Source: Goekera deserti (lineage in GTDB: Bacteria; Actinomycetota; Actinomycetes; Mycobacteriales; Geodermatophilaceae). From it: a DNA stretch of 64,000 bases. The stretch spans positions 62,001 to 126,000 of the forward strand of contig NZ_JAAGWK010000019.1 of the NCBI RefSeq assembly GCF_010685995.1, given 5' to 3'. The stretch's first letter is position 1, and each line of letters starts with the position of its first letter. The position numbers and the translations under genes are program-made. The notes under the pieces are model-generated. The model saw only the letters and a program-made list of their open reading frames with translations. It ran no database searches and was not told the DNA's origin. Below, in pieces: positions 1 to 64,000 of this stretch.

Positions 1-199
1 CCCCGGAGCGGACCACCCGCACCGGCGGCAGCCCCGCCCGCGCGGGCTCCAGCACCGGCCCGGAGGGGCGGTCGTCGACCAGCACGAGCGCGGCCGGACG
101 CGGGCCGGCGGCACCGGCGAGGGCGTCCAGCAGGGCGTCCAGCGACGGCCGACCGATGGTCGGCACGACGACGGAGACCTGTTCGAGACCGGTGGGCAC
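1..199 (-). CDS. Family 2 glycosyltransferase, N-terminal fragment (cut by window edge)
   Basis: The first 66 codons of a protein leave the window at base 1. The reading frame opens with GTG at 199 and quickly reaches [20 protein letters not shown], the first strand and nucleotide-binding loop of GT-A family 2 glycosyltransferases. It then continues to [10 protein letters not shown], which matches the second strand and conserved Asp pair. No in-frame stop occurs in the visible part. The acceptor and donor cannot be inferred from this fragment. It lies 183 bp downstream of the marR gene on the same strand. The start is the only GTG/ATG in frame close to the motif, so it is reasonably secure. 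Confidence 0.75.
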
Positions 200-382
200 C
201 CGTGCCTCGTGCCCGGCACGGTCGCCGGGAAAACACTACGGCCTTGAAGTGTTGCGATTCACCCAGTTCAGCGACACGGTCGAGGCTCGATCGCACGGAC
301 TCCCGAGGCCCCACCGTCCTCCGGCCGACGAAGCCGGGAGGCCCCACCGGACTCGAGCCCGAGAAAGTCAGGCGGGGCGGGG

Positions 383-892
383 TCAGCGGCGGGTGCGGGC
401 GGCGGCGGAGACCCGGGCCAGGGCGTCGGTGACCACGCCCACGTCGTCCCCGAGGAGGGTCAGCAGGTGGGCGACCATCTCGTCGTGGGTGCGGGCCGCG
501 GCGTCGAACCGCTCCCGGCCGGCCGGGGTCAGCCGGGCGTGCAGCAGCCGGCGGTCGCCGCCGGAGCGCTCCCGGGTGACCAGCCCCTCGCCCACCAGCC
601 GGCCCACCGTGCTGGTGACACCGGGCCGGGACAGCCCCACGGCCTCGGCGACCTCGCTCATGCTGGCCCGCTCACCGGGCGCCTCGGCGATCCGGCGCAG
701 TGCTTCGAACCCGGTCAGCGACAGGCCGTGCAGCTGGTGCAGCGCGGAGTCGACCCGGCGGGTCACCCGGTCGTGCACCTGCACGATGCGCAGCCAGGTC
801 TCGGCGGTGCCGGGAGCGGTCCCGGGCATGCCGGCGACGTCCCGGGGCACCCCCCGGGACGGGGCGTCGTCGGGTCGGTGCACGTCCGTCAT
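383..892 (-). CDS. MarR-family transcriptional regulator
   Basis: A 169-residue cytoplasmic winged-helix DNA-binding protein. Residues 33-75 form the first dimerisation helices. Residues 77-120 hold the helix-turn-helix and wing, with [20 protein letters not shown] as recognition region and the typical DRR of the wing ([17 protein letters not shown]). The ATG at 892 lies 13 bases beyond the stop of the secreted-protein gene, which suggests co-transcription. An internal ATG (residue 22) is a possible shorter start, and the first 30 residues look disordered. Family members usually repress neighbouring genes in response to aromatic or oxidative signals; the ligand here is unknown. The 192-bp divergent region at 2058-2249 is a plausible operator site. 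Confidence 0.88.
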
Positions 893-905
893 CGTCCCCG
901 ACGCC

Positions 906-2057
906 TCATCGGCCGGCTCGTCGCCCGGGGGACGGCGACGGCGTCCCGACCGGCCCGCCGGGCGCCGCCCGACGGTTCCCGACGACGGCCAGGCCGACCG
1001 CGACGGCCAGCAGCAGCACCCCGCTGCCGACCAGCTGCCACGGCGCGCCACCCCCGTCCGCGGACGACGACCGGGCCGCCACCTCCAGCCCCACCTGCGC
1101 ACGGGCCGCCGAGTCGGCACCGACCAGCCGCACCCGGGCGGCTCCGTCCGGGTGGTCCGCGGGCACCTGGACGTGGGCCAGCACGGCGCCGTCGGACTCG
1201 GCGGTGACCGCGGCCAGCGGCTCGTCCACGCCGTCGATCGTGACGGTCACCACCTCGCCACCGGAGAAGCCGGAGCTGTGGATGGTGACCATGCCGCCCG
1301 GCCTGACCACCGCGGCCGGCGGCGGGTCGGTCGGGACGGCGGGCGCCTCGGTCGGCACGTCGGTCGGTGCCGTGCCCGCGCTCCCCCCGGGGCCGGCGCC
1401 GGCCGGCCCGCCGGTCGCGTCTGCCGGCACCGCGGCGGGCTGCTCGGCGGGCACCGGATCCGGGGAGCCGGTGGTGTCAGCCGTCCCGGCGGGCACCGTC
1501 CCGTCGGGGGCCGTCCCGTCGGGCGCTGTCGCGGGGTCCGGTACGGCCACCGGGCCGGCGCCGGGCGTGCTGCCGGCGGCGACCGGGGCCGGCACCTGCG
1601 CGGGGTCCGCGGCGGGGGCGGTGATGGCCGCGCACTCGTGCTCGGCGGGGCGCACCCAGTGGTCCAGGTCGATCGGCTCCACGGGCTGCCCGTCCACCCG
1701 GGCGAGCTGCAGGGCGACCGACAGCTCCGACCCGAAGGGCACCTCCTGGCTGACCAGCTCGGCGGAGCCCGAGGCGGCCAGCACCGCGGTGTCCTCCCCG
1801 CTGGGGGTGCGGTCGGTGACCAGGGTGACGGTCAGGCCGATGTCGCCGTTGACCACCCGCACGCGCACCACACCGGGCCCGCAGCTCGGGCCGGCGACCA
1901 CCTCGACCGTGGGCGCGGCCGGGTCCTCGATGGCCGCGGCACCGGTGGGCAGCAGCACCGCGCCGGCCGGGAGGAGGGCGACCAGCACCAGACCGCTCAG
2001 CGCCCGCAGCCGCGCAGCGCCCGGGAGGGGGACGGGCAGGCTCGTCGTGATCGGCAC
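906..2057 (-). CDS. Secreted, membrane-anchored Ala/Pro/Thr-rich protein with Ig-like domain
   Basis: A 383-residue surface protein of unknown function. Residues 1-42 form a signal peptide ending near GAAA-IEDP. A folded N-terminal part (45-140) contains two cysteines (C59 and one in HECAAI). A long Ala/Pro/Gly/Thr linker (about 145-255) follows, with near repeats such as [18 protein letters not shown]. Then comes a beta-sandwich-like segment beginning [20 protein letters not shown], which resembles IPT or cell-wall adhesin repeats. One membrane helix (about 340-360) and a short basic tail end the protein, so it is probably anchored with the bulk outside. It runs 13 bp ahead of the MarR gene. 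I do not recognise a named family. Confidence 0.8.
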
Positions 2058-2131
2058 AGACGTCCCCCTGACGGTTGCGCGATGGCCCGCCGATGCTCTC
2101 CCGGGAGCGCGCAGGTGACACCGTCGTCAGC

Positions 2132-2182
2132 GGCGTGTCGCCGGTCGGGCACGCTGCGGTGGCGTGTCGCCCGGCGTGTCGC
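2132..2182. repeat. Three direct copies of a 10-mer in a divergent promoter region
   Basis: GGCGTGTCGC occurs at 2132-2141, 2161-2170 and 2173-2182, inside the 192-bp gap between the divergently transcribed secreted-protein gene and the FMN oxidase gene. Direct repeats in such a place are a common layout for activator or repressor binding. The MarR protein encoded nearby is one candidate binder, but MarR sites are normally inverted, so this is a weak inference. Confidence 0.4.
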
Positions 2183-2249
2183 ATCCGGCCGGGAGCCACG
2201 CCGTCCTCGATGGGGTCGGGAGAGCGGGATCACTACGGTGTCCGGCGTG

Positions 2250-3533
2250 ATGTCAGCAGCGGGCACCGGGCGGCAGCGGCAGGACCAGGTCTACCGGGCG
2301 GGGGCCTACGGTCGGCTCCCCGCGGTCCCGACGTCGGCCCGGCGGCTGCAGCGGGCCGCCCGCCGGCGGCTGTCCGCCCGCGCCTACGCCTACGTCGCCG
2401 GCGGCGCCGGGGACGAGGACACGCAGCGGGCCAACCGGGCGGCCTTCGACCGGTGGGCGGTCGTGCCGCGGGTGCTGCGCGACGTCAGCGCCCGGGACAC
2501 CTCCGTCGAGCTCTTCGGACGGCGGCTGCCCGCGCCCCTGCTGCTCGGACCGGTGGGCGCGCTGGGGCTGGTGCACCCCGACGCCGACCTGGCCGTGGCC
2601 CGGGCCGCCGCGGCCACCGGTGTGCCGATGGTCTTCTCCAACCAGGCCTCGGTGTCGATGGAGACGTGCGCGGCCGCGATGGGCGACTCCCCGCGCTGGA
2701 TGCAGCTGTACTGGTCGACGTCGGACGACCTGGTGGAGAGCCTGGTCGCCCGCGCCGAGGCCAGCGGCTGCGACGCGCTCGCCGTCACGCTGGACACCAC
2801 CATGCTCGGCTGGCGCCCGCGCGACCTCGACCTCGGGCACCTGCCCTTCGCGGCCGGCACCGGCATCGCGCAGTACACCTCCGACCCGGTGTTCCGCCGG
2901 CTCGTCGCCGAGCGGGTCGCGGCCGCCGAGCCGCGCGGACCGCAGCCCCGGCCCACCGCGAGCGCCGTCCGGACGCTGGTCGGCATGGCCCGCGCCTGGC
3001 CCGGACCGCTGTGGGACACGCTGCGCTCCCCCCTCCCCCGGGCCGCCGTCGAGACGTTCCTGGCCATCTACTCCCGGCCCTCGATCACCTGGGCGGACCT
3101 GGCCTGGCTGCGCTCGCGCACCCGGCTGCCCATCGTGCTCAAGGGCGTCCTGCACCCCGACGACGCCCGCCGGGCCCTGGACGAGGGCGTCGACGGGGTG
3201 ATCGTCAGCACCCACGGCGGCCGGCAGGTGGACCGCTCGATCGCCGCGCTGGACGCCCTGCCCGACGTGGTCGCCGCCGTGGCCGACCGGGTGCCGGTGC
3301 TGCTGGACAGCGGGGTGCGCACCGGCGGTGACGTGTTCACCGCCGTCGCCCTCGGCGCCCGGGCCGTGCTGCTCGGCCGGCCGTACGCCTACGGCCTGGC
3401 CCTGGCCGGCACCGACGGCGTCCGCCAGGTGGTGGAGGACGTGCTCGGCGAGTTCGACCTGACCCTCGGTCTGACCGGCCACACCTCGGTGGGCCAGCTG
3501 ACCCCCGACGTCCTCCGCCCCCGCCCCCGCTGA
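2250..3533 (+). CDS. FMN-dependent alpha-hydroxy-acid oxidase (lactate 2-monooxygenase-like)
   Basis: A 427-residue TIM-barrel flavoenzyme of the L-lactate dehydrogenase/glycolate oxidase family. It oxidises 2-hydroxy acids using FMN. The catalytic His lies in STHGGRQVD (H322) with the following Arg pair, the phosphate-binding Lys is in [12 protein letters not shown], and the C-terminal FMN-phosphate segment is [13 protein letters not shown]...LLGRPYAYG. The ending [15 protein letters not shown] and the long middle segment resemble lactate 2-monooxygenases more than plain LldD. I chose ATG 2250; GTG 2238 and GTG 2247 are in frame just upstream. It is transcribed away from the MarR operon, so regulation by that protein is plausible but unproven. 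Confidence 0.88.
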
Positions 3534-3563
3534 CCCCCGCCCTCCCAAAGGGTCCGCCCGACA

Positions 3564-3717
3564 GGGCCGTTCCCGCGAAAGTGGCCGCCCCCCAGGGCCG
3601 TTCCCGCGGAAGTGGCCGCCTCAGAGGGCCGTTCCCGCGAAAGTGGCCGCCCCACAGGGGCCGTTCCCACGGAAGTGGCCGCCCCACAGGGCCGTTCCCG
3701 CGGAAGTGGCCGCCCGT
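3564..3717 (-). repeat. Tandem array A: five copies of a 31-bp palindromic unit
   Basis: Unit starts are at 3564, 3595, 3626, 3658 and 3689, a period of 31-32 bp. On the minus strand each unit reads roughly GCGGCCACTTCCGCGGGAAC followed by GGCCC and a variable 6-nt link. The TTCCGCGGAA core is self-complementary, and GGCC boxes lie on both sides. The array fills the gap between the convergent FMN oxidase and DUF559 genes. There are no unique spacers, so it is not a CRISPR. The same unit recurs inverted at 4724-4830 and in coding sequence at 10451-10606. Confidence 0.9.
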
Positions 3718-3747
3718 GAGGCGGGTTCCCGCGGCTGGACGGCGGGG

Positions 3748-4611
3748 TCAGCGGCGGGCGGCGAGCGCAGCCAGGACACGCCGGACGACGCGGTCGAGAT
3801 CACGCAGGTCGGCGGCGCTGACCCGGATGACCAGCCACCCCGCCGCCTCGAGCCGGTCGAACCGCTCGTCGTCCCGGTCGATCTGGCGCCCCACGAAGTG
3901 GTGGTCACCCTCGTACTCGAGCAGCACCTTCTCCTCCGGCCACCCGAAGTCGACCCGCGCCACGAACCGCCCCCGGTGGCGCACCCGCAACTGGGGCACG
4001 GGCGTGAGACCTGCCAGCACGAGGGCGACGCGCACCCAGGACTCCGGGAAGGACTCGGCCCGGGCATCCGCCATCTCGACGGCACGCCGCACCCGGGTGA
4101 CCCCGAACCGGCCGGCACCCTCACGCACCAGCCGGTCCAGCTGCTCCCGGTCCAGCCGGCCCGCCCGCAGCATCGCGTCCAGCACGCCGACGGCCGTGCC
4201 CAGCGGCTCCAGGACGGCGACGTCCCAGGCCGTGCGGACCGCCGTCGTCACCGGTGTGCCGTCGACCAGCTCGACGTCGGACGGCCGGAGGTCGGTGGCG
4301 TGCACGCGCACCTGCCGCGGCCCCGACCAGCGCACCTCGGGCGGGCAGATCACGGTCACCGGTTCACGCGGGCCGGCCGACGGGGCGTCGTGCCAGGCGG
4401 CCGCCGAGTGCCCGCCGATCGCGGCGCCCGGCGGGAGCAGCAGCCCGACGCCGGTGCAGTACAGCCGGTGGTCGACGGGGAGCCCGGGGTCCGCGTAGAC
4501 CCCGTGCACCAGCCGCCGGTAGCTGCTCTCCCGGAGCTGACGCCGGGTGAGCACCCCGGCGGCGATGGCGTGACTGCCGATGAAGACGCCGTTCAGGTGG
4601 TGTCGAGGCAC
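3748..4611 (-). CDS. DUF559 / VSR-fold endonuclease-like protein
   Basis: A 287-residue protein of a type common in actinobacteria. The N-terminal third (about 1-60) looks like a winged-helix AbiEi-type module: GVFIGSHAIAAGVLTRRQL then a YRRLVHGVYAD strand. The C-terminal 90 residues carry a DUF559 / very-short-patch-repair fold: ESWVRVALVLAGL, then RVDFGWPEEKVLLEYEGDHH, with D221, E232/E234 and D236-H as candidate metal ligands, and a final RVSAADL strand. Members are usually called hypothetical or type IV TA antitoxin-like; DNA cleavage has not been shown for them. GTG 4611 fits the family N-terminus; GTG 4656 and 4626 are alternatives. Inverted 31-bp repeat arrays flank the gene on both sides, which suggests a mobile or repeat-linked cassette. 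Confidence 0.8.
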   Translation of the reverse strand: MPRHHLNGVFIGSHAIAAGVLTRRQLRESSYRRLVHGVYADPGLPVDHRLYCTGVGLLLPPGAAIGGHSAAAWHDAPSAGPREPVTVICPPEVRWSGPRQVRVHATDLRPSDVELVDGTPVTTAVRTAWDVAVLEPLGTAVGVLDAMLRAGRLDREQLDRLVREGAGRFGVTRVRRAVEMADARAESFPESWVRVALVLAGLTPVPQLRVRHRGRFVARVDFGWPEEKVLLEYEGDHHFVGRQIDRDDERFDRLEAAGWLVIRVSAADLRDLDRVVRRVLAALAARR

Positions 4612-4723
4612 CGCGCCAGCCTGCACGCGATCGAACCGCCGCTCGCGGTTGTCCACAGGCTCCGTCCGCTCCCGCGACAAGGCCCCGACGACGGCCACGA
4701 CTGCGAGAACGACCCCCCACGAC

Positions 4724-4830
4724 GGCCACTTCCGCAGAAAGGGCCATCCAGAGCGGCCACTTCCGCGGAAAGGGCCATGCAGAGCGGCCACTTCCGCGGG
4801 AAAGGCCACAGGAGGCGGCCACGACCGGGC
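4724..4830 (+). repeat. Tandem array B: three full copies and one partial copy of the 31-bp unit, inverted relative to array A
   Basis: Units beginning GGCCACTTCCGC start at 4724, 4755 and 4786, with a decayed fourth (GGCCACGACCG) at 4817, exactly 31 bp apart. The full unit is GGCCACTTCCGCGGAAAGGG followed by CCATGCAGAGC, with small changes between copies. The array sits between the start of the DUF559 gene and the stop of the methyltransferase gene, in the opposite orientation to array A. An additional GGCCACGACTGCG at 4693 may be another decayed copy. Confidence 0.9.
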
Positions 4831-4847
4831 GGAGGGCCGAGCGGGGA

Positions 4848-5450
4848 TCAGGTGCGCAGGGTGCCCAGGCGCAGCTGGACGTGGCCGGACCAGAACGAGC
4901 GGGCCTCGACGTCGGTGCACCGCTGCTCGACGGCGGTCCACGGGTGGGCGTCGGGGTCGACGCCGCCCAGGCGCATCGCGAGGTCGGCGAGCGGCCGGAG
5001 CGGCCCGGACGCCGGCTGCATGTCGACCACCACCACCCGCGCCCCTGGACGCGCCCGGCCGACCGCCCGGGCGAAGGCCACCGGCCACGCCGGGATGATC
5101 GACAGCGCGTACGTGCAGACGACGGCGTCGAACCCGCCGGGCAGCTCGTCGACGGCGGGCGAGGTCGCGTCCGCGGCCAGGAACGTCGCGCCCGACCAGC
5201 CACGCGCGCGGCGCCGCGCGGTGCCGAGCATCTGCGGGCTGGCATCGACGCCGTGGAACGTCGCCCCGGCGGCGCGGACGAACGGCAGGTCCAGCCCGGT
5301 GCCGCAGCCCACGTCGAGCACGCGCTCGCCCGGGCGCAGGTCCAGCAGCTCGAACGCCGCGCGCCGTCCCCGCAGGTAGACCGGCCACTCGGCCGAGAGC
5401 AGGTCGTAGCACGGCGCCACGGTCGTGTAGCGCGGACCGAACAGCCGCAT
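4848..5450 (-). CDS. Class I SAM-dependent methyltransferase
   Basis: A 200-residue Rossmann methyltransferase of the UbiE/Methyltransf_11 type. Motif I is VLDVGCGTGLDLPF (about residues 45-58), followed by the acidic end of strand 2 (GVDASPQMLG), motif II (GGFDAVVCTYALSIIPAW) and motif III (RPGARVVVVDMQPAS). The substrate is unknown; the N-terminal YTTVAPCYDLLSAEWPVYLRG resembles quinone or phospholipid methyltransferases. ATG 5450 is used. An ATG 18 bases upstream (5468) would leave only 7 bp to the start of the divergent reductase gene, so either start leaves a very short shared promoter region. Confidence 0.85.
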   Translation of the reverse strand: MRLFGPRYTTVAPCYDLLSAEWPVYLRGRRAAFELLDLRPGERVLDVGCGTGLDLPFVRAAGATFHGVDASPQMLGTARRRARGWSGATFLAADATSPAVDELPGGFDAVVCTYALSIIPAWPVAFARAVGRARPGARVVVVDMQPASGPLRPLADLAMRLGGVDPDAHPWTAVEQRCTDVEARSFWSGHVQLRLGTLRT

Positions 5451-5475
5451 GCCCCCAGCATGGATCATCGGTGCC

Positions 5476-6897
5476 ATGAGCCGCCGCAGCCCCGACCTGC
5501 TCGTGATCGGCGCCGGCACCGCCGGGCTGGTCGCCGCCCGCACGGCCGCCGCGCTGGGGGCCCGGGTGCTGCTGGTCGAGCGGGACCGCTTCGGCGGCGA
5601 CTGCCTGTGGACGGGGTGCGTGCCGTCCAAGGCGTTGCTCGCCGCGGCGGAGGCAGCAGCGGCGGTGCGCGGCGCCGCCCGCTTCGGCCTGCACGCCGAG
5701 GTCACCGGCATCGACACCGCGCAGGTCATGGCCTCGGTCCGCCGGGCGATCACCGCCATCGAGCCGGACGACGCACCGCAGACCCAGCACGCGAAGGGCG
5801 TTCGGACGGCGACCGGTGACGTGGCGTTCACCGGCCCGGACACGGTGACCGTCGACGGTGAGCCGCTGCGCTTCCGCCGGGCCGTCGTGGCCACCGGCTC
5901 GCACCCGGTGCTGCCGGACGTGCCGGGCCTGGCCGACGCGGACCCGCTGACGTCGGACTCGCTGTGGGACCTGACCGGGCTGCCGGGGCGGGTGGCGGTG
6001 CTCGGCGGCGGCGCGATCGGCTGCGAGCTGGGCCAGGCGATGGCCCGGCTCGGCGTGCAGGTGACGCTGGTCGAGCCGGGGCCCCGGCTGCTCGCCGGCG
6101 AGGACCCGGCCGCCGCGGCGCTGGTGCAGGCGGCACTCGTGCGGGACGGCGTCGACGTGCGCACCGGCCGGCACGCGACCGGCGTCGAGGCCCACCGGCT
6201 GCACCTGGACGACGGCGCGACGGTCACGTTCGACCGGCTGCTGGTGGCCGCCGGCCGCGCCCCGCGCACCGACGGGCTGGGCCTGGCGGCCGCCGGCATC
6301 CAGCGGGACGAGCGCGGCAACGTCCGGGTCGACGCGCAGCTGGCCACCACCAACCCCCGGGTGTGGGCGGCCGGCGACGTCACCGGGCACCCGCGGTTCA
6401 CCCACCTGGCCGGGGTGCACGGCAGCCTGGCCGCGGGCAACGCCGTCCTGGGGCTGCGCCGGTCGGTGCGGCTGGACGCTGTCCCGCGGGTCACCTACAC
6501 CTCGCCCGAGCTGGCGGCGGTGGGCGCGCCGACCGCCGAGGACGCCGAGCGGCCGGCCGGGCACCGGGTGCTGTCGCAGTCGCACGAGCACAGCGACCGG
6601 GCGGTCACCGACCAGCGCACCGACGGGGTGACCAGGCTGGTCGTCGACGGCCGGCGCCGGGTCGTGGGTGCCACCGTGGTCGGGGCGCGGGCCGGGGAGT
6701 CGCTGGCCGAGCTGACCCTCGCGGTCACCCAGGGCCTGACCACCACCGACCTGGCCGGCACCGTGCACCCCTACCCGGCCTACACCGACCCCACCTGGGA
6801 CGCCGCGGTCGCCGACGCGACCGGCCGGCTGCAGGCCGGCCCGGCCCGGCTGGCGGTCACCGTGCTGCGCCGGCTGGCTCAGCTCAGGGCGCGGTAG
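5476..6897 (+). CDS. Pyridine nucleotide-disulfide oxidoreductase (mercuric-reductase / lipoamide-dehydrogenase-like)
   Basis: A 473-residue class I flavoprotein disulfide reductase. The N-terminal FAD site is LLVIGAGTAGLVAARTAA. The redox motif GGDCLWTGCVPSKALL has two cysteines four residues apart. The NAD(P) site is VAVLGGGAIGCELGQAM, and the second FAD contact is NPRVWAAGDVTG. The C-terminal dimerisation domain begins TYTSPELAAVG, but the usual His-Pro-Glu active-site base appears as VHPYPAYTD, so His is present and the following Glu is not. The substrate could be a small disulfide or a quinone; no merR or merT genes are near, so mercury reduction is unlikely. ATG 5476 was chosen over 5449 because it begins next to the FAD fold. 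Confidence 0.87.
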   Translation: MSRRSPDLLVIGAGTAGLVAARTAAALGARVLLVERDRFGGDCLWTGCVPSKALLAAAEAAAAVRGAARFGLHAEVTGIDTAQVMASVRRAITAIEPDDAPQTQHAKGVRTATGDVAFTGPDTVTVDGEPLRFRRAVVATGSHPVLPDVPGLADADPLTSDSLWDLTGLPGRVAVLGGGAIGCELGQAMARLGVQVTLVEPGPRLLAGEDPAAAALVQAALVRDGVDVRTGRHATGVEAHRLHLDDGATVTFDRLLVAAGRAPRTDGLGLAAAGIQRDERGNVRVDAQLATTNPRVWAAGDVTGHPRFTHLAGVHGSLAAGNAVLGLRRSVRLDAVPRVTYTSPELAAVGAPTAEDAERPAGHRVLSQSHEHSDRAVTDQRTDGVTRLVVDGRRRVVGATVVGARAGESLAELTLAVTQGLTTTDLAGTVHPYPAYTDPTWDAAVADATGRLQAGPARLAVTVLRRLAQLRAR

Positions 6898-7493
6898 CCG
6901 GCCACCACCCGCTGCAGCGAGGACACCGCCACCACGGCGGCCCAGACCACCGCGACGTCCGCGGCGACCCAGGGCACCACCAGCCACAGGGCGTGCACGG
7001 CGATCGTCTCGGTGCCCTCGGCCAGCCCGCCCAGGAAGGACAGCGACCGGCCGTCGTCGATGGTCCGGCCGCTGCGCTCGGCGATGCTGGAGAAGGCCAG
7101 GAACGCCGTCCCGTTGACGTAGTAGGCCAGCAGGACCGCCAGGAACGGCCACCACGGCTCGCCGTGCCCGGCGGTGGCGCCGACGGCGACCCCGACCACC
7201 GTCGAGCCGTAGACGACGAAGTCGCAGGTGATGTCCAGGAACCCGCCGGCGCCGGCGTCGCGGGGGCCCCGGCGGCGGGCCAGCGGGCCGTCCAGCCCGT
7301 CGGCGAGCCGGCTGACCAGCCACAGCACGAGCGCCACCGGCCACAGCTGCGCGGCGCTGGTCACCGCGCTGCCCAGGCCCAGGACGAGGCCGGCGACGGT
7401 GAGCCGGTCGGGGGTCAGGCCGGGCCGGTCGAGCACGGCCGCGACCCGGTCCAGCGGGCCGGCCAACAGCGCGCGGACCGGTCTGTCCAGCAT
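6879..7493 (-). CDS. CDP-alcohol phosphatidyltransferase
   Basis: A 204-residue integral membrane enzyme with about six helices. The family signature is visible as DGLDGPLARRRG followed by GGFLDITCD (about residues 66-92), giving the four metal-binding aspartates of the D-x2-DG-x2-AR-x8-G-x3-D-x3-D motif. Family members join a CDP-linked lipid (usually CDP-diacylglycerol) to an alcohol such as glycerol phosphate or inositol phosphate at the membrane. The acceptor here cannot be told. Its 3' end overlaps the convergent reductase gene by 19 bp. An 89-bp gap at 7494-7582 separates it from the divergent transporter operon. Confidence 0.88.
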   Translation of the reverse strand: MLDRPVRALLAGPLDRVAAVLDRPGLTPDRLTVAGLVLGLGSAVTSAAQLWPVALVLWLVSRLADGLDGPLARRRGPRDAGAGGFLDITCDFVVYGSTVVGVAVGATAGHGEPWWPFLAVLLAYYVNGTAFLAFSSIAERSGRTIDDGRSLSFLGGLAEGTETIAVHALWLVVPWVAADVAVVWAAVVAVSSLQRVVAGYRALS

Positions 7494-7582
7494 CGGCACC
7501 CCTCCCGACCTGCGGTGTGTCAGGCTCGGTCCCGACGTCGGCAGTCTCCCCGCTGCGGCGGGGCGACGGAGGGGCAGGTCTC

Positions 7583-8800
7583 GTGCACGGGGGACGACGG
7601 GCGGCGCTGGCCGCCGCCGTGGTGGTGCTGGCCGGGTGCGCGGCACCCGACAGCGACGCGACGCAGGCCGAGGGGCAGAGCTGGGACCAGGTGCTCGCCG
7701 AGGCCGACGGCCAGACGGTGTCGCTGTGGATGTACGGCGGTGACGAGGCCGGAAACGCCTACGTCGACGACGTGCTCACCCCGGCCGCCGCCGACCTGGG
7801 CGTGACGCTGCGCCGGGTGCCGGTGGCCGAGACCACCGAGGCACTGGACCGGGTGCTGGACGAGCGGCAGGCCGGCGTCGCCGACGGCGAGGTCGACCTG
7901 GTGTGGGTCAACGGGGCGAACTTCGGCACCGGCAAGCAGGCCGGCGCGTGGCTCTGCGGCTGGGCCGACGACCTGCCCAACGCCCGGTACCTGGCGCCGG
8001 ACGACCCGCTGCTGGCCGAGGACTTCGGCACCCCGGTCGACGCCTGCGAGTCCCCGTGGCACAAGGCCCAGTTCACCCTGGTCTACGACAGCGCCGCCGT
8101 GCCCGACCCGCCGACCGACCTGGCCGGGGTGCTCGACTGGGCGCGGGCCAACCCCGGCCGCTTCACCTACCCGGCGCCGCCGGACTTCACCGGCTCGGTG
8201 TTCGTCCGCCAGGTGCTCACCAACGTGGCCGCCGACGACGTCCCGCTCGACTACTCCGCGGACGCCTTCGACGAGGTGACCCCGCCGCTGTGGGACGTCC
8301 TGCGCGAGCTGCGGCCCAGCCTGTGGCGGGAGGGCCGGGACCAGCCGACCTCGCAGCAGGAGCTGGACCGGCTCTACGCCGACGGCGAGGTCGCGATGAC
8401 CATGACGTACGGCCCGGCCACGCTCACCGACCTGGTCGCCGACGGCACCTTCCCACCGACCACCCGCGTGCTCACCCTGGACGACGGCACCTTCGGCAAC
8501 GCCAGCTTCCTGGCCCTGCCGGCGTCCTCCGGTTCGCAGGCCGGTGCCCAGGTGGTGGCCGACCTGGCGCTGTCCCCCGCCCAGCAGGTGGCCAAGGCCG
8601 ACCCCCCCACCTGGGGCCAGTTCACCGTGCTGGACCTCGACCTGCTGCCCGCGGCCGACCGGGAGGCCTTCGACCGGCTGCCGGCCTCGCCCGTCGTCCC
8701 GCCGTTCGAGGAGCTGTCGGCGAACGCCCGGCCGGAGCTGTCGGCCGCCTGGGTCCCGCCGCTGGACGACGGCTGGCGGCGCGAGGTGCTGGGCAGCTGA
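7583..8800 (+). CDS. YnjB-like ABC transporter substrate-binding lipoprotein
   Basis: A 405-residue solute-binding protein. GTG 7583 is preceded by a GGAGGGG ribosome site about 9 bases upstream and opens directly into a lipoprotein signal with lipobox LAGC (Cys at residue 19). The mature sequence aligns strongly by eye with E. coli YnjB: QTVSLWMYGGDEAGN, DLVWVNGANFGTGKQAG, ESPWHKAQFTLVYD and PPDFTGSVFVRQ are all family hallmarks. It is the first gene of a four-gene operon with two permeases and an ATPase joined by stop-start overlaps. The YnjBCD substrate is uncharacterised; thiamine-like or metal ligands have been suggested for relatives, but nothing here decides it. Confidence 0.92.
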   Translation: MHGGRRAALAAAVVVLAGCAAPDSDATQAEGQSWDQVLAEADGQTVSLWMYGGDEAGNAYVDDVLTPAAADLGVTLRRVPVAETTEALDRVLDERQAGVADGEVDLVWVNGANFGTGKQAGAWLCGWADDLPNARYLAPDDPLLAEDFGTPVDACESPWHKAQFTLVYDSAAVPDPPTDLAGVLDWARANPGRFTYPAPPDFTGSVFVRQVLTNVAADDVPLDYSADAFDEVTPPLWDVLRELRPSLWREGRDQPTSQQELDRLYADGEVAMTMTYGPATLTDLVADGTFPPTTRVLTLDDGTFGNASFLALPASSGSQAGAQVVADLALSPAQQVAKADPPTWGQFTVLDLDLLPAADREAFDRLPASPVVPPFEELSANARPELSAAWVPPLDDGWRREVLGS

Positions 8801-9639
8801 TGGCGCGTCCGCTGCCCCGGCCGGGCACCGCTCCGGGTTGGCCGGCCCTGCCGGCGGTGGTGCTCGTGCTCGCCGTCGTCGGCGCGGGCCTGGTCACCGT
8901 GCTGCTGCAGGCGCTGGGCCTGCTGCCGCTGATCGGCGTGCCCCGGCTGAGCGGGGCGGCGTTCGGCGACGTCGGCCGCGACCTCGGCACCGGGACGGCG
9001 CTGTCGCTGGCGATCGCCGCCGCGTCCACCGCGGTGGCCGCCGTCGTCGGGCTGGCGACGGCGCTGCTGCTCACCGGCCGCCGCTGGCTGGGCGCGGCCG
9101 CGGCGCTGACCGTGCCGGTGCCGCACCTGGTCGGGGCGGCGGCGATGGGCCTGCTGCTCGCCGACTCGGGCGTGCTGGCCCGCTGGACCGGGATGGCCGG
9201 CTGGCCGGAGCTGGTCGGCGGCCGCTGGTGGGTGGCGGTGGTGGCCGAGTACGCCTGGAAGGAGTCGGCGTTCGTGGCACTGCTGGTCGCCGGCGCCCTG
9301 GCCGGGCGGCTGGGCCCGCTGCGGGAGACGGCGGCCCTGCTCGGGGCCGGGCCGTGGCGGCGGCTGCGACACGTCACCCTGCCGCTGGCGGCGCCCGCGC
9401 TGCTGGCCGCCTGCACGATCAGCTTCGTGTACGCCTTCGGCTCCTACGAGGTGGCGGCGCTGCTGGGCCGCGCCAGCCCGGAGCCGCTGCCGGTGCTGGC
9501 CTACCGGCTGTCCCGGTCGATCCAGCTCACCGAGCGCCCGCAGGCCGCTGCGGCCGCCGTCGTCCTGGTGGTGGTGGGCCTGGCCGTGGTGGCGGTGGCG
9601 GCTGTGGCGCTGCGCCGCAGCCTGGCGCGGACGACGTGA
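8800..9639 (+). CDS. ABC transporter permease (first half of a YnjC-like system)
   Basis: A 279-residue inner-membrane permease with about six helices. The EAA loop is seen as ETAALLGAGPWRRLRHVTLPLAAPAL, the coupling segment that contacts the ATPase. It starts within the stop of the binding-protein gene (ATGA overlap at 8798-8802). In E. coli YnjC is a single long protein with two permease modules; here the modules are two genes, and this one matches the N-terminal module. The extracytoplasmic half contains a Trp-rich loop (GMAGWPELVGGRWWVAV). Confidence 0.9.
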   Translation: MARPLPRPGTAPGWPALPAVVLVLAVVGAGLVTVLLQALGLLPLIGVPRLSGAAFGDVGRDLGTGTALSLAIAAASTAVAAVVGLATALLLTGRRWLGAAAALTVPVPHLVGAAAMGLLLADSGVLARWTGMAGWPELVGGRWWVAVVAEYAWKESAFVALLVAGALAGRLGPLRETAALLGAGPWRRLRHVTLPLAAPALLAACTISFVYAFGSYEVAALLGRASPEPLPVLAYRLSRSIQLTERPQAAAAAVVLVVVGLAVVAVAAVALRRSLARTT

Positions 9640-10402
9640 CGGCGCTGCGCCGGCTCACCGGCGTGGGGCTGGCCGCCTGGTTCCTGCTGCCGCTGGTGCC
9701 GTTGGTGCTGTGGGCGGCCGCCGACGTGTGGCGCGCGCCGGCGGCGCTGCCGCAGCAGTGGGGGTCCTCCGGCTGGTCGGCGGCGGCCGCGGCCGGGGGC
9801 TGGGCGGCCGCGGGACGGTCGCTGGGGCTGGCCGCCGTCGTCGCCGTGCTCGGCACGCTGCTCGGGGCGGCGGCTGCCGCGGCCCTCGACGGCGGCCGGC
9901 TGCGGGCACCGCGCACGATCACCGCGCTGCTGCTGGCCCCGGTCGCGTTGCCGCCGCTGGCTGTCGCGCTCGGGCTGGACGTGCTGCTGCTGCGGCTCGG
10001 CGTGCCCGCGCCGGTGGGCGTGGTCGCGGTGCTGACCGTCGCTGCGCTGCCGTACACGACGTACGCGCTGCGGGTCGCCCTGGCCGGGATGGACCGCGGC
10101 TACGCCGAGGAGGCCCGGCTGCTGGGTGCCACGCCCGCGGTGGTGTGGCGCCGGGTGCGGTTGCCGCTGCTGGCGCCCGCGGTCGCGACGGCGGCACTGC
10201 TGGCGTTCCTCGTCGGCTGGAGCGACTACGTGGTGACGCTGACCGTCGGCGGTGGGCAGCTGGTCACCCTGCCGCTGCTGCTGGGGTCCGCGGCGTCCGG
10301 GGTGGGCGACGAGCCCACGGTCGCCGCCCTCGCGCTCTCCGCCGTCCTGCCCCCGCTCGCTGCCGCCCTGCTCGTCGCCCGCCTCGCCCGCGGCCGCACC
10401 GG

Positions 10403-10406
<4 letters not shown>
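9636..10406 (+). CDS. ABC transporter permease (second half of a YnjC-like system)
   Basis: A 256-residue permease with about six membrane helices. Its EAA loop is EEARLLGATPAVVWRRVRLPLLAPAV, near residue 155. It starts with GTG overlapping the previous stop (GTGA at 9636-9639), so translational coupling with the first permease is expected, and the two should form a heterodimeric channel. Its own stop overlaps the ATG of the ATPase gene. A conserved GWSDYVVTLTVGGGQLVTLP stretch near the C-terminus is typical of spermidine/thiamine/YnjC-type permeases. Confidence 0.9.
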
Positions 10407-11713
<1,307 letters not shown>

Positions 11714-13351
11714 CTCGGCGTTGGCGACGGGGTCGAGCACCGAGTGCTGCACGCAGGCCGGCACCAGCTGCCCGGTCTCCGGGTGCGCCATCGAGTACGT
11801 GCAGGCGGCGAGCCGCTCCTGCGCGGCCAGCACCCGGGGCTCGGTCGCCGTCTCCCCCGCCTGCATCGCCGCCCACGCCGGGGCGACGTCGGCGGCGTCC
11901 ATGAAGGCGTGCACCACGATGTTCAACGGCCGGACCCGGCCGCGGCGGGCCGCACCGGCCAGCCGCCGCAGGCCACCGACCCGGGCCACGAACCCGCGCA
12001 GCCACCGCACCGCCACCAGCACGTCGCCGGGGTGCCGGGCCAGCACCCGGAGCACCTTGACCGCCAGCAGTGCCGGCGGCGTGCCGGTGAAGGCGACCCC
12101 GCCGAAGTGGCCGAGGAAGGCGTCCCGGCCGGCCAGGTCGACCGGTGAGGTGTCGTCGCACCAGACGTACCAGGAGCCGTCCACCACCAGCCCGTAGGCG
12201 GTGCGGTTGCACCGCGGGTCGCCGAACTCCACCGCGGCGTAGGACGCCCGGGTGCCCAGCCCCTCCTCGATCCGGGCCCAGACGGCGTCGATCGAGACGT
12301 CGTCGTAGTCACCGCCGCGCCAGCGCCGCTGGTCCCCGACGAAGGCCGCGGGCTGGAAGGACATCATCCCGTAGCCCATCGGCAGCACCGCCCGCGCGAC
12401 CTCGGCCACCTCGTCCAGGTTGGCCGGGGTGACGGTCATGTTGTGCGCCAGGAACGACTGGACGCCGTGCTCGGCCCGCAGGTCGGCGAACATCTGCACG
12501 AACGCCCGCCGGTGCTCGTGCAGCTCGGTCTCGCTGCGCGGCCGGACCGCGCCGCGCCGGCCGCGCATGAGGGAGTCCACGTGCGCGGCGAAGGACAGCC
12601 GGCGGAAGCGCGGGCGGCCCTCGGCGTCCAGCGCGACCGCCCGCAGGTAGTCGGCGTCGAAGTCGCCGTGCGTCATCGACATCGGCTCCCGGCCCGCGTC
12701 GCGCATCGCCTGCAGCGCGGCAGCGTGGTCGTCCGGTGGCAGCAGGCTGACCTCTCCGCCGATGAGCTGGGCGTGCGCGAACGGCCCGCGCCGCTCGCGC
12801 AGGTAGGCCATCTGCGCCCCGACCTGGGTGCGGGTGTGCTCGCCGTCCACCCGGACCTTGTTGGCGTCCGCGGAGTGGTAGCAGGGCGTGCAGGTCAGGT
12901 TGCACTTCGGGAACACGCCGTGGGTGCCCTCGCAGCCCACCGCGTGCCGGCCCAGGGTCTGGGCGGGGGTGCGCACGTGCTCGGGGAGCGCGGCCCAGCG
13001 TTCCTCCAGCACCCGGCGGGTGTGCGGGTGCACGGGGCGGGTCCGCTCGGCCAGCCGGCGCAGGGTCCTGATCGGGTGCACGGCGTCCTCCGGGTCGGGG
13101 AACGAACGAGGGCGGCGCCCAGTCTGCCCCGCTCCGCGCCGGCCCGTGGCACATCCGGGAACCCTTGACTTGATCATGTGCCCTGCGTCACAGTATTGGC
13201 GGGCGGGGGCAGCCGGCTGAGAATGGCCACCCATCGCTGGGTGGACCGACCAACGCGGCCAGACCGTCAGGACCGGCCCCCCGCCCGCCATCCGTCGCTC
13301 GCACGTGGAGCAGACTCCTCCCGCCCCTGTACCCGGCGGGAGGAGCTCACG

Positions 13352-13630
13352 GTGCCCGAGGTCGTGTTCGACGTCCGCTGGCCGGACGGGTCGGTGCAGG
13401 CGGTGTACTCGCCGTCCCTCGTGGTGGAGGAGACGTTCGAGGTCGGCCGCGCCTACGAGCTCGGCGACTTCCTCGACCGCAGCCGCACCGCCCTGCAGGT
13501 GGCCAGCGACCGGGTGCTGGCCCGGTACGGGTTCCCGTGCAGCCGCGCCGCGGCGGCGCTGGCCGGCATCGAGGGCCGAGCGGCCGGCTTCCCCGGCGGC
13601 GAGGTCACCGTGCTGGCGTTCCACCGCTGA
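13352..13630 (+). CDS. MSMEG_0570-family nitrogen starvation response protein
   Basis: A 92-residue cytoplasmic protein. The opening PEVVFDVRWPDGSVQAVYSP and the segment FLDRSRTALQVASDRV then RYGFPCSRAAAALAGIE match my memory of the small family named after MSMEG_0570, which is induced by nitrogen starvation in mycobacteria. The GTG start is preceded by a strong GGGAGGAG at 13338-13345. In the usual cluster it accompanies a radical SAM protein, a flavoprotein, a nitrilase-type hydrolase and an acyltransferase. Here only a radical SAM gene (divergent) and an aldehyde dehydrogenase (47 bp downstream) are near. Molecular function is unknown. Confidence 0.85.
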   Translation: MPEVVFDVRWPDGSVQAVYSPSLVVEETFEVGRAYELGDFLDRSRTALQVASDRVLARYGFPCSRAAAALAGIEGRAAGFPGGEVTVLAFHR

Positions 13631-13676
13631 GCAGCCGGGCGTGGCGCCCACCGACGCGGTCGTGTACTGAGGGACC

Positions 13677-15149
<1,473 letters not shown>

Positions 15150-15160
15150 CGCCCGATCCC

Positions 15161-15192
15161 CTCCCCGCCGAGATGGCCATCTCGGCGGGGAG
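15161..15192. terminator. 32-bp perfect palindrome, bidirectional terminator between convergent genes
   Basis: A self-complementary 32-base segment centred between 15176 and 15177, core CCGCCGAGATGGCCATCTCG, lies between the stops of the aldehyde dehydrogenase (15149) and the DUF4032 gene (15219). No U-tract follows, as usual in high-GC actinobacteria. The same core plus a 15-base flank (TTCGTGTCGGTCCTG, 15193-15207) recurs inverted at 18043-18090. Confidence 0.8.
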
Positions 15193-15218
15193 TTCGTGTC
15201 GGTCCTGTCCGGACGAGG

Positions 15219-16436
15219 TCAGCCTGTGGCGAGCTGCGGGACGGCGGCCGACGTCCGCGGCAGCACGGTCTCCAGGTACGACGTCGCCGCGGCGGCCGTG
15301 CCCACGTCGCGGCCGGCCTGCTCGGACAGGAACCAGCGGTGCTCCAGGATCTCGTGGAACAGCTCGGCCGGGGCCAGCCGGCCGGCCAGGTGCGCCGGGA
15401 CGGCCTCGACCACCGGCAGGTACTCCTCGGCCACCCAGCGGTGCGCGGCGACCGTCTCGGCCACCGGGACGCCCGCGGCGCCCTCCAGCTGGGCGCGGTG
15501 GCTGCGCAGGTCGTCCAGCAGCCGCCGGGCCTGGTTCTCCGACACGTCCAGCCCGGTGAGCCGGGACAGCTCGCGGCGGTGCTGCCCGGGCTCGCGCACC
15601 CGCGTCTCCACCCGGACCCGGTAGCCGTCGCCGTCGGAGACCAGCTCGACCTCGCCGGCGTCGAAGCCGAGCGCGTCCAGCCGGGCGAGCCGGTCGGCGA
15701 CACCACGGAACTGCTCCCCGCGGCCGACCAGCTCCTCCCGGCCCAGCTCGTCCCACAGCGCCTCGTAGCGGGGGCGGATGCTGCGCGCGGTCTCCACCGG
15801 GTCCACGTCGTCGGGCAGCACGCCGGCTGCCAGCAGGTCCAGCAGCTCGGCGCCGACCCGGTCCGCGGCGATGTCGAGGTCGAGGTCACGCTGGCCGGTG
15901 GACAGCCGGGCGTGCCGCTCGGTCGTCTCGGCGTCGACCAGGTGCGCGGCGACCGAGCCGGCGTCGGGCCGGAAGAGGGTGTTGGACAGCGAGCAGTCGC
16001 CCCAGAAGACCCCCGCCAGGTGCAGCCGCACCAGCAGCACCACGAGGGTGTCCACCAGCTGGTGGGCCGAGCGCTCGGTCCGCGGCGTGGAGAACAGGTG
16101 GCGGTAGCTCGTGGAGTACTCCAGGTACCGGGTCACCAGTACCGCCTCCTGGCCACCGGGCCGGTCGACGCAGATGCCGAGCACCCGCACCGCGGGCAGC
16201 CCGTCGGCCTCGAACCGGCCCAGCAGCGTGTACTCGCGCCGGGCCAGCGGCTCGGGCAGCTCCTTCAGCGCGTACACCCGGCCCTCGACCGCGACGAACC
16301 GCACGACGTGCCGGGAGAGCCCGCGCTGGGGCACCTCGACCAGCCGGTCGTCGTCCCAGTCCGCCAGCGGCTGGTGCCAGGGCAGCGTCAGCAGACCGGT
16401 GGCCGCATCGGCGGGCGGACGGAAGAGGTAGCGCAT
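15219..16436 (-). CDS. DUF4032 protein with kinase-like N-terminal fold
   Basis: A 405-residue protein. The N-terminal half resembles lipopolysaccharide/Rio-type kinases: a Lys-containing strand (GRVYALKELPEPLARREY) and a catalytic-loop-like HLAGVFWGDCSLSNTLF, followed by HLVDAETTE in place of the DFG motif. The C-terminal half is the DUF4032 region (VETRVREPGQHRRELSRLTG and LEHRWFLSEQAGRDVG). Proteins of this type are widespread in actinobacteria and have no assigned reaction; phosphotransfer is an inference from the fold. ATG 16436 sits just before the conserved RYLFRPP start. Confidence 0.85.
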   Translation of the reverse strand: MRYLFRPPADAATGLLTLPWHQPLADWDDDRLVEVPQRGLSRHVVRFVAVEGRVYALKELPEPLARREYTLLGRFEADGLPAVRVLGICVDRPGGQEAVLVTRYLEYSTSYRHLFSTPRTERSAHQLVDTLVVLLVRLHLAGVFWGDCSLSNTLFRPDAGSVAAHLVDAETTERHARLSTGQRDLDLDIAADRVGAELLDLLAAGVLPDDVDPVETARSIRPRYEALWDELGREELVGRGEQFRGVADRLARLDALGFDAGEVELVSDGDGYRVRVETRVREPGQHRRELSRLTGLDVSENQARRLLDDLRSHRAQLEGAAGVPVAETVAAHRWVAEEYLPVVEAVPAHLAGRLAPAELFHEILEHRWFLSEQAGRDVGTAAAATSYLETVLPRTSAAVPQLATG

Positions 16437-16577
16437 GCGGAACTCCCGGGGGACGGCGTCACGCCCATCGTGACAGCGCGGGACCCGCCGACCGGGGAGG
16501 CGCGAGCGTGATGTACCCAGCACTGTCGGTGACGATGTTCCGGTCCCCGCCCTGGGTGCGGACGGGGACCGGACCGG

Positions 16578-17612
16578 TCAGCCGCCCGGGGTGGGAGCGG
16601 CAGCGACCGCCGTCGCGTCCGGCGACGGGGCGGCCGGGGTCGGGAAGACCGGCAGCGGCACCTCGGGCCGCTGCTGCCCCGCGGTGCACCGGTCCAGCTG
16701 CAGCGGGACCCCGTAGCGGTCCAGCTCGGTGCGGGCGACCACGTAGTTCTGCGGGAACGACTGCGGCACCGGCACCCCGTCGGTGGCCTGCGGCTGCTCC
16801 AGCACCCGGTAGCAGCCGTCGGCCCACCACTCCTGCACGCCCACCTGGAGCGGACGGCCGTCCTGGTCGTAGAGCAGCACCCCCTCCAGCGGCGTGCCGT
16901 CGGCGGCGTACGGCAGCACGTCGGTGACCGGCCCGGACCGGGACAGCAGCGGGAACTGGCCCTGGGCCTGCAGCGCGGCCGGCTGGGACACCGACACGTA
17001 GACGGGCTCGCGCAGGCGGTCGCCGTGGGTCTGCGCGATCAGCAGCGCCAGCACCGCGAGCAGCAGCCCACCCGCGGCGACCAGCGCACCGAGGGCCCGC
17101 GGCAGCGTCTGCCGGCCCAGCAGGAACGAGCCGGCGACCGCGGCCGCGACCAGCACCAGGCCGATGCCCTGGCTGCCGAAGGGCGCGGGGACCGGGAAGT
17201 CGTCGACACCGTCGATCTGCAGCAGGCACGGCACGGCCACGAGCAGGTAGCCGCGCAGCACCCACCAGGCCGGGCGCAGGTCGGCCACCAGGCGCCGGGC
17301 CTCGCGGGCCGGGTGGGTGGCCAGCACCCGGTCCAGCCGGTCCCTGGTCCCGGCGCCGAGCCAGTCCGGCGCGCTCGCGCGGGCGGGCAGGCCGGCGGCG
17401 GCCCGCAGGTCGGCGGCGTAGGCGGCGGGCGCGCCGAGGCGCACGGCCACCGGCCGGTCGTCGTCCTCGTGGGACATCGCCTCCAGGTGCAGGGCGAGGT
17501 CCTCCAGCAGCGCCGTCCGGTCGTCCTCGGGCAGGTCGGCGAGCTGGCGGTCGACGGCGGCGAGGTACTCCCGCCCTTGAGCGGAGACGGCGGGGGTGGT
17601 CGGCGCGGTCAT
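16578..17612 (-). CDS. HAAS-type membrane protein paired with a PadR regulator
   Basis: A 344-residue protein. Residues 1-75 form a helical module with LAAVDRQLADLPEDDRTALLEDLALHLE, which matches the HAAS/DUF1700 signalling domain commonly encoded after PadR regulators. Four hydrophobic segments (about 118-205) form a membrane core. The C-terminal 130 residues are probably extracytoplasmic, with two Cys (GCYRVLEQ and DRCTAGQQ) and a Pro/Ala tail. It overlaps the padR stop by four bases (ATGA), so the two are co-translated. The likely role is a membrane partner in an envelope-stress switch; this is inferred from family context only. Confidence 0.78.
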   Translation of the reverse strand: MTAPTTPAVSAQGREYLAAVDRQLADLPEDDRTALLEDLALHLEAMSHEDDDRPVAVRLGAPAAYAADLRAAAGLPARASAPDWLGAGTRDRLDRVLATHPAREARRLVADLRPAWWVLRGYLLVAVPCLLQIDGVDDFPVPAPFGSQGIGLVLVAAAVAGSFLLGRQTLPRALGALVAAGGLLLAVLALLIAQTHGDRLREPVYVSVSQPAALQAQGQFPLLSRSGPVTDVLPYAADGTPLEGVLLYDQDGRPLQVGVQEWWADGCYRVLEQPQATDGVPVPQSFPQNYVVARTELDRYGVPLQLDRCTAGQQRPEVPLPVFPTPAAPSPDATAVAAAPTPGG

Positions 17613-17956
17613 GCCGCAGCCGGCCCGAGCAGGACGCCGTCGACGGTGTCGACGAACGTCCTCCACGTCTTGGTCGAGTCCTCCAGCACCGAACGCCCCC
17701 TGTCGTTGATCGCGTAGTACTTGCGGTGCGGGCCCTCGTCGCTCGGGACGACGTAGGACGTCAGTGCGCCGGCCTGGTGCAGGCGGCGCAGCGTGCCGTA
17801 CACGGACGCGTCCCCCACCTCGTCGAACCCCGCGGTGCGCAGCCGCCGCACCACGTCGTAGCCGTAGCCGTCGGCGCCGCGCACGACGGCGAGCACGGCG
17901 ACGTCGAGCACCCCCTTGATCAGCTGGCTGGCGTCCACCGCCACCTCCCTCTCCAT
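17609..17956 (-). CDS. PadR-family transcriptional regulator
   Basis: A 115-residue winged-helix repressor of the short (subfamily 2) type. The DNA-binding part includes LIKGVLDVAVLAVVRGADGY at the N-terminus, VGDASVYGTLRRLHQAGAL as recognition helix, and the wing PHRKYYAINDRG; a single dimerisation helix ends the protein. Such proteins usually repress their own operon. The ATG at 17956 is the first gene of the padR-HAAS operon. The palindromic element at 18057-18090 lies about 100 bp upstream but looks like a terminator rather than an operator. Confidence 0.9.
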   Translation of the reverse strand: MEREVAVDASQLIKGVLDVAVLAVVRGADGYGYDVVRRLRTAGFDEVGDASVYGTLRRLHQAGALTSYVVPSDEGPHRKYYAINDRGRSVLEDSTKTWRTFVDTVDGVLLGPAAA

Positions 17957-18042
17957 GTGCTGCAGCAGGGACGGTAGTGCGGCAGCCGCAGTAGCGCGGG
18001 AAGGTGAGGTCCGCCGGCGCGTCGCGGGCCGGCGCCGTCCGC

Positions 18043-18090
18043 CAGGACCGACACGAACAGCCCGCCGAGATGGCCATCTCGGCGGGCTGT
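18043..18090 (-). repeat. Second copy of the dispersed palindromic hairpin element
   Basis: A 34-bp perfect palindrome (18057-18090, core CCGCCGAGATGGCCATCTCG) plus the flank CAGGACCGACACGAA at 18043-18057, which is the reverse complement of 15193-15207. The element is therefore about 48 bp long and inverted relative to the copy at 15161-15207. It lies downstream of the minus-strand tRNA-Arg gene, where it can act as that transcript's terminator. Confidence 0.85.
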
Positions 18091-18179
18091 GGGGCGAGAC
18101 GGGAGCAGTCGAGGCCCGGACAGACGTCGGCCCCCGCGTCCACGAGGGAGGCGGGGGCCGGCGCTGTCTCAACCAGACG

Positions 18180-18252
18180 TGCACCCGAAGGGATTCGAAC
18201 CCCTAACCTTCTGATCCGTAGTCAGATGCTCTATCCGTTGAGCTACGGGTGC
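18180..18252 (-). tRNA. tRNA-Arg (anticodon ACG)
   Basis: On the minus strand the sequence starts GCACCCGTAGCTCAACGGAT and ends CGGGTGC with discriminator A. It folds into a 7-bp acceptor stem, a D-loop with AGCTCAACGGATAGAGC, and an anticodon stem TCTGA/TCAGA around loop CTACGGA (anticodon ACG, read as ICG). The T-arm contains GGTTCGAATCC. No CCA is encoded. The gene is transcribed just after tRNA-Ser on the same strand. Confidence 0.97.
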
Positions 18253-18288
18253 GTGTGGAGCTGTTCTGTTGTGTGTCCCGGTGTTGCG

Positions 18289-18377
18289 CGGAGGCTCCGG
18301 GATTTGAACCCGGGATGGGGATTAACCCAAACCGCATTAGCAGTGCGGCGCCATAGACCGGACTAGGCGAAGCCTCC
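18289..18377 (-). tRNA. tRNA-Ser (anticodon GCT)
   Basis: An 89-nt class II tRNA on the minus strand. The acceptor stem GGAGGCT pairs with AGCCTCC, with discriminator G. The anticodon stem CCGCA/TGCGG flanks loop CTGCTAA (anticodon GCT, decoding AGC/AGT). A long variable arm (TTTGGGTTAATCCCCA) follows, then a T-arm with GGGTTCAAATCCC. It lies 36 bp upstream of tRNA-Arg. No encoded CCA. Confidence 0.97.
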
Positions 18378-18490
18378 CAGTGCCCGAGTGCCCCCGGAAC
18401 CACCGAGACGGAAGACTACCAGCGGCCCGGACGCCCCCTCCACCGGGGCCCGGCGGCCGGATGCCCGCGGGCACCCGGCCACCGGTCCGC

Positions 18491-19744
18491 TCAGACGGCG
18501 GCGACCTCGACCCGACGGGCCGCCCCGGCCACCGGGACCGGACGCCGACCGGGCAGCAGCGTGACGACGACGGCGAGCGCGGTGGCCACCGCCGACATGA
18601 CCAGCGCGCCCTCGACCCCGGCCGGGGACTCGATCAGCGCTCCGCCGACCGCGGCACCGACGGCGGAGGCGCCGAAGGCCACGGTGGACAGCCAGGTGAA
18701 GGCCTCGGTGGTGGCGTGGGCCGGTGCGATCGAGCCCACCAGGGAACTCTGCACCGTCAGCGTCGGGGCGATCGCCGACCCGCCGAGGAACAGCACGCCG
18801 GCCAGCACCCAGGGGCTGGACACGGCCGCCAGCGGCGCCATGCCCAGGGTGACGCCGAGCAGGCCCCACCGGTAGAGCCGGGGCAGGGTGGGATCCGGGG
18901 GCAGGGCGGACGACGCCGACACCGAGACGACGCGGGCACCGAACCACAGCCCACCGGCCACCGACCCGAGCGCCCAGACGCCCAGCAGGACACCGGAGAG
19001 CCCGGGCGCGCCGGCGGCGTCGGCGAAGGCGGGCACGGCGACCTCGATGGCGCCGAAGCCGAGCATCAGGCCGGTGCCGCTGACCAGCACCCGCGGCATG
19101 CCGGGGGTGCGCACGGTGGCGAACAGGCTCTGCTGCACCGGCACCGAGGGCACCAGCGACCGCAACGCGGCACTGCCGGCCAGGCCCAGGGTGCCGATCA
19201 CGCCCAGCCCGCCCGCCACGGCCAGCGCCCAGCCGGGGTCGGCGAGCAGCGTGATGACCGCGACCAGGGTCGGCCCGGTGACGAAGACGAGCTCGGTGGT
19301 GGTGGCGTCCAGGGCGAAGGCGGTGGGCTGCACCCGCGGGTCGGTGCGGGCCCACAGCGCGCGCACGGTGCCGGAGACCAGCGGCGTGCTCGCCCCGGCC
19401 AGGGCGGAGGCGGCGATCAGCCCGGCGGTGGGCGCCGCGGCGAGCACCGTGACGGCCAGGACGGCGAGCGACAGCGGGTACGTGACCGCCTCGACGAGCA
19501 GCACCGGCCGTGGCCCGCGACGGTCGGCGAGCCGCCCGAGCACGGGTGCGACCACGGCCATGGCGACGCCGTAGGTGGCCGAGGCGGCACCGGCCACCGC
19601 GTAGGAGCCGGTCTGCTGCTGCACCATCAGCAGCAGCGCGAGCGGCACCATCGCCGACGGCAGGCGGCCGGCGAAGCCGGAGACGAGGAGGACCGGGGCG
19701 GACGGGAGCCGCCACACGGTGAGGTACTGACGCACGGGATGCAC
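18491..19744 (-). CDS. Major facilitator superfamily transporter
   Basis: A 417-residue membrane protein with 11-12 predicted helices. The loop between helices 2 and 3 carries the MFS signature as GRLADRRGPRPVLL. An N-terminal QYLTVWRLPSAPVLLVSGFAGRLP is typical of small-molecule efflux proteins of actinobacteria. It starts with GTG at 19744 facing the CGNR-type regulator gene, with a 12-bp inverted repeat between them. Drug or metabolite export controlled by that regulator is the most economical reading; no substrate can be named. Confidence 0.9.
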   Translation of the reverse strand: MHPVRQYLTVWRLPSAPVLLVSGFAGRLPSAMVPLALLLMVQQQTGSYAVAGAASATYGVAMAVVAPVLGRLADRRGPRPVLLVEAVTYPLSLAVLAVTVLAAAPTAGLIAASALAGASTPLVSGTVRALWARTDPRVQPTAFALDATTTELVFVTGPTLVAVITLLADPGWALAVAGGLGVIGTLGLAGSAALRSLVPSVPVQQSLFATVRTPGMPRVLVSGTGLMLGFGAIEVAVPAFADAAGAPGLSGVLLGVWALGSVAGGLWFGARVVSVSASSALPPDPTLPRLYRWGLLGVTLGMAPLAAVSSPWVLAGVLFLGGSAIAPTLTVQSSLVGSIAPAHATTEAFTWLSTVAFGASAVGAAVGGALIESPAGVEGALVMSAVATALAVVVTLLPGRRPVPVAGAARRVEVAAV

Positions 19745-19772
19745 TCGCTCGAGGACGAAGGAAACGGGAACA

Positions 19773-19802
19773 GTAGGCGGTCAAACGCAGTTGACCGCCT
19801 AC
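19773..19802. promoter_or_regulatory. 30-bp inverted repeat in the MFS/CGNR intergenic region (putative operator, overlapping a -35 box)
   Basis: Twelve-base perfect arms GTAGGCGGTCAA and TTGACCGCCTAC are separated by ACGCAG. The right arm contains TTGACC, a good -35 element for the plus-strand regulator gene; CATAGA (19815-19820) is a possible -10 with an 18-base spacer. The symmetry and position, about 40 bp before the regulator start and 29 bp before the transporter start, suggest autoregulation by the CGNR protein together with control of the transporter. Confidence 0.7.
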
Positions 19803-19841
19803 ATCTTCCCTCACCATAGAGCACGGGAGGTAGGGGGCCAC

Positions 19842-20372
19842 GTGGATTACGACACCTACGAGTCGAACGCGGTCGAGCTTGCCGTCGACCTGGCGAACAC
19901 CGGGCGCGACGTGCCGGGATGGGACGAGACCTTCCTCACTGCCCACGAGGACTGGTTCACCCCCGGTACCTCCCTGCACGCCGAGGGCCGGGACGTCGCC
20001 CGGCTGGCCGCGCTGGCCGACCTGGTGCGCTCGCTGGCCGCCGCCGACGACCAGGCGAGCGCCATGCGGGGGCTCAACGACCTGCTGGGGCTGGCCCGCC
20101 CGCGCCCGTACGCCACCGACCACGACGGCGAGCTGCACCTGCACTACGCCCGGGAGGACGCCGGTCTGCTCGAGCAGGTGACCACGACCGTCGCGATGGG
20201 CCTGTCCCAGCTCGTGGTGCAGCACGGCTGGCAGCGGCTGGGCATCTGCTCCGCCGAGACCTGCGACGACGTCTACGTGGACACCTCGCGCAACGCCAGC
20301 CGGCGGTACTGCTCCAACACCTGCGCCAGCCGCTCGACCGTGGCCGCCTACCGCGCCCGCCGGCGCACCTGA
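19842..20372 (+). CDS. CGNR zinc-finger (ABATE-domain) regulator
   Basis: A 176-residue protein with an N-terminal ABATE region (VELAVDLANTGRD and later LRSLAAADDQ-type helices) and a C-terminal zinc finger: CSAETCDDVYVDTSRNASRR then YCSNTCASR, with four Cys ligands and the Asn-Arg pair of the CGNR motif. The fold is considered a DNA-binding stress regulator of actinobacteria and some others. GTG 19842 is preceded by GGGAGGTAGGGGG. It faces an MFS transporter gene across a strong inverted repeat, so it probably controls that exporter. Confidence 0.88.
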   Translation: MDYDTYESNAVELAVDLANTGRDVPGWDETFLTAHEDWFTPGTSLHAEGRDVARLAALADLVRSLAAADDQASAMRGLNDLLGLARPRPYATDHDGELHLHYAREDAGLLEQVTTTVAMGLSQLVVQHGWQRLGICSAETCDDVYVDTSRNASRRYCSNTCASRSTVAAYRARRRT

Positions 20373-20379
20373 CGACCCA

Positions 20380-20399
20380 CGCTTTCTGTACAGAAAGCG
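20380..20399. promoter_or_regulatory. 20-bp perfect palindrome between the CGNR and PAP2 genes
   Basis: CGCTTTCTGTACAGAAAGCG is fully self-complementary. It begins 8 bp after the regulator stop and ends 29 bp before the GTG of the PAP2/kinase gene. With no loop, it looks more like an operator for a dimeric protein than a terminator. It is AT-richer than its surroundings. Confidence 0.6.
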
Positions 20400-20428
20400 C
20401 GAGGTGGGGGGGCGGGTACGGTCCCACG

Positions 20429-21865
20429 GTGCCGCATCCGCTGACCTGGGACGCCCGCCTGCTCGCCCGCGTCGGACGGCTGCCGGACACCCCGGCCGAC
20501 GTCTGGCTGCGCCGGCTGTCCAGGGCCGCCGACCACGGCGTGCTGTGGACCGGGCTCGCCGTCGCCCTGGGCACCCGACGGGGCGTGCCCCGGCGGGCGG
20601 CCCTGCGCGGGGCCGGGTCGCTGGCAGCCTCCAGCCTGCTGGTGAACGCCGGCCTCAAGCACGTCTTCCGGCGGGTCCGCCCGGACATGGTGGGCGTCGC
20701 CCCCACCCGCGCGCTGCGCCGCACACCGCACACGCTGTCCTTCCCCAGCGGCCACTCCGCCTCGGCCGCGGCCTTCGTCACCGGCGTCGCCATGGAGAGC
20801 CCACGGCTCGGGGCCGCGCTGGCCCCGCTGGCGCTCGGCGTCGGGTACTCACGGGTGCACGTCGGCGTGCACTACCCGGGTGACGTCGTCGCCGGCATGG
20901 TGGTCGGCGGCGCCGTCGCCGCGGCCGGGCAGCACTGGTGGAAGGTGCGCCCGACCGCACCGGCCCGGGTCCGGCCCGGCCGGGACGCACCCGCACTGCC
21001 CGAGGGCGAGGGGCTGGTCGTCGCGGTCAACCCGCTCTCCGGCGACGCGCACCACGACCCGGCCGCCGAGGTGCAGCGCCTGCTGCCCCGCGCCGAGGTG
21101 CTCACCATCGGCCCGGACGCCGGGGTCACCGAGCTGCTCACCGAGGCCGCCGCGTCGGGCCGGGCGCGCGCCCTGGGCGTGGCCGGTGGCGACGGCAGCG
21201 TCGCCGCGGCCGCCGCCGTCGCGCTGGCGCACGGTCTGCCGCTGGCCGTCGTGCCCGCCGGCACGCTGAACCACTTCGCCCGCGACGTCGGCCTGCTCAC
21301 CCCCCGGGACGCCGTCGACGCGGTGCTCGCCGGGAAGGCCGTCGAGGTCGACGTCGCCGCGGTCAACGGCACGCCGTTCCTCAACACCGCCAGCCTGGGC
21401 AGCTACCCCGAGATGGTGGCCCGGCGCGACCAGCTGAAGGGCCGGCTCGGCCGCTGGCTGGCCCTCACCGTGGCCGCGGCCCAGGTGCTGCGCACCGGCA
21501 CCCCGGTGCGGATGACGGTCAACGGCCGGCTGATCGACGCCTGGATCCTCTTCGTCGGCAACGGCTGCTACACCCCGCGCGGGCTCTCCCCCGCGTGGCG
21601 GCCGCGGCTGGAGGACGGCCTGCTGGACGTGCAGTGGCTGCGCGCCGACCTGCGGTTCGGGCGCACCCGCGCGGTGCTGGCCACCCTGCTGGGGATCGGC
21701 GAGCACGCCCGCAGCTACGCCCAGTTCCAGACCACGGAGCTGCGGGTGGTCACCCGGTCCGGTCCGCAGCAGCTGGCCTACGACGGCGAGATCGGCGAGA
21801 CGGCGACCCGCTTCCTGTTCACCAAGGGCGCCCGGCTCACCGTCTACTGCAGCCGCACCGACTGA
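20429..21865 (+). CDS. Bifunctional PAP2 phosphatase / diacylglycerol-kinase-like fusion
   Basis: A 478-residue two-domain protein. The N-terminal membrane part is a PAP2 lipid phosphatase with all three motifs: KHVFRRVRPDM, PSGHSAS and SRVHVGVHYPGD (roughly residues 77-155). After a short linker the C-terminal part is a soluble lipid-kinase catalytic domain: VVAVNPLSGDA, the ATP loop GGDGSVAAAA, PAGTLNHFARD, and the final YDGEIGE. One domain removes and the other adds phosphate on lipids such as diacylglycerol or polyprenols. The architecture is known in actinobacteria. GTG 20429 matches the PAP2 N-terminus; no clear ribosome site is seen. Confidence 0.9.
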   Translation: MPHPLTWDARLLARVGRLPDTPADVWLRRLSRAADHGVLWTGLAVALGTRRGVPRRAALRGAGSLAASSLLVNAGLKHVFRRVRPDMVGVAPTRALRRTPHTLSFPSGHSASAAAFVTGVAMESPRLGAALAPLALGVGYSRVHVGVHYPGDVVAGMVVGGAVAAAGQHWWKVRPTAPARVRPGRDAPALPEGEGLVVAVNPLSGDAHHDPAAEVQRLLPRAEVLTIGPDAGVTELLTEAAASGRARALGVAGGDGSVAAAAAVALAHGLPLAVVPAGTLNHFARDVGLLTPRDAVDAVLAGKAVEVDVAAVNGTPFLNTASLGSYPEMVARRDQLKGRLGRWLALTVAAAQVLRTGTPVRMTVNGRLIDAWILFVGNGCYTPRGLSPAWRPRLEDGLLDVQWLRADLRFGRTRAVLATLLGIGEHARSYAQFQTTELRVVTRSGPQQLAYDGEIGETATRFLFTKGARLTVYCSRTD

Positions 21866-21890
21866 GCGGCCCGCGTCGGGACGGGCCGGG

Positions 21891-22766
21891 TCAGCGCAGC
21901 CCGCGCCAGCAGGCCCGCAGGTAGCGGGCCTGCAGCGCCCGACGGCGGTCCGCGGGCAGGTCCGCCCGGCCCAGCACGGCGAGCATCGCGGGGAACCGGC
22001 GCCGGCGCCACAGCGCCAGCGAACGGGCGGCGGCGTCGGGGAAGAACGTCCGGTGCACCGCGCGGTGGTCGCCGGTGCCGATGCCGTGCCCCGCCGAGCC
22101 GGCGTGCAGCCGGATGCTCAGCGAGTGCCGGCCGGTCTCGGCCAGCTGCCCCTGGACCGCCAGCTCGGCGAGCAGCACGTCGTCGGAGGACGGGTAGCTG
22201 CCCAGCAGGCCGGTGCGCCACAGCGCCTCGCTGCGCACCAGGCCGGACAGGTAGGGCATCACCGCGATCGCGTGCGGCGTGCCGAGCAGGTCGACGTACT
22301 GCTCCAGCCGGCGCTCCAGGTCCGCCGACCAGCTGTGCGGCACCGCCAGCGTCGCGGTGTCCGGGTGCACCGCGCCGGTGGCGTCCACCAGGTCCCAGCC
22401 CGGCACGGCCAGCACCACCTCCGGGCGGCTCTCCAGCACCTCCAGGCAGTCGGCCAGGTTGGTGGCGGTGACCAGGTCGTCGCCCATGGCCCAGCGGAAG
22501 TACCGCCCCCGGGAGAGGGCGAACACCCGGTTGAAGTTGCGTCCCAGCCCGATGTTCACCGGGTTGCGCACGTAGCGGACCCGCGGGTCCGCGGCGGCCG
22601 CGCGGGCGCAGATGGCCGGTGTCGAGTCGGTCGACGCGTTGTCGCACACCACCAGCTCGAAGTCCCCGGCCGTCTGGTCGAGCAGGGTGGCCAGGGTCTG
22701 CTGGAGGTACCGCTCGCCGTTGTAGACGGGCAGACCGATGCTCACCAGGGGGACGGCGGAGGGCAT
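21891..22766 (-). CDS. Family 2 glycosyltransferase
   Basis: A 291-residue cytoplasmic GT-A enzyme. VSIGLPVYNGERYLQQTL begins the fold, VVCDNASTDST binds the nucleotide, and WAMGDDLVT provides the metal-binding DxD-like acidic pair (about residue 93). The C-terminal third is basic and helical (ALWRRRRFPAML). It probably adds one sugar to a lipid-linked glycan. It marks the left edge of the polysaccharide region and is convergent with the PAP2 fusion gene (25-bp gap). Confidence 0.88.
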   Translation of the reverse strand: MPSAVPLVSIGLPVYNGERYLQQTLATLLDQTAGDFELVVCDNASTDSTPAICARAAAADPRVRYVRNPVNIGLGRNFNRVFALSRGRYFRWAMGDDLVTATNLADCLEVLESRPEVVLAVPGWDLVDATGAVHPDTATLAVPHSWSADLERRLEQYVDLLGTPHAIAVMPYLSGLVRSEALWRTGLLGSYPSSDDVLLAELAVQGQLAETGRHSLSIRLHAGSAGHGIGTGDHRAVHRTFFPDAAARSLALWRRRRFPAMLAVLGRADLPADRRRALQARYLRACWRGLR

Positions 22767-22873
22767 GGCCGCATGCTGCCCGACAGCGGCGCGGCGGCAG
22801 GCACCCGGGCCGGCACGTCACACGACCGGGTGACGACCACCGCTGCGTCGGGTCGGCGCACCTGACCGGTCGG

Positions 22874-23575
22874 CTACCGGCACGGCACCGACGGTGACCG
22901 GTCGCGCCGCACCCGGTGGGCGGCCCAGCGGACCACCAGCAGCAGGACCAGCGCGGTGGACGCCTCACCGCCCTCCTCCAGGGTCGTGGCGACGACGGTC
23001 AGCCCCTGGTGCCCGGTACCGGCGACCTCCTGGGTCAGCTGGTCGAGCCCCAGCGCGGCCGCGGTGTCGGCGAGCAGTGCCAGCACGACGGCCGGCCCGC
23101 CCGGCACCGACCAGCGCGCCGCGGTGCGCCACAGCAGCACGGCGACGGCGACGCTCCCCGCCGTCGCCGCGAGCAGCACCACCGACCGCCCGTCCTCGTT
23201 CTCCAGGACGCTGTGCTCGCTGGTCAGCTTCGCCCAGCAGAGGGCGGCACCGACCGCGACCACCCCGACCCACCACCGGCGGACCGCCCCGGACGCAGCG
23301 AGCGTCCCGCGCAGCGCGGAGCCGGCGGTGAGCGCGAGCAGGACGGTCGTGAACAGCCGGGGCAGACCACCGATCGTGTCCGTCCCCAGCGCCGTCCGCG
23401 CGGCGGCGGGCAGGTCGCAGCCGGCGCGGGTGCACGCCAGGGTGGTCGCGAGGCTGGTGGCGAACAGCAGGACGCCGAGCGCCGCGACCCCGACTGCCCA
23501 CCGGGGCACCAGCTGCGCGGGGGCGCCCGGCACGGCACGGACGTCCCGGCGCAGCGGAGGCGGGTGGCACGTCAC
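22874..23575 (-). CDS. Integral membrane protein of unknown function
   Basis: About 233 residues with six hydrophobic segments. A short Cys-containing loop (LACTRAGCDLPAAA) follows the first helix, and the last helix is preceded by ATTLEEGGEASTALVLLLVV. A similar ATFVEESGESLAGVTVLV motif occurs in the membrane protein at 53708-54613, so the two are distant members of one family. I do not recognise a function. The start is uncertain: GTG 23575 is used, and GTG 23533 would give 219 residues. It is divergent from the DoxX-like gene. Confidence 0.65.
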   Translation of the reverse strand: MTCHPPPLRRDVRAVPGAPAQLVPRWAVGVAALGVLLFATSLATTLACTRAGCDLPAAARTALGTDTIGGLPRLFTTVLLALTAGSALRGTLAASGAVRRWWVGVVAVGAALCWAKLTSEHSVLENEDGRSVVLLAATAGSVAVAVLLWRTAARWSVPGGPAVVLALLADTAAALGLDQLTQEVAGTGHQGLTVVATTLEEGGEASTALVLLLVVRWAAHRVRRDRSPSVPCR

Positions 23576-23770
23576 GACGGCGATGGTCCCCCGCGACCCT
23601 GTGTGCCCGACGGACCGGGACCGGACCACCCGGGCTCCCAGGTCAGCAGGTCGCAGCCCCGTGCTGACCGAGCGCCGGCCGGGCAGCCGCACTACGGTCC
23701 GGGTGGGGTTGGTCCGGTGATCACCAGGGCACAGGACCAGCCGACGTCCACGATGGGAAGAGGTCTGCAC

Positions 23771-24331
23771 ATGTTGGTCCGCCGGATCGCCCGGCCGTTG
23801 CTCGCTGCGTCGTTCGTGTACGGAGGCGTCGACACCCTCCGCAACCCGTCGTCCCGCGTGCCCGGCGCCACCCCCGTCGTCGAGCAGATCACCGGGCAGG
23901 CGGACAAGACGCTGCCGGTGCAGGTGCCCCGCGACGTGGAGCAGTGGGTCAAGATCGACGCCGGGGTCAAGGTGACCGCCGGCTCGCTGTTCGCGCTGGG
24001 CAAGCTGCCCCGGCTGTCCGCGCTCGCGCTGGCCGGCTCGATCGTGCCCACGACGCTGGCCGGGCACCGTTTCTGGGAGGAGTCCGACCCGGAGAAGAAG
24101 TTCAGCCAGCAGGCCCACTTCCTCAAGAACCTCGGCCTGCTCGGCGGGCTGTTGATCGCCGCCGTGGACACCGAGGGCCGGCCGTCGGTCGGCTGGTGGG
24201 CCAAGCGCAGCGCGGCCGGGGCCGCGGCCGCCGCCGAGGCGAGCTTCACCAAGGCACAGAAGAACGCGGCCAAGGCGCAGAAGAACGCCGCGAAGCAGGC
24301 CAAGAAGGCCAAGAAGTCCGCCGGTCTCTGA
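23771..24331 (+). CDS. DoxX-family membrane protein with lysine-rich tail
   Basis: A 186-residue protein. Four helices (about 8-26, 65-84, 92-107 and 120-140) match DoxX, with the typical FVYGGVDTLRNPSSRVP start. The last 30 residues are a positively charged Ala/Lys tail with the exact repeat AQKNAAKAQKNAAK, then QAKKAKKSAGL, which resembles histone-H1-like nucleic-acid or polyanion binding tails. DoxX proteins are linked to redox stress at the membrane; no reaction is established. ATG 23771 is 7 bases after GGAAGAGG, so it is preferred over ATG 23753. The PHP gene follows after 7 bp, suggesting one transcript. Confidence 0.85.
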   Translation: MLVRRIARPLLAASFVYGGVDTLRNPSSRVPGATPVVEQITGQADKTLPVQVPRDVEQWVKIDAGVKVTAGSLFALGKLPRLSALALAGSIVPTTLAGHRFWEESDPEKKFSQQAHFLKNLGLLGGLLIAAVDTEGRPSVGWWAKRSAAGAAAAAEASFTKAQKNAAKAQKNAAKQAKKAKKSAGL

Positions 24332-24338
24332 CCGGCCC

Positions 24339-25388
24339 GTGCCACCCCTGACGCCCGCGGGCGCGCTCCGGAGGATCGCCTTCCTCCTGGAACGCGCCCG
24401 CGAGCCGTCCTACCGCGTGCAGGCGTTCCGGACGGCGGCCGCGGTCGTCGACTCACTGGACGCCGACGAGCTGGACCGGCGCATCCGCACGCGGACCCTC
24501 ACCGACCTCAAGGGCATCGGTGCGAAGACCGGCACGGTGGTCACCGAGGCGCACCGCGGCGAGCTGCCCGCCTACCTCGCCGGCCTGGAGCAGCAGTACG
24601 CCGAGATCGCCCCGCAGGCCAGCGCCGCCGCGGCCCTGCGGGCGGCGCTGCGCGGTGACCTGCACACCCACTCGGACTGGTCCGACGGCGGCAGCCCGAT
24701 CCGGGAGATGGCGGAGGCCGCGATCGGCCTGGGCCACGAGTACCTCGCCCTCACCGACCACTCCCCCCGCCTCACGGTCGCCAACGGGCTGACCGCGGCG
24801 CGCCTGGAGCGGCAGCTGGACGTGGTGGCCGAGCTGAACGCCGAGCTGACCCCGTTCCGGGTGCTCACCGGCATCGAGTGCGACATCAACGCCGACGGCA
24901 GCCTCGACCAGGAGGCCGAGCTGCTGGGCCGGCTGGACGTCGTCGTGGCCAGCGTGCACTCCGACCTGCGGGCCGACCGGGCGGCGATGACCGACCGGAT
25001 GCTGGCCGCGGTCGAGAACCCGCTCAGCGACGTGCTCGGGCACTGCACCGGCCGCCTGGTGATCGGTCGCCAGCAGCGCAACGGCACCCAGCGGCCACGG
25101 CCGGAGAGCCAGTTCGACGCCGAGGCCGTGTTCGGTGCCTGCCGGGACACCGGCACCGCCGTGGAGGTGAACTCCCGGCCCGAGCGGCTGGACCCCCCGA
25201 TGCGGCTGCTCGCCCTGGCCGCCGAGATCGGCTGCGTGTTCGCCATCGACACCGACGCGCACGCCCCCGGCCAGCTGGACTGGCAGGACGCCGGGTGCGC
25301 CCGGGCCGTCGAGTGCGGGCTCGGCGCCGACGACGTGGTCAACACCCGCACGGCCGAGGACCTGCTGGCCTGGACCCGCAGCGGCTGA
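24339..25388 (+). CDS. PHP-domain phosphoesterase with N-terminal helix-hairpin-helix region
   Basis: A 349-residue protein. Residues 1-90 look like the helix-hairpin-helix region of family X polymerases (REPSYRVQAFRTAA then TDLKGIGAKTGTVV). From residue 107 a PHP domain follows with metal ligands in GDLHTHSDWSDGG, LALTDHSP, GIECDIN, VVASVHSDL and FAIDTDAHAPG. It resembles the C-terminal half of bacterial PolX without the polymerase core, so a DNA-repair 3'-phosphatase or nuclease role is possible. Histidinol phosphatase is less likely given the HhH region. GTG 24339 starts 7 bp after the DoxX-like stop. Confidence 0.85.
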   Translation: MPPLTPAGALRRIAFLLERAREPSYRVQAFRTAAAVVDSLDADELDRRIRTRTLTDLKGIGAKTGTVVTEAHRGELPAYLAGLEQQYAEIAPQASAAAALRAALRGDLHTHSDWSDGGSPIREMAEAAIGLGHEYLALTDHSPRLTVANGLTAARLERQLDVVAELNAELTPFRVLTGIECDINADGSLDQEAELLGRLDVVVASVHSDLRADRAAMTDRMLAAVENPLSDVLGHCTGRLVIGRQQRNGTQRPRPESQFDAEAVFGACRDTGTAVEVNSRPERLDPPMRLLALAAEIGCVFAIDTDAHAPGQLDWQDAGCARAVECGLGADDVVNTRTAEDLLAWTRSG

Positions 25389-25394
25389 CCCGGC

Positions 25395-26756
25395 TCAGGA
25401 CGGCGGCGCTGCCGCCTCGGCGTCGCGGGCCGCGTCGTTGGCCTTGCCGAGCACGTGCACCTGGCGGAACCAGAACGGCACCGCGACCCAGTAGGCCAGC
25501 GCGAAGCCCCACGCCGCGCCCTCGGCGCCACCCAGGTACAGCCCGCCCAGGCCAAAGACGACGAGCATGCCGGAGACCGCGGCGTGCACGGCGAAGATCG
25601 CGTCCCCCCGGCCCATGCCGTACACGACGGTCGCCGGGCCGACCGACAGCAGGTTGCCCACCTGGCCGACGACGGAGGCCAGCAGCACCATGCGGGCACC
25701 GGCCCACGTGTCGTCCAGCAGCACCTCGCCCCAGGTGTCGGGGAGCAGCAGCATCCCGGTGCCCCACACCAGCCCGCCGACCGCGAGCAGCCCACCCAGC
25801 CCACCAGCGGCCAGCAGCCGGGGCCGGGTGCGCAGCTGCGGGCGCCGGGAGATCTCCGGGACACCGAAGGCGCCGGCGCTGGCCGCGAGCAGCGACAGCG
25901 GCCCGATCAGCACCTGCGCCCCGCGCAGCGACCCCACGTCGGACAGCGTGCCCAGCGCGCCGATCAGCAGCAGCGCCCCCTGGTAGGCGCCCTGGAGCAG
26001 CAGCGCCTCGGTGAGCAGCCACCGGGTGAGGTCCCAGTGGTTGCGCAACCACGTACGGGTGGCCCGCACCCGGGGGGCGGTCGCCCCCTGCTGGGCGCCG
26101 AGCACGGCCGCGGCCGCCGCCGCGAGGCCCCAGGCGATTACGAAGGGCACCGCGGAGTCCAGCCCCACGGCGAGCAGCACGCCGACGGCGACCAGCTGCA
26201 GCACGGTCCACACGCCGTCGAGCATCGCCGCCAGGTGCGGCTTGCCCTGGGCGAAGAAGGCCATCCGCCAGGCGTCCTGCACCAGTAGGCCGGGCAGCAG
26301 CAGCGCCATGGCGAGCAGCGCCGTGCCGACGCCGCCACCGGCGACGAGCCCGGCCACCAGGGCGAGGACGCCGAGTCCGAACCCCACCACGGCGGCGGTG
26401 CCGGTCGACTGGCCCGCGGCGGTGCGGAACTCGGCCGGGCCGACCGCGGTGAACCGCATCATCATCGGTTGGCTGCACAGCGACCGGGACACCAGGACGG
26501 CGACGGAGTAGACGGTGAAGGACACCGTGAAGGCCCCGAACGCCTCCTTGTCCACCGCCTTGGCGACCAGCAGCGACAGTGCCAGGTTGCTGAAGCTGGA
26601 CAGCGCCTGGTCCACGAGGTTCCAGCCCGCACGGCGGGCCAGTCGCACCACGGTGCTGCGGCCGCCGCGGGCGGCGGGCTCCTCGACCGGTGCCGCGGGC
26701 TCGCCGGCCGGCGGGGTCACCTGGGCCGGGACGTCGGCGATCTCCTCCCGGTCCAC
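25395..26756 (-). CDS. Polysaccharide flippase (Wzx/MATE-like) membrane protein
   Basis: A 453-residue protein with 12-14 hydrophobic helices after a 30-residue cytoplasmic leader. The first helix region GWNLVDQALSSFSNLALSLL and the alternating long helices match polysaccharide transport proteins that flip polyprenyl-linked oligosaccharides to the outer face of the membrane. It is convergent with the PHP gene and divergent from the glycosyltransferase-like gene at 26926. The GTG start at 26756 is a judgement; ATG/GTG codons further upstream give an implausible Arg-rich leader. Confidence 0.82.
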   Translation of the reverse strand: MDREEIADVPAQVTPPAGEPAAPVEEPAARGGRSTVVRLARRAGWNLVDQALSSFSNLALSLLVAKAVDKEAFGAFTVSFTVYSVAVLVSRSLCSQPMMMRFTAVGPAEFRTAAGQSTGTAAVVGFGLGVLALVAGLVAGGGVGTALLAMALLLPGLLVQDAWRMAFFAQGKPHLAAMLDGVWTVLQLVAVGVLLAVGLDSAVPFVIAWGLAAAAAAVLGAQQGATAPRVRATRTWLRNHWDLTRWLLTEALLLQGAYQGALLLIGALGTLSDVGSLRGAQVLIGPLSLLAASAGAFGVPEISRRPQLRTRPRLLAAGGLGGLLAVGGLVWGTGMLLLPDTWGEVLLDDTWAGARMVLLASVVGQVGNLLSVGPATVVYGMGRGDAIFAVHAAVSGMLVVFGLGGLYLGGAEGAAWGFALAYWVAVPFWFRQVHVLGKANDAARDAEAAAPPS

Positions 26757-26925
26757 CCCGTCACGGTAACCGCCGGCCCGGGGGCGGCCATCACCTGATC
26801 GGGTGCGCACCGCTGCGCCCACGGCGCCGTCCCGGGCGGGGACCGATACGATCTCTCCACCAACCCGAGAGTTGGGCTGGCACCCGTTCCACGGCCTCCG
26901 GGACCGACACAGAAGGGCAGGCCGC

Positions 26926-27873
26926 GTGAGAGTGCACGTCGTCTACCGCTACTACGCCGGTGAGAACATGAAGGACCGACCGGCCGGCTACAGCAAGACG
27001 CTGTGCCTGCAGTCGTTCCTGCGTGCGGTGGAGTCCGCCGACGTGGACGTCACCTTCCTCACCGACGGCCCGGCGACGAGCACGGACCGGCCGCTGATGG
27101 AGTCGGTGGGCACCGTGGTGCAGCTGCCCGGCGTCGGGATGCGGGGCTCGTACCTGGCCGCGCTGCGGTACGCGACGTCCGGCCGCTGGCCCGACGAGGA
27201 CTTCGTGCTGTTCAGCGAGGACGACTACCTGTTCCGGCCCGACGCGCTGGTGAAGCTGACCCGCGCCGTCGAGGCCCTCCCGGACGTCGACTACCTGGCC
27301 CTGTACGGCGGTCCGCCGAACCCCGAGGTCACCACGGACAACGCCCTGAACGCCCGGGTGCCCGCCGGGTGGCGCACGCTGCCGCCGTGGGAGGTCGACG
27401 GCGACCGGTGGGTGCAGATCGACAACACCACCAGCTCGTTCGGCGGGCGGGTCGGCGCGCTCACCGAGGACATGGGCGTCTTCCGGTTCTGCATGGTGCC
27501 GCACAAGAACATGCTCCGGGACCACGACACGGGGCTGCTCCTGCAGGGCTACGAGCCCTACCCGTACGCGCCGCTGGTGAAGGCGATGGTGGGCCTGGCG
27601 CCGGGCGACCGGCGGGAGCGGGTCCGCTCGGCGGTGCTCGCCCCGTTCTACCTGGCCACGAACCTGCGGGCACACCGCCGGGCCTCCCGGCGCCGGTTGT
27701 TCCTGGCCGCCTCGCCGAACCTGGCCACCCACATGGAGACGGGGCTGATGGCCGCCGGCACCGACTGGGCGGCCGTGGCCGAGGACGTGCGCCGCTGGGC
27801 GGCCCCGCGACCCGTCGGCGACCCGGCGGCCGTGGAGCCGCCGGTCCGGCCCGGGGCCCGGGCCGGCGGCTGA
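26926..27873 (+). CDS. Glycosyltransferase-like protein (GT-A fold, family not recognised)
   Basis: A 315-residue soluble protein. A nucleotide-binding-type start (RVHVVYRYYAGENMKDRP), then FVLFSEDDYLFRPDAL, whose EDD triad is the probable metal/donor site, and IDNTTSSFGGRV and GVFRFCMVPHKN further on suggest a GT-A transferase. I cannot place it in a CAZy family. GTG 26926 has GAAGGGCAGG about 10 bases upstream. It lies between the flippase and the first GH26 gene, consistent with a role in making or modifying the exported glycan. Confidence 0.65.
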   Translation: MRVHVVYRYYAGENMKDRPAGYSKTLCLQSFLRAVESADVDVTFLTDGPATSTDRPLMESVGTVVQLPGVGMRGSYLAALRYATSGRWPDEDFVLFSEDDYLFRPDALVKLTRAVEALPDVDYLALYGGPPNPEVTTDNALNARVPAGWRTLPPWEVDGDRWVQIDNTTSSFGGRVGALTEDMGVFRFCMVPHKNMLRDHDTGLLLQGYEPYPYAPLVKAMVGLAPGDRRERVRSAVLAPFYLATNLRAHRRASRRRLFLAASPNLATHMETGLMAAGTDWAAVAEDVRRWAAPRPVGDPAAVEPPVRPGARAGG

Positions 27874-27907
27874 ACCCGACGGGCGGCGTCCCCGACGGGG
27901 GAACGGC

Positions 27908-29005
27908 TCAGAAGAGCTCGCGGTAGAGCGCGGCCGACTCCGGCATCCGGGTGTCCCCGTAGAGCAGCCACCGGCCGTCGTCGTTGCCGACGTTGTACTG
28001 CACCTCGTACAGCAGCTGCCCCGGCCCGGTGCCACCGTGCTTGCTGAAGAAGTCGTACATGCCCTGGATGAAGGCCGGCGAGTCGCCGGCGTCGGCGTTG
28101 CCGGACCACTCCGACACGACCAGCGGCTTGCCGACGCTCTTCGCGAACGCGAGGTGCTGGTCCAGGCCCTTGGGCCCGCCGAACTCGTCCACGTCGTCCA
28201 GGCTGGACGCCCAGTCGTCGGCGTCGGCCACGTAGGGGAAGTTGTTGTAGTAGTCCACGCCGAGCACGTCGACGTACTCGGCGCCCGGGAAGGTCTCCCG
28301 CCAGTCGATGCCGGTGTCGACCGACTCGCGGTTCACCGAGAACACCAGCTGCGACTCCGGGAAGACCTCCTGCTGCAGGGCCCGGTAGCGGATCCACGCC
28401 GCACGGAAGTCCTCCGCGTCGTCCTCGGTGACCTTCCAGTCGTACCAGTTGCCGTTCATCTCGTGGGCGAAGCGGATGTACATGGTGGCGGTGCGGTCGC
28501 CCCAGATCCCCTTGAGGTTGGTCAGCGACTCCCGCCAGCGGTCGTCGTAGTCGCCGGCGGCCGCGCCGGCCCAGGTCTCGCCGTCGCCGATCGCGCCCAC
28601 GGCGACGTCGAGCGGGGCGTCGTAGCCGTCCAGCTCACCCCCGGGCTGCAGCTGGGTGAGCCGCACCATGGCGTCGTTGTTGTCCACCCACGTGGAGGAG
28701 ACCTCGACCGGACGCCCGCGCCACTGCCCGATCTCGCCGGTGATCGACCCCGGCCCGGAGACCCCGGACAGCCAGGTCGCGTTCCCGCCGCCGGGGCCCT
28801 CGCCGGTGGCCGGGCCGTCGCCGTCCTCCCCCTGGGTGACGACGAGTGCCACGACCACCACCACGACGAGCAGGGCGGCCAGCAGGGCCCACAGTCGGGC
28901 GCTCGGCCCGCGGCGCGCGGCGGCCGGGGCGCTGTGCCGGGGCCCGGACTCGTCGAGCGCCGTCGACCCGCCGACGGGCGTGTCGGTCTCGGGTGGTACC
29001 GACAT
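27908..29005 (-). CDS. Membrane-anchored GH26 glycoside hydrolase (first of three)
   Basis: A 365-residue protein: cytoplasmic 1-37, one membrane helix 38-57, a short Gly/Asp linker, and an extracytoplasmic (beta/alpha)8 GH26 domain from about 75. The acid/base Glu is E182 in FAHEMNGNWYDW and the nucleophile Glu is E299 in PLVVSEWSGNA; aromatic GVDYYNNFPYV lines the cleft. GH26 enzymes are mostly beta-mannanases, but in exopolysaccharide clusters they trim or release the cluster's own product. An excellent GAGGAGGA site precedes ATG 29005. The gene is convergent with the glycosyltransferase-like gene (34-bp gap). Confidence 0.9.
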   Translation of the reverse strand: MSVPPETDTPVGGSTALDESGPRHSAPAAARRGPSARLWALLAALLVVVVVVALVVTQGEDGDGPATGEGPGGGNATWLSGVSGPGSITGEIGQWRGRPVEVSSTWVDNNDAMVRLTQLQPGGELDGYDAPLDVAVGAIGDGETWAGAAAGDYDDRWRESLTNLKGIWGDRTATMYIRFAHEMNGNWYDWKVTEDDAEDFRAAWIRYRALQQEVFPESQLVFSVNRESVDTGIDWRETFPGAEYVDVLGVDYYNNFPYVADADDWASSLDDVDEFGGPKGLDQHLAFAKSVGKPLVVSEWSGNADAGDSPAFIQGMYDFFSKHGGTGPGQLLYEVQYNVGNDDGRWLLYGDTRMPESAALYRELF

Positions 29006-29404
29006 GGGGTCCTCCTCGTCGCGAACGGGTACGTGCAGCTGCGGCGCAGGCGAGCACACCGACCCGGGACCGGTCCGGGCTGCGACTCTCACCTCACCTG
29101 AGGGTGGGTCGACAGCGACTGTACCTGCTGGTCACCGCCATGATGCCCGTCCGGATCGACGTGGTGGCACCGGTCGGCGCACGCCCCGGGCCAGTGACAC
29201 GGTGGGTGACCGGGGCACTACCAGCCGACCGAGGCCGGACGGCATCCTCCCACCCATCAGTGCGTGTCCGATCACCCTGCGCAGCGACCGCTCCGCTGAC
29301 GCACAGCAGGCTCCCTGCCGGCGTTGCCCCACGTGGCTCGACGGCGTCCAATCCGGAAGGTTGTGGGGCAGTGGCCCACGACGACGTGGTCTCTGGAGGA
29401 CTCT
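29006..29404. other. Divergent intergenic region, 399 bp
   Basis: This separates the first GH26 gene from the Thr/Pro-rich membrane protein. I see the ribosome sites of both genes at its edges and a short inverted pair GTGGG/CCCAC near 29363-29380, but no convincing promoter, RNA or coding sequence. Open frames here lack family features and look like chance reading of high-GC DNA. Confidence 0.5.
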
Positions 29405-30373
29405 GTGGACGAACCTGGCATCCGAAGGCCCGCGGCACCGCCCCGCTGGTCGGTCTCGGTCAGTCCCGACGTGCTCGTCGGCTGCCTGGTGGCCGTCGCG
29501 GTCCTGGTCACCTTCAGCGCGGGCATCAGTGCCGCGCTGGTCACCGCCGCGACCCTGGTCTTCCTGTGGGGTCTGGTCGTCGGCGCCCGGAGCATGCTGG
29601 CCTCCCGCTCGTGGCGGGCGCCGGCCAGCTCGGCACACGCCCTGCTCGCCGCCAGCGCGCTCGCCGTCGTGGGCGCCGCCTCCGCCATCACCCTCGGCGA
29701 GGCAGCTCCCCCGCAGCAGACCGCCTCCGCCGCCCAGGAGCGCCCGGTCGACCGGACCGGGGACCCGGCGACCGTCGACGGCGGGGCGACCCCGGGGACC
29801 ACGGCCGGCACCACCGGGCCCGACGTCGCCGGCACCACGCCCGACAGCAGCACGCCGGTCGGCCGGCCCGGCCGCAGCACGCCGCTCCCGGCCGTCGTGC
29901 CCGGCGACGACCCCGCGACCGGCACCACGTCGTCCTCCCGGCCGTCCAGCGGGCCGACCGTGCCCGGCGCGGCCGGCAGCACGACGTCGCCGACCGTGCC
30001 GCGGCTGCCCCAGCCGGGCGCGGCGGCCACCACCACCGCGCCCCCGGCGGCGACCACGTCGAGCAGCACGACCACCCCCGGCGCCGCGACCACGGCCCCG
30101 ACCACGCCCCCGGTCACCACCCCGGCGCCGACCACCCCACCCGCGGCGGACACCGCCCCGGTCACGACCCCGGCGCCGGTCACCACCCCGGCCCCGGTCA
30201 CCACCCCGGCGCCCGAGCCCGTCGAGGAGCCGGAGCCCAGCGCCGAGGCGACCGAGCCGGTGGCCGAGGCGACCGACTGGCTGGACGACTCCTCCGACGA
30301 CCAGGCCCCGCCCTCGTCCTCGGAGCCCGAGCCGGGCTGGGACGAGCTCGTCGAGTCGATCAACGGCGGCTGA
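29405..30373 (+). CDS. Membrane protein with long Thr/Pro-rich extracytoplasmic tail
   Basis: A 322-residue protein. Two or three hydrophobic helices (about 20-42, 48-64 and 78-98) are followed by some 180 residues of Thr, Pro, Ser and Ala with repeats of VTTPAPVTTPAP type, then an acidic C-terminus (EEPEPSAEATEP, DWLDDSSDDQAPP). The composition suggests a wall-spanning, probably O-mannosylated stalk. No catalytic motif is visible. GTG 29405 is preceded by GGAGGA four bases upstream; ATG 29324 would add 27 residues and lacks such a site. A very strong hairpin follows its stop. Confidence 0.75.
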   Translation: MDEPGIRRPAAPPRWSVSVSPDVLVGCLVAVAVLVTFSAGISAALVTAATLVFLWGLVVGARSMLASRSWRAPASSAHALLAASALAVVGAASAITLGEAAPPQQTASAAQERPVDRTGDPATVDGGATPGTTAGTTGPDVAGTTPDSSTPVGRPGRSTPLPAVVPGDDPATGTTSSSRPSSGPTVPGAAGSTTSPTVPRLPQPGAAATTTAPPAATTSSSTTTPGAATTAPTTPPVTTPAPTTPPAADTAPVTTPAPVTTPAPVTTPAPEPVEEPEPSAEATEPVAEATDWLDDSSDDQAPPSSSEPEPGWDELVESINGG

Positions 30374-30418
30374 CCCACCGGGACAGCAGCCGGCAGCGGC
30401 ACGCACGACCTGCACCAT

Positions 30419-30457
30419 CGACGAGGCCGGGGACGCACCGCGTCCCCGGCCTCGTCG
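30419..30457. terminator. Strong hairpin terminator, 17-bp perfect stem
   Basis: Arms CGACGAGGCCGGGGACG and CGTCCCCGGCCTCGTCG enclose the loop CACCG. It sits 46 bp after the stop of the Thr/Pro-rich protein and 89 bp before the stop of the convergent acyltransferase gene, so it can end both transcripts. There is no U-tract. Confidence 0.85.
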
Positions 30458-30545
30458 CGTCTGCCCACCAGGACCTGCAGCGATCGCGGCAGACACCCCG
30501 TCCCGTCCTGTCCGGGTCGCCGTGCCGACACCCGGCGGCGGGCCG

Positions 30546-31697
30546 TCAGCGGACGGCGTCGCCCGTCGGTGGCCGGTCCTCGGTCACGGCGCTGCCCCGG
30601 CGACGGACCGGGCGCTGCCCGAGCACGCCCCAGCTCACCACGGCGTAGCGGCCCAGCAGGAGCTCGAACAGGACCGGCATCGCCAGCCCCGCACCCAGGG
30701 AGAGCACGAAGGCCAGCGCGGTGCTGTCCACCCCGAGCCGGCCGGTGACCACCGACATCCCGGACGTGCCGAACACGTGCAGCAGGTAGATGCCGAAGGA
30801 GAAGCCCCCGAGCCAGCCCAGCGCCCGGGAGCGCAGGTACCCGCGCACGGCCAGCAGGAGCAGCACCCCGCACACCCCGACGCCCAGGGACAGCGCCCGG
30901 TCGGGCACCGGCGGCCACGCCGCACCGCCGGCAAGGCCCCACAACCGCAGGGTCAGCAGCGGCACGAAGGCCACGCCGACCGCCACGACCAGGGGTCGAC
31001 GCAGGAGCTGCCGCGGGAAGCGGTGGGCGGCCACGCCGATCAGGAAGAACGGCAGCAGCCGGAGCGTGCCGCCCAGGCTGAACAGGTCCGGGCTGACCGG
31101 GAGCAGGTCCACGCTGGTGACGAAGAACAGCAGGCACGCCACGGCGAAGGCGGCGCCCCACCCCGGCAGCCGACCCAGCGCGCCGAGCGCGTCGAGCAGA
31201 CCGACCAGCAGGAAGATCAGGAAGATCGCCTGCAGGAACCACAGGTGCTCGTAGCTGAACACGAACACGCGCGGCAGGTCACCGGCCACCGGACGACGGT
31301 TGACGTCCGGGGCGGCCAGCTTCACCAGGAACAGCAGCGTGCCGACGGTGACCAGCGGCACGACCAGCCGCCGGACCTTCCCGCGGAACAGGCCTCCGAG
31401 CTCCGCCCGGGTGCGGACCGGGCGCAGCGCGTAGACGTACCCGGACAGCACCGTGAACAGCGGCATCCGCAGGTCCTCGAGCGCCAGGTAGGAGAAGCGC
31501 CAGGCGGAGTCGTCGGCCACCGCGAGGCCGCCCTGGTCGTCGCCGCCGATCACGTGACCGGCCACCATGAGCAGGACGGCGAGCCCGCGCAGCGACTGGA
31601 CCCCGAGGTCTTTCTGCCCACCACCGCCCGCACCGCCGGGCACTGCCCGACCGGCCGCCCGCGGGCTGCCGGCGACCCCGTCAGGTGTGGACGACAC
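30546..31697 (-). CDS. Acyltransferase family 3 membrane protein (first copy)
   Basis: A 383-residue protein with about ten helices. The family start appears as VQSLRGLAVLLMVAGHVIGG, with the catalytic His in AGH, and later FTVLSGYVYALRP is the second signature. Such enzymes transfer acetyl or other acyl groups to sugars of exported polysaccharides. GTG 31697 overlaps the 3' end of the upstream Wzz-like gene by 17 bp, so both are probably co-translated. The Gly-rich leader before residue 32 is cytoplasmic. Confidence 0.88.
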   Translation of the reverse strand: MSSTPDGVAGSPRAAGRAVPGGAGGGGQKDLGVQSLRGLAVLLMVAGHVIGGDDQGGLAVADDSAWRFSYLALEDLRMPLFTVLSGYVYALRPVRTRAELGGLFRGKVRRLVVPLVTVGTLLFLVKLAAPDVNRRPVAGDLPRVFVFSYEHLWFLQAIFLIFLLVGLLDALGALGRLPGWGAAFAVACLLFFVTSVDLLPVSPDLFSLGGTLRLLPFFLIGVAAHRFPRQLLRRPLVVAVGVAFVPLLTLRLWGLAGGAAWPPVPDRALSLGVGVCGVLLLLAVRGYLRSRALGWLGGFSFGIYLLHVFGTSGMSVVTGRLGVDSTALAFVLSLGAGLAMPVLFELLLGRYAVVSWGVLGQRPVRRRGSAVTEDRPPTGDAVR

Positions 31698-33048
31698 CGG
31701 TCAGCGGGCGCTGTGCGGACTCGACGCGGTGCTGCAGGGCGGGGAGCTGGTCGGACTCACGGGGGCCGACCGCCGCGACCACGCCACCGGCCTGGCCGAC
31801 CAGCGCGTAGGCGAGCGGGCTGACCGTGATCGGGGCGGACTGCAGCAGCACCAGGTCGTAGGACCCGGCGAGACGGCTCAGCGCCTTGGACAGGCCCTCC
31901 TCGTCCAGCCGCACCGGCCCCTCCGCCCAGCCGAGCGTGGCCAGCCCGAGGACGGCGCCGGTCGGGAGCCCCGCCGGCGACAGCGGGACGACCACGTCCA
32001 CCTCACCGCCGTCCGCGCTGCCGAGCTCGTCGAGCACCCGGGGCGGAGCGGCCACACCGGCGGTGGCCAGCAGCGCGCGGGCCTCCGGGTCGGCGTCCAC
32101 GAGCAGGACGCGGCGGCCCTGGCCGGCGGCGCTGACAGCGAGTCCGTAGGCGACCTCGGCCTGTCCGCTGTCCTTGGTGGCGCCGGTGACCAGCACCGGA
32201 CCGGGGGTGTCCCGGCGGGCGTAGTCGAGGGCGACCAGGGCCATCGCGGCGTCGGTGGAGCGGTCGGTGTCGGCCGTGCCGGCACCGCGCCCACCGCCGG
32301 AGCCGGCCCGCACCGTGCCCAGCACCCGGGGTCCACCGACGTCCGTCCCGGACTCCGGGCGCCGCGACGGCGAGCGGCGGGCCAGGGCGATGCCGCAGAC
32401 GGCCAGGGCGGCCACGGCGGCCAGGATGGCGCCGTCCCGCAGCGGGTTCGGGGCCGAGGGCTCCATCGGGACCAGCGCGGGGACGGCCTCGTAGACGCCG
32501 TCGCCGTACACGGCGGCCTGCGTCTGGATCTGGTCGGCGACCGAGGGGGTCGTGGTCGCGGCGATGGCCTGGGCGGCCTCGTCGGCCACCCGCTGCAACG
32601 AGTACTGCCGGTAGGCGTCGATCACCGCGTTCACCCGGTCGGCTGCCTCCTGGCCCGTCTCCGCGGAGACGTTGACGGTGACCAGGTCGTCCTCGGTCGA
32701 GCCGGTGACCTCGAGGGAGTCGGAGAGCTCGGTCAGCGTCGTGTCGTCGTCCAGCTGGCCCAGGGCGATGTCGAGCACGGGCTGGGTGCCGATGATGGCG
32801 ACCTGGTTGGCGACGAAGCGGGACGGGTCACCGAAGGGCTGGTTGCCCAGCGGGTCGAAGTCCTGCGAGGAGGTCAGGACCACCCGACCGGTGGCCGTGT
32901 ACGTCTCGGCCTGCAGGCTGCTGAGCAGGTACCCGCCGACGGCGGCGACCAGGGCGGCTGCCAGGATGGCCCACCGGGCGCGCCACAGCGCTCGGCCGAC
33001 CACGGACGTGGTCTCCGCCTCGGAAGCGCTCGCGGTCGGTTCCAGCAC
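31681..33048 (-). CDS. Wzz-like chain-length regulator fused to a degenerate BY-kinase domain
   Basis: A 455-residue polysaccharide co-polymerase. Helices near 26-44 and 205-224 bracket an extracytoplasmic Wzz-type domain. A cytoplasmic domain (about 280-455) has the fold order of BY-type tyrosine kinases but lacks their chemistry. Aligned with the intact kinase at the window end (SSAVPSEGKTTVA), its P-loop reads TGATKDSGQAEVA, so Lys is Gln296 and both Thr are lost. Walker B VLIDAPP is VLLQSAP (Gln403 for Asp). Only Walker A-prime, VLLVDAD (314-320), survives. There is no Tyr-rich tail. It probably acts as a scaffold or pseudokinase in chain-length control. GTG 33048 follows GAGGAG by six bases. 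Confidence 0.85.
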   Translation of the reverse strand: MLEPTASASEAETTSVVGRALWRARWAILAAALVAAVGGYLLSSLQAETYTATGRVVLTSSQDFDPLGNQPFGDPSRFVANQVAIIGTQPVLDIALGQLDDDTTLTELSDSLEVTGSTEDDLVTVNVSAETGQEAADRVNAVIDAYRQYSLQRVADEAAQAIAATTTPSVADQIQTQAAVYGDGVYEAVPALVPMEPSAPNPLRDGAILAAVAALAVCGIALARRSPSRRPESGTDVGGPRVLGTVRAGSGGGRGAGTADTDRSTDAAMALVALDYARRDTPGPVLVTGATKDSGQAEVAYGLAVSAAGQGRRVLLVDADPEARALLATAGVAAPPRVLDELGSADGGEVDVVVPLSPAGLPTGAVLGLATLGWAEGPVRLDEEGLSKALSRLAGSYDLVLLQSAPITVSPLAYALVGQAGGVVAAVGPRESDQLPALQHRVESAQRPLTGVVHT

Positions 33049-33376
33049 AACTGTCTCCTCGGGCTGTGGGGCGGGGGGCGCGGCGGCCGACTCGTGCGCC
33101 AGGGCCGAATGACCGCTCCGACGAGTCTGGCACGAGACGTCATCCTGACCGGCCCGCCGCCTCCGGGTGTCCCTCCATCGGGGGTCACGGGTGCGCACGG
33201 ACGGGGTACGCGGCTCCCCGCACGTATCGTTCCCGGGACAGCTCCTCCCGTCCGCCGGTCGGGACGGGAGCCCGGTCTCGTCCTGACGGCGCGTGCGCGC
33301 CGCGGAGAGGTGCGATGGTGTTCCGCGACCCAGCCTGGCAGCTCCGCCGCGCGTCGACCACCCGAGGTGGTCACCG
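33049..33376. other. Divergent intergenic region, 328 bp
   Basis: It separates the Wzz-like gene from the polymerase gene and holds both ribosome sites. A hairpin with 9-bp arms CTCCCGTCC/GGACGGGAG and an 8-nt loop lies at 33245-33270. I see no clear -35/-10 pair. Reading frames that cross it lack family features. Confidence 0.5.
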
Positions 33377-34762
33377 GTGACGCTGATCGCCTCGGACGCG
33401 GGCACCCCGACCGACCCGGCCCCCGCCGGCCCGACCGCTGCCCCGGTGGCGACGACCGGTCCCGTACCGCCCCGGCGCCTGCCCCGGACGCTGCGCACCC
33501 CGCCCGCGACCACCACCGCGTGGACGCGGTTCGACCTGCGGGTGATCACCGTCTGGATCGTGTCGATGCTGGTGACCCAGCGGCTCGGCCTGCCGCTGAC
33601 CGCGGGGTCGGTCTCGCTGTCGCTGCCCATCACCTACGTGGCCGTCGTCGTCCTGCTGGTGCGCCGCCGCCTGACGGTCAGCCGGCTGCGGCTCGAGCTC
33701 TTCGTGCTGGCCGCCACCGCGTGCCTGGCGGCCGTGGCCTGGGTGTCGCTGGACGGGGTCAGCTACTCGATGACCTCGCTGCTGCTGCTCATCGCGGTCT
33801 ACGTGCCCTGGACGCTGCGCTCGACCGACGGCGACACGACCGGCCTGGTGCACGCGGCCAACGTCTTCCTGCACTCCATGCTGGTCCTGGCCGCGGTCGG
33901 GATCGTGCAGCTGGGCAGCCAGCTGGTCGGCGTGTGGTCCTACCGGGACTACCTGGCCGACGTGGTGCCGGAGGACCTGTTCATCCCGATCTACAACACG
34001 AACATCCCCCTGCTGTTCGGCTCGTCGTCGTTCAAGGCCAACGCCTTCGTGATGATCGAGCCGTCGTTCCTCTCCCAGTTCTGCGCGCTGGCCGTCGTCA
34101 TCGGCCTGATGACGCACGTGCGGGCCTGGAAGATCCTGGTGCTGTGCGGCGGGCTGGCGTCCGCGGTGTCCGGCACGGGCATCGTCCTGCTGCTGGCCGG
34201 CGTCCTGCTGCTCCTGCTGCGGGCACCGCAGCGCATCCGGATCAGCCACGTGGTGGCTGCCGCGGTCGTCGTCCTGATCACCCTGCTGGGGCCCACGGCC
34301 CCCCTGCTGCTGGGCCGCACGGGCGAGGTGTCGCAGACCAACAGCAGCGGCAACACCCGGTTCGTGACGCCCTACACCAGTGCGGTGGAGCGGCTGGAGA
34401 GCGAGCCCGGGCTCTACCTGGCCGGCGGTGGGCCCGGCATGTCCGACGGGGTCGCGGCCACCCCGGGCCAGATCGGCGCCAACTTCACCATCGTGCCCAA
34501 GCTGGTGCTCGAGTACGGGCTGCTGGCCGGCGGTCTGTTCACCCTCTTCCTGCTGTTCTGCCTGCTCGACGGGGTGCCCTGGCGGGTGGTGCCGGGCACG
34601 GTGGTGGTCATGCTGTTCTTCCTGTCCGGCGCCCTGCTGCAGCCGCAGACCGCGTTCATCGCCTGGATCCTGACCGGCCTGGGGGCGCACGCCCGACCCA
34701 GCTGGAGCGGCCCTCGTCCCGCCCGGTGGCGGCCTCGGCGCAGGGCCGCCCCGATCGGATGA
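33377..34762 (+). CDS. Wzy-like O-antigen/polysaccharide polymerase
   Basis: A 461-residue membrane protein with about 12 helices and a large extracytoplasmic loop (about residues 320-375: LGRTGEVSQTNSSGNTRF to GANFTIVPKLVLEYG) containing the Arg-rich and Pro/Gly positions typical of O-antigen ligase/polymerase loops. It probably joins lipid-linked repeat units outside the membrane. GTG 33377 is preceded by GAGGTGG six bases upstream. It faces away from the Wzz-like partner and is followed after 61 bp by a glycosyltransferase gene in the same direction. Confidence 0.85.
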   Translation: MTLIASDAGTPTDPAPAGPTAAPVATTGPVPPRRLPRTLRTPPATTTAWTRFDLRVITVWIVSMLVTQRLGLPLTAGSVSLSLPITYVAVVVLLVRRRLTVSRLRLELFVLAATACLAAVAWVSLDGVSYSMTSLLLLIAVYVPWTLRSTDGDTTGLVHAANVFLHSMLVLAAVGIVQLGSQLVGVWSYRDYLADVVPEDLFIPIYNTNIPLLFGSSSFKANAFVMIEPSFLSQFCALAVVIGLMTHVRAWKILVLCGGLASAVSGTGIVLLLAGVLLLLLRAPQRIRISHVVAAAVVVLITLLGPTAPLLLGRTGEVSQTNSSGNTRFVTPYTSAVERLESEPGLYLAGGGPGMSDGVAATPGQIGANFTIVPKLVLEYGLLAGGLFTLFLLFCLLDGVPWRVVPGTVVVMLFFLSGALLQPQTAFIAWILTGLGAHARPSWSGPRPARWRPRRRAAPIG

Positions 34763-34823
34763 CTGCGCGCGTCCGCCGCCGCGCCGGTTAGCGTGGACGC
34801 CCGACGTCAGGAAGGTGGTCCCC

Positions 34824-35978
34824 GTGCGCAGCGTCGTCGTGGCCAAGTTCGTCCCGTGGCCACCCAACTCCGGTGACAAGCGGCGCACCCTCGGCATCGT
34901 CCGGGGTCTGCGCGCCCAGGGTGAGGTCACCCTCTGCGCCTTCGCCGGCGAGGACGAGGACGCAGCACCCCTGGAGGCCGAGGGCATCGAGGTGCGCAGC
35001 GTGCCCCTGCGCCGCCGTCCCGACGACCTGGCCGCCGGGCTGGCGCTGGGACGGTCGCTGACCGCCGCCCGCTTCTACGACCGGCGGCTGGCCCGGCTGG
35101 TCGCCGAGGCGGTCACCGAGGACACCGACGTGCTGGTGGTGGAGCACGTGCAGCTGCTCCCCTACGCCCGTGGCCTGCACCCACGGATGCGCGTGGTCGA
35201 CATGCACAACATCGAGTCGGCACTCGCCCGCCGCATGGCCGGCGCGGCGTCCGGCATCCGCCGGCTGGCCTGGACGGCGGAGACCCGGGCCCTGGAGGTC
35301 ATGGAGCGCCGGGTCCGCGACGTCGACGTCGTGGCGGTGGTGAGCGACGTCGACCGGGTGAGCCTGACCGACGTGGTCGAGCACCCCCGGGTCGTCGTGG
35401 TGCCCAACGCCTGGGACGAGCCGGAGCCGCAGCCACCGGCCACCGACCCGGTGGTCAGCTTCGTCGCCCTGCTCTCCTGGGGCCCCAACGTCGACGCCGC
35501 CACCTGGTTCTGCTCGGCCGTGTGGCCGCTCGTGGTCGCCCAGCTGCCCGAGGCGCGGCTGCAACTGGTCGGCCGGAATCCGGCACCGGAGGTGCAGGCA
35601 CTCGCCGGGGACACCGTCCAGGTCAGCGGCACGGTGCCCGACCTGGCCCCCTGGTACGCCCGCACCCGGGTGGCGGTCGCCCCGTTGCGGGTCGGCGGCG
35701 GGTCACGGCTGAAGATCCTGGAGGCGCTCGCCGCCGGACGTCCCGTGGTCGCCACCGCGGTGGGCGCCGAGGGCCTGGAGGACCTCACCGGTCGCGGCGT
35801 GCTCATCGCCGACGACCCGGCCGGGATGGCGGCGGAGATCGTCGGCCTGCTCGCCGACCCCGCCCGCAGCGAGGAGCTCGGCCGGGCCGGGGTGGCTGCG
35901 GTGGCCGCCGACCACTCCTGGGCGGCCGCACTGCGCCCGCTGCTGGCCCAGCTGTCAGCCGGCCCGACCACCCGCTGA
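34824..35978 (+). CDS. Family 4 glycosyltransferase (GT-B fold)
   Basis: A 384-residue cytoplasmic retaining glycosyltransferase. The N-terminal domain starts AKFVPWPPNSGDKRRTLGI, a typical acceptor-side loop. The C-terminal donor domain holds PLRVGGGSRLKILEALAAGR with the E-x7-E-like motif and PVVATAVGAEGL. GTG 34824 follows GGAAGGTGG by six bases and is preferred over the ATG/GTG at 34815. The 3' end overlaps the convergent acyltransferase gene by 24 bp. Relatives named ExpE7 or YfnE transfer hexoses onto exopolysaccharide. Confidence 0.9.
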   Translation: MRSVVVAKFVPWPPNSGDKRRTLGIVRGLRAQGEVTLCAFAGEDEDAAPLEAEGIEVRSVPLRRRPDDLAAGLALGRSLTAARFYDRRLARLVAEAVTEDTDVLVVEHVQLLPYARGLHPRMRVVDMHNIESALARRMAGAASGIRRLAWTAETRALEVMERRVRDVDVVAVVSDVDRVSLTDVVEHPRVVVVPNAWDEPEPQPPATDPVVSFVALLSWGPNVDAATWFCSAVWPLVVAQLPEARLQLVGRNPAPEVQALAGDTVQVSGTVPDLAPWYARTRVAVAPLRVGGGSRLKILEALAAGRPVVATAVGAEGLEDLTGRGVLIADDPAGMAAEIVGLLADPARSEELGRAGVAAVAADHSWAAALRPLLAQLSAGPTTR

Positions 35979-37145
35979 GCCGGCCGGGGCGCGGCGCACC
36001 CGGCCGTCCACCCAGCCGGCGCCCTTCCAGCCCAGCGCCGGACCCTCGACCAGCACCCAGGACAGCGCCGCCAGCGCCAGGGCCGGCACGAGCGCCAGGG
36101 GCACGAACAGCCAGGCCCCCAGCGCCGGCAGGCCGGCGGCGACCAGGACCACCTGGACCGGCCAGTGGTAGATGTACAGCCCGTAGGAGAGGTCCCAGCG
36201 CGGCGTCCAGCGCAGCGGCAGGCGCACCACCGCGTACACGCAGACGTAGGCCAGCGCGGGCGCCGCGAGCGAGCGCTGCTCGGGGGCCAGCACGCTCGCG
36301 ACCGCCACGACCGCCATGCCGAGGGCGGCCAGGGTCCAGTGCACCGGCACCCACCGGGCGTACAGGTGCGCGGTGACACCCAGCAGGAAGACCAGCGTGA
36401 AGCGCAGGGCCGGCTCCACCGCGAACAGCGGCAGGTCGACCCGGTCGAACAGCCCGGCGGCGTCGGCCACGGTGCCCACCGCCAGCACGAGCGCCAGCGC
36501 CGGCACCACCCATCGGCGGCGCTGCAGCACCGAGCACAGCCCGAGCAGGGCCAGCAGCACGTAGCAGGCCGCCTCGTACTGCAGGGTCCACAGCGATCCG
36601 TTGAGCACCGCCCCGGTGTCACCGGCGTGCACGTCACCGATGCCGCCCTGGAGGATCGGCAGGAAGGCGTTGACCAGCACGTAGCGCCAGCCCGGGCCAC
36701 TGTCCAGCCCCTCGGCCCGGCCGCCGAGCGCCGCGGCCAGCGGGGCGAGCACCGCGGCGGTGACCACCAGGCACACCCAGAACCCGGGCAGGATGCGCAG
36801 CGCGCGGTGCCAGAGGTAGCGGCCGGTGCTGCCCAGCCGCAGCAGGCTGCCCGCCACCAGCATGCCGCTGAGCACGAAGAACGCGTCGACGGCCAGCGCG
36901 CCGACCTCGACACCACCCAGCCGCGGCTGCCAGCCGTACCCGTTGGCCAGCGCGTGCGTCAGCGCGACCACGGCGGCCAGGGCCAGGCGCAGGACGGCCA
37001 GGCTGTTGCTGCGCGGGGAGAACGCCGACTCCAGCGACTGCGCACCGCCGGGCGCCCGGCGCGGCCCGGGCACCGCAGGACGGGCTGGGGTGGTCCTGGT
37101 CAACGACGGCGCTCCCTCTCGTGCACGACGCGACCGCGTGGGCAC
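35955..37145 (-). CDS. Acyltransferase family 3 membrane protein (second copy)
   Basis: A 396-residue integral membrane acyltransferase. After a 45-residue basic leader, RSNSLAVLRLALAAVVALTH gives the family start and its His. DAFFVLSGMLVAGSLLR is the second signature, and GLYIYHWPVQVVLVAAG the C-terminal one. It differs clearly from the copy at 30546 and probably modifies a different sugar or position. It starts with GTG 37145 opposite the MerR gene; a short palindrome lies 12 bp upstream of its start. Confidence 0.88.
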   Translation of the reverse strand: MPTRSRRAREGAPSLTRTTPARPAVPGPRRAPGGAQSLESAFSPRSNSLAVLRLALAAVVALTHALANGYGWQPRLGGVEVGALAVDAFFVLSGMLVAGSLLRLGSTGRYLWHRALRILPGFWVCLVVTAAVLAPLAAALGGRAEGLDSGPGWRYVLVNAFLPILQGGIGDVHAGDTGAVLNGSLWTLQYEAACYVLLALLGLCSVLQRRRWVVPALALVLAVGTVADAAGLFDRVDLPLFAVEPALRFTLVFLLGVTAHLYARWVPVHWTLAALGMAVVAVASVLAPEQRSLAAPALAYVCVYAVVRLPLRWTPRWDLSYGLYIYHWPVQVVLVAAGLPALGAWLFVPLALVPALALAALSWVLVEGPALGWKGAGWVDGRVRRAPAGSAGGRAG

Positions 37146-37156
37146 GTCACCAATCG

Positions 37157-37172
37157 AACCTCAGGCGAGGTT
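37157..37172. promoter_or_regulatory. 16-bp palindrome in the acyltransferase/MerR intergenic region
   Basis: AACCTCAGGCGAGGTT has 6-bp arms with a 4-base centre. It lies between divergent genes, next to TTTGACGG (37176-37183), which could be a -35 box. MerR operators are dyads located between -35 and -10, so this is a candidate, but the main MerR promoter is expected nearer to 37320. Confidence 0.35.
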
Positions 37173-37332
37173 AGATTTGACGGTAGCCCAGGATCTGGAC
37201 ACGAGCACGGCGGTCGCACACGCGGGGCGCGCCCGTCACACGATCAGCGGGTCGCGAACCGGTACCGTCGTCCCTCTACGGTGCTCCCGGCGTCCGACGG
37301 ACGCGACCGGGTGACGAGGGAGGAGGGTGACC

Positions 37333-37752
37333 GTGACCGAGCGTCTGATGCGCATCGGCGAGCTGGCTGAGCGCACGGGGTTGTCCCTGCCCACCCTCCG
37401 GCACTACGACGAGACCGGCCTGCTCAGCCCCTCGGCCCGTACCGCCGGCAACTTCCGGCTCTACAGCGAGGCCGACTACGAGAAGCTCATGGTGATCCGC
37501 CGGATGAAGCCGCTGGGCTTCACCGTGGAGGAGATGAGCGAGCTGCTGGTCGTCGTGGAGGGGCTGCGCCGTTCTCCCGCCGTCCCACCCGACGAGCACG
37601 CCCGGCTGGCCGAGGCGCTCGAGTCGTTCATCGTGGCCGCCACCGAGCGGCGGCAGAAGCTGCAGGTGCAGCTCGCCCGGGCCGACGAGTTCATCGAGAT
37701 CCTGCGCCGGGAGCGGGCCACCGCACCGGCCTCCGTCGCCACCGCCCCCTGA
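37333..37752 (+). CDS. MerR-family transcriptional regulator
   Basis: A 139-residue protein. The N-terminal winged helix-turn-helix reads MRIGELAERTGLSLPTLRHY then DETGLLSPSARTAGNFRLYS. The dimerisation coiled coil is in the last 40 residues (ERRQKLQVQLARADEFIEIL). There are no Cys in the C-terminal region, so it does not look like a metal or redox sensor of the MerR/SoxR type. GTG 37333 is spaced six bases from GAGGAGGG; GTG 37327 would sit on top of the ribosome site. Its target is unknown; the divergent acyltransferase is the nearest candidate. Confidence 0.88.
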   Translation: MTERLMRIGELAERTGLSLPTLRHYDETGLLSPSARTAGNFRLYSEADYEKLMVIRRMKPLGFTVEEMSELLVVVEGLRRSPAVPPDEHARLAEALESFIVAATERRQKLQVQLARADEFIEILRRERATAPASVATAP

Positions 37753-37866
37753 CGGGCCCAGCCCGCCGCACCGCCCTCCCGGGGGCGACCGACCCGCCAT
37801 GGCACCCTTGCCGGTGACCGGTGGTCGCCGGGCAGGCGACCCGTGATGCGTGGGGCAGGAGCAGCA

Positions 37867-38787
37867 GTGCCGCAGTGGGACGATGTCGAGCTGGTCGTGG
37901 TGGCCTACCGCAGCCGCGCCCAGGTGGAGGCGATGCTCGCCGGCCTGCCGGCGAACCTCCCCGTCGCCGTCGTGGACAACTCCGACGGTGCGGACGGCCT
38001 CGGCGCGCTGGTCACCGCGCGGCCGCACGGGCGGTACCTCAGCGGCGGTGGCGTGGGCTTCGCACGGGCGGCCAACCTCGGCGCCCGGACGTCGACGGCG
38101 TCGGTGGTCGTGTTCGTCAAGCCCTCCGCCCGCCCCACCACGGCGGACCTGGCCACCCTGGTCGAGGACGTCGTCACCGACCCTGGCTGCTCGGCGAGCG
38201 CAGCGGTGCTCACCGACCCGGAGGGCCGCTCCCAGCGCGGCGTCGGCGGGTGGGAGCCCTCCCCGCGCCGGGCCCTGGTGCACGCCGTCGGCCTGCACAA
38301 GCTGTGGCCGCACGCCGGGATCTACGCACGGCCCCCGATCGGCGTCCCGCTGGAGGTCGACTGGGTCAACGGCGGGGTGATGGCCGTGCGCCGGGAGACG
38401 TTCCTCGAGCTCGGCTGCTTCGACGAGGGCTTCCACGTGTTCAACGAGGACATGGCCTTCGGCTGGGCCAGCCGGCAGCACGGGCTGCGGCAGCGGCTGC
38501 GCACCGACGTCGCCGTGCCCAGCGCGGTGGGCGGGTCCGGCGGACCGGCGCTGGACCTGTGGCGGCTGCGTGGCGCGTCGATGGCCCGCTACCTGGACAG
38601 GTACCACCCCGGCCGCCGCGTGGGCAACGAGGTGGCGGTCGTCGTCCTGGCGCTCGGTTCGCTGGCCCGGGCGGCCGTGCAGACGCTGCGCCGGGACGGG
38701 GACGAGGCGCGGGCGAGCCGGGTCTACGCCCGCGGCCTGCTCACCCGCCGGGCGTACATGGAGGGCCGGCTGGTCTCCCGCCGCTGA
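37867..38787 (+). CDS. Family 2 glycosyltransferase, rhamnosyl/galactofuranosyl type
   Basis: A 306-residue transferase resembling WcaA/RfbN-type enzymes. LVVVAYRSRAQVEAMLAGLP and VAVVDNSDGADG open the fold, GGVGFARAANLGAR is the second conserved loop, and VDWVNGGVMAVRRETFLELG with FNEDMAFGWAS is the highly conserved acceptor-binding and catalytic region of rhamnosyltransferases. GTG 37867 follows AGGAG by five bases. An upstream ATG (37846) is less well placed. It is convergent with the GT-C gene with an 11-bp gap. Confidence 0.87.
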   Translation: MPQWDDVELVVVAYRSRAQVEAMLAGLPANLPVAVVDNSDGADGLGALVTARPHGRYLSGGGVGFARAANLGARTSTASVVVFVKPSARPTTADLATLVEDVVTDPGCSASAAVLTDPEGRSQRGVGGWEPSPRRALVHAVGLHKLWPHAGIYARPPIGVPLEVDWVNGGVMAVRRETFLELGCFDEGFHVFNEDMAFGWASRQHGLRQRLRTDVAVPSAVGGSGGPALDLWRLRGASMARYLDRYHPGRRVGNEVAVVVLALGSLARAAVQTLRRDGDEARASRVYARGLLTRRAYMEGRLVSRR

Positions 38788-38798
38788 CCCGGCGGGGC

Positions 38799-40310
38799 TC
38801 AGCGCGCCTCGAAGAGCTCCACGCGGATCGTGCCGAAGTCCTGCCGGGAGGTGACCTCGTACCCCGGCCGCACCACGTCGTCCACCACGACGGACGACGA
38901 CTCCGGGGTCGGCCGCCAGGTGTCCCCGGGCAGGGAGACGACCCAGATCCGGTCCCGTTCGCTGACGATCGGGGTCAGCTCGTCGGGCGGGAACTCCTGC
39001 GGGAACTCGTCACCGAGCTGCTCGGTCGTGCGGGCGACGGCGACGTCCTCGGGCACGACCTGCCCCGGGGCCGGCTGGTCCAGGTACCACTCGATGGCCA
39101 TCCGCAGGTGGGCCGGCGCGTAGAGCACGACATCGCCGGGGCGGGCCTGCGCGGTGACCGCCGCGGCCGCGCCACGGACGTCCTCCGGCACCTCGCGCAG
39201 GTAGTCCCGCTGCACCAGCGACACCGCCTGCAGGGCCACCACGACGGCGAGCGCGGCCAGCATCAGCGGCCGGAGCCGGATCTGGAGCACCGCCCAGGCC
39301 AGCAGCAGCGCCATCACCGGCAGCAGGAAGGACAGGTAGCGGCCCACCAGCAGCGGCTTCACCACGCTGACGGCGATGATCACCGCCGGCGGCAGCACCA
39401 GCCAGGCGGTGAGCAGCGGCGCGGCCAGCGGGTGCTCGCCCACGGTGCGCCGGCGCACCAGCGCGACGCCCCAGGCCAGCACCGCCAGCGCGTAGACCGG
39501 CACCAGCACCGGGGCGCCGCTCAGGTCGGAGGCGGCGCCGGCGACCCGGGCCGGGCTGAGGTCCTCGATCCAGCCGCTCATCACCCCCTGGGCGAGCAGC
39601 AGCCGCAGCAGCACGGGGGCGGAGAACAGCCCGACCAGGGCGTAGACGGCCACCGTGCGCGGCAGGCGCCAGCCCTCCGGCGGGGCGATCAGCAACGCGA
39701 GCGCGTGTGCCCCGGCCACCAGCAGGGTGAGCGGCGTCGTCCAGACCATGAGCACGCAGACCGCGACGTAGCCGGCCCAGCGCGCGGTGCTCCGCGGGCG
39801 GTCGTAGGCGCGCAGCAGCAGCCAGCAGGCCAGCACGGCCAGCAGGGAGGCGAGCGCGTAGGCGCGGGCGAAGCGGCCGTAGAAGAGGAACGCGGGAGCC
39901 AGCGTGAGCAGCAGCGCGGCCAGCAGGCCGGCCCGCGCACCGAGGAGCCGGCGGCCGACCAGGGCGGTGAGCGGCACCGTGACGACGGCGGCGAGCACCG
40001 ACAGCGAGCGGATCCAGGTCTCGGAGTCCGAGACCGACGTCCAGCCCCACAGCGCCAGGTAGTAGAGGCCCATGTTGAACTCGCGGGTCCACAAGATCGA
40101 CCAGGCGTGGTCCAGCGAGCGGGTGGCGATGAAGGCGCTGAAGATCTCGTCGCGCCAGAGGCCGTCCTGCCCCAGCTGCCACCAGCCCAGCACGGCGGCC
40201 AGCACGGTGACTGCCGCGACCAGGGGCCAGAACCGGGACACCGCGGGCGCCTGGTGGCGTGGCGAGCTGCCGGACACCGGGCCGACGGGGTCTGCCTGTA
40301 CCTGGCTCAT
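38799..40310 (-). CDS. GT-C type mannosyltransferase-like membrane protein (family 39)
   Basis: A 503-residue polytopic protein with about 11 helices. The first external loop GQDGLWRDEIFSAFIATRSL carries the acidic DE pair that binds polyprenyl-phosphate sugars in PMT/ArnT-like enzymes. The C-terminal 140 residues are a soluble extracytoplasmic domain (DVVLYAPAHLRMAIEWYLDQ and onward). It is expected to use a polyprenyl-phosphate sugar to glycosylate a protein or glycan outside the membrane; the Ser/Thr-rich secreted proteins of this region are possible acceptors. A large hairpin lies upstream. Confidence 0.88.
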   Translation of the reverse strand: MSQVQADPVGPVSGSSPRHQAPAVSRFWPLVAAVTVLAAVLGWWQLGQDGLWRDEIFSAFIATRSLDHAWSILWTREFNMGLYYLALWGWTSVSDSETWIRSLSVLAAVVTVPLTALVGRRLLGARAGLLAALLLTLAPAFLFYGRFARAYALASLLAVLACWLLLRAYDRPRSTARWAGYVAVCVLMVWTTPLTLLVAGAHALALLIAPPEGWRLPRTVAVYALVGLFSAPVLLRLLLAQGVMSGWIEDLSPARVAGAASDLSGAPVLVPVYALAVLAWGVALVRRRTVGEHPLAAPLLTAWLVLPPAVIIAVSVVKPLLVGRYLSFLLPVMALLLAWAVLQIRLRPLMLAALAVVVALQAVSLVQRDYLREVPEDVRGAAAAVTAQARPGDVVLYAPAHLRMAIEWYLDQPAPGQVVPEDVAVARTTEQLGDEFPQEFPPDELTPIVSERDRIWVVSLPGDTWRPTPESSSVVVDDVVRPGYEVTSRQDFGTIRVELFEAR

Positions 40311-40410
40311 GTGGTGTCCGGTCCTCTTCGACGTCCTGGTGCCGCGCGAGAACCTACACGGCGCGTGGGTCCCGGGGGGATGACGACGAGTACCCCGATG
40401 GGGTGGGTCC

Positions 40411-40465
40411 CACGCACGGGTGAGGGGTCCGGCTCGACCCGAGCCGGACCCCTCACCCGTGCGTG
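40411..40465. terminator. Very long hairpin terminator, 25-bp perfect stem
   Basis: Bases 40411-40435 pair perfectly with 40441-40465 around loop GACCC; the stem includes GGGTGAGGGGTCCGGCTC. It begins 5 bp after the stop of the second GH26 gene (40470, minus strand) and 100 bp before the start of the GT-C gene, and so ends GH26 transcripts. A perfect 25-bp stem is unusually long for this role. Confidence 0.88.
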
Positions 40466-40469
40466 CAGG

Positions 40470-42338
40470 TCACCAGAGGGAGCGGTACGCCTCGGCAGCC
40501 TTCGGCATGGCGGTGCCGTTGAAGACCCGGTAGCTGTTGTTGTGCACGTTGACGTTGAAGAGGATCTCGTAGAGCACCTGGCCGGCACCGGAGCCGCCGT
40601 TGGCCTGGAGGAACTCGTACATCCCCTGCATGAACGCGACGTTGTCACCGTTCGCGGCCGTCCCCGACCACTCCGAGATGGACATCGGCAGACCCTGGCT
40701 CCGGGCGAAGTCCAGGTGGCCCTGCAGGCCCTTGGGCGCCCCGACACCATCGGTCAGCTTCATCGAGGCGGCCCAGTCCTGCTTGGTCGCGACGTAGGGG
40801 TAGGCGTTGTAGTAGTCGACGCCGAACACGTCGACGTTCTCCTTGCCGGGCCAGTACTTGCGCCAGTCGGCGTTGTTGCCGACGGTCTCCCGGTTGACGT
40901 TGAAGACCAGCTTCGACTCCGGGAAGATCTCCTGCTGCAGCGCGCGGTAGCGGTTCCAGGCCTTCGTGAAGGCCGCCGCGTTGCCGCTGTTGACCGACCA
41001 GGCGTACCAGTTGCCGTTCATCTCGTGGGCGAAGCGCAGGTACCAGGTGCCGCTGCGGCCGCTCCACAGCTTCTTCAGCGACGTGAGCGACTCCCGCCAG
41101 CGGGCGTCGTAGGCACCGCCGGCCGCGGCCTGCCAGGTCTCGCCCGTGCCGATCGCGCCGACGGCGATGTCCAGCGGCTTGTCCCAGTTGCCCAGGTCAC
41201 CGCTGGGCCGCAGGGCCCACAGGCCGAGCATGGCCTGGTTGTTGTCGTTCCAGGTGCCGGCGATCTCCACCGGGCGGCCTCGCCAGTTGCCGTAGGCGCC
41301 GGACACGACCCCGTCGCCGGACGCGCCGGACAGCCACGTGCCACCGGCCAGCTGAGTGCCACCCCCGGCCGACGACGACGGCGCGGACGTCGAGGGCGTG
41401 GCGCTGGTGGCCGGCGGGGTGGAGGTGCGGGGAGCCGACGAGCTCGCGGACGAGCTGGACGACGGGCCACTCGCCGACGAGGAGGTCGTCTTCGGGGCGC
41501 TGGACGACGAGCTGCCGGCCGGCGGGGTGCTGGTGCGCGGGGCCGACGAGGTGGTGGCCTTCGGGGCGCTGGACGACGAGCTGCTGGCCGGCGGGGTGGT
41601 GGTGCGCGGGGCCGACGAGCTGGAGCTGGTGGCCGGGCTGGACGAGGTGGCGCCCGCGGAGGAGGAGGCGGAGCCGGACCCGGTGGGGACGGTGGCCGCC
41701 TGCCCACCGCCGGCGCCGGCCGACGACGTCGCGTCCGGGGAGGCCGCGCTGGACGACGACCCGGTGCCCGCGGCGGTGACGCTCTCCGAGGAGGAGCTGC
41801 CCGAGGAGGAGCTGCTCGCCGAGGCGGACCCGGCCGAGGAGCTCGAGCCCGACGCGGTGGTCGGCGGGGTCACGGTCGCGCCCGCGGGGACCCGGGCGGC
41901 GGCGTCGGAGCCCTCCACCTCCACCTCGAGGCCGGGGTCGACGGCGAAGGGGCCGGGAGCCGGGACCGGCGACCCGGTCGACGGGTCGACGGCGCCGCCG
42001 CCCTGGGCCTGGGGCTCGCTGCTGCCCGGGACCGGCGCGTTCGGCACCGGGACCGGACCGTGGTTGGGGCCGGCCTGACCCGGGAGGACCTGATCCTCCT
42101 GCGGGGCGGTCGTCGGGTCGGCGCCCTGCAGCAGGCCGTCGGCGGAGGTGGAGGCCAGGTCGTCGGTCGGGGTGGTCGGGCCGAGCGTGCTCACGACGGT
42201 GACGCTGAGGATCACCAGCGCCACCACCATCGTGACCATCAGGACCGTGAGCACCCCGCCCCGGCGGCGGCCACGGTCGGAGGTGGCAGGTGCGTAGGCG
42301 TGCACGTGCTGGTTGTCGGCGCCATGGCGACGGCCCAT
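40470..42338 (-). CDS. GH26 glycoside hydrolase with long Ser/Thr-rich stalk (second of three)
   Basis: A 622-residue enzyme. A cytoplasmic leader of 27 residues with GRRRGG precedes one membrane helix (about 29-50). Then come about 270 residues of low-complexity Ser/Thr/Pro/Ala with repeats such as SSAPRTTTPPASSSSSSAPK, and a C-terminal GH26 domain (from about 330). Acid/base E439 (FAHEMNGNWYAW) and nucleophile E556 (MSISEWSGTA) are intact. The stalk could carry the catalytic domain through the cell wall. Its 408-bp upstream region contains several TGTGA/TCACA elements, suggesting CRP-family control. Confidence 0.9.
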   Translation of the reverse strand: MGRRHGADNQHVHAYAPATSDRGRRRGGVLTVLMVTMVVALVILSVTVVSTLGPTTPTDDLASTSADGLLQGADPTTAPQEDQVLPGQAGPNHGPVPVPNAPVPGSSEPQAQGGGAVDPSTGSPVPAPGPFAVDPGLEVEVEGSDAAARVPAGATVTPPTTASGSSSSAGSASASSSSSGSSSSESVTAAGTGSSSSAASPDATSSAGAGGGQAATVPTGSGSASSSAGATSSSPATSSSSSAPRTTTPPASSSSSSAPKATTSSAPRTSTPPAGSSSSSAPKTTSSSASGPSSSSSASSSAPRTSTPPATSATPSTSAPSSSAGGGTQLAGGTWLSGASGDGVVSGAYGNWRGRPVEIAGTWNDNNQAMLGLWALRPSGDLGNWDKPLDIAVGAIGTGETWQAAAGGAYDARWRESLTSLKKLWSGRSGTWYLRFAHEMNGNWYAWSVNSGNAAAFTKAWNRYRALQQEIFPESKLVFNVNRETVGNNADWRKYWPGKENVDVFGVDYYNAYPYVATKQDWAASMKLTDGVGAPKGLQGHLDFARSQGLPMSISEWSGTAANGDNVAFMQGMYEFLQANGGSGAGQVLYEILFNVNVHNNSYRVFNGTAMPKAAEAYRSLW

Positions 42339-42643
42339 CGTCAGCGACCACCCTGCGCGGAGTCGGCGGTCGCCGGCGCGACGCGGTCGAGCTGGGGCCT
42401 CATGAGGTCAGGGGGAAGCAGCGTCATGGGTGGGATCCGTCCTCGGCCGTCCGCTGCTGTGGTGAGCACGAACGAAGTTCATCAACGACTTTGTGACTCT
42501 TTCACAGCGCTCCGCTCACGTGAAATCACGGACAGTCATGGAGTGCTCAGCGGCCACAGGAGTCACAGACGAATCACACGTGTGTCATCCGACCCGGCGC
42601 AGAACCGCGAACGACCAGGATCTCGCCGAGGCGGCAGCCAACA

Positions 42644-42659
42644 AGTGATCCGGGTCACA
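42644..42659. promoter_or_regulatory. CRP/GlxR-like binding site
   Basis: AGTGATCCGGGTCACA matches the TGTGA-N6-TCACA consensus of cAMP-receptor-type regulators at nine of ten defined positions. It lies 306 bp upstream of the GH26 start. Actinobacterial CRP/GlxR proteins bind such sites in carbohydrate gene promoters. It was recognised from sequence only. Confidence 0.5.
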
Positions 42660-42685
42660 TTCACCGGGAGGGCGGGCCCACGACG

Positions 42686-42725
42686 CACGGACGGCCGGAG
42701 CCCTGTCCGGGTCCGGCCGTCCGTG
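42686..42725. terminator. Hairpin terminator, 14-bp perfect stem
   Basis: Arms CACGGACGGCCGGA and TCCGGCCGTCCGTG enclose a 12-base loop. It ends 21 bp before the stop of the SAF-domain oxidoreductase gene (42747, minus strand), so it terminates the nucleotide-sugar operon. Confidence 0.8.
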
Positions 42726-42746
42726 GTGCCCCTGCCGGGGCCGGGC

Positions 42747-44075
42747 TCACCGCCCGGCGAGCCCCAGTGCCGCGACGGCCGTGGCCGCCGCGCTGCCGAA
42801 GAACATCGTGTCCTGCTCGGCACGCAGCCGGTCGACCAGCCGCCCCTCGGGCAGCCGCACGTCGGCGTAGCCGATCACCTCGTCCCTGGCGACGTCGCGC
42901 AGCAGGACCGCACCCTCGGCCAGGCCCACCGGGAGCAGCCCGTCGCGGTGCGTGACGTCGGCCCGCTCTGCCTCGCCGTAGTAGTGGTAGCCGCCGGGCC
43001 GGTCGAGCTCGGTCCCGGCCGCGAGGTCGGTCTTGGCCAGCGTGACCACGTCGACCTGCGGTGCACCCATCGGCCGGATGGCCGGGTCGCCGAGCAGCGC
43101 GGCCCGGGCCACCGTGATCGGCACCTCGAAGTGGCACAGGTGGTACGGGGTGTAGAAGCTGTACAGCGGCCCGGTGCCCAGCTTGTAGAGCTCCAGGTAG
43201 TGCTGCTGCTTCGGGTCGTCGTGCGTGGCCATGACGTAGACCCCGGGGCCGGGCTGGGCGCCGACCACGTAGTCCACCGCTCCCCCGATGGCCCGCAGCT
43301 GCTCGACGTCGTACACCTGGGTCAGCTCGTCGACGTGCCCGCGGTGGTCCTGCCCCAGCATGCCGCGCCGGTGCACGCTCAGGCCGGCCGCGTTGGCCAC
43401 CAGTGCCTGCTCGACGCTCACCTTGGTGCCGTCGGCGAAGCTGGTGACCATCCACGGGTCCTGGCCCCAGCGCTTGGCGAAGCCCTCCTGGGTGGTGGGG
43501 TTGCGGTACGGGTCCTGCAGGCCCTTGATGTTGCCGGCCACCATCGGGGTCAGCCCGATCTGGCGCACGAAGCGGATCAGGTTCATCTGCACGCCCGGCT
43601 GGTCGCCGTCGGCGCCGGTGTAGACCACCCCGGCAGCGTCGGCCCTGGTGGCCAGCAGCGGGCCGAGGGTGGCGTCCACCTCGGCGTTCAGCAGCACCAG
43701 GTGCTTGCCGGCGGCGAAGCAGGCCAGCGCCAGCTCGGCACCGAAGTCGACGGCGCCGGTGGCGTCCACGACGACGTCCACCCGGTCGCTGCCGACCAGC
43801 ACCGCGATGTCGTCGGTGACGGCGACGTCCCCGGCACCGGCGATCCGGTCGACGTCGGCGGCGGTGCCGGCGTCGGTGGCGCGGGCCCCGGCCGTGGTGA
43901 CGGCGTCGTGCGCCCGGCTCGGCGTCCGGTTGCAGACGGCGACCAGCTGCATGCCCGGCGTCGAGTTGACCACCTGGTTGACCAGGCCCTTGGCCATGAA
44001 GCCGGCCCCGACCAGACCGAGGCCCACCGGCCGGCCGTCGGTCTGCCGCTGCGCGAGCAGCGTGTCCACGCCCAT
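42747..44075 (-). CDS. NAD(P)-dependent oxidoreductase with C-terminal SAF domain
   Basis: A 442-residue protein. The N-terminal Rossmann site is VGLGLVGAGFMAKGLVNQVV (about 17-36). The middle resembles homoserine-dehydrogenase/Gfo-Idh proteins, with VVVDATGAVDFG, KHLVLLNAEVD and GADGDQPG. The C-terminal 90 residues form an SAF domain (LAAGTELDRPGGYHYYGEAE then LPVGLAEGAVLLRDVARDE), as in sialic-acid synthases and sugar-acid enzymes. It starts at the stop of the RmlC-like gene (one-base overlap). This enzyme is often found with cytidylyltransferase and epimerase genes, so it presumably acts on a nucleotide-linked or free deoxysugar acid. The exact product is unknown. Confidence 0.85.
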   Translation of the reverse strand: MGVDTLLAQRQTDGRPVGLGLVGAGFMAKGLVNQVVNSTPGMQLVAVCNRTPSRAHDAVTTAGARATDAGTAADVDRIAGAGDVAVTDDIAVLVGSDRVDVVVDATGAVDFGAELALACFAAGKHLVLLNAEVDATLGPLLATRADAAGVVYTGADGDQPGVQMNLIRFVRQIGLTPMVAGNIKGLQDPYRNPTTQEGFAKRWGQDPWMVTSFADGTKVSVEQALVANAAGLSVHRRGMLGQDHRGHVDELTQVYDVEQLRAIGGAVDYVVGAQPGPGVYVMATHDDPKQQHYLELYKLGTGPLYSFYTPYHLCHFEVPITVARAALLGDPAIRPMGAPQVDVVTLAKTDLAAGTELDRPGGYHYYGEAERADVTHRDGLLPVGLAEGAVLLRDVARDEVIGYADVRLPEGRLVDRLRAEQDTMFFGSAAATAVAALGLAGR

Positions 44076-44665
44076 CACGAGGCAGCCCCGGCGGCGACGG
44101 TGGCCTGCGCGGCGGCGAAGGCCGCCGCGTTCGTCTCGTGGTCGAACAGCGGCCAGGAGGCGTCCTTGTCCGAGATCGTGGAGACCGGCAGCGGCCACCG
44201 GAGCCCGAAGGCGGGGTCGTCGTGCCGGTAGCCCGTCTCCGCGCCCGGGGCGTAGGGGACGCTGACCATGTACAGCACCTCGGTGTCGTCGGTCAGCGTC
44301 TGGTACGCGTGCGCCAGGTGCGGGGGCAGGTAGAGGGCGTCGTGGTTGTCCGCGGTCAGCTCGACCATCACCTGCTGCAGGTACGTCGGCGAGCCGGGCC
44401 GGATGTCCACGGCGACGTCGACGATGGCCCCGCGGGTGCACCGGATGAACTTCGACTCCGGGTGCCCGGGCAGCGAGAGGTGCAGCCCGCGGACCGTGCC
44501 GGCCCGGTGGTTCTGCGACACGTTGCACTGCGCCACCTCCGGGCGCATGCCGTGCTGGGCGAACTCGGCCGTGTCGAAGGACCGGGCGAAGAAGCCGCGC
44601 TCGTCTTGGTACAGCTCCATCTCCACCAGCACCACGCCGTCGACCGCCTGGGGGGTGTACTTCAC
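44075..44665 (-). CDS. RmlC-like sugar-nucleotide 3,5-epimerase
   Basis: A 196-residue cupin. RGFFARSFDTAEFAQHGM and NVSQNHRAGTVRGLHLS are hallmark segments; H62 is the catalytic base in the RGLH motif, and LYLPPHLAHAYQTL matches the C-terminal cupin strand. The usual RGLHYQ is RGLHLS, so Tyr/Gln of the classic enzymes are replaced, which may mean a different substrate. In this operon the donor is likely a CDP- rather than a dTDP-sugar. GTG 44665 overlaps the upstream epimerase stop (GTGA). Epimerisation at C3 or C3/C5 of a 4-keto sugar is expected. Confidence 0.88.
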   Translation of the reverse strand: MKYTPQAVDGVVLVEMELYQDERGFFARSFDTAEFAQHGMRPEVAQCNVSQNHRAGTVRGLHLSLPGHPESKFIRCTRGAIVDVAVDIRPGSPTYLQQVMVELTADNHDALYLPPHLAHAYQTLTDDTEVLYMVSVPYAPGAETGYRHDDPAFGLRWPLPVSTISDKDASWPLFDHETNAAAFAAAQATVAAGAAS

Positions 44666-45693
44666 GGCGCCGTCCAGAACAGCTGCGGGTCGACCTGCTG
44701 GGTGCGGAGCAGGTGCTCGATCTGCTTGAGCCGGGTGTGGCCGCGGCCGGTGAACGTGGCCTCGTCCATGTCGATGGCCTGGAACACCTTGTGCAGCTGC
44801 GCGGCGCCGGCCTTGGCGTCCCAGTCGGTGTCGTAGCCCGGCAGCACCTGGCGGATGCGGTCGAAGGCCACCCGGTAGCTGCGGTTGTCCGCCGTCGGGT
44901 CGCCGAAGGTCAGCTCGCAGCCGGGGAACTCGGCGGCGACGATCTCGGCGATGTCCCGGACGCGGTAGTTGTTGGACTCGCTGCCCACGTTGAAGATCTC
45001 GCCGTGCACCTTCTCGCGGGGGCTCTGCACGGTCATCACGATGGCCTTGGCGATGTCCAGGGCGTGCACCAGCGGGCGCCACGGGGAGCCGTCGCTGGTC
45101 ATGGCGATCTTCGACGTCGTCCAGGCGAGGCCGGAGAGGTTGTTCAGCACGATGTCGAAGCGCATCCGCGGGCTGGCGCCGAAGGCGGTCGCGTTGCGGA
45201 GGAAGGTCGGGGAGAAGCTGTCGCTCGCCATCGCCGACACGTCCCGCTCGACCAGGGCCTTGCACGTCGCGTAGGCGGTCTGCGGGTCGACCGGGCTGCT
45301 CTCGTCGACGATCCCCTCGGCCACGCCGTACACGCTGCACGAGGACATGTAGACGAACCGCTCGACGCCGGCGGCCTTCGCCGTCTCGGCCAGGTGCACC
45401 GACCCGTGGTGGTTGATGTCGTAGGTGACGTCACCGATCAGGTCACCGATCGGGTCGTTGGACAGCTCCGCCATGTGCACGATGGCGTCGACGCCGGCCA
45501 GGTGCTCGGCGCCCAGGGTGCGGATGTCCAGCGCCAGGGTCTGCGGCACCCGGTCCAGGCCGGGGTACAGCCAGCCGTTCTTGTAGTACCCGGTGTCGAC
45601 GCCGACGACGTCGTGGCCGGCGCGGAGCAGCTCCTGCGCGGTGAGGCAGCCGAGGTAGCCCTCGGTGCCGGTGACAAGGATTCGCAACGTCAT
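44662..45693 (-). CDS. NAD-dependent nucleotide-sugar epimerase/dehydratase (extended SDR)
   Basis: A 343-residue extended short-chain dehydrogenase. The cofactor loop is ILVTGTEGYLGCLTAQEL. The catalytic Ser is in YMSSCSVYGVAEG and the Tyr/Lys pair in TAYATCKALVE. RNATAFGASPRMRFDIVLNN and HALDIAKAIV are the substrate-binding parts of nucleotide-sugar enzymes. It follows the glucose-1-phosphate cytidylyltransferase by 55 bp, so it is a candidate for a CDP-hexose 4,6-dehydratase, 4-reductase or epimerase; family resemblance alone does not settle which. Confidence 0.87.
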   Translation of the reverse strand: MTLRILVTGTEGYLGCLTAQELLRAGHDVVGVDTGYYKNGWLYPGLDRVPQTLALDIRTLGAEHLAGVDAIVHMAELSNDPIGDLIGDVTYDINHHGSVHLAETAKAAGVERFVYMSSCSVYGVAEGIVDESSPVDPQTAYATCKALVERDVSAMASDSFSPTFLRNATAFGASPRMRFDIVLNNLSGLAWTTSKIAMTSDGSPWRPLVHALDIAKAIVMTVQSPREKVHGEIFNVGSESNNYRVRDIAEIVAAEFPGCELTFGDPTADNRSYRVAFDRIRQVLPGYDTDWDAKAGAAQLHKVFQAIDMDEATFTGRGHTRLKQIEHLLRTQQVDPQLFWTAP

Positions 45694-45748
45694 TCCTCAG
45701 TTCGATGGTGACTTGAGCCCGGGAGAGCCAGGTGGGGGCGGAGGAGGG

Positions 45749-46564
45749 TCAGTCCTCCCAGACCTTCCAGTCCGCGCGGCCGTCGTCCCACATGCCGTTG
45801 AGCTCCTTCCAGTCCCGGAAGGTGTCCATGCCCATCCAGAAGTCCTCGTGGCGGTGCACGCCGAGCTGACCGTCGCGGGCCAGGCGCTGCAGCGGCGCGT
45901 GCTCGAGCATCTCGTCGGTGGCCGAGGCGTCCAGGTAGCGGTCGACGAACTCGCGCTCGAAGAAGAAGAAGCCACCGTTGACGTACCCGGTCTGGTTCTG
46001 CTTCTCGTTGAACTGGGTGACGTCGTCGCCCGACAGGACCATCTCGCCGTAGCGCCCGCTGGGGTGCACGCCGGTGAGCGTGCCGAGCTTGCCACCGGCC
46101 AGGTGCGACTTCAGCACGGCCGGGATGTCGATGGCACCGATGCCGTCGCCGTAGGTCACCGCGAAGCGGGGGGCGTCGAGGTACTGCGCGACGCGGGCGA
46201 TCCGGGCGCCGGTGGCCGTGGTCAGCCCCGTCTCGGCGAACGTGATCGACCAGTCCTCCTCCTCGTGCGCGGTGTGGAACTCCAGCTCGTGGCTGCCGCG
46301 CAGCTCGAGGGTGAAGTCGTTCATCCGCGCCCGGTGGTCGACGAAGTAGTCCTTGATCATGTCGCCCTTGTAGCCCAGGCAGAGCACGAAGCGCCGGAAG
46401 CCGTAGTGGCTGTAGGTCTTCATGATGTGCCAGAGCACGGGGCGCCCGCCGATGTCGACGAGCGGCTTGGGCAGGTGCTCACTGGCCTCGCGCAGCCGGG
46501 TGCCCATGCCGCCGCACAGGATCACCACCGGGATCTCCGCGGTGGGGACATCGGGGTACGTCAT
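45749..46564 (-). CDS. rfbF: Glucose-1-phosphate cytidylyltransferase
   Basis: A 271-residue nucleotidyltransferase close to the RfbF length. VVILCGGMGTRLREASEHLP is the nucleotide-binding signature with KPLVDIGGRPVLWHIM following. YGDGIGAIDI supplies a metal Asp, and GYVNGGFFFFEREFVDRY and WMGMDTFRDWKEL are characteristic of the CDP-glucose enzyme. It makes CDP-glucose from CTP and glucose-1-phosphate in the cytoplasm. It is the first gene of the four-gene nucleotide-sugar operon. ATG 46564 has a GGAGGAC-type site upstream. Confidence 0.92.
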   Translation of the reverse strand: MTYPDVPTAEIPVVILCGGMGTRLREASEHLPKPLVDIGGRPVLWHIMKTYSHYGFRRFVLCLGYKGDMIKDYFVDHRARMNDFTLELRGSHELEFHTAHEEEDWSITFAETGLTTATGARIARVAQYLDAPRFAVTYGDGIGAIDIPAVLKSHLAGGKLGTLTGVHPSGRYGEMVLSGDDVTQFNEKQNQTGYVNGGFFFFEREFVDRYLDASATDEMLEHAPLQRLARDGQLGVHRHEDFWMGMDTFRDWKELNGMWDDGRADWKVWED

Positions 46565-46710
46565 CTGCTGGTCCTCCTCGTTCGCTGCGCCACGCAGGTC
46601 ACCGGGCACGCTACGGGCGCCCTGGACCGATACCAACCCGTACCGCGGAGCCGGCCCCCAACGGGTGAACCGCCTCCACGACCGGGTGCCGACCGGGTGG
46701 TCAGCACGGC

Positions 46711-48219
46711 TCAGTAGGCGCCCGATCCACGGACGACGGCGCCCACCGTCTTCCACATGATCATGAAGTCGAAGGCGAGCGACCAGTTCTCCACGTACCG
46801 GACGTCGATCCGCACCGAGTCGTCCCAGGAGAGGTCCGAGCGGCCACTGACCTGCCAGAGGCCGGTGAGGCCGGGCTTGACCAGGAAGCGACGGTGCATG
46901 TCGTCGCCGTAGCGCTCGACCTCGGCGGCCAGCGGCGGCCGCGGGCCCACCAGCGACATGCTCCCGCCCAGGATGTTGAACAGCTGGGGCAGCTCGTCGA
47001 GGGAGTAGCGGCGCAGCAGCTTGCCGACCCGGGTGACCCGGGGGTCCTCGCGCAGCTTGAACAGCACGCCGTTGCCGTCGTCCACCACGATGTCCTCGGT
47101 CATCTGCTCGGCGCCGACGACCATCGACCGGAACTTCAGCATCCGGAAGGGCCGGCCGTCGCGGCCGATCCGCTCCTGCTTGAAGAACACCGGGCCGCGG
47201 CTGCTCGCCTTCACCGCGAGGGCGATGACCAACAGCACCGGCAGCAGGGCCAGCAGCAGGCCCGAGCTGATCACGACGTCGGTGGAGGTCTTGGCCACCC
47301 GGCGCACACCGCGCAGCTCGGGACGCTCCATGTGCAGCAGGGGCAGGCCGCAGATCGGCCGGATGTTGACCCGCGGGCCGGCGATGTCGGTGACGGCCGG
47401 CGCGAGCAGCAGCTCGGCGTCGGTCGCCTCCAGGCCCCAGCCCAGCCGGCGCAGGGCCGCGGAGTCGAGCTCCGGGGAGGGCAGGACGGCGACCGTGTCG
47501 ACGTGGTGGGCCCGGACGACGTCGACGACGTCCCCGAGGTCACCGAGCACCGGCAGCCGGTCGAACAGTTCCGCCCCACCGGCCCCGCGCTGGCCCGACG
47601 GCAGGCAGCACCCGACCACCCGGTAGCCCTGGTAGGCCTCCCGGTCGATCTGGGCGTGCAGGTCCTGGACGCCGTTGCGGTGGCCGACGATGAGCAGCGT
47701 CTGCTGGTAGAGACCCTGGCCGCGCCGGCGGTGCAGCCAGCGGCGCTGCAGGAAGCGCTGCAGGAGGGTCAGCAGCGTGGCCAGCGGCAGCGCCACCACG
47801 ACCAGCCCGCGGGCGACCTCGAGCTTGAACGCCCAGCTCACGGTGCCGACCGCGGCGAGGATGCTCACCGCGGCGGAGAACACCCGGCGGAACTCCTCGG
47901 GACCGACCCACAGGAAGCGCTGCTCGTAGGTGCGGGCGACGAGCATGGCTGAGACCCACACGAACGGGAGGAGGCAGGCGATCAGCACGGCGGCGCGGTA
48001 GGCCGGGGCGTAGGACGTCTCGGCGGCAGACCCGAACCGCGCGACGTAACCGACGGTGGCGGCCACGATGCCGGCGACGAGGTCGCCGACCATGATCCGG
48101 CGGACGTACCGCGTCCGCCAGGACGGCGACGAGACGGTCCACGAGGCTGCCGGCGACGGCGCCGTCCCGACCTCCGGGGCCCGCGCACCCGCCGTTCCCT
48201 GCACACCCTGCGTGACCAT
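46711..48219 (-). CDS. Polyprenyl-phosphate sugar-1-phosphate transferase (WbaP/WcaJ-like, first of three)
   Basis: A 502-residue priming enzyme. Four N-terminal helices (about 45-150) and a soluble Rossmann-like domain precede the C-terminal catalytic domain (about 305-502): KQERIGRDGRPFRMLKFRSM, then [26 protein letters not shown] and [17 protein letters not shown]. It transfers a hexose-1-phosphate from a UDP-sugar to undecaprenyl phosphate to start a repeat unit. Its sequence is close to the enzyme at 61643-63154 over most of its length, suggesting a duplication. ATG 48219 is preceded by AGGAAGGTG. It lies 146 bp upstream of rfbF. Confidence 0.9.
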   Translation of the reverse strand: MVTQGVQGTAGARAPEVGTAPSPAASWTVSSPSWRTRYVRRIMVGDLVAGIVAATVGYVARFGSAAETSYAPAYRAAVLIACLLPFVWVSAMLVARTYEQRFLWVGPEEFRRVFSAAVSILAAVGTVSWAFKLEVARGLVVVALPLATLLTLLQRFLQRRWLHRRRGQGLYQQTLLIVGHRNGVQDLHAQIDREAYQGYRVVGCCLPSGQRGAGGAELFDRLPVLGDLGDVVDVVRAHHVDTVAVLPSPELDSAALRRLGWGLEATDAELLLAPAVTDIAGPRVNIRPICGLPLLHMERPELRGVRRVAKTSTDVVISSGLLLALLPVLLVIALAVKASSRGPVFFKQERIGRDGRPFRMLKFRSMVVGAEQMTEDIVVDDGNGVLFKLREDPRVTRVGKLLRRYSLDELPQLFNILGGSMSLVGPRPPLAAEVERYGDDMHRRFLVKPGLTGLWQVSGRSDLSWDDSVRIDVRYVENWSLAFDFMIMWKTVGAVVRGSGAY

Positions 48220-48538
48220 GTCACCTTCCTGCTCGTCGTCCGGGGTACATCTTCACCCTGAGGGGCGAACGTAGCGCCACTCAGCGTGATGGGGAAGCGG
48301 GATCCGTGCAGCGCTCCACGAACGTGTCGACTTTCCGAAACGCATCGGTCCCAGCCTGGGACCAGCGCGGACGTACGATGCGCGGGTCGTGATCTCACGT
48401 CACTTGTCGATCACAACGAGTAGGAATTCGATGTGTCCGAGATCCCGCTGTCACTCGTTGTGATGAACGGGACGCCCCGGCGGGGGCAGTACCCTCCGTG
48501 ATGGACCCGAAGCCGCCCTCGACCCCTGGGAGACATCG
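48220..48538. other. Divergent intergenic region, 319 bp
   Basis: It holds the start regions of the priming transferase (minus) and a glycosyltransferase (plus). The palindrome GGTCCCAGCCTGGGACC (8-bp arms, one-base centre) lies at 48347-48363, and a wide inverted repeat at 48410-48464. The part around 48300-48470 is AT-richer than the genes. No small gene is convincing. Confidence 0.6.
48410..48464. promoter_or_regulatory. Inverted repeat with 12-bp arms and 31-nt centre
   Basis: ATCACAACGAGT at 48410-48421 pairs perfectly with ACTCGTTGTGAT at 48453-48464. The spacing of about four helical turns between arm centres (43 bp) fits two protein dimers or a looped operator; an RNA stem-loop in the 5' leader of the glycosyltransferase at 48539 is the alternative. 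Confidence 0.55.
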
Positions 48539-49645
48539 GTGCGCAGCACCCCTCTCGTGGCCGGCCTGGTCGTCTCTGCGGCGATCGGGCACGTCGGCTA
48601 CCCCATCGCCCTGGCCGCCGTGGCCCGCCGCCGGCAGCCGGCCCCCCGGGTCGACCCCGCGGCGTGGCCCGCGGTCACCGTCCTCGTCCCTGCCTACCTG
48701 GAGGCCGGCGTGATCGGCGCCAAGGTCGCCGACGTGCACGCCAACGGCTACCCCGGCCCGCTGGAGGTGCTTGTCGTCGCCGACGGCGACCCCGAGACGG
48801 CGGCCAAGGCCGCGGCTGCCGGAGCCCGGGTCGAGCTGCTGCCCGAGCGCCGCGGCAAGTCGCAGGCGCTGAACCACGGCGTCGCCGCCGCCAGTCACGA
48901 GATGGTCGTGATCAGCGACGCCAACAACGAGCTCGAGCAGGGCGCGATCGCACACCTGGTGCGGCGGCTGTCCGAGGACGGCGTCGGCGCGGTGGCCGGG
49001 GAGAAGCTCGAGGGCACCGGCGGCGAGCTCGCCTACTGGCGCTTCGAGGCCTGGCTCAAGCGCAACGAGGACCTCATGGGCACGACGCTCGGTCTGGACG
49101 GCGGCCTGTGCGCCGTCCGCCGCTCGACCTGGCCGGTGATCCCGACCGACATCTCCAACGACGACCTCTGGGTCGCGCTGGACCTGATGGAGCGCGGGCT
49201 GCGGGTGGCCTACGAGCCGCAGGCGGTGGTGCGCGAGGACTCGATCGGCGGCACCGCCCTGTCCTGGGAGCGGCGCACCCGGGTGCTCGGCGGTGGGCTC
49301 TGGGTGATGTGGCGGAAGCGACAGCTGCTCGACCCTCGCCGGGGTTTCGTCAGCGCACAGATCTGGGGGCACAAGCTCTGGCGCTCCACGATCGGCCCGC
49401 TGAGCCACCTGGCCCTGCTGCTGATGGCCGTGCGGTCGGCACCGGGCTCGTTGCTGGCGCGCCTGTTCCTGGCCGGGCACGCCGTGGGTGCCGCCTCGTT
49501 CGCGGCCCAGCAGCGGGACGTGCGGCTGCCGCTGCCGGCCCGACTGGCCGCGCAGGTGCTCTACCTGCAGGCCGTGGCCTTCGGCGGCATGGCGCGCTGC
49601 CTGCGCGGGGACCGGGTCCTGCAGTGGGCCAAGCCCGCCCGCTGA
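48539..49645 (+). CDS. Membrane-associated family 2 glycosyltransferase
   Basis: A 368-residue processive-type GT-A enzyme. After one N-terminal hydrophobic segment (LVAGLVVSAAIGHVGYPIAL), VTVLVPAYLEAGVIGAKVAD begins the catalytic domain. VVISDANNELEQGAI provides the D-x-N variant of DxD, then GGLCAVRR and the ED segment VVREDSIGG. C-terminal helices include LSHLALLLMAV. The pattern resembles cellulose/hyaluronan-synthase-like and cell-wall glucosyltransferases; the QxxRW motif appears only as SWERRTRVLGGG. GTG 48539 follows GGGAG. It is followed by a strong hairpin. Confidence 0.87.
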   Translation: MRSTPLVAGLVVSAAIGHVGYPIALAAVARRRQPAPRVDPAAWPAVTVLVPAYLEAGVIGAKVADVHANGYPGPLEVLVVADGDPETAAKAAAAGARVELLPERRGKSQALNHGVAAASHEMVVISDANNELEQGAIAHLVRRLSEDGVGAVAGEKLEGTGGELAYWRFEAWLKRNEDLMGTTLGLDGGLCAVRRSTWPVIPTDISNDDLWVALDLMERGLRVAYEPQAVVREDSIGGTALSWERRTRVLGGGLWVMWRKRQLLDPRRGFVSAQIWGHKLWRSTIGPLSHLALLLMAVRSAPGSLLARLFLAGHAVGAASFAAQQRDVRLPLPARLAAQVLYLQAVAFGGMARCLRGDRVLQWAKPAR

Positions 49646-49654
49646 CCCGCTGAC

Positions 49655-49684
49655 CCGCGGCGCCGCCCCCTCGCGGCGCCGCGG
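49655..49684. terminator. Bidirectional hairpin terminator, 12-bp stem
   Basis: CCGCGGCGCCGC and GCGGCGCCGCGG pair around a 6-base loop, between the stops of the convergent glycosyltransferase (49645) and FMN oxidase (49691) genes. Confidence 0.82.
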
Positions 49685-49690
49685 ACGGGC

Positions 49691-50737
49691 TCAGAGCCGG
49701 ATGACCATGCTGGGGTCGAGGTCCGCGGTCCGGGCCGCACCGGCCACGGCGAGCACGTGCCGCAGGTCGGCGGTGAGCTCGTCGAGGGCGGCGGTCACCG
49801 CGCCGGCCCCGCCGGTGGCCAGCGCCCACAGCAGCGGCCGGCCCACCAGCACGGCGTCGGCGCCCAACCCGAGCGCGACCAGCGCGTCCAGGCCGGTACG
49901 GATGCCGCCGTCGACCAGGACCGGGGCGTGCCCGGCCACCGCCTGGACGACGTCCGGCAGGGCCAGCGCGCTGGGCACGCCCCGGTCCAGCTGACGGCCC
50001 CCGTGGTTGGACACCACGACCCCGGCGGCACCGGCGTCCAGGCAGCGCACCGCTTCGTCCCCGCGCAGCACGCCCTTGACCAGCACCGGCAACCCGCCGA
50101 CGTCGGCGAGCCGGCCGATGACGTCCGGGGTGATCGACGGGTCCTGCTCGGCGGCCTCGCGGCCGACCGCGCCCGGCAGCAGGTGCTGGGCCAGGTTGAC
50201 CAGGTACTCGTCGTCGGGCACGGCGAAGCGCACGCCGGCCACCTTGTGCTTCCGGCCGACGTACGGGGTGTCCACGGTCAGCACCACGGCGGTGGCGCCG
50301 GCGGCGGCGGCACGCTGGACGAGTGCCTCGGTGAGCCCGCGGTCCCGCATCACGTAGGCCTGGAACCACCACGGGCCGGTCGCGGCGGCGCCGATGTCCT
50401 CCAGCGTGCGGGAGGCGCGGGTGGAGACCACGGTGAGGCTGCCGGCCGCCCCGGCGCCGGCCACCGTGGCGCACTCGCCGTCCGGGTGGGCCAGGGCGTG
50501 GAAGGCCATCGGGGCCACCACGAACGGCGAGGCCACCCGGGTGCCCAGCAGGGTCACCCCGGTGTCCACGTCCGAGACGTCGTGCAGCACCCGGGGCCGC
50601 AGCCGGTAGCTGCGCCAGGCGGCCTCTGCCTCGGCCAGGGTGGTCTCCTCGCCGGACCCGGCGGAGTAGTAGTCCCAGACGGCGGGCGGGAGCGCGGAGC
50701 GGGCCGAGTCGACGTGGTCGGCGAGCAGACGGAGCAT
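49691..50737 (-). CDS. FMN-dependent alpha-hydroxy-acid oxidase (second copy)
   Basis: A 348-residue TIM-barrel flavoenzyme, more compact than the one at 2250. It has PFVVAPMAFHALAHPDGECA, LPVLVKGVLRGDEA (K221), the catalytic-His motif VVSNHGGRQLDRGV (H245) and VLVDGGIRTGLDALVALGLG. Its length fits glycolate/lactate/mandelate oxidases. ATG 50737 is used; upstream codons give a Pro-rich leader with no ribosome site. It lies among polysaccharide genes without an obvious pathway link, downstream of the third GH26 gene and separated from it by a hairpin. Confidence 0.88.
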   Translation of the reverse strand: MLRLLADHVDSARSALPPAVWDYYSAGSGEETTLAEAEAAWRSYRLRPRVLHDVSDVDTGVTLLGTRVASPFVVAPMAFHALAHPDGECATVAGAGAAGSLTVVSTRASRTLEDIGAAATGPWWFQAYVMRDRGLTEALVQRAAAAGATAVVLTVDTPYVGRKHKVAGVRFAVPDDEYLVNLAQHLLPGAVGREAAEQDPSITPDVIGRLADVGGLPVLVKGVLRGDEAVRCLDAGAAGVVVSNHGGRQLDRGVPSALALPDVVQAVAGHAPVLVDGGIRTGLDALVALGLGADAVLVGRPLLWALATGGAGAVTAALDELTADLRHVLAVAGAARTADLDPSMVIRL

Positions 50738-50789
50738 GTGATCGGGGCGGGAGCCCCCGGTCCTCTCGACGTGCGGACGGGTCAGCGGT

Positions 50790-50817
50790 GGGTGCCCCGG
50801 CGCGACGCCGGGCACCC
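50790..50817. terminator. Hairpin terminator with one bulged base
   Basis: GGGTGCCCCGGCG pairs with CGCCGGGCACCC, leaving one extra C bulged, around loop CGA. It lies immediately downstream of the third GH26 stop (50820, minus strand) and upstream of the FMN oxidase. Confidence 0.7.
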
Positions 50818-50819
50818 GG

Positions 50820-52166
50820 TCACCAGAGTGCCTGGTAGGCCGACGCGGACGCCGGCATGCTGGTGGTCGGTTCCACGGTGAACGGGGCTCCCGCGTCGGC
50901 GACGTTGAACAGCACCTCGTAGGCCAGCTGGCCGGGCCCCGGTCCGCCGTGCACGTTGCAGAAGGCGAACACCTGCCGGAAGAAGTCCGGGGAGTCGGTG
51001 ATGCTGCCGTCGCAGCCCCACTCGCTCAACGCGAACGGCAGCCCGACGCCCGCGGCGAACTCCAGGTGGCGCTGGATGCCGAACGGGGCGCCGGTCGGGT
51101 CCGAGCGCAGCGCCTGCCGCCAGAACTCCGGCGCGCTGGTGATGACCGGACGGCCGTTGAAGTAGCTGGTGGAGAGCACGTCGACGTACTCGGCGCCGGG
51201 GAAGGCCGTCCGCCAGTCAAACAGCCGGTCGCCGGCGCTCTCGCTGTTGGGCGCGAACACCAGCCGCGCCGCGGGGGCGTGCTGCAGCTGGAGCGCCCGG
51301 AAGCGTCGCCAGGCGGTGACGAAGTCGCCGACCTCCTCGGGGTGCACCGTCCACGGGTACCAGAAGCCGTTGAACTCGTGCGCGAAGCGGATGTACGGCA
51401 CGCCGGCACGGTCGCCCCAGAGCCGGGTGAGCCGGCGCAGGCACGCCGTCCAGCGGTCGTCGTACTCCCCGCGGGCCGCGGCTGCCCAGTTCTCGCCCGT
51501 CTCGATCGCACCGATGGCGATGTCCAGGTCACCGGTCCAGTCCGCGTAGTCCCCGGTCAGCGGCCACAGCGCCAGCTGGCCCCCGGCGTCGTCGGACCAG
51601 GTGCTGCTCACGGTCACCGGGTCGCCGCGCCAGGCGGCGAACGTGCCGTCGGCCGAGGAGCGGCCGGAGGCGCCCGAGCGCCAGTGCAGCCCCGCTGCGG
51701 CGTCTACGACGAGCAGGGACTGGGTGACCGAGCGGCAGGCGTCGACGGGCGAGCCGGCGCCCGCATCGAGGGTCAGTGAGTACTCCCCCGGCTGCAGCTC
51801 CAGCGGGACCACGAAGGCGGGGGCCGTGGCGGTGCCGACCTGGTCGGCGACGCCGGCGGCGAGGTCCGCGCCTCCCGCGTCGGTCAGTCGCCAGTTGACC
51901 GCACCGGCTCCGGATGTGCTGGTCCCGAGCACGGTCAGCGGACCGGAGCAGAGCACTGCGCCGGGCGCCGGCGCGACGATGCCGAGCACCGCGGAGGTAC
52001 AGGTCGCCGGTGCGGTGGCCCGGCCGGGTGCGGACGGCTCGCTGGAGGTCCGGCCGACGGCGCACCCGCCCAGCAGGGCGAGGCCGGAGGCCCCACCCAG
52101 CTGCAGGAAGGCCCGCCGGGAGACGAGTCCCCGGGGCTGGAGGTGCTCGTGGAGTGGGCGGCGCAC
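50820..52166 (-). CDS. GH26 glycoside hydrolase lipoprotein with Tat-type signal (third of three)
   Basis: A 448-residue enzyme. The signal carries a twin-arginine motif SRRAFL (residues 16-21) and a lipobox LGGC (C35), so it is probably exported folded and lipid-anchored. An extra beta-sandwich domain (about 58-155) precedes the GH26 barrel. Acid/base E264 (FAHEFNGFWYPW) and nucleophile E382 (FALSEWGCDG) are present. Compared with the other two paralogues, Met of HEMNG is Phe and the linker is not Ser-rich, so the substrate or location differs. The GTG start at 52166 gives the complete signal peptide. Confidence 0.88.
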   Translation of the reverse strand: MRRPLHEHLQPRGLVSRRAFLQLGGASGLALLGGCAVGRTSSEPSAPGRATAPATCTSAVLGIVAPAPGAVLCSGPLTVLGTSTSGAGAVNWRLTDAGGADLAAGVADQVGTATAPAFVVPLELQPGEYSLTLDAGAGSPVDACRSVTQSLLVVDAAAGLHWRSGASGRSSADGTFAAWRGDPVTVSSTWSDDAGGQLALWPLTGDYADWTGDLDIAIGAIETGENWAAAARGEYDDRWTACLRRLTRLWGDRAGVPYIRFAHEFNGFWYPWTVHPEEVGDFVTAWRRFRALQLQHAPAARLVFAPNSESAGDRLFDWRTAFPGAEYVDVLSTSYFNGRPVITSAPEFWRQALRSDPTGAPFGIQRHLEFAAGVGLPFALSEWGCDGSITDSPDFFRQVFAFCNVHGGPGPGQLAYEVLFNVADAGAPFTVEPTTSMPASASAYQALW

Positions 52167-52268
52167 ACGACGATCATGCGCCGGGCCGGCGCCCCGCGGG
52201 TATTCGGCCCACTCCTGTGGGTGACAACACCGCCCGTCCGGGTCGATCGCCGGCGTGTCCCGGTGGGG

Positions 52269-53588
52269 TCAGTCGCTGCGGCGGCCCAGGGCCCGGTAGC
52301 TCCAGCCGGCGGCGACCCACCGCTCCCGGTCGAGGGCGTTCCGGCCGTCGAGCACCTTCCGCGAGCTCACCAGCGCGCCGAAGGCGACCGGGTCGAGCTC
52401 GAGGTACTGCCTCCACTCGGTGAGCAGCAGCACCGCGTCCGCGCGGTCAGCGGCCTCCTCGGGGGTGTCGACCACCATCAGCTGCGGCCAGCTGCGGCGG
52501 ATGTTCTCCCCGGCGGCGGGGTCGGTGACCTGCACCGTGGCGCCCTGCAGCTGCAGCATCGCCGCCACGTTGAGCGCCGGGGAGTCGCGGATGTCGTCGG
52601 AGTCCGGCTTGAACGCCGCCCCCAGCACGGCCACCCGCTTGCCCAGCAGCGACCCGTCGCAGACCTCGCGGGCCAGTTCCACCATCCGGATGCGGCGGCG
52701 CATGTTGATGTTGTCGACCTCGCGCAGGAACGTCAGCGCCTGGTCGGCGCCGAGCTCGCCCGCGCGGGCCATGAAGGCCCGGATGTCCTTGGGCAGGCAG
52801 CCGCCACCGAAACCGAGGCCGGCGTTGAGGAACTTGCGCCCGATCCGGTCGTCGTGCCCGATCGCGTCGGCCAGCTGCTTGACGTCGGCGCCGGTGGCCT
52901 CGCACAGCTCGGCCATCGCGTTGATGAAGGAGATCTTGGTGGCCAGGAACGAGTTGGCCGCGGTCTTCACCATCTCGGCGGTGGCGTAGTCGGTGAGCAC
53001 CAGCGGCGTGTCCGTGGCGACGATCGAGGCGTAGACCTCGTCCAGTCGGGCCCGGGCCACGTCGCCGTCCGGGCCGGAGGGCAGCCCGTAGACCAGCCGG
53101 TCGGGGTGCAGCGTGTCCTGCACGGCGTAGCCCTCGCGCAGGAACTCCGGGTTCCAGGCCAGCATCGCCCCCGGCACCTTCTCCCCCACCAGCTCGGCGA
53201 GCCGGCCGGCGGTGCCGACCGGCACGGTGGACTTGCCCACGACGAGCTGCCCCGGCTCGAGCACGGCGAGCAGCGACTCGGTGGCCGCCTCGACGTAGCG
53301 GAGGTCCGCGGCGTACTCGCCGCGCTTCTGCGGCGTCCCGACGCAGAGGAAGTGCACGGCGCAGCCGGCGGCGTCGGCGATGTCCGGGGAGAAACGGAGC
53401 CGGCCGGAGGCCAGCGACCTGCCCAGCAGGTCCTCGAAGCCGGGCTCGTAGAACGGGGCGCGGCCGCCGGCGAGCAGGGCGGCCTTGGCCGCGTCCACCT
53501 CGATGCCGACGACGTCGTGCCCGAGCTCGGCCATGGAGGCCGCGTGCACGGCGCCCAGGTAGCCGCAGCCGATGACCGAGATCTTCAC
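52269..53588 (-). CDS. ugd: UDP-glucose 6-dehydrogenase
   Basis: A 439-residue enzyme oxidising UDP-glucose to UDP-glucuronate with two NAD. MKISVIGCGYLGAVHAASMA binds NAD; FLCVGTP and KSTVPVGT are family blocks. NPEFLREG follows, and the nucleophile is C264 in GFGGGCLPKDIRAF. LGAAFKPDSDDIRDSPAL marks the C-terminal domain. It supplies uronic acid for the polysaccharide. It starts with GTG 53588 and lies 102 bp upstream of the third GH26 gene on the same strand, counting from its stop. Confidence 0.94.
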   Translation of the reverse strand: MKISVIGCGYLGAVHAASMAELGHDVVGIEVDAAKAALLAGGRAPFYEPGFEDLLGRSLASGRLRFSPDIADAAGCAVHFLCVGTPQKRGEYAADLRYVEAATESLLAVLEPGQLVVGKSTVPVGTAGRLAELVGEKVPGAMLAWNPEFLREGYAVQDTLHPDRLVYGLPSGPDGDVARARLDEVYASIVATDTPLVLTDYATAEMVKTAANSFLATKISFINAMAELCEATGADVKQLADAIGHDDRIGRKFLNAGLGFGGGCLPKDIRAFMARAGELGADQALTFLREVDNINMRRRIRMVELAREVCDGSLLGKRVAVLGAAFKPDSDDIRDSPALNVAAMLQLQGATVQVTDPAAGENIRRSWPQLMVVDTPEEAADRADAVLLLTEWRQYLELDPVAFGALVSSRKVLDGRNALDRERWVAAGWSYRALGRRSD

Positions 53589-53707
53589 GTGGGGCTCCGC
53601 ATCGCCAAGGGGTGCCGGTGCACGAGCGGCACAGCAGGGACGACGCTAGGGGGTGACTCCGCCGCTGTCATGCGTGGGCTGCGCCACGCGCCCGCGCGGG
53701 TCCCTGG

Positions 53708-54613
53708 TCAGCCGACCGGCGCCTCGGGGCCCCCGTCGGCGCGGGCCGTCGGCACGCCCGACCGGTCGGCCTCGACGGCGAGGGCGGCGTCCAGGTCGAC
53801 GGCCTCGACGTCGGCGAGCCGGCGGAGCGCCCAGTCGGTCGGCAGCACCAGGCGCGGCGCGACGCCGGCGAGCACGGCCACCAGCACGGTGACCCCGGCG
53901 AGGGACTCGCCGCTCTCCTCCACGAACGTGGCGGCGACGCCCCAGGCGGGCCCCACCAGCGAGGACAGCGTCGACAGGCCGACCGCCGCACCGGCGTAGA
54001 GCCCGAGGCTGCCCAGCACGCGTCGGCGGTCACGGCGCTCGGTGCGGCTCAGCCAGAACAGGCCCACGATCACGGCGGCGGCGACGGCACCGCTGACCAG
54101 GCCCCCGGCCAGCTTGTGCTCGTAGCCGCCGAGCGCGGCCAGGACCCGGGTGTGCACCGTGCCACCGCCCTTGACCACGGCGATGACCGCGGCGACGGCA
54201 CCGACGGCCAGCCACCAGGCGCGCCGGTGCGGCGCCCGCGCGGCCCCGACCGCGGCGGCCACCGCGGCCGCGGCGAACAGCGACGCGACGTACATCCGGG
54301 GCAGCGACAGCGGGGCGTCCATGGCCAGCACCCGGCCGACACCGGTGTCCAGGCCGACCGCGGCCAGCAGGAAGCCCACCGCCTCCAGGCCGACGCCGAT
54401 CAGGCCGAGCACGATGGCGAAGGCGGGGACCGGGATGCGGCGGCGCGGGGTCCGCCGGGATCGGACGGCGGCCGGGGCCGTCGGGCGGGGCCCGTCGGCG
54501 CGGTCGGCTGCGGTCTCAGCGGCCAGGCGTGCACCCCGCAGGAAGGGCCCGACGACGAGCGCCAGTCCGACGCCGACGACCGACCACGCGACCAGAGCCC
54601 AGATCCACCACAC
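53708..54613 (-). CDS. Multi-pass membrane protein of unknown function
   Basis: A 301-residue protein with about seven helices. A first helix (WWIWALVAWSVVGVGLALVV) is followed by a cytoplasmic Arg-rich stretch, then helices up to VTVLVAVLAGVAPRLV, and an acidic cytoplasmic tail (DVEAVDLDAALAVEADRSG). The segment ATFVEESGESLAGVTVL resembles ATTLEEGGEASTALVLLL in the protein at 22874, indicating a shared family. I do not know its role. GTG 54613 begins directly at the first helix and is preferred; a longer frame reaches 54907 but reads as chance sequence. Confidence 0.65.
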   Translation of the reverse strand: MWWIWALVAWSVVGVGLALVVGPFLRGARLAAETAADRADGPRPTAPAAVRSRRTPRRRIPVPAFAIVLGLIGVGLEAVGFLLAAVGLDTGVGRVLAMDAPLSLPRMYVASLFAAAAVAAAVGAARAPHRRAWWLAVGAVAAVIAVVKGGGTVHTRVLAALGGYEHKLAGGLVSGAVAAAVIVGLFWLSRTERRDRRRVLGSLGLYAGAAVGLSTLSSLVGPAWGVAATFVEESGESLAGVTVLVAVLAGVAPRLVLPTDWALRRLADVEAVDLDAALAVEADRSGVPTARADGGPEAPVG

Positions 54614-54830
54614 CCGGCGATGATCGACCGACCCCGGGCAGGACTTGAGGCGAATCACCCGACCGTGCACAGGTTGTTGCCTGTTGTGATCACGCACGTC
54701 GCTCGGACCCCATCCGGCCCGCGCGCCTCCCCGGTGTCCGGTGGTTGACAACGAGACATGCCAAACGCCGTCACAACTGATCGCCGTGGCGTGCCGTGAC
54801 GCTACGTGCGCACACACTAGACATGTGCCC

Positions 54831-55028
54831 ATGGTGGTCATCGTGTTGATCGGGGCGGCGTGGACGTCGCTGGGGCTCCTGGCGGCCCTCGCGCTGGGCG
54901 GCGTCATCGGCTACGCCGACCGCAGGGCGACGGCGGAGCGTGACGAGGTCACCCAGCTCTGGCACCTCACCGACGATGGCGAGTTCATCCCCGCCACGGG
55001 TCGCCGCATGCCTGCACCGCTCGTCTGA
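54831..55028 (+). CDS. Small single-helix membrane protein
   Basis: A 65-residue protein with one N-terminal helix (VVIVLIGAAWTSLGLLAALA, continuing ALGGVIGY) and a charged tail (DRRATAERDEVTQLWHLTDD). GTG 54825 is an alternative start two codons upstream. No ribosome site is obvious. It precedes the first phosphatase gene by 204 bp. Its size and form suggest a regulatory membrane peptide, but no family is recognised. Confidence 0.55.
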   Translation: MVVIVLIGAAWTSLGLLAALALGGVIGYADRRATAERDEVTQLWHLTDDGEFIPATGRRMPAPLV

Positions 55029-55232
55029 GCTGCTCGGTCCCTGGCGATGACGGGGGCCGGACGAGCGGTCCGGAGCGGACCCGGCGTCGACGAACCGTCA
55101 CCCGCAGCGATGCCGGCTCGCGGCACACGAGGAACCCTCGCCGTCGCCCGTGACCCGACCACGGTCCCCCGCCCGGGTGACCTGACGGCGGAACGACGAG
55201 CGGGTACCGACACGCACGGTCACCATGGACGG

Positions 55233-55817
55233 ATGCGCATCCTGCTCGTGTGCACCGGCAACCTCTGCCGGTCCCCGGTGGCCGAGCGGATGCTGGCCCA
55301 CTGGGCCCGAGACGCACTGGGCGACGACGCCGCCCGGGTGGCGCTGGACAGCGCCGGCACGGATGCCCCCCACGGACGGCCGATGGACGACGCCGCCGCG
55401 CACGCGCTGCTCGCGCTCGGCGGAGACCCGGTCGGCTTCACCTCCCGACGGCTGGTGGCCGGTGAGGCCATGGAGTTCGACCTGGTGCTCACGGCGACCC
55501 GCGAACACCGCAGCCGCGTGCTCTACCCGGCGCCCGGCGCGCTGCGGCGCACCTTCACCTTCGTCGAGGCCGCCGCCCTGCTGGCGGTGGCCGACTGCTC
55601 CGGCATCGGCGAGCTGCCGCTGGAGGCTCGTGCCCGCGAGTTGAGCGCTCGGCTCTCCGCAGCGCGGGCCCATCGGCGCAGCGGCGACGCCGACGACATC
55701 GCCGACCCGATCGGGCGGTCGCTGATGGTGCACCGGGCGGTCGCCGATCGGATCGCGGAGGCACTGTCGCCGCTGGCGACCGTGCTGTTCCAGCCCGAGC
55801 AGCTGCCGCCTCGCTGA
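55233..55817 (+). CDS. Low-molecular-weight protein-tyrosine phosphatase (paralogue 1)
   Basis: A 194-residue cytoplasmic phosphatase. The P-loop is VCTGNLCRSP, with nucleophile C7 and R13. The general acid is D158 in DDIADPIGRS. The protein is longer than the common 150-residue form because of a helical insertion around 115-150. It begins an apparent operon with a priming sugar transferase (161-bp gap) and an LCP ligase. In other bacteria such enzymes (Wzb, EpsP, PtpA) dephosphorylate BY-kinases or priming transferases and so tune polysaccharide output. Confidence 0.9.
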   Translation: MRILLVCTGNLCRSPVAERMLAHWARDALGDDAARVALDSAGTDAPHGRPMDDAAAHALLALGGDPVGFTSRRLVAGEAMEFDLVLTATREHRSRVLYPAPGALRRTFTFVEAAALLAVADCSGIGELPLEARARELSARLSAARAHRRSGDADDIADPIGRSLMVHRAVADRIAEALSPLATVLFQPEQLPPR

Positions 55818-55978
55818 CGGGGCCGTCGTCACCCGTCCGGGTGCACCCGACGCCGCCGGGCTCCAACCGGCACCGACGGGTGCCGACCTCCCGGGGGAAC
55901 GGCCACCCGCCGTCCGCGACGCGGTCCCTGCGGCCGTGTCGCCGACCGGCACCCGTGCCCTGACCAGCTGGAGAACCC

Positions 55979-57607
55979 GTGCCCGTCCCCCAAGCAGCCG
56001 ATCGGCCGGCCCCCCTGCCGGTCGCCGACCCGCTCGACGCCGAGCACCCCGAGCTGAGCAGCCCGCAGCCCACCGGCACACCGGGCTCCCCGGCGATGAA
56101 CCGGCGCTCGGCGGACCGCATGGTGGGCCACCCGGCCTACGTGCTGGCCTACGACCCGTTCACCGCCCGCCGCCGGCGACGCCCCGACTGGCTGGTCACG
56201 CTGCTGACCCGACTGGTCGCCGGTGACGCCCTGGCCGCCGCGGCCGGCACCTGGGCCGCCGCACGGGTGGCCGGCTCCCTGGGCGTCGACGTCGCTCCGG
56301 GACTGCCGCTGGTGCTCGCCGCGCTCTGGCCGCTGGTGCTGGGCCTCGCCGGCTCCTACGCCGACCGCCGGCTCGGCACCGGGCCGGAGGAGTACCGCCG
56401 CGTGCTCGTCGGCGCCGTGTCCACCCTTGCGGGGCTGGCCGTGGCGACCGCCGCACTGGGCCTCACCGGCATGCCCGTGCCCGCCGGCACCACCGCCGGG
56501 CTGCACCTGCTCGCGCTCGCGGTGGTCCCGCTGCTGACGGTGCTCACCCTGGTGCTGCGCACCGTGGCCCGGCGCAGCCTGCACCGGGCCCGGCGGGACG
56601 GCCGGATGAGCCGCCGGGTCGTCGTCGTCGGCCGTGAGGCCGGGCTGGCCGACCTGGCCACGCGGCTGCGCCGGGAGTCCGAGGCCGGCTGGCAGGTGAT
56701 CGGTGCCTGCATCCCCGACCCGTCGTCGGCCACCGTGCTGCCCGGTCTGGGGGTGCACGTGCTGGGCGGGCTGGACCACGTGCCGGCGGTGCTGGACAAC
56801 GTGCGCGCCGACGCCGTGATCGTCACCTCCACCAGCGACAGCGGCGCGGACTACGTACGCCGGCTCGCCTGGCAGCTGGAGGGCACCGACATCGAGCTGC
56901 TCGTGGTGCCGGGCCTGGTCGAGGTGGCGCCGGACCGGCTGACCATCCGCCCGACGCAGAGCCTGCCGCTGGTGCAGGTGCGCGAGCCCGTCTACCGGGG
57001 CGTGCGCCGGGTGGCCAAGTCGGTGTTCGACCGGACGATGGCGGCCGTGCTGCTGCTGCTGGGGTCGCCGTTGTTCCTCGCGATCGCCGTCGCCGTGCGG
57101 GCGACCAGCCCGGGGCCGGTGCTCTACCGTCAGCGACGCATCGGTACTCGCGGGAGGGCTTTCGACGTGCTCAAGTTCCGCAGCATGGTGGCCGACGCCG
57201 ATGCCCAGCTCGGCGTGCTCGCCACCCAGCAGCGGGACGCCGGCAACGCGGTGCTGTTCAAGATGCGCGACGACCCGCGGGTGACGCCGGTCGGGCGGCA
57301 CCTGCGACGGTTCTCGCTGGACGAGCTGCCGCAGCTGGTGAACGTGCTGCGCGGGGAGATGTCCCTGGTCGGTCCCCGGCCGCACCTGCCGGCCGAGATG
57401 GAGTTCTACGGCGACGCGGTGCAGAGACGGCTGCTGGTGAAGCCGGGTGTCACCGGCCTGTGGCAGGTCAGCGGGCGGTCCGACCTGTCCTGGGAGGAGT
57501 CGATCGAGCTGGACGTGCGGTACGTGGACAACTGGTCGCTCGGCCGGGACCTGGCCATCCTGTGGCGCACAGCGCGCGCCGTGCTCACGAGTTCCGGGGC
57601 GTACTGA
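55979..57607 (+). CDS. Polyprenyl-phosphate sugar-1-phosphate transferase (second of three)
   Basis: A 542-residue priming enzyme. A 70-residue Pro-rich cytoplasmic leader is followed by four helices (about 75-190), a Rossmann-like middle ([20 protein letters not shown]) and the catalytic domain (about 345-542) with [47 protein letters not shown] and [18 protein letters not shown]. It is more diverged than the other two paralogues, which are close to each other. GTG 55979 follows GGAGAA. Its stop is one base before the LCP start (TGAGATG), so priming and wall attachment appear coupled. Confidence 0.9.
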
Positions 57608-57608
57608 G

Positions 57609-58703
57609 ATGACGGCTCCCGAGCCGGGCCCGTCGAGCACGACGGAGGACAGCCCCTCGACGACGGTCGGGCGGGCACCCCGGTCCCGCCGCCGTCGAGT
57701 GCTCCGGCGGGTCCTGCTCACCGTCGGCAGCCTGTCGGTGGTGTTCGCACTGGTGGCCGGCGGCGGGCTGTGGTACCTGACGGACCGGTACGCCGGCAAC
57801 GTCGAACGGGTCGGTGACGTCTTCGCCGCGCTGGACCCGAGCACCCGACCGGCCCCCGCCTCACCACCGGCGTCCCAGCCGGCGCAGGCGGCACCGGTGA
57901 CCTTCCTGCTGGTGGGGTCGGACACCCGTGCCGACATCCGCGCCGGCCAGCTCCCGGACGCCCGATCCGACGCGATCATGATCGCCCGGCTGTCCGGCGA
58001 CCGGCGCCACGTGCAGGTGGTGTCCATCCCCCGTGACTCCTGGGTCGACATACCCGGGCACGGCAAGGACAAGATCAACGCCGCCTGGTCGATCGGCGGG
58101 CCGGCACTGCTGATCCAGACCGTCGAGCAGCTGACCGACGTGCGGATCGACCACTTCGCCGCCATCGACTTCGAGGGCCTGATCGAGATGACCGACGCCC
58201 TGGGCGGGGTGGACGTGACCGTGGCCGAGACGACCAGCTGGGGGCCCTACACGTTCACCGCCGGGGTCAACCACCTCGACGGCGACCAGGCCCGCTGGTA
58301 CGTCGGTCAGCGCTACGACCTGCCCGGCGGCGACTTCGACCGGGTGCGCCGCCAGCAGAACTACCTGCGCTCGATGTTCGGCAAGCTGTTCGCCCAGGGA
58401 GTGTTCACCTCACCCGGTCAGCTGGACTCCGTGCTGCTCGCCGTGACCGACGCGATCGCCGTCGACGACTCACTGGGCAACCGAGACCTGCTGACCTTGG
58501 CGGTGTCGGCCCGCGACCTGCGCCCCCAGGACATCGCGTTCTTCACCGCGCCCGTGCTGGGCACCGGCCGGGAGGGCAGAGCCAGCGTCGTCTACCTCGA
58601 CGACGTCAGCGGACGCCGGATGTGGGGTTACCTGCAGACCGACTCGCTGGGGCAGAACACCGCCGAGTTCGCCGACGAGGCCCTGCAGGAGACGCCGAAC
58701 TGA
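57609..58703 (+). CDS. LytR-CpsA-Psr family glycopolymer ligase
   Basis: A 364-residue protein: cytoplasmic basic stretch (APRSRRRRVLRR), one membrane helix (about 35-57), then the extracytoplasmic LCP domain. Key positions are FLLVGSDTRAD (98-109), RSDAIMIARL (119-128), VVSIPRDSWVDIPG with R142 and D143, DKINAAWSIGG, and DFDRVRRQQNYLRSM. LCP enzymes move lipid-linked glycopolymers onto peptidoglycan or arabinogalactan. Placement one base after a priming transferase argues that this cluster's polymer is attached to the wall. It is convergent with the cysteine-less phosphatase gene (3-bp gap). Confidence 0.92.
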   Translation: MTAPEPGPSSTTEDSPSTTVGRAPRSRRRRVLRRVLLTVGSLSVVFALVAGGGLWYLTDRYAGNVERVGDVFAALDPSTRPAPASPPASQPAQAAPVTFLLVGSDTRADIRAGQLPDARSDAIMIARLSGDRRHVQVVSIPRDSWVDIPGHGKDKINAAWSIGGPALLIQTVEQLTDVRIDHFAAIDFEGLIEMTDALGGVDVTVAETTSWGPYTFTAGVNHLDGDQARWYVGQRYDLPGGDFDRVRRQQNYLRSMFGKLFAQGVFTSPGQLDSVLLAVTDAIAVDDSLGNRDLLTLAVSARDLRPQDIAFFTAPVLGTGREGRASVVYLDDVSGRRMWGYLQTDSLGQNTAEFADEALQETPN

Positions 58704-58706
58704 CCC

Positions 58707-59321
58707 TCATGCGGCGGCCCCTGTGGACGTCCGCAGGATCGAGGCGTACTCCGGCAGCACGAGGGCGTGCAGCAGCGGCTGCAGGAGTACCGCGATCTCG
58801 CTGACGACCCGGTGGTGGGCAGCCACCGGCTCACCACTGGGATCGGACACGTCGTTCTCGCTCGAGGCGGCCCGCCGGACGCGGCGGGCATCGGCCAGCA
58901 TCATGACCACGGTTCGCGCGTGCTGCTCCCCGTTCAGGGCCAGAGGAGCGGTGATCGCGGGCAGCGCGGCGAGCAGGTCCGCGGCCTCCCGTAGCGTGAA
59001 GGTACGGCGCAGCCCGGTCGGGTTCAGCCGCAGCACGTCGTCTCGCAGCCGCTCGGTCATCGTGAGCACCAGGTCGGCCGGGCGCAGCAGGTCGGCGTCC
59101 AGCTGCTGGGCGACGAAGCCCGCACCGGTGCCGCCGAGTGCCCCGAGGGCACTGCGAGAGGCAGGGTGCATCGCTGACCCCACGTCGGCGCAGCTGCCGG
59201 CGCTGAGCACGTCGAGCGGACGGCCCCCCTCGCCGATCGCTGCGTCGAGGTACGACTGCGACAACCGCTCTGCGACGGCGGAGCGGCAGATGTTGCCTGT
59301 ACCGACGAAGAGGATGCGCAT
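58707..59321 (-). CDS. LMW tyrosine-phosphatase homologue lacking the nucleophilic cysteine (paralogue 2)
   Basis: A 204-residue protein with the full phosphatase fold, but the P-loop reads MRILFVGTGNICRSA. Gly7 stands where the other three paralogues have the catalytic Cys, while R13, C12 and the acid D160 (NDVSDPSGEP) remain. The codon is GGT at 59301-59303. Loss of the nucleophile normally abolishes catalysis but can leave phosphotyrosine binding, so this is probably a pseudophosphatase that traps or protects phosphorylated partners. It is divergent from the phosphatase-SGNH fusion (204-bp gap) and convergent with the LCP gene. The frame is otherwise intact, so it is not an obviously decaying gene. 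Confidence 0.88.
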   Translation of the reverse strand: MRILFVGTGNICRSAVAERLSQSYLDAAIGEGGRPLDVLSAGSCADVGSAMHPASRSALGALGGTGAGFVAQQLDADLLRPADLVLTMTERLRDDVLRLNPTGLRRTFTLREAADLLAALPAITAPLALNGEQHARTVVMMLADARRVRRAASSENDVSDPSGEPVAAHHRVVSEIAVLLQPLLHALVLPEYASILRTSTGAAA

Positions 59322-59525
59322 GACGGTGAGGGTAGGACGACGCTCACCCCAAGAACTGACAACGCGCGGCCGGATCCGGGCGGAGGTGGGGCACTGTCAC
59401 CTCTGTCCTCACCAGCCACACCCACCCGCCGGGTCACGCACATCCGGCGTGATCCGCGCTGATCCTCACCGGATCATGGTGCCGCGAGATCGGCGCAGGG
59501 CTGGTCGTCCCCCTACCGTGAGCGG

Positions 59526-60920
59526 ATGGACCTGCTGTTCGTCTGCACGGGGAACGCCTGCCGTTCCCCGCTGGCCGAGCGGCTGCTGCGCGGCTGGCAG
59601 CAGAGGTGGCCGACCGACGGTGACCTGCTGGAGGTGGTCAGCGCCGGGACCGGGGCGACCGCCGGCCGGCCGATGGACGCCGACTCCGCCCGCGCCCTCA
59701 CCGAGCTGGGCGGCGACGCCACCGATTTCGCTTCCCGCCGACTGGACGTCCGGGACGTCGCCCGGGCCGGCCTGGTGCTGACGATGACCCGCGATCAGCG
59801 CCGCACGGTGCTGGCCAGTGTGCCGATGGCCTTGAAGCGCACCTTCACCGTGCTGGAGGCGGCTGCACTGGTGCCGTTGGCCGACCTCTCCGGGCTCGAG
59901 CAGCTGCCTCTGCGCCAGCGCCCGCGCGCGCTGGCGCTGCGGCTGAGCGCCGCCCGGAGCCGCCGCTCGGAGAGCCGGGACGACGACGTGCCCGACCCGA
60001 TCGGCCGCCCGTTCGCCGTGCACCAGGAGGTGGCAGCGCAGATCGCCACGGCCCTGCGCGTGCTGGAGCGGGCGCTGCTGCAGCCGGGAGCCCATGCGCC
60101 GCCGATCGAGGGAGCGTCTGCCCAGCCGGTCACCGCCCTGCCCCGCCCGCTGGCCGAGCTCGTCGACGACCGCGCCGGGCGTGTCGGCTGGCGGGTGGGC
60201 GCCCTGGTGGCCGCGCTGGTCGTCCTGCTGATCGCCGGGACGACTCTGCTGACCCGGCCCTCGACGCCCACGTCCGCCGAGACGGCACCACGGACCACCG
60301 CGCCGGCACCGTCCGCTCCCCCGCTGTCGCTGCCGCTACCCCCCGACCCGCAGCTGATGGTCCTGGGCGACGCGACCACCCACGGTGTCGGTGCCCAGCC
60401 GCAGTCCGCCGGCTGGGCGTACGAGGTGGCGGTGATGCTGGGCTGGCGCACCGAGGTGCACGGCTACCCGGGATCGGGGTTCACCACGGCCACAGACATC
60501 AACCCGCGCACCTTCGCCCAGCGCATCGCCGACCTGGCCACCCGGCCGTTCGTGCCGAACGTGCTCGTGCTGCAGGGCGGCGCACTGGACGCCGGCGCCA
60601 CCGCCGCGGCGATCAGCGACGGCGTGCTGGCCACGGTCATGGCGGCCCGCGCCGCCTGGCCCGGCGTGCAGGTGGTGGTGCTGGGCATCGTGTCTCCCCA
60701 GCCGCTGGCGGACGAGCTGTCGGCAGTGAACGAGGCCGAGCGGCGCGGCGCCGAGGCGGCCGGGGTGCCCTTCGTCGACCCGGTCGCGGGCGGTTGGTTC
60801 ACCCGGGACAGCAGCTTCCGGTTCACCGCCAGCGACGGCGAGCACCTCAACAACCCCGGGCACGCGCGGGTGGCCGAGCTGTTCACCGCTGCGCTCACCC
60901 GGTTGGTCGCCGCCGGCTGA
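59526..60920 (+). CDS. LMW tyrosine phosphatase fused through a membrane helix to an SGNH-like domain (paralogue 3)
   Basis: A 464-residue three-part protein. Residues 1-190 are an intact phosphatase: C7 and R13 in VCTGNACRSP, acid D157 in VPDPIGRP. One helix (about 225-243) crosses the membrane, and a Thr/Pro linker leads to an SGNH/GDSL-type domain (about 275-464) on the outside. In that domain block I is VLGDATTHGVG (Ala283 for the nucleophilic Ser), block III is LQGGALDAG (Leu for the usual Asn), while D437 and H440 (SDGEHLNNPGH) are kept. The outer domain therefore looks like a binding rather than a hydrolytic module. I infer a one-helix receptor that could couple external polysaccharide state to dephosphorylation inside. 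Confidence 0.88.
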   Translation: MDLLFVCTGNACRSPLAERLLRGWQQRWPTDGDLLEVVSAGTGATAGRPMDADSARALTELGGDATDFASRRLDVRDVARAGLVLTMTRDQRRTVLASVPMALKRTFTVLEAAALVPLADLSGLEQLPLRQRPRALALRLSAARSRRSESRDDDVPDPIGRPFAVHQEVAAQIATALRVLERALLQPGAHAPPIEGASAQPVTALPRPLAELVDDRAGRVGWRVGALVAALVVLLIAGTTLLTRPSTPTSAETAPRTTAPAPSAPPLSLPLPPDPQLMVLGDATTHGVGAQPQSAGWAYEVAVMLGWRTEVHGYPGSGFTTATDINPRTFAQRIADLATRPFVPNVLVLQGGALDAGATAAAISDGVLATVMAARAAWPGVQVVVLGIVSPQPLADELSAVNEAERRGAEAAGVPFVDPVAGGWFTRDSSFRFTASDGEHLNNPGHARVAELFTAALTRLVAAG

Positions 60921-60924
60921 CCGG

Positions 60925-61584
60925 TCAGGACACCTGCACGAACGCGCCTGTGCCCGATGGCCCGGCCACCCACCTGCCGCCGCCGTGCAGGTCGACGAGG
61001 CGCGCCAGGATCGGCACCAGGGCAGCGACGACGGCGTCGCCCACCTGCTGCTGGACGTCGATCGGCTGGCCGATCGGGTCGCCGATGTCGTCCGCGGCGC
61101 CACCGGCGCGGCGGGCCCGCACGGCGGCCATCTGCCGCACCAGGGCCCGCGCACGATCGGCGAACGCGTCGCCCGGCAGGTCGACGTCGGGGTCGACGAG
61201 GGCGAGCAGGTCGGCGGCCTCGCGCAGGGTGAAGGTGCGGGCCAGCGCGCGGGGAGCCTCGGCCAGTGCAGTTCCGCGGTGCGCGCGGGTGAGGGTCAGC
61301 GTCAGGTCGGCGTCGACGACCATCTCCGGGGCCAGCTGCCGGGCCACGAAACCGGTGTGGTCACCGCCGAATCCGGCGAGCACCAGCGCGGTGTCGGGGT
61401 GCATGCCGCTGCCGACCACCGCGCCGGTGCCGGCACTGGACAGGTGCACCTGCTCGGCCGCGTCGCCGAGCGCGTCGTCCAGGTACGCCCGGCCGAGGCG
61501 CTCGGCCAGGGCCGAGCGGCAGATGTTGCCGGTGCAGACCACGAGCACGCGGAACACGGGGTCGGGCGACCAGTGACGAGCCAC
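60925..61584 (-). CDS. Low-molecular-weight protein-tyrosine phosphatase (paralogue 4)
   Basis: A 219-residue phosphatase with a 12-residue leader. The P-loop is VVCTGNICRSA (C17, R23) and the acid is D169 in DDIGDPIGQP, so the active site is complete. Residues 110-160 form the same insertion as in its paralogues. It lies 58 bp downstream of the third priming transferase, on the same strand as the BY-kinase, making a kinase, transferase, phosphatase set. It ends 4 bp from the convergent phosphatase-SGNH gene. GTG 61584 is used; a GTG-start nearer the core is absent. Confidence 0.9.
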   Translation of the reverse strand: MARHWSPDPVFRVLVVCTGNICRSALAERLGRAYLDDALGDAAEQVHLSSAGTGAVVGSGMHPDTALVLAGFGGDHTGFVARQLAPEMVVDADLTLTLTRAHRGTALAEAPRALARTFTLREAADLLALVDPDVDLPGDAFADRARALVRQMAAVRARRAGGAADDIGDPIGQPIDVQQQVGDAVVAALVPILARLVDLHGGGRWVAGPSGTGAFVQVS

Positions 61585-61642
61585 GACCTGCAGTGTTCCT
61601 CACTCCCCCGCAGCGCCGGGTCAGGTGTCGGGCGGGGGTGGG

Positions 61643-63154
61643 TCAGTAGGCCCCGCGGCCGCGGAAGACGGCACCCAGCGTCTTCCACATGATCATGAAG
61701 TCGAACATCAGCGACCAGTTCTCCACGTAGCGCACGTCGATGCGCACCGAATCGTCCCAGGAGAGGTCCGAGCGGCCGCTGACCTGCCAGAGGCCGGTGA
61801 TGCCCGGCTTGACCAGGAAGCGTCGGTGCATGTCGAAGCCGTAGCGCTCGACCTCCGAGGGCAGCGGCGGGCGCGGGCCGACCAGGGACATGTCGCCGCG
61901 CAGCACGTTGATCAGCTGCGGCAGCTCGTCGATCGAGTAGCGGCGCAGGAAGCCGCCCACCCGGGTGATCCGCGGGTCGTCACGCATCTTGAACAGCACA
62001 CCGTTGCCCTCGCTGTCGAGGCTCTCGACCATGCGGTCGGCGCCGTCGACCATGCTGCGGAACTTGAGCATGGAGAAGGTCTCGCCGTCGCGGCCGACCC
62101 GGGCCTGCCGGAAGAACACCGGCCCACGGCTGGTGACGCGGACGGCGAGCGCCGCTGCGGCCAGCACCAGCAGCATCAGGCCGAGTGCCGCTGCGGCGCC
62201 GCAACGGTCGACGGTCTCCTTGGTGAGCCGCCGGACGCCGCGGAGCTCGGGTCGCTCCATGTGCAGCAGCGGGAGCCCGCAGACGGGGCGGATGCGCACC
62301 CGGGTGCCGACGATCTCGGTGATCGCCGGGGCGAGCAGCAGCTCTGCCTCGGTCTGCTCCAGCTCCCAGCCGAGCCGGCGCAGCGCGGCCCCGTCCAGCT
62401 CGGGTGAGGGCAGCACGGCGACGGTGTCCACCTCGTAGCGCTGGACCACGTCGACGACGTCGTCCAGGTCGCCGAGCACGGGCAGCTCGTCGAACAGGAC
62501 CGAGTCCTTGCCGTGGGGGTGGCGGGGGATGCAGCAGCCGATGATCCGGTAGCCGTGATAGGCCTCCCGGTCGATCTGCTCGTGCAGGGCGGCGACACCG
62601 GCCCGGTGCCCGACGATGACGGCAGTCTGCTGGTAGTGCCCGTGGGCCCGCTGCCGGTGCAGCCACACGCGGTTGCCGCAGCGCTGCAGCAGGGTCAGCG
62701 CGGTGGCCAGCGGCAGCGCGACGATGATGAACCCGCGGGCGACTTCCAGCTTGAACGCCCAGGACAGGGTTCCGACGGTGGCCAGCATCAGTGCTGCGGC
62801 AAAGAACACCCGGCGGAACTCCTCGGGGCCGAGCCACAGGAAGCGCTCCTCGTAGGCGCGGGCCACCAGCATGCCGAGCAGCCAGACGACCGGCAGGACG
62901 ACCACGACGGCGAGTGACATGCGGTGGTCGGCCGGCGACACCTCCGGTCCGAAGCGCACCTGGTACCCGGCCGCGGCAGCGATCAGCGCCGCGATGACAT
63001 CACCGGCGGCGATGCGGCGCACGTAGGCCGGGCGCCAGGCGCGCCGCGCGGCGGTGCCTTCCCCGCGCAGCGGTACGGTGGGGAACCACCGCCACCGACG
63101 GGCCACGGCCACATCGGTACGAACACCCCCGTCACGCTGGCCGAGCACCGCCAC
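61643..63154 (-). CDS. Polyprenyl-phosphate sugar-1-phosphate transferase (third of three)
   Basis: A 503-residue priming enzyme with four N-terminal helices (about 45-150), a middle domain (QQTAVIVGHRAGVAALHEQI) and catalytic domain (about 305-503) with RQARVGRDGETFSMLKFRSM, YSIDELPQLINVLRGDMSLV and [18 protein letters not shown]. It shares long identical stretches with the enzyme at 46711 (for example SWAFKLEVARG and LLHMERPELRGVRR). GTG 63154 is preceded by GGGGGGA at a good distance; GTG 63199 would add 15 residues and lacks a site. It lies 159 bp downstream of the BY-kinase. BY-kinases phosphorylate such enzymes in other bacteria. Confidence 0.9.
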   Translation of the reverse strand: MAVLGQRDGGVRTDVAVARRWRWFPTVPLRGEGTAARRAWRPAYVRRIAAGDVIAALIAAAAGYQVRFGPEVSPADHRMSLAVVVVLPVVWLLGMLVARAYEERFLWLGPEEFRRVFFAAALMLATVGTLSWAFKLEVARGFIIVALPLATALTLLQRCGNRVWLHRQRAHGHYQQTAVIVGHRAGVAALHEQIDREAYHGYRIIGCCIPRHPHGKDSVLFDELPVLGDLDDVVDVVQRYEVDTVAVLPSPELDGAALRRLGWELEQTEAELLLAPAITEIVGTRVRIRPVCGLPLLHMERPELRGVRRLTKETVDRCGAAAALGLMLLVLAAAALAVRVTSRGPVFFRQARVGRDGETFSMLKFRSMVDGADRMVESLDSEGNGVLFKMRDDPRITRVGGFLRRYSIDELPQLINVLRGDMSLVGPRPPLPSEVERYGFDMHRRFLVKPGITGLWQVSGRSDLSWDDSVRIDVRYVENWSLMFDFMIMWKTLGAVFRGRGAY

Positions 63155-63313
63155 GCTGGTCCCCCCGGATCTCCCCCGGGCACGACTGACCCCCGGCACT
63201 GTGCTGTGGACTGCTCGGGGACCTCGTCGTCCGGCCGGCAGTCCGAACCTAGAGGAGGAAGGGCTCGGTCAACACCCCTACAGCTGACGCGAGGGGCTCA
63301 ACCGTCACACCTG

Positions 63314-64000
63314 TCACAACTTCGTGGTGGGCTGCCCCACAGGGGCGGTCGGCTGCGGGGCGGTGTCGTACCCGTAGTTGTAGCCGTACCCGTAGGCCGA
63401 GGAGATCTCCGCCTTGGGCGGCACGATGTTCAGGATGATGCCCAGGGTGCGGGCACCGACCCGGTCGAGCGTGGCCTTGGTCTGCTGCAGCTGCTCCTTG
63501 CGGGTGCTGCCGTACCGGATGGAGAGCACGACGCCGTCCACGAGCACGGCGAGGCCGCTGGCGTCGGCCACCGGCAGCAGCGGCGGGGCATCGATGAGGA
63601 CGAAGTCGTTCGTGCCGCGCAGGTCGTCGATGACCTTGAACATGTGGCTCGAGGCCAGCAGTTCACTGGGGTTCGGCGGGGTCGGGCCGGAGGCGAGGAC
63701 GCGCAGGTCGCCGTCGCCGTAGGGCTGCAGCACGTCGTCCAGCTCGGCGGTGCTGGCCAGGATGTTGGTCAGCCCGACGCCGCCCACCATGCCGAGGTAC
63801 CGGGTCACCCGGGGGCGGCGCAGGTCGCCCTCGACGAGCACCACCCGGCGCCCGGCCTCGGCCAGGGAGAGGGCGAGGTTCACGGCCACCGTGGTCTTGC
63901 CCTCCGACGGCACGGCGCTGGAGATCATGATGACCTTGGGTGGCTCGTCGACGTGCAGGAACTGCAGGTTGGTGCGCAGCTGACGGTAGGACTCGGCGAT
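63314..64000 (-). CDS. BY-type tyrosine autokinase (CpsD/CapB-like), C-terminal part
   Basis: The visible 228 residues are the kinase domain; the start and any Wzz-type N-terminus are beyond the window. The visible part opens with AESYRQLRTNLQF, the exact BY-kinase linker motif. Walker A is SSAVPSEGKTTVAVNLALSL, Walker A-prime VVLVEGDLRRP, and Walker B DFVLIDAPPLLPVAD. The C-terminus has a tyrosine cluster, SSAYGYGYNYGYD, the autophosphorylation site. It is therefore catalytically complete, in contrast to the degenerate homologue at 31681-33048. Together with the phosphatases it should control chain length and export of the polysaccharide. Confidence 0.93.
   Translation of the reverse strand: MAESYRQLRTNLQFLHVDEPPKVIMISSAVPSEGKTTVAVNLALSLAEAGRRVVLVEGDLRRPRVTRYLGMVGGVGLTNILASTAELDDVLQPYGDGDLRVLASGPTPPNPSELLASSHMFKVIDDLRGTNDFVLIDAPPLLPVADASGLAVLVDGVVLSIRYGSTRKEQLQQTKATLDRVGARTLGIILNIVPPKAEISSAYGYGYNYGYDTAPQPTAPVGQPTTKL

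Follow-up and report, generated by a model that had tools for sequence, protein, structure and literature searches.

LMW phosphatases are known mainly as free enzymes of the cytoplasm. How the kinase–phosphatase cycle of bacterial capsule and exopolysaccharide machinery is coupled to the external polymer and its state is, to our knowledge, poorly understood. In the case of Vibrio cholerae, the LMW phosphatase VpsU, a cytoplasmic protein of 166 aa with a substrate-stacking tyrosine at Y127, dephosphorylates the kinase VpsO (PMC7485978, available portion). A precedent for action on the polymer side of the membrane exists in the SGNH domains of OatA, PatB, and AlgX, which are located outside the cytoplasm and act on surface glycans (PMC9487903, available portion). 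In Myxococcus xanthus, EcpK is a pseudokinase scaffold of exopolysaccharide production that serves a co-polymerase/tyrosine-kinase system (PMC12004946, available portion).

The gene described here is found in a 64,000-nucleotide stretch of the Goekera deserti genome (the window) and encodes an LMW phosphatase, a membrane helix, and a degenerate SGNH domain in one chain. Like Wzb and VpsU, the product has the LMW phosphatase fold and the CX5R motif and is encoded in a locus with a BY-kinase; unlike VpsU, its phosphatase is joined to a helix and a domain predicted to lie outside the cell, and with 464 aa, a helix, and a second domain it departs from the usual layout of small, free cytoplasmic LMW phosphatases. 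The presumed placement of the SGNH domain outside the cytoplasm is shared with the acetyltransferases OatA, PatB, and AlgX/AlgJ of cell-wall and exopolysaccharide pathways. The fusion, however, lacks both the Ser and the Asn and is joined to a phosphatase, and Pfam detects no membrane acyltransferase domain in it, so it does not belong to the OatA type (AT3-SGNH). EcpK likewise consists of a dead enzyme part tied to exopolysaccharide machinery, but the EcpK pseudokinase is on the cytoplasmic side, whereas the dead part of the fusion would be the external SGNH domain. The membrane-anchored SGNH/GDSL proteins of the Geodermatophilaceae and of a second family in the same order (f8) have a homologous ectodomain and the same helix-linker-SGNH layout, but are encoded by separate genes, and the other three members of the nearest clade are catalytically complete. 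Judged from its sequence, the fusion is composed of known families and is a new variant by architecture: an LMW phosphatase that would cross the membrane once and carry a non-catalytic SGNH domain outside. No description of an LMW phosphatase–SGNH fusion was found in a literature search that had most subscription papers and bioRxiv preprints beyond its reach.

The fusion gene (59526–60920, + strand; defined by ORF, Pfam, and residue reading) is one open reading frame of 464 codons with an ATG start and zero internal stops, at exactly the position first noted. GC content by codon position is coding-like along the whole frame, including the helix and linker. Pfam places both LMWPc and Lipase_GDSL_2 above their cut-offs and finds nothing else in the protein. 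The order proposed in the first-pass annotation (phosphatase, one helix, SGNH-like domain) is supported by Pfam, hydropathy, and AlphaFold2, and this anatomy is nearly certain. The same annotation had allowed that the two domains might be separate genes in homologues and their join an assembly error. Separate genes are indeed what the homologues carry, and nothing points to an assembly error. In one relative (G096), for example, stop codons separate an LMW phosphatase gene from an SGNH gene arranged head to tail with it, and two such genes could be fused by a base error. An assembly or sequencing artefact that merged two neighbouring genes in this way would nevertheless have to leave one stop-free frame through both Pfam domains, the helix, and the linker, with continuous coding composition, and we give this explanation hardly any credence.

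The LMW phosphatase domain comprises residues 1–187 (59526–60086, + strand; Pfam LMWPc, model, and Foldseek), with the Pfam match (8.4e-16) covering residues 4–100. The P-loop C7-T-G-N-A-C-R13-S14 (CX5RS; 59544–59567, + strand), close to the N terminus, is intact by residue reading and alignment, as is D157-P158 (59994–59999, + strand), which we take to be the general-acid motif of LMW phosphatases. In a 12-row alignment of LMW phosphatases, R13, S14, and D157-P158 occupy invariant columns and C7 a nearly invariant one, which bears out the early reading of an intact enzyme from C7, R13, and D157. The P-loop of the form CX5R(S/T), the Asp-Pro motif, and the fold that define the family are all present. 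In VpsU-like enzymes the substrate-stacking tyrosine follows the Asp-Pro motif; in the fusion, unlike VpsU, D157-P158 is followed by Ile. AlphaFold2, supplied with an alignment of proteins from the window and related loci, models this domain with a pLDDT of 87–98 per 10-residue block, and Foldseek matches the model to LMW phosphatases, with 4egs, YwlE, and Wzb near the top (TMt 0.83–0.88). Arginine phosphatases (YwlE) are among its nearest structures in both the PDB and the Foldseek comparison. The domain is predicted to be an active phosphatase, and its substrate may be phosphotyrosine.

The membrane helix (residues 224–242; 60195–60251, + strand) coincides with the strongest hydrophobic stretch of the protein (mean hydropathy 2.58) and overlaps a single long helix modelled by AlphaFold2 at residues 210–240, in agreement with the one helix originally proposed. 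It is followed by a Pro/Thr/Ser-rich linker (residues 243–272; 60252–60341, + strand; identified by sequence and a pLDDT of <50). With this arrangement the phosphatase would be located inside the cell and the SGNH domain outside.

The SGNH/GDSL domain (residues 273–457; 60342–60896, + strand) is defined by Pfam and by Foldseek matches of a low-confidence model to SGNH hydrolases. The Lipase_GDSL_2 match (1.7e-14) extends over residues 279–448 and over positions 1–178 of the 178-position profile. In AlphaFold2 models of the 464-aa protein the C-terminal domain is poorly resolved, unlike the confident phosphatase domain, and the ectodomain folded alone is also of low confidence (mean pLDDT 53, pTM 0.58). 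From this low-confidence model, Foldseek recovers 12 PDB matches at E <= 0.001 with rmsd values of 7 to 10.5: nine platelet-activating-factor acetylhydrolase entries, a family 3 carbohydrate esterase, the GDSL-like 7bxd, and the putative hydrolase 4h08. A profile built from 20 SGNH domains of the family and compared with PDB sequences has the GDSL-like 7bxd and the esterase TesA at its head.

The catalytic blocks of the domain are only partly preserved in the alignment, as the first-pass annotation had read them (GDAT in place of GDS, GGALD in the Asn block, and Asp-x-x-His kept). Block I is G281-D-A283-T-T-H-G (60366–60386, + strand), with Ala for the catalytic Ser, and block III is Q350-G-G-A-L354-D (60573–60590, + strand), with Leu for Asn. 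Block V, D437-G-E-H440 (60834–60845, + strand), retains both Asp and His, and the Gly of block II is also kept (GYPGSGFT, compared with GAGGTGYT in the closest relative). Because the Ser and the Asn are replaced by A283 and L354, hydrolysis or transfer by the known SGNH route would not be expected. The retained D437-x-x-H440 could suggest that the domain is still an unusual esterase or acyltransferase that uses Thr284, Thr285, or another residue as its nucleophile, an alternative also offered in the first-pass annotation. Thr285, however, aligns with a Thr that 27 of the 35 Ser-containing family members share, which makes it an unconvincing nucleophile, and the block III Asn is gone as well. 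The Thr284/Thr285 proposal was rejected on this basis, and an enzyme working by any such other route is very improbable.

The surroundings of the fusion are those of an exopolysaccharide locus. On the same strand are LMWP_A, an LMW phosphatase with an intact P-loop (55047–55817, +; Pfam and alignment; the true start is probably near 55233), a priming sugar transferase (Bac_transf; 55979–57607, +; Pfam), and a LytR-CpsA-Psr (LCP) protein (57447–58703, + as listed, with a true start probably near 57606; Pfam). Directly upstream of the fusion and divergent from it is LMWP_B (58707–59321, −; Pfam, alignment, and tree), in which Gly replaces the nucleophile Cys (VGTGNICRS); it is predicted to be catalytically dead, a pseudo-phosphatase adjoining the fusion. 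Convergent with the fusion is LMWP_D (60925–61584, −; Pfam), whose P-loop reads as intact, followed by another priming sugar transferase (Bac_transf; 61643–63199, −; Pfam) and a BY-kinase with a Wzz domain and a Tyr-rich tail that continues past the window (63314–64000, −; Pfam and sequence). The complete kinase (L044, 3314–4750) has 478 aa with Wzz and AAA domains. Its SEGKT, GDLR, and DAPP stretches are presumably the Walker motifs, and its tail reads SSAYGYGYNYGYD. With a BY-kinase bearing a Tyr-rich tail, the locus has the composition of a BY-kinase/LMW phosphatase control system. Pfam on the window and the reading of the kinase also confirm the priming transferases, LCP ligase, and BY-kinase that had been named as neighbours.

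Four LMW phosphatase genes, counting the fusion, are found inside about 6.5 kb of this one polysaccharide locus (55047–61584). The window contains three priming sugar transferases of the Bac_transf family in all (46711–48219, 55979–57607, and 61643–63199). The same contig also encodes, about 15 kb downstream, a second membrane-anchored SGNH protein of this genome, which is catalytically complete (L044, 15775–16668, −).

Relatives of the ectodomain were found in 52 of 112 Geodermatophilaceae genomes, at 71 places; motifs were read for 66 of these, 64 of them outside the G. deserti genome. The best match outside that genome (38%, in G018) is a separate protein in a 276-aa open frame with a helix, a linker, and an SGNH domain that keeps GDS, GLND, and DGSH. 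Its locus also resembles that of the window, with identities of 68% for the LCP protein, 57% for LMWP_D, 70% for the transferase, and 61% for the BY-kinase. Two SGNH proteins from a genome of another family in the same order (G172) are separate, membrane-anchored, and retain all catalytic residues. In the SGNH tree, from which partial matches and one unrelated-frame match in L015 were left out, the SGNH domain of the window, the G018 protein, and the two G172 proteins form one group with support of 100/99. The missing Ser and Asn of the fusion are consequently losses derived within this group, in which the nearest relatives are catalytically complete. Membership of the window domain in a large Ser-less clade was considered and rejected, given its grouping with complete proteins at 100/99.

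The Ser is absent from 31 of the 66 SGNH places read, including that of the window. In one clade of 20 rows, block I reads YGD(G/W/R/F), the block V His is replaced by Ser, and 19 of the 20 retain SRND; further Ser-less groups are defined by GDAY/GHDD, by GDGT, by GDV, and by GDGY/GRAD. A single clade of all Ser-less rows was rejected (AU p 1e-6), and under parsimony the nucleophile state changes at least four times along the SGNH tree. When a Ser-less member was used as query, 44 of 296 genomes of the class were matched, G. deserti included. Outside the family, the Ser is kept in all 22 SGNH rows read, and no Ser-less form was found among them.

These relatives bear on the possibility that the fusion is in decay, that is, that a former polymer esterase or acyltransferase became inactive once a chance event had fused the genes and has since been drifting, so that only the phosphatase works. 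The completeness of the nearest SGNH relatives and the presence of the fusion in one genome only are consistent with such a history. The intact frame with coding-like composition throughout, the persistence of other Ser-less SGNH lineages in many species, and, as weak evidence from a 20-row alignment, the residues kept by the fusion at seven nearly invariant columns argue against it, and we consider decay improbable.

The fusion itself is rare. A search with the full-length protein matched 88 of the 112 family genomes at E <= 1e-15, and no second full-length, stop-free fusion was found in these 112 genomes when the best 14 candidates per genome were scored. None was found in 249 genomes of the order (1e-30; best 6 candidates per genome scored) or in 296 of the class (1e-30; best 5 candidates per genome scored); the three samples overlap, and all include G. 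deserti. In a plasmid collection, none of the 17 matching records covers 80% of the query, and no fusion was found. G. deserti is the sole member of its genus (g1) among the 112 family genomes, and the fusion is known from this one genome.

Its parts, in separate genes, have a broader distribution, and their gene neighbourhood gives the strongest of the new findings. In the Geodermatophilaceae, LMW phosphatase and membrane SGNH genes are repeatedly neighbours, and in the window they are one protein. An LMW phosphatase lies within 2 kb of 12 of the 64 SGNH places read outside G. deserti, compared with about 0.15 expected from a rough uniform estimate that ignores the clustering of such genes in polysaccharide loci. 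The SGNH protein is Ser-less in 11 of these 12 (in G002, G004, G008, G022, G027, G039, G075, G077, G083, G095, and G096), and a BY-kinase is found within 2 kb of at least 7 of the 11 (G004, G008, G022, G027, G039, G095, and G096). The LMW phosphatase and BY-kinase neighbour tables omit entries whose contigs were judged to have no SGNH row nearby. The twelfth case, a second SGNH protein of G083, keeps its triad and is 1.3 kb from a BY-kinase, and in G109 roughly 15 bp separate a Ser-less SGNH gene from a BY-kinase. Because the genes are oriented differently from case to case, the LMW phosphatase–SGNH pair is not one fixed operon. The pair nevertheless recurs within the family, and the fusion is its "Rosetta stone".

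The loss of the Ser is not tied to this adjacency, as 19 of the 52 SGNH places outside G. deserti that have no LMW phosphatase within 2 kb are also Ser-less. The raw association (Fisher p 7.6e-4) does not constitute independent evidence; once the tree is corrected for, the test of Ser loss against adjacency draws on 5 independent pairs and falls short of significance (median sign p 0.5). Adjacency itself changes five times on the SGNH tree, the window included. Outside the family, no LMW phosphatase or BY-kinase was found near an SGNH gene in 21 loci; for 19 of these, the flank extends to only about 1.5 kb.

The diversity of the LMW phosphatases was also surveyed. Of 45 rows, one (L050, 11490–11966) covers neither motif and is uncounted, and two of the other 44 derive from one gene, which is complete in L051 and present as a fragment in L042. 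The P-loop is broken in 4 of the 44 readable rows, namely LMWP_B and the proteins of G075, G077, and G083 (VCTTNVWGS). In these three genomes the broken phosphatase adjoins a Ser-less SGNH gene, forming dead pairs. The four broken phosphatases group at 98/94 in a tree from which two rows were left out as too short, although fast-evolving dead proteins may attract each other. The VCTTNVWGS proteins are encoded at L049 5230–5877, L052 5432–6052, and L053 4874–5515, each about 0.5 kb from the Ser-less SGNH gene.

These dead pairs are a poor fit to simple phosphatase regulation. They are more in keeping with a scaffold, in which the helix and the dead SGNH domain would tether the phosphatase to the co-polymerase/polymerase complex, with membrane concentration as the whole effect and no sensing of a ligand. 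EcpK, as a pseudokinase scaffold of an exopolysaccharide co-polymerase, provides a precedent (PMC12004946, available portion). On the other hand, all tested catalytic residues are kept in the phosphatase of the fusion, and a whole SGNH domain probably exceeds what a tether needs. A pure scaffold is possible but on the doubtful side.

A second protein with a comparable layout is found in the same class but in another family. In G432, an LMW phosphatase, a helix, and DUF4012 are fused in an open frame of 604 aa that is truncated where the contig ends (L116, 7132–8943), with an LMWPc match of 1.2e-20, a hydrophobic stretch at residues 241–259, and a DUF4012 match of 1.2e-44; the genome is 82% complete and 4% contaminated. 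The two fusions share the LMW phosphatase, the helix, and a further domain, and differ in the kind of ectodomain. A glycosyltransferase cluster on a Streptomyces plasmid has a DUF4012 gene immediately next to an LMW phosphatase gene. Two kinds of ectodomain, SGNH in the window and its relatives and DUF4012 in G432 and the plasmid, can thus be seen both to neighbour and to join an LMW phosphatase.

We tentatively favour a receptor-like LMW phosphatase of the exopolysaccharide machinery whose non-catalytic ectodomain binds a glycan or a partner; the reservation concerns this mechanism and not the anatomy. The preference for a receptor, with the scaffold as its main rival, follows from the precedents of VpsU and VpsO, of the EcpK pseudoenzyme, and of external SGNH domains acting on glycans. 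The single-pass protein would consist of a cytoplasmic LMW tyrosine phosphatase, one helix, a flexible linker, and an external domain of SGNH fold that is incapable of catalysis by the SGNH mechanism, and it would work as a receptor-type phosphatase on the exopolysaccharide kinase. The BY-kinase of the locus is the natural candidate substrate; three other LMW phosphatase genes share the locus with the fusion and this kinase. Glycan binding by a dead SGNH domain is plausible because the external SGNH domains of OatA, PatB, and AlgX act on surface glycans. The ligand would probably be the polymer that the locus produces, or a repeat of it in acylated or lipid-linked form, and the outer part of the polysaccharide co-polymerase could be an alternative target. 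Acyl-sugar binding, as first suggested, is a guess from the fold. In either case, ligand binding could be signalled across the membrane to the phosphatase.

The first-pass annotation had proposed a new type of receptor phosphatase. This fits the finding that the same parts are neighbours in relatives, mostly with a Ser-less SGNH protein and often beside a BY-kinase, and the existence of a second fusion of an LMW phosphatase, a helix, and an ectodomain; as a mechanism it stays at the tentative level given above. A phosphatase and an outside domain in one chain, with the same parts adjacent in relatives, are a candidate link between the kinase–phosphatase cycle and the polymer. Such a protein would give bacteria a receptor-like layout for the LMW phosphatase family, in a setting where the dead versions of both SGNH domains and LMW phosphatases may have a role. 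A broader proposal, which is conceivable yet rather unlikely to hold in full, is an outside-in tyrosine-phosphorylation switch on exopolysaccharide synthesis in the Geodermatophilaceae. A dead, anchored SGNH protein would read the polymer and work with a neighbouring LMW phosphatase and BY-kinase, the window would hold the fused, single-chain receptor form, and receptors would have arisen at least twice (SGNH and DUF4012).

Several Ser-less SGNH proteins have distinctive features of their own. L024, L031, and L082 belong to a separate Ser-less clade with GDAY, GHDD, and DGTY blocks, in which Ser, Asn, and His are all replaced. Two near-identical Ser-less genes of the GDW type are located 4.4 kb apart in G024 (L077, 4776–5708 and 10155–11078), a genome with zero LMW phosphatase matches at E <= 1e-15 and, among the matches listed, zero BY-kinases at E <= 1e-30. 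Standalone SGNH proteins (L015, L044, L049, L050, L051, and L059) share a short N-terminal motif, (F/L)ERPP, immediately ahead of the helix; it is common to catalytically complete and Ser-less members and is absent from the window fusion.
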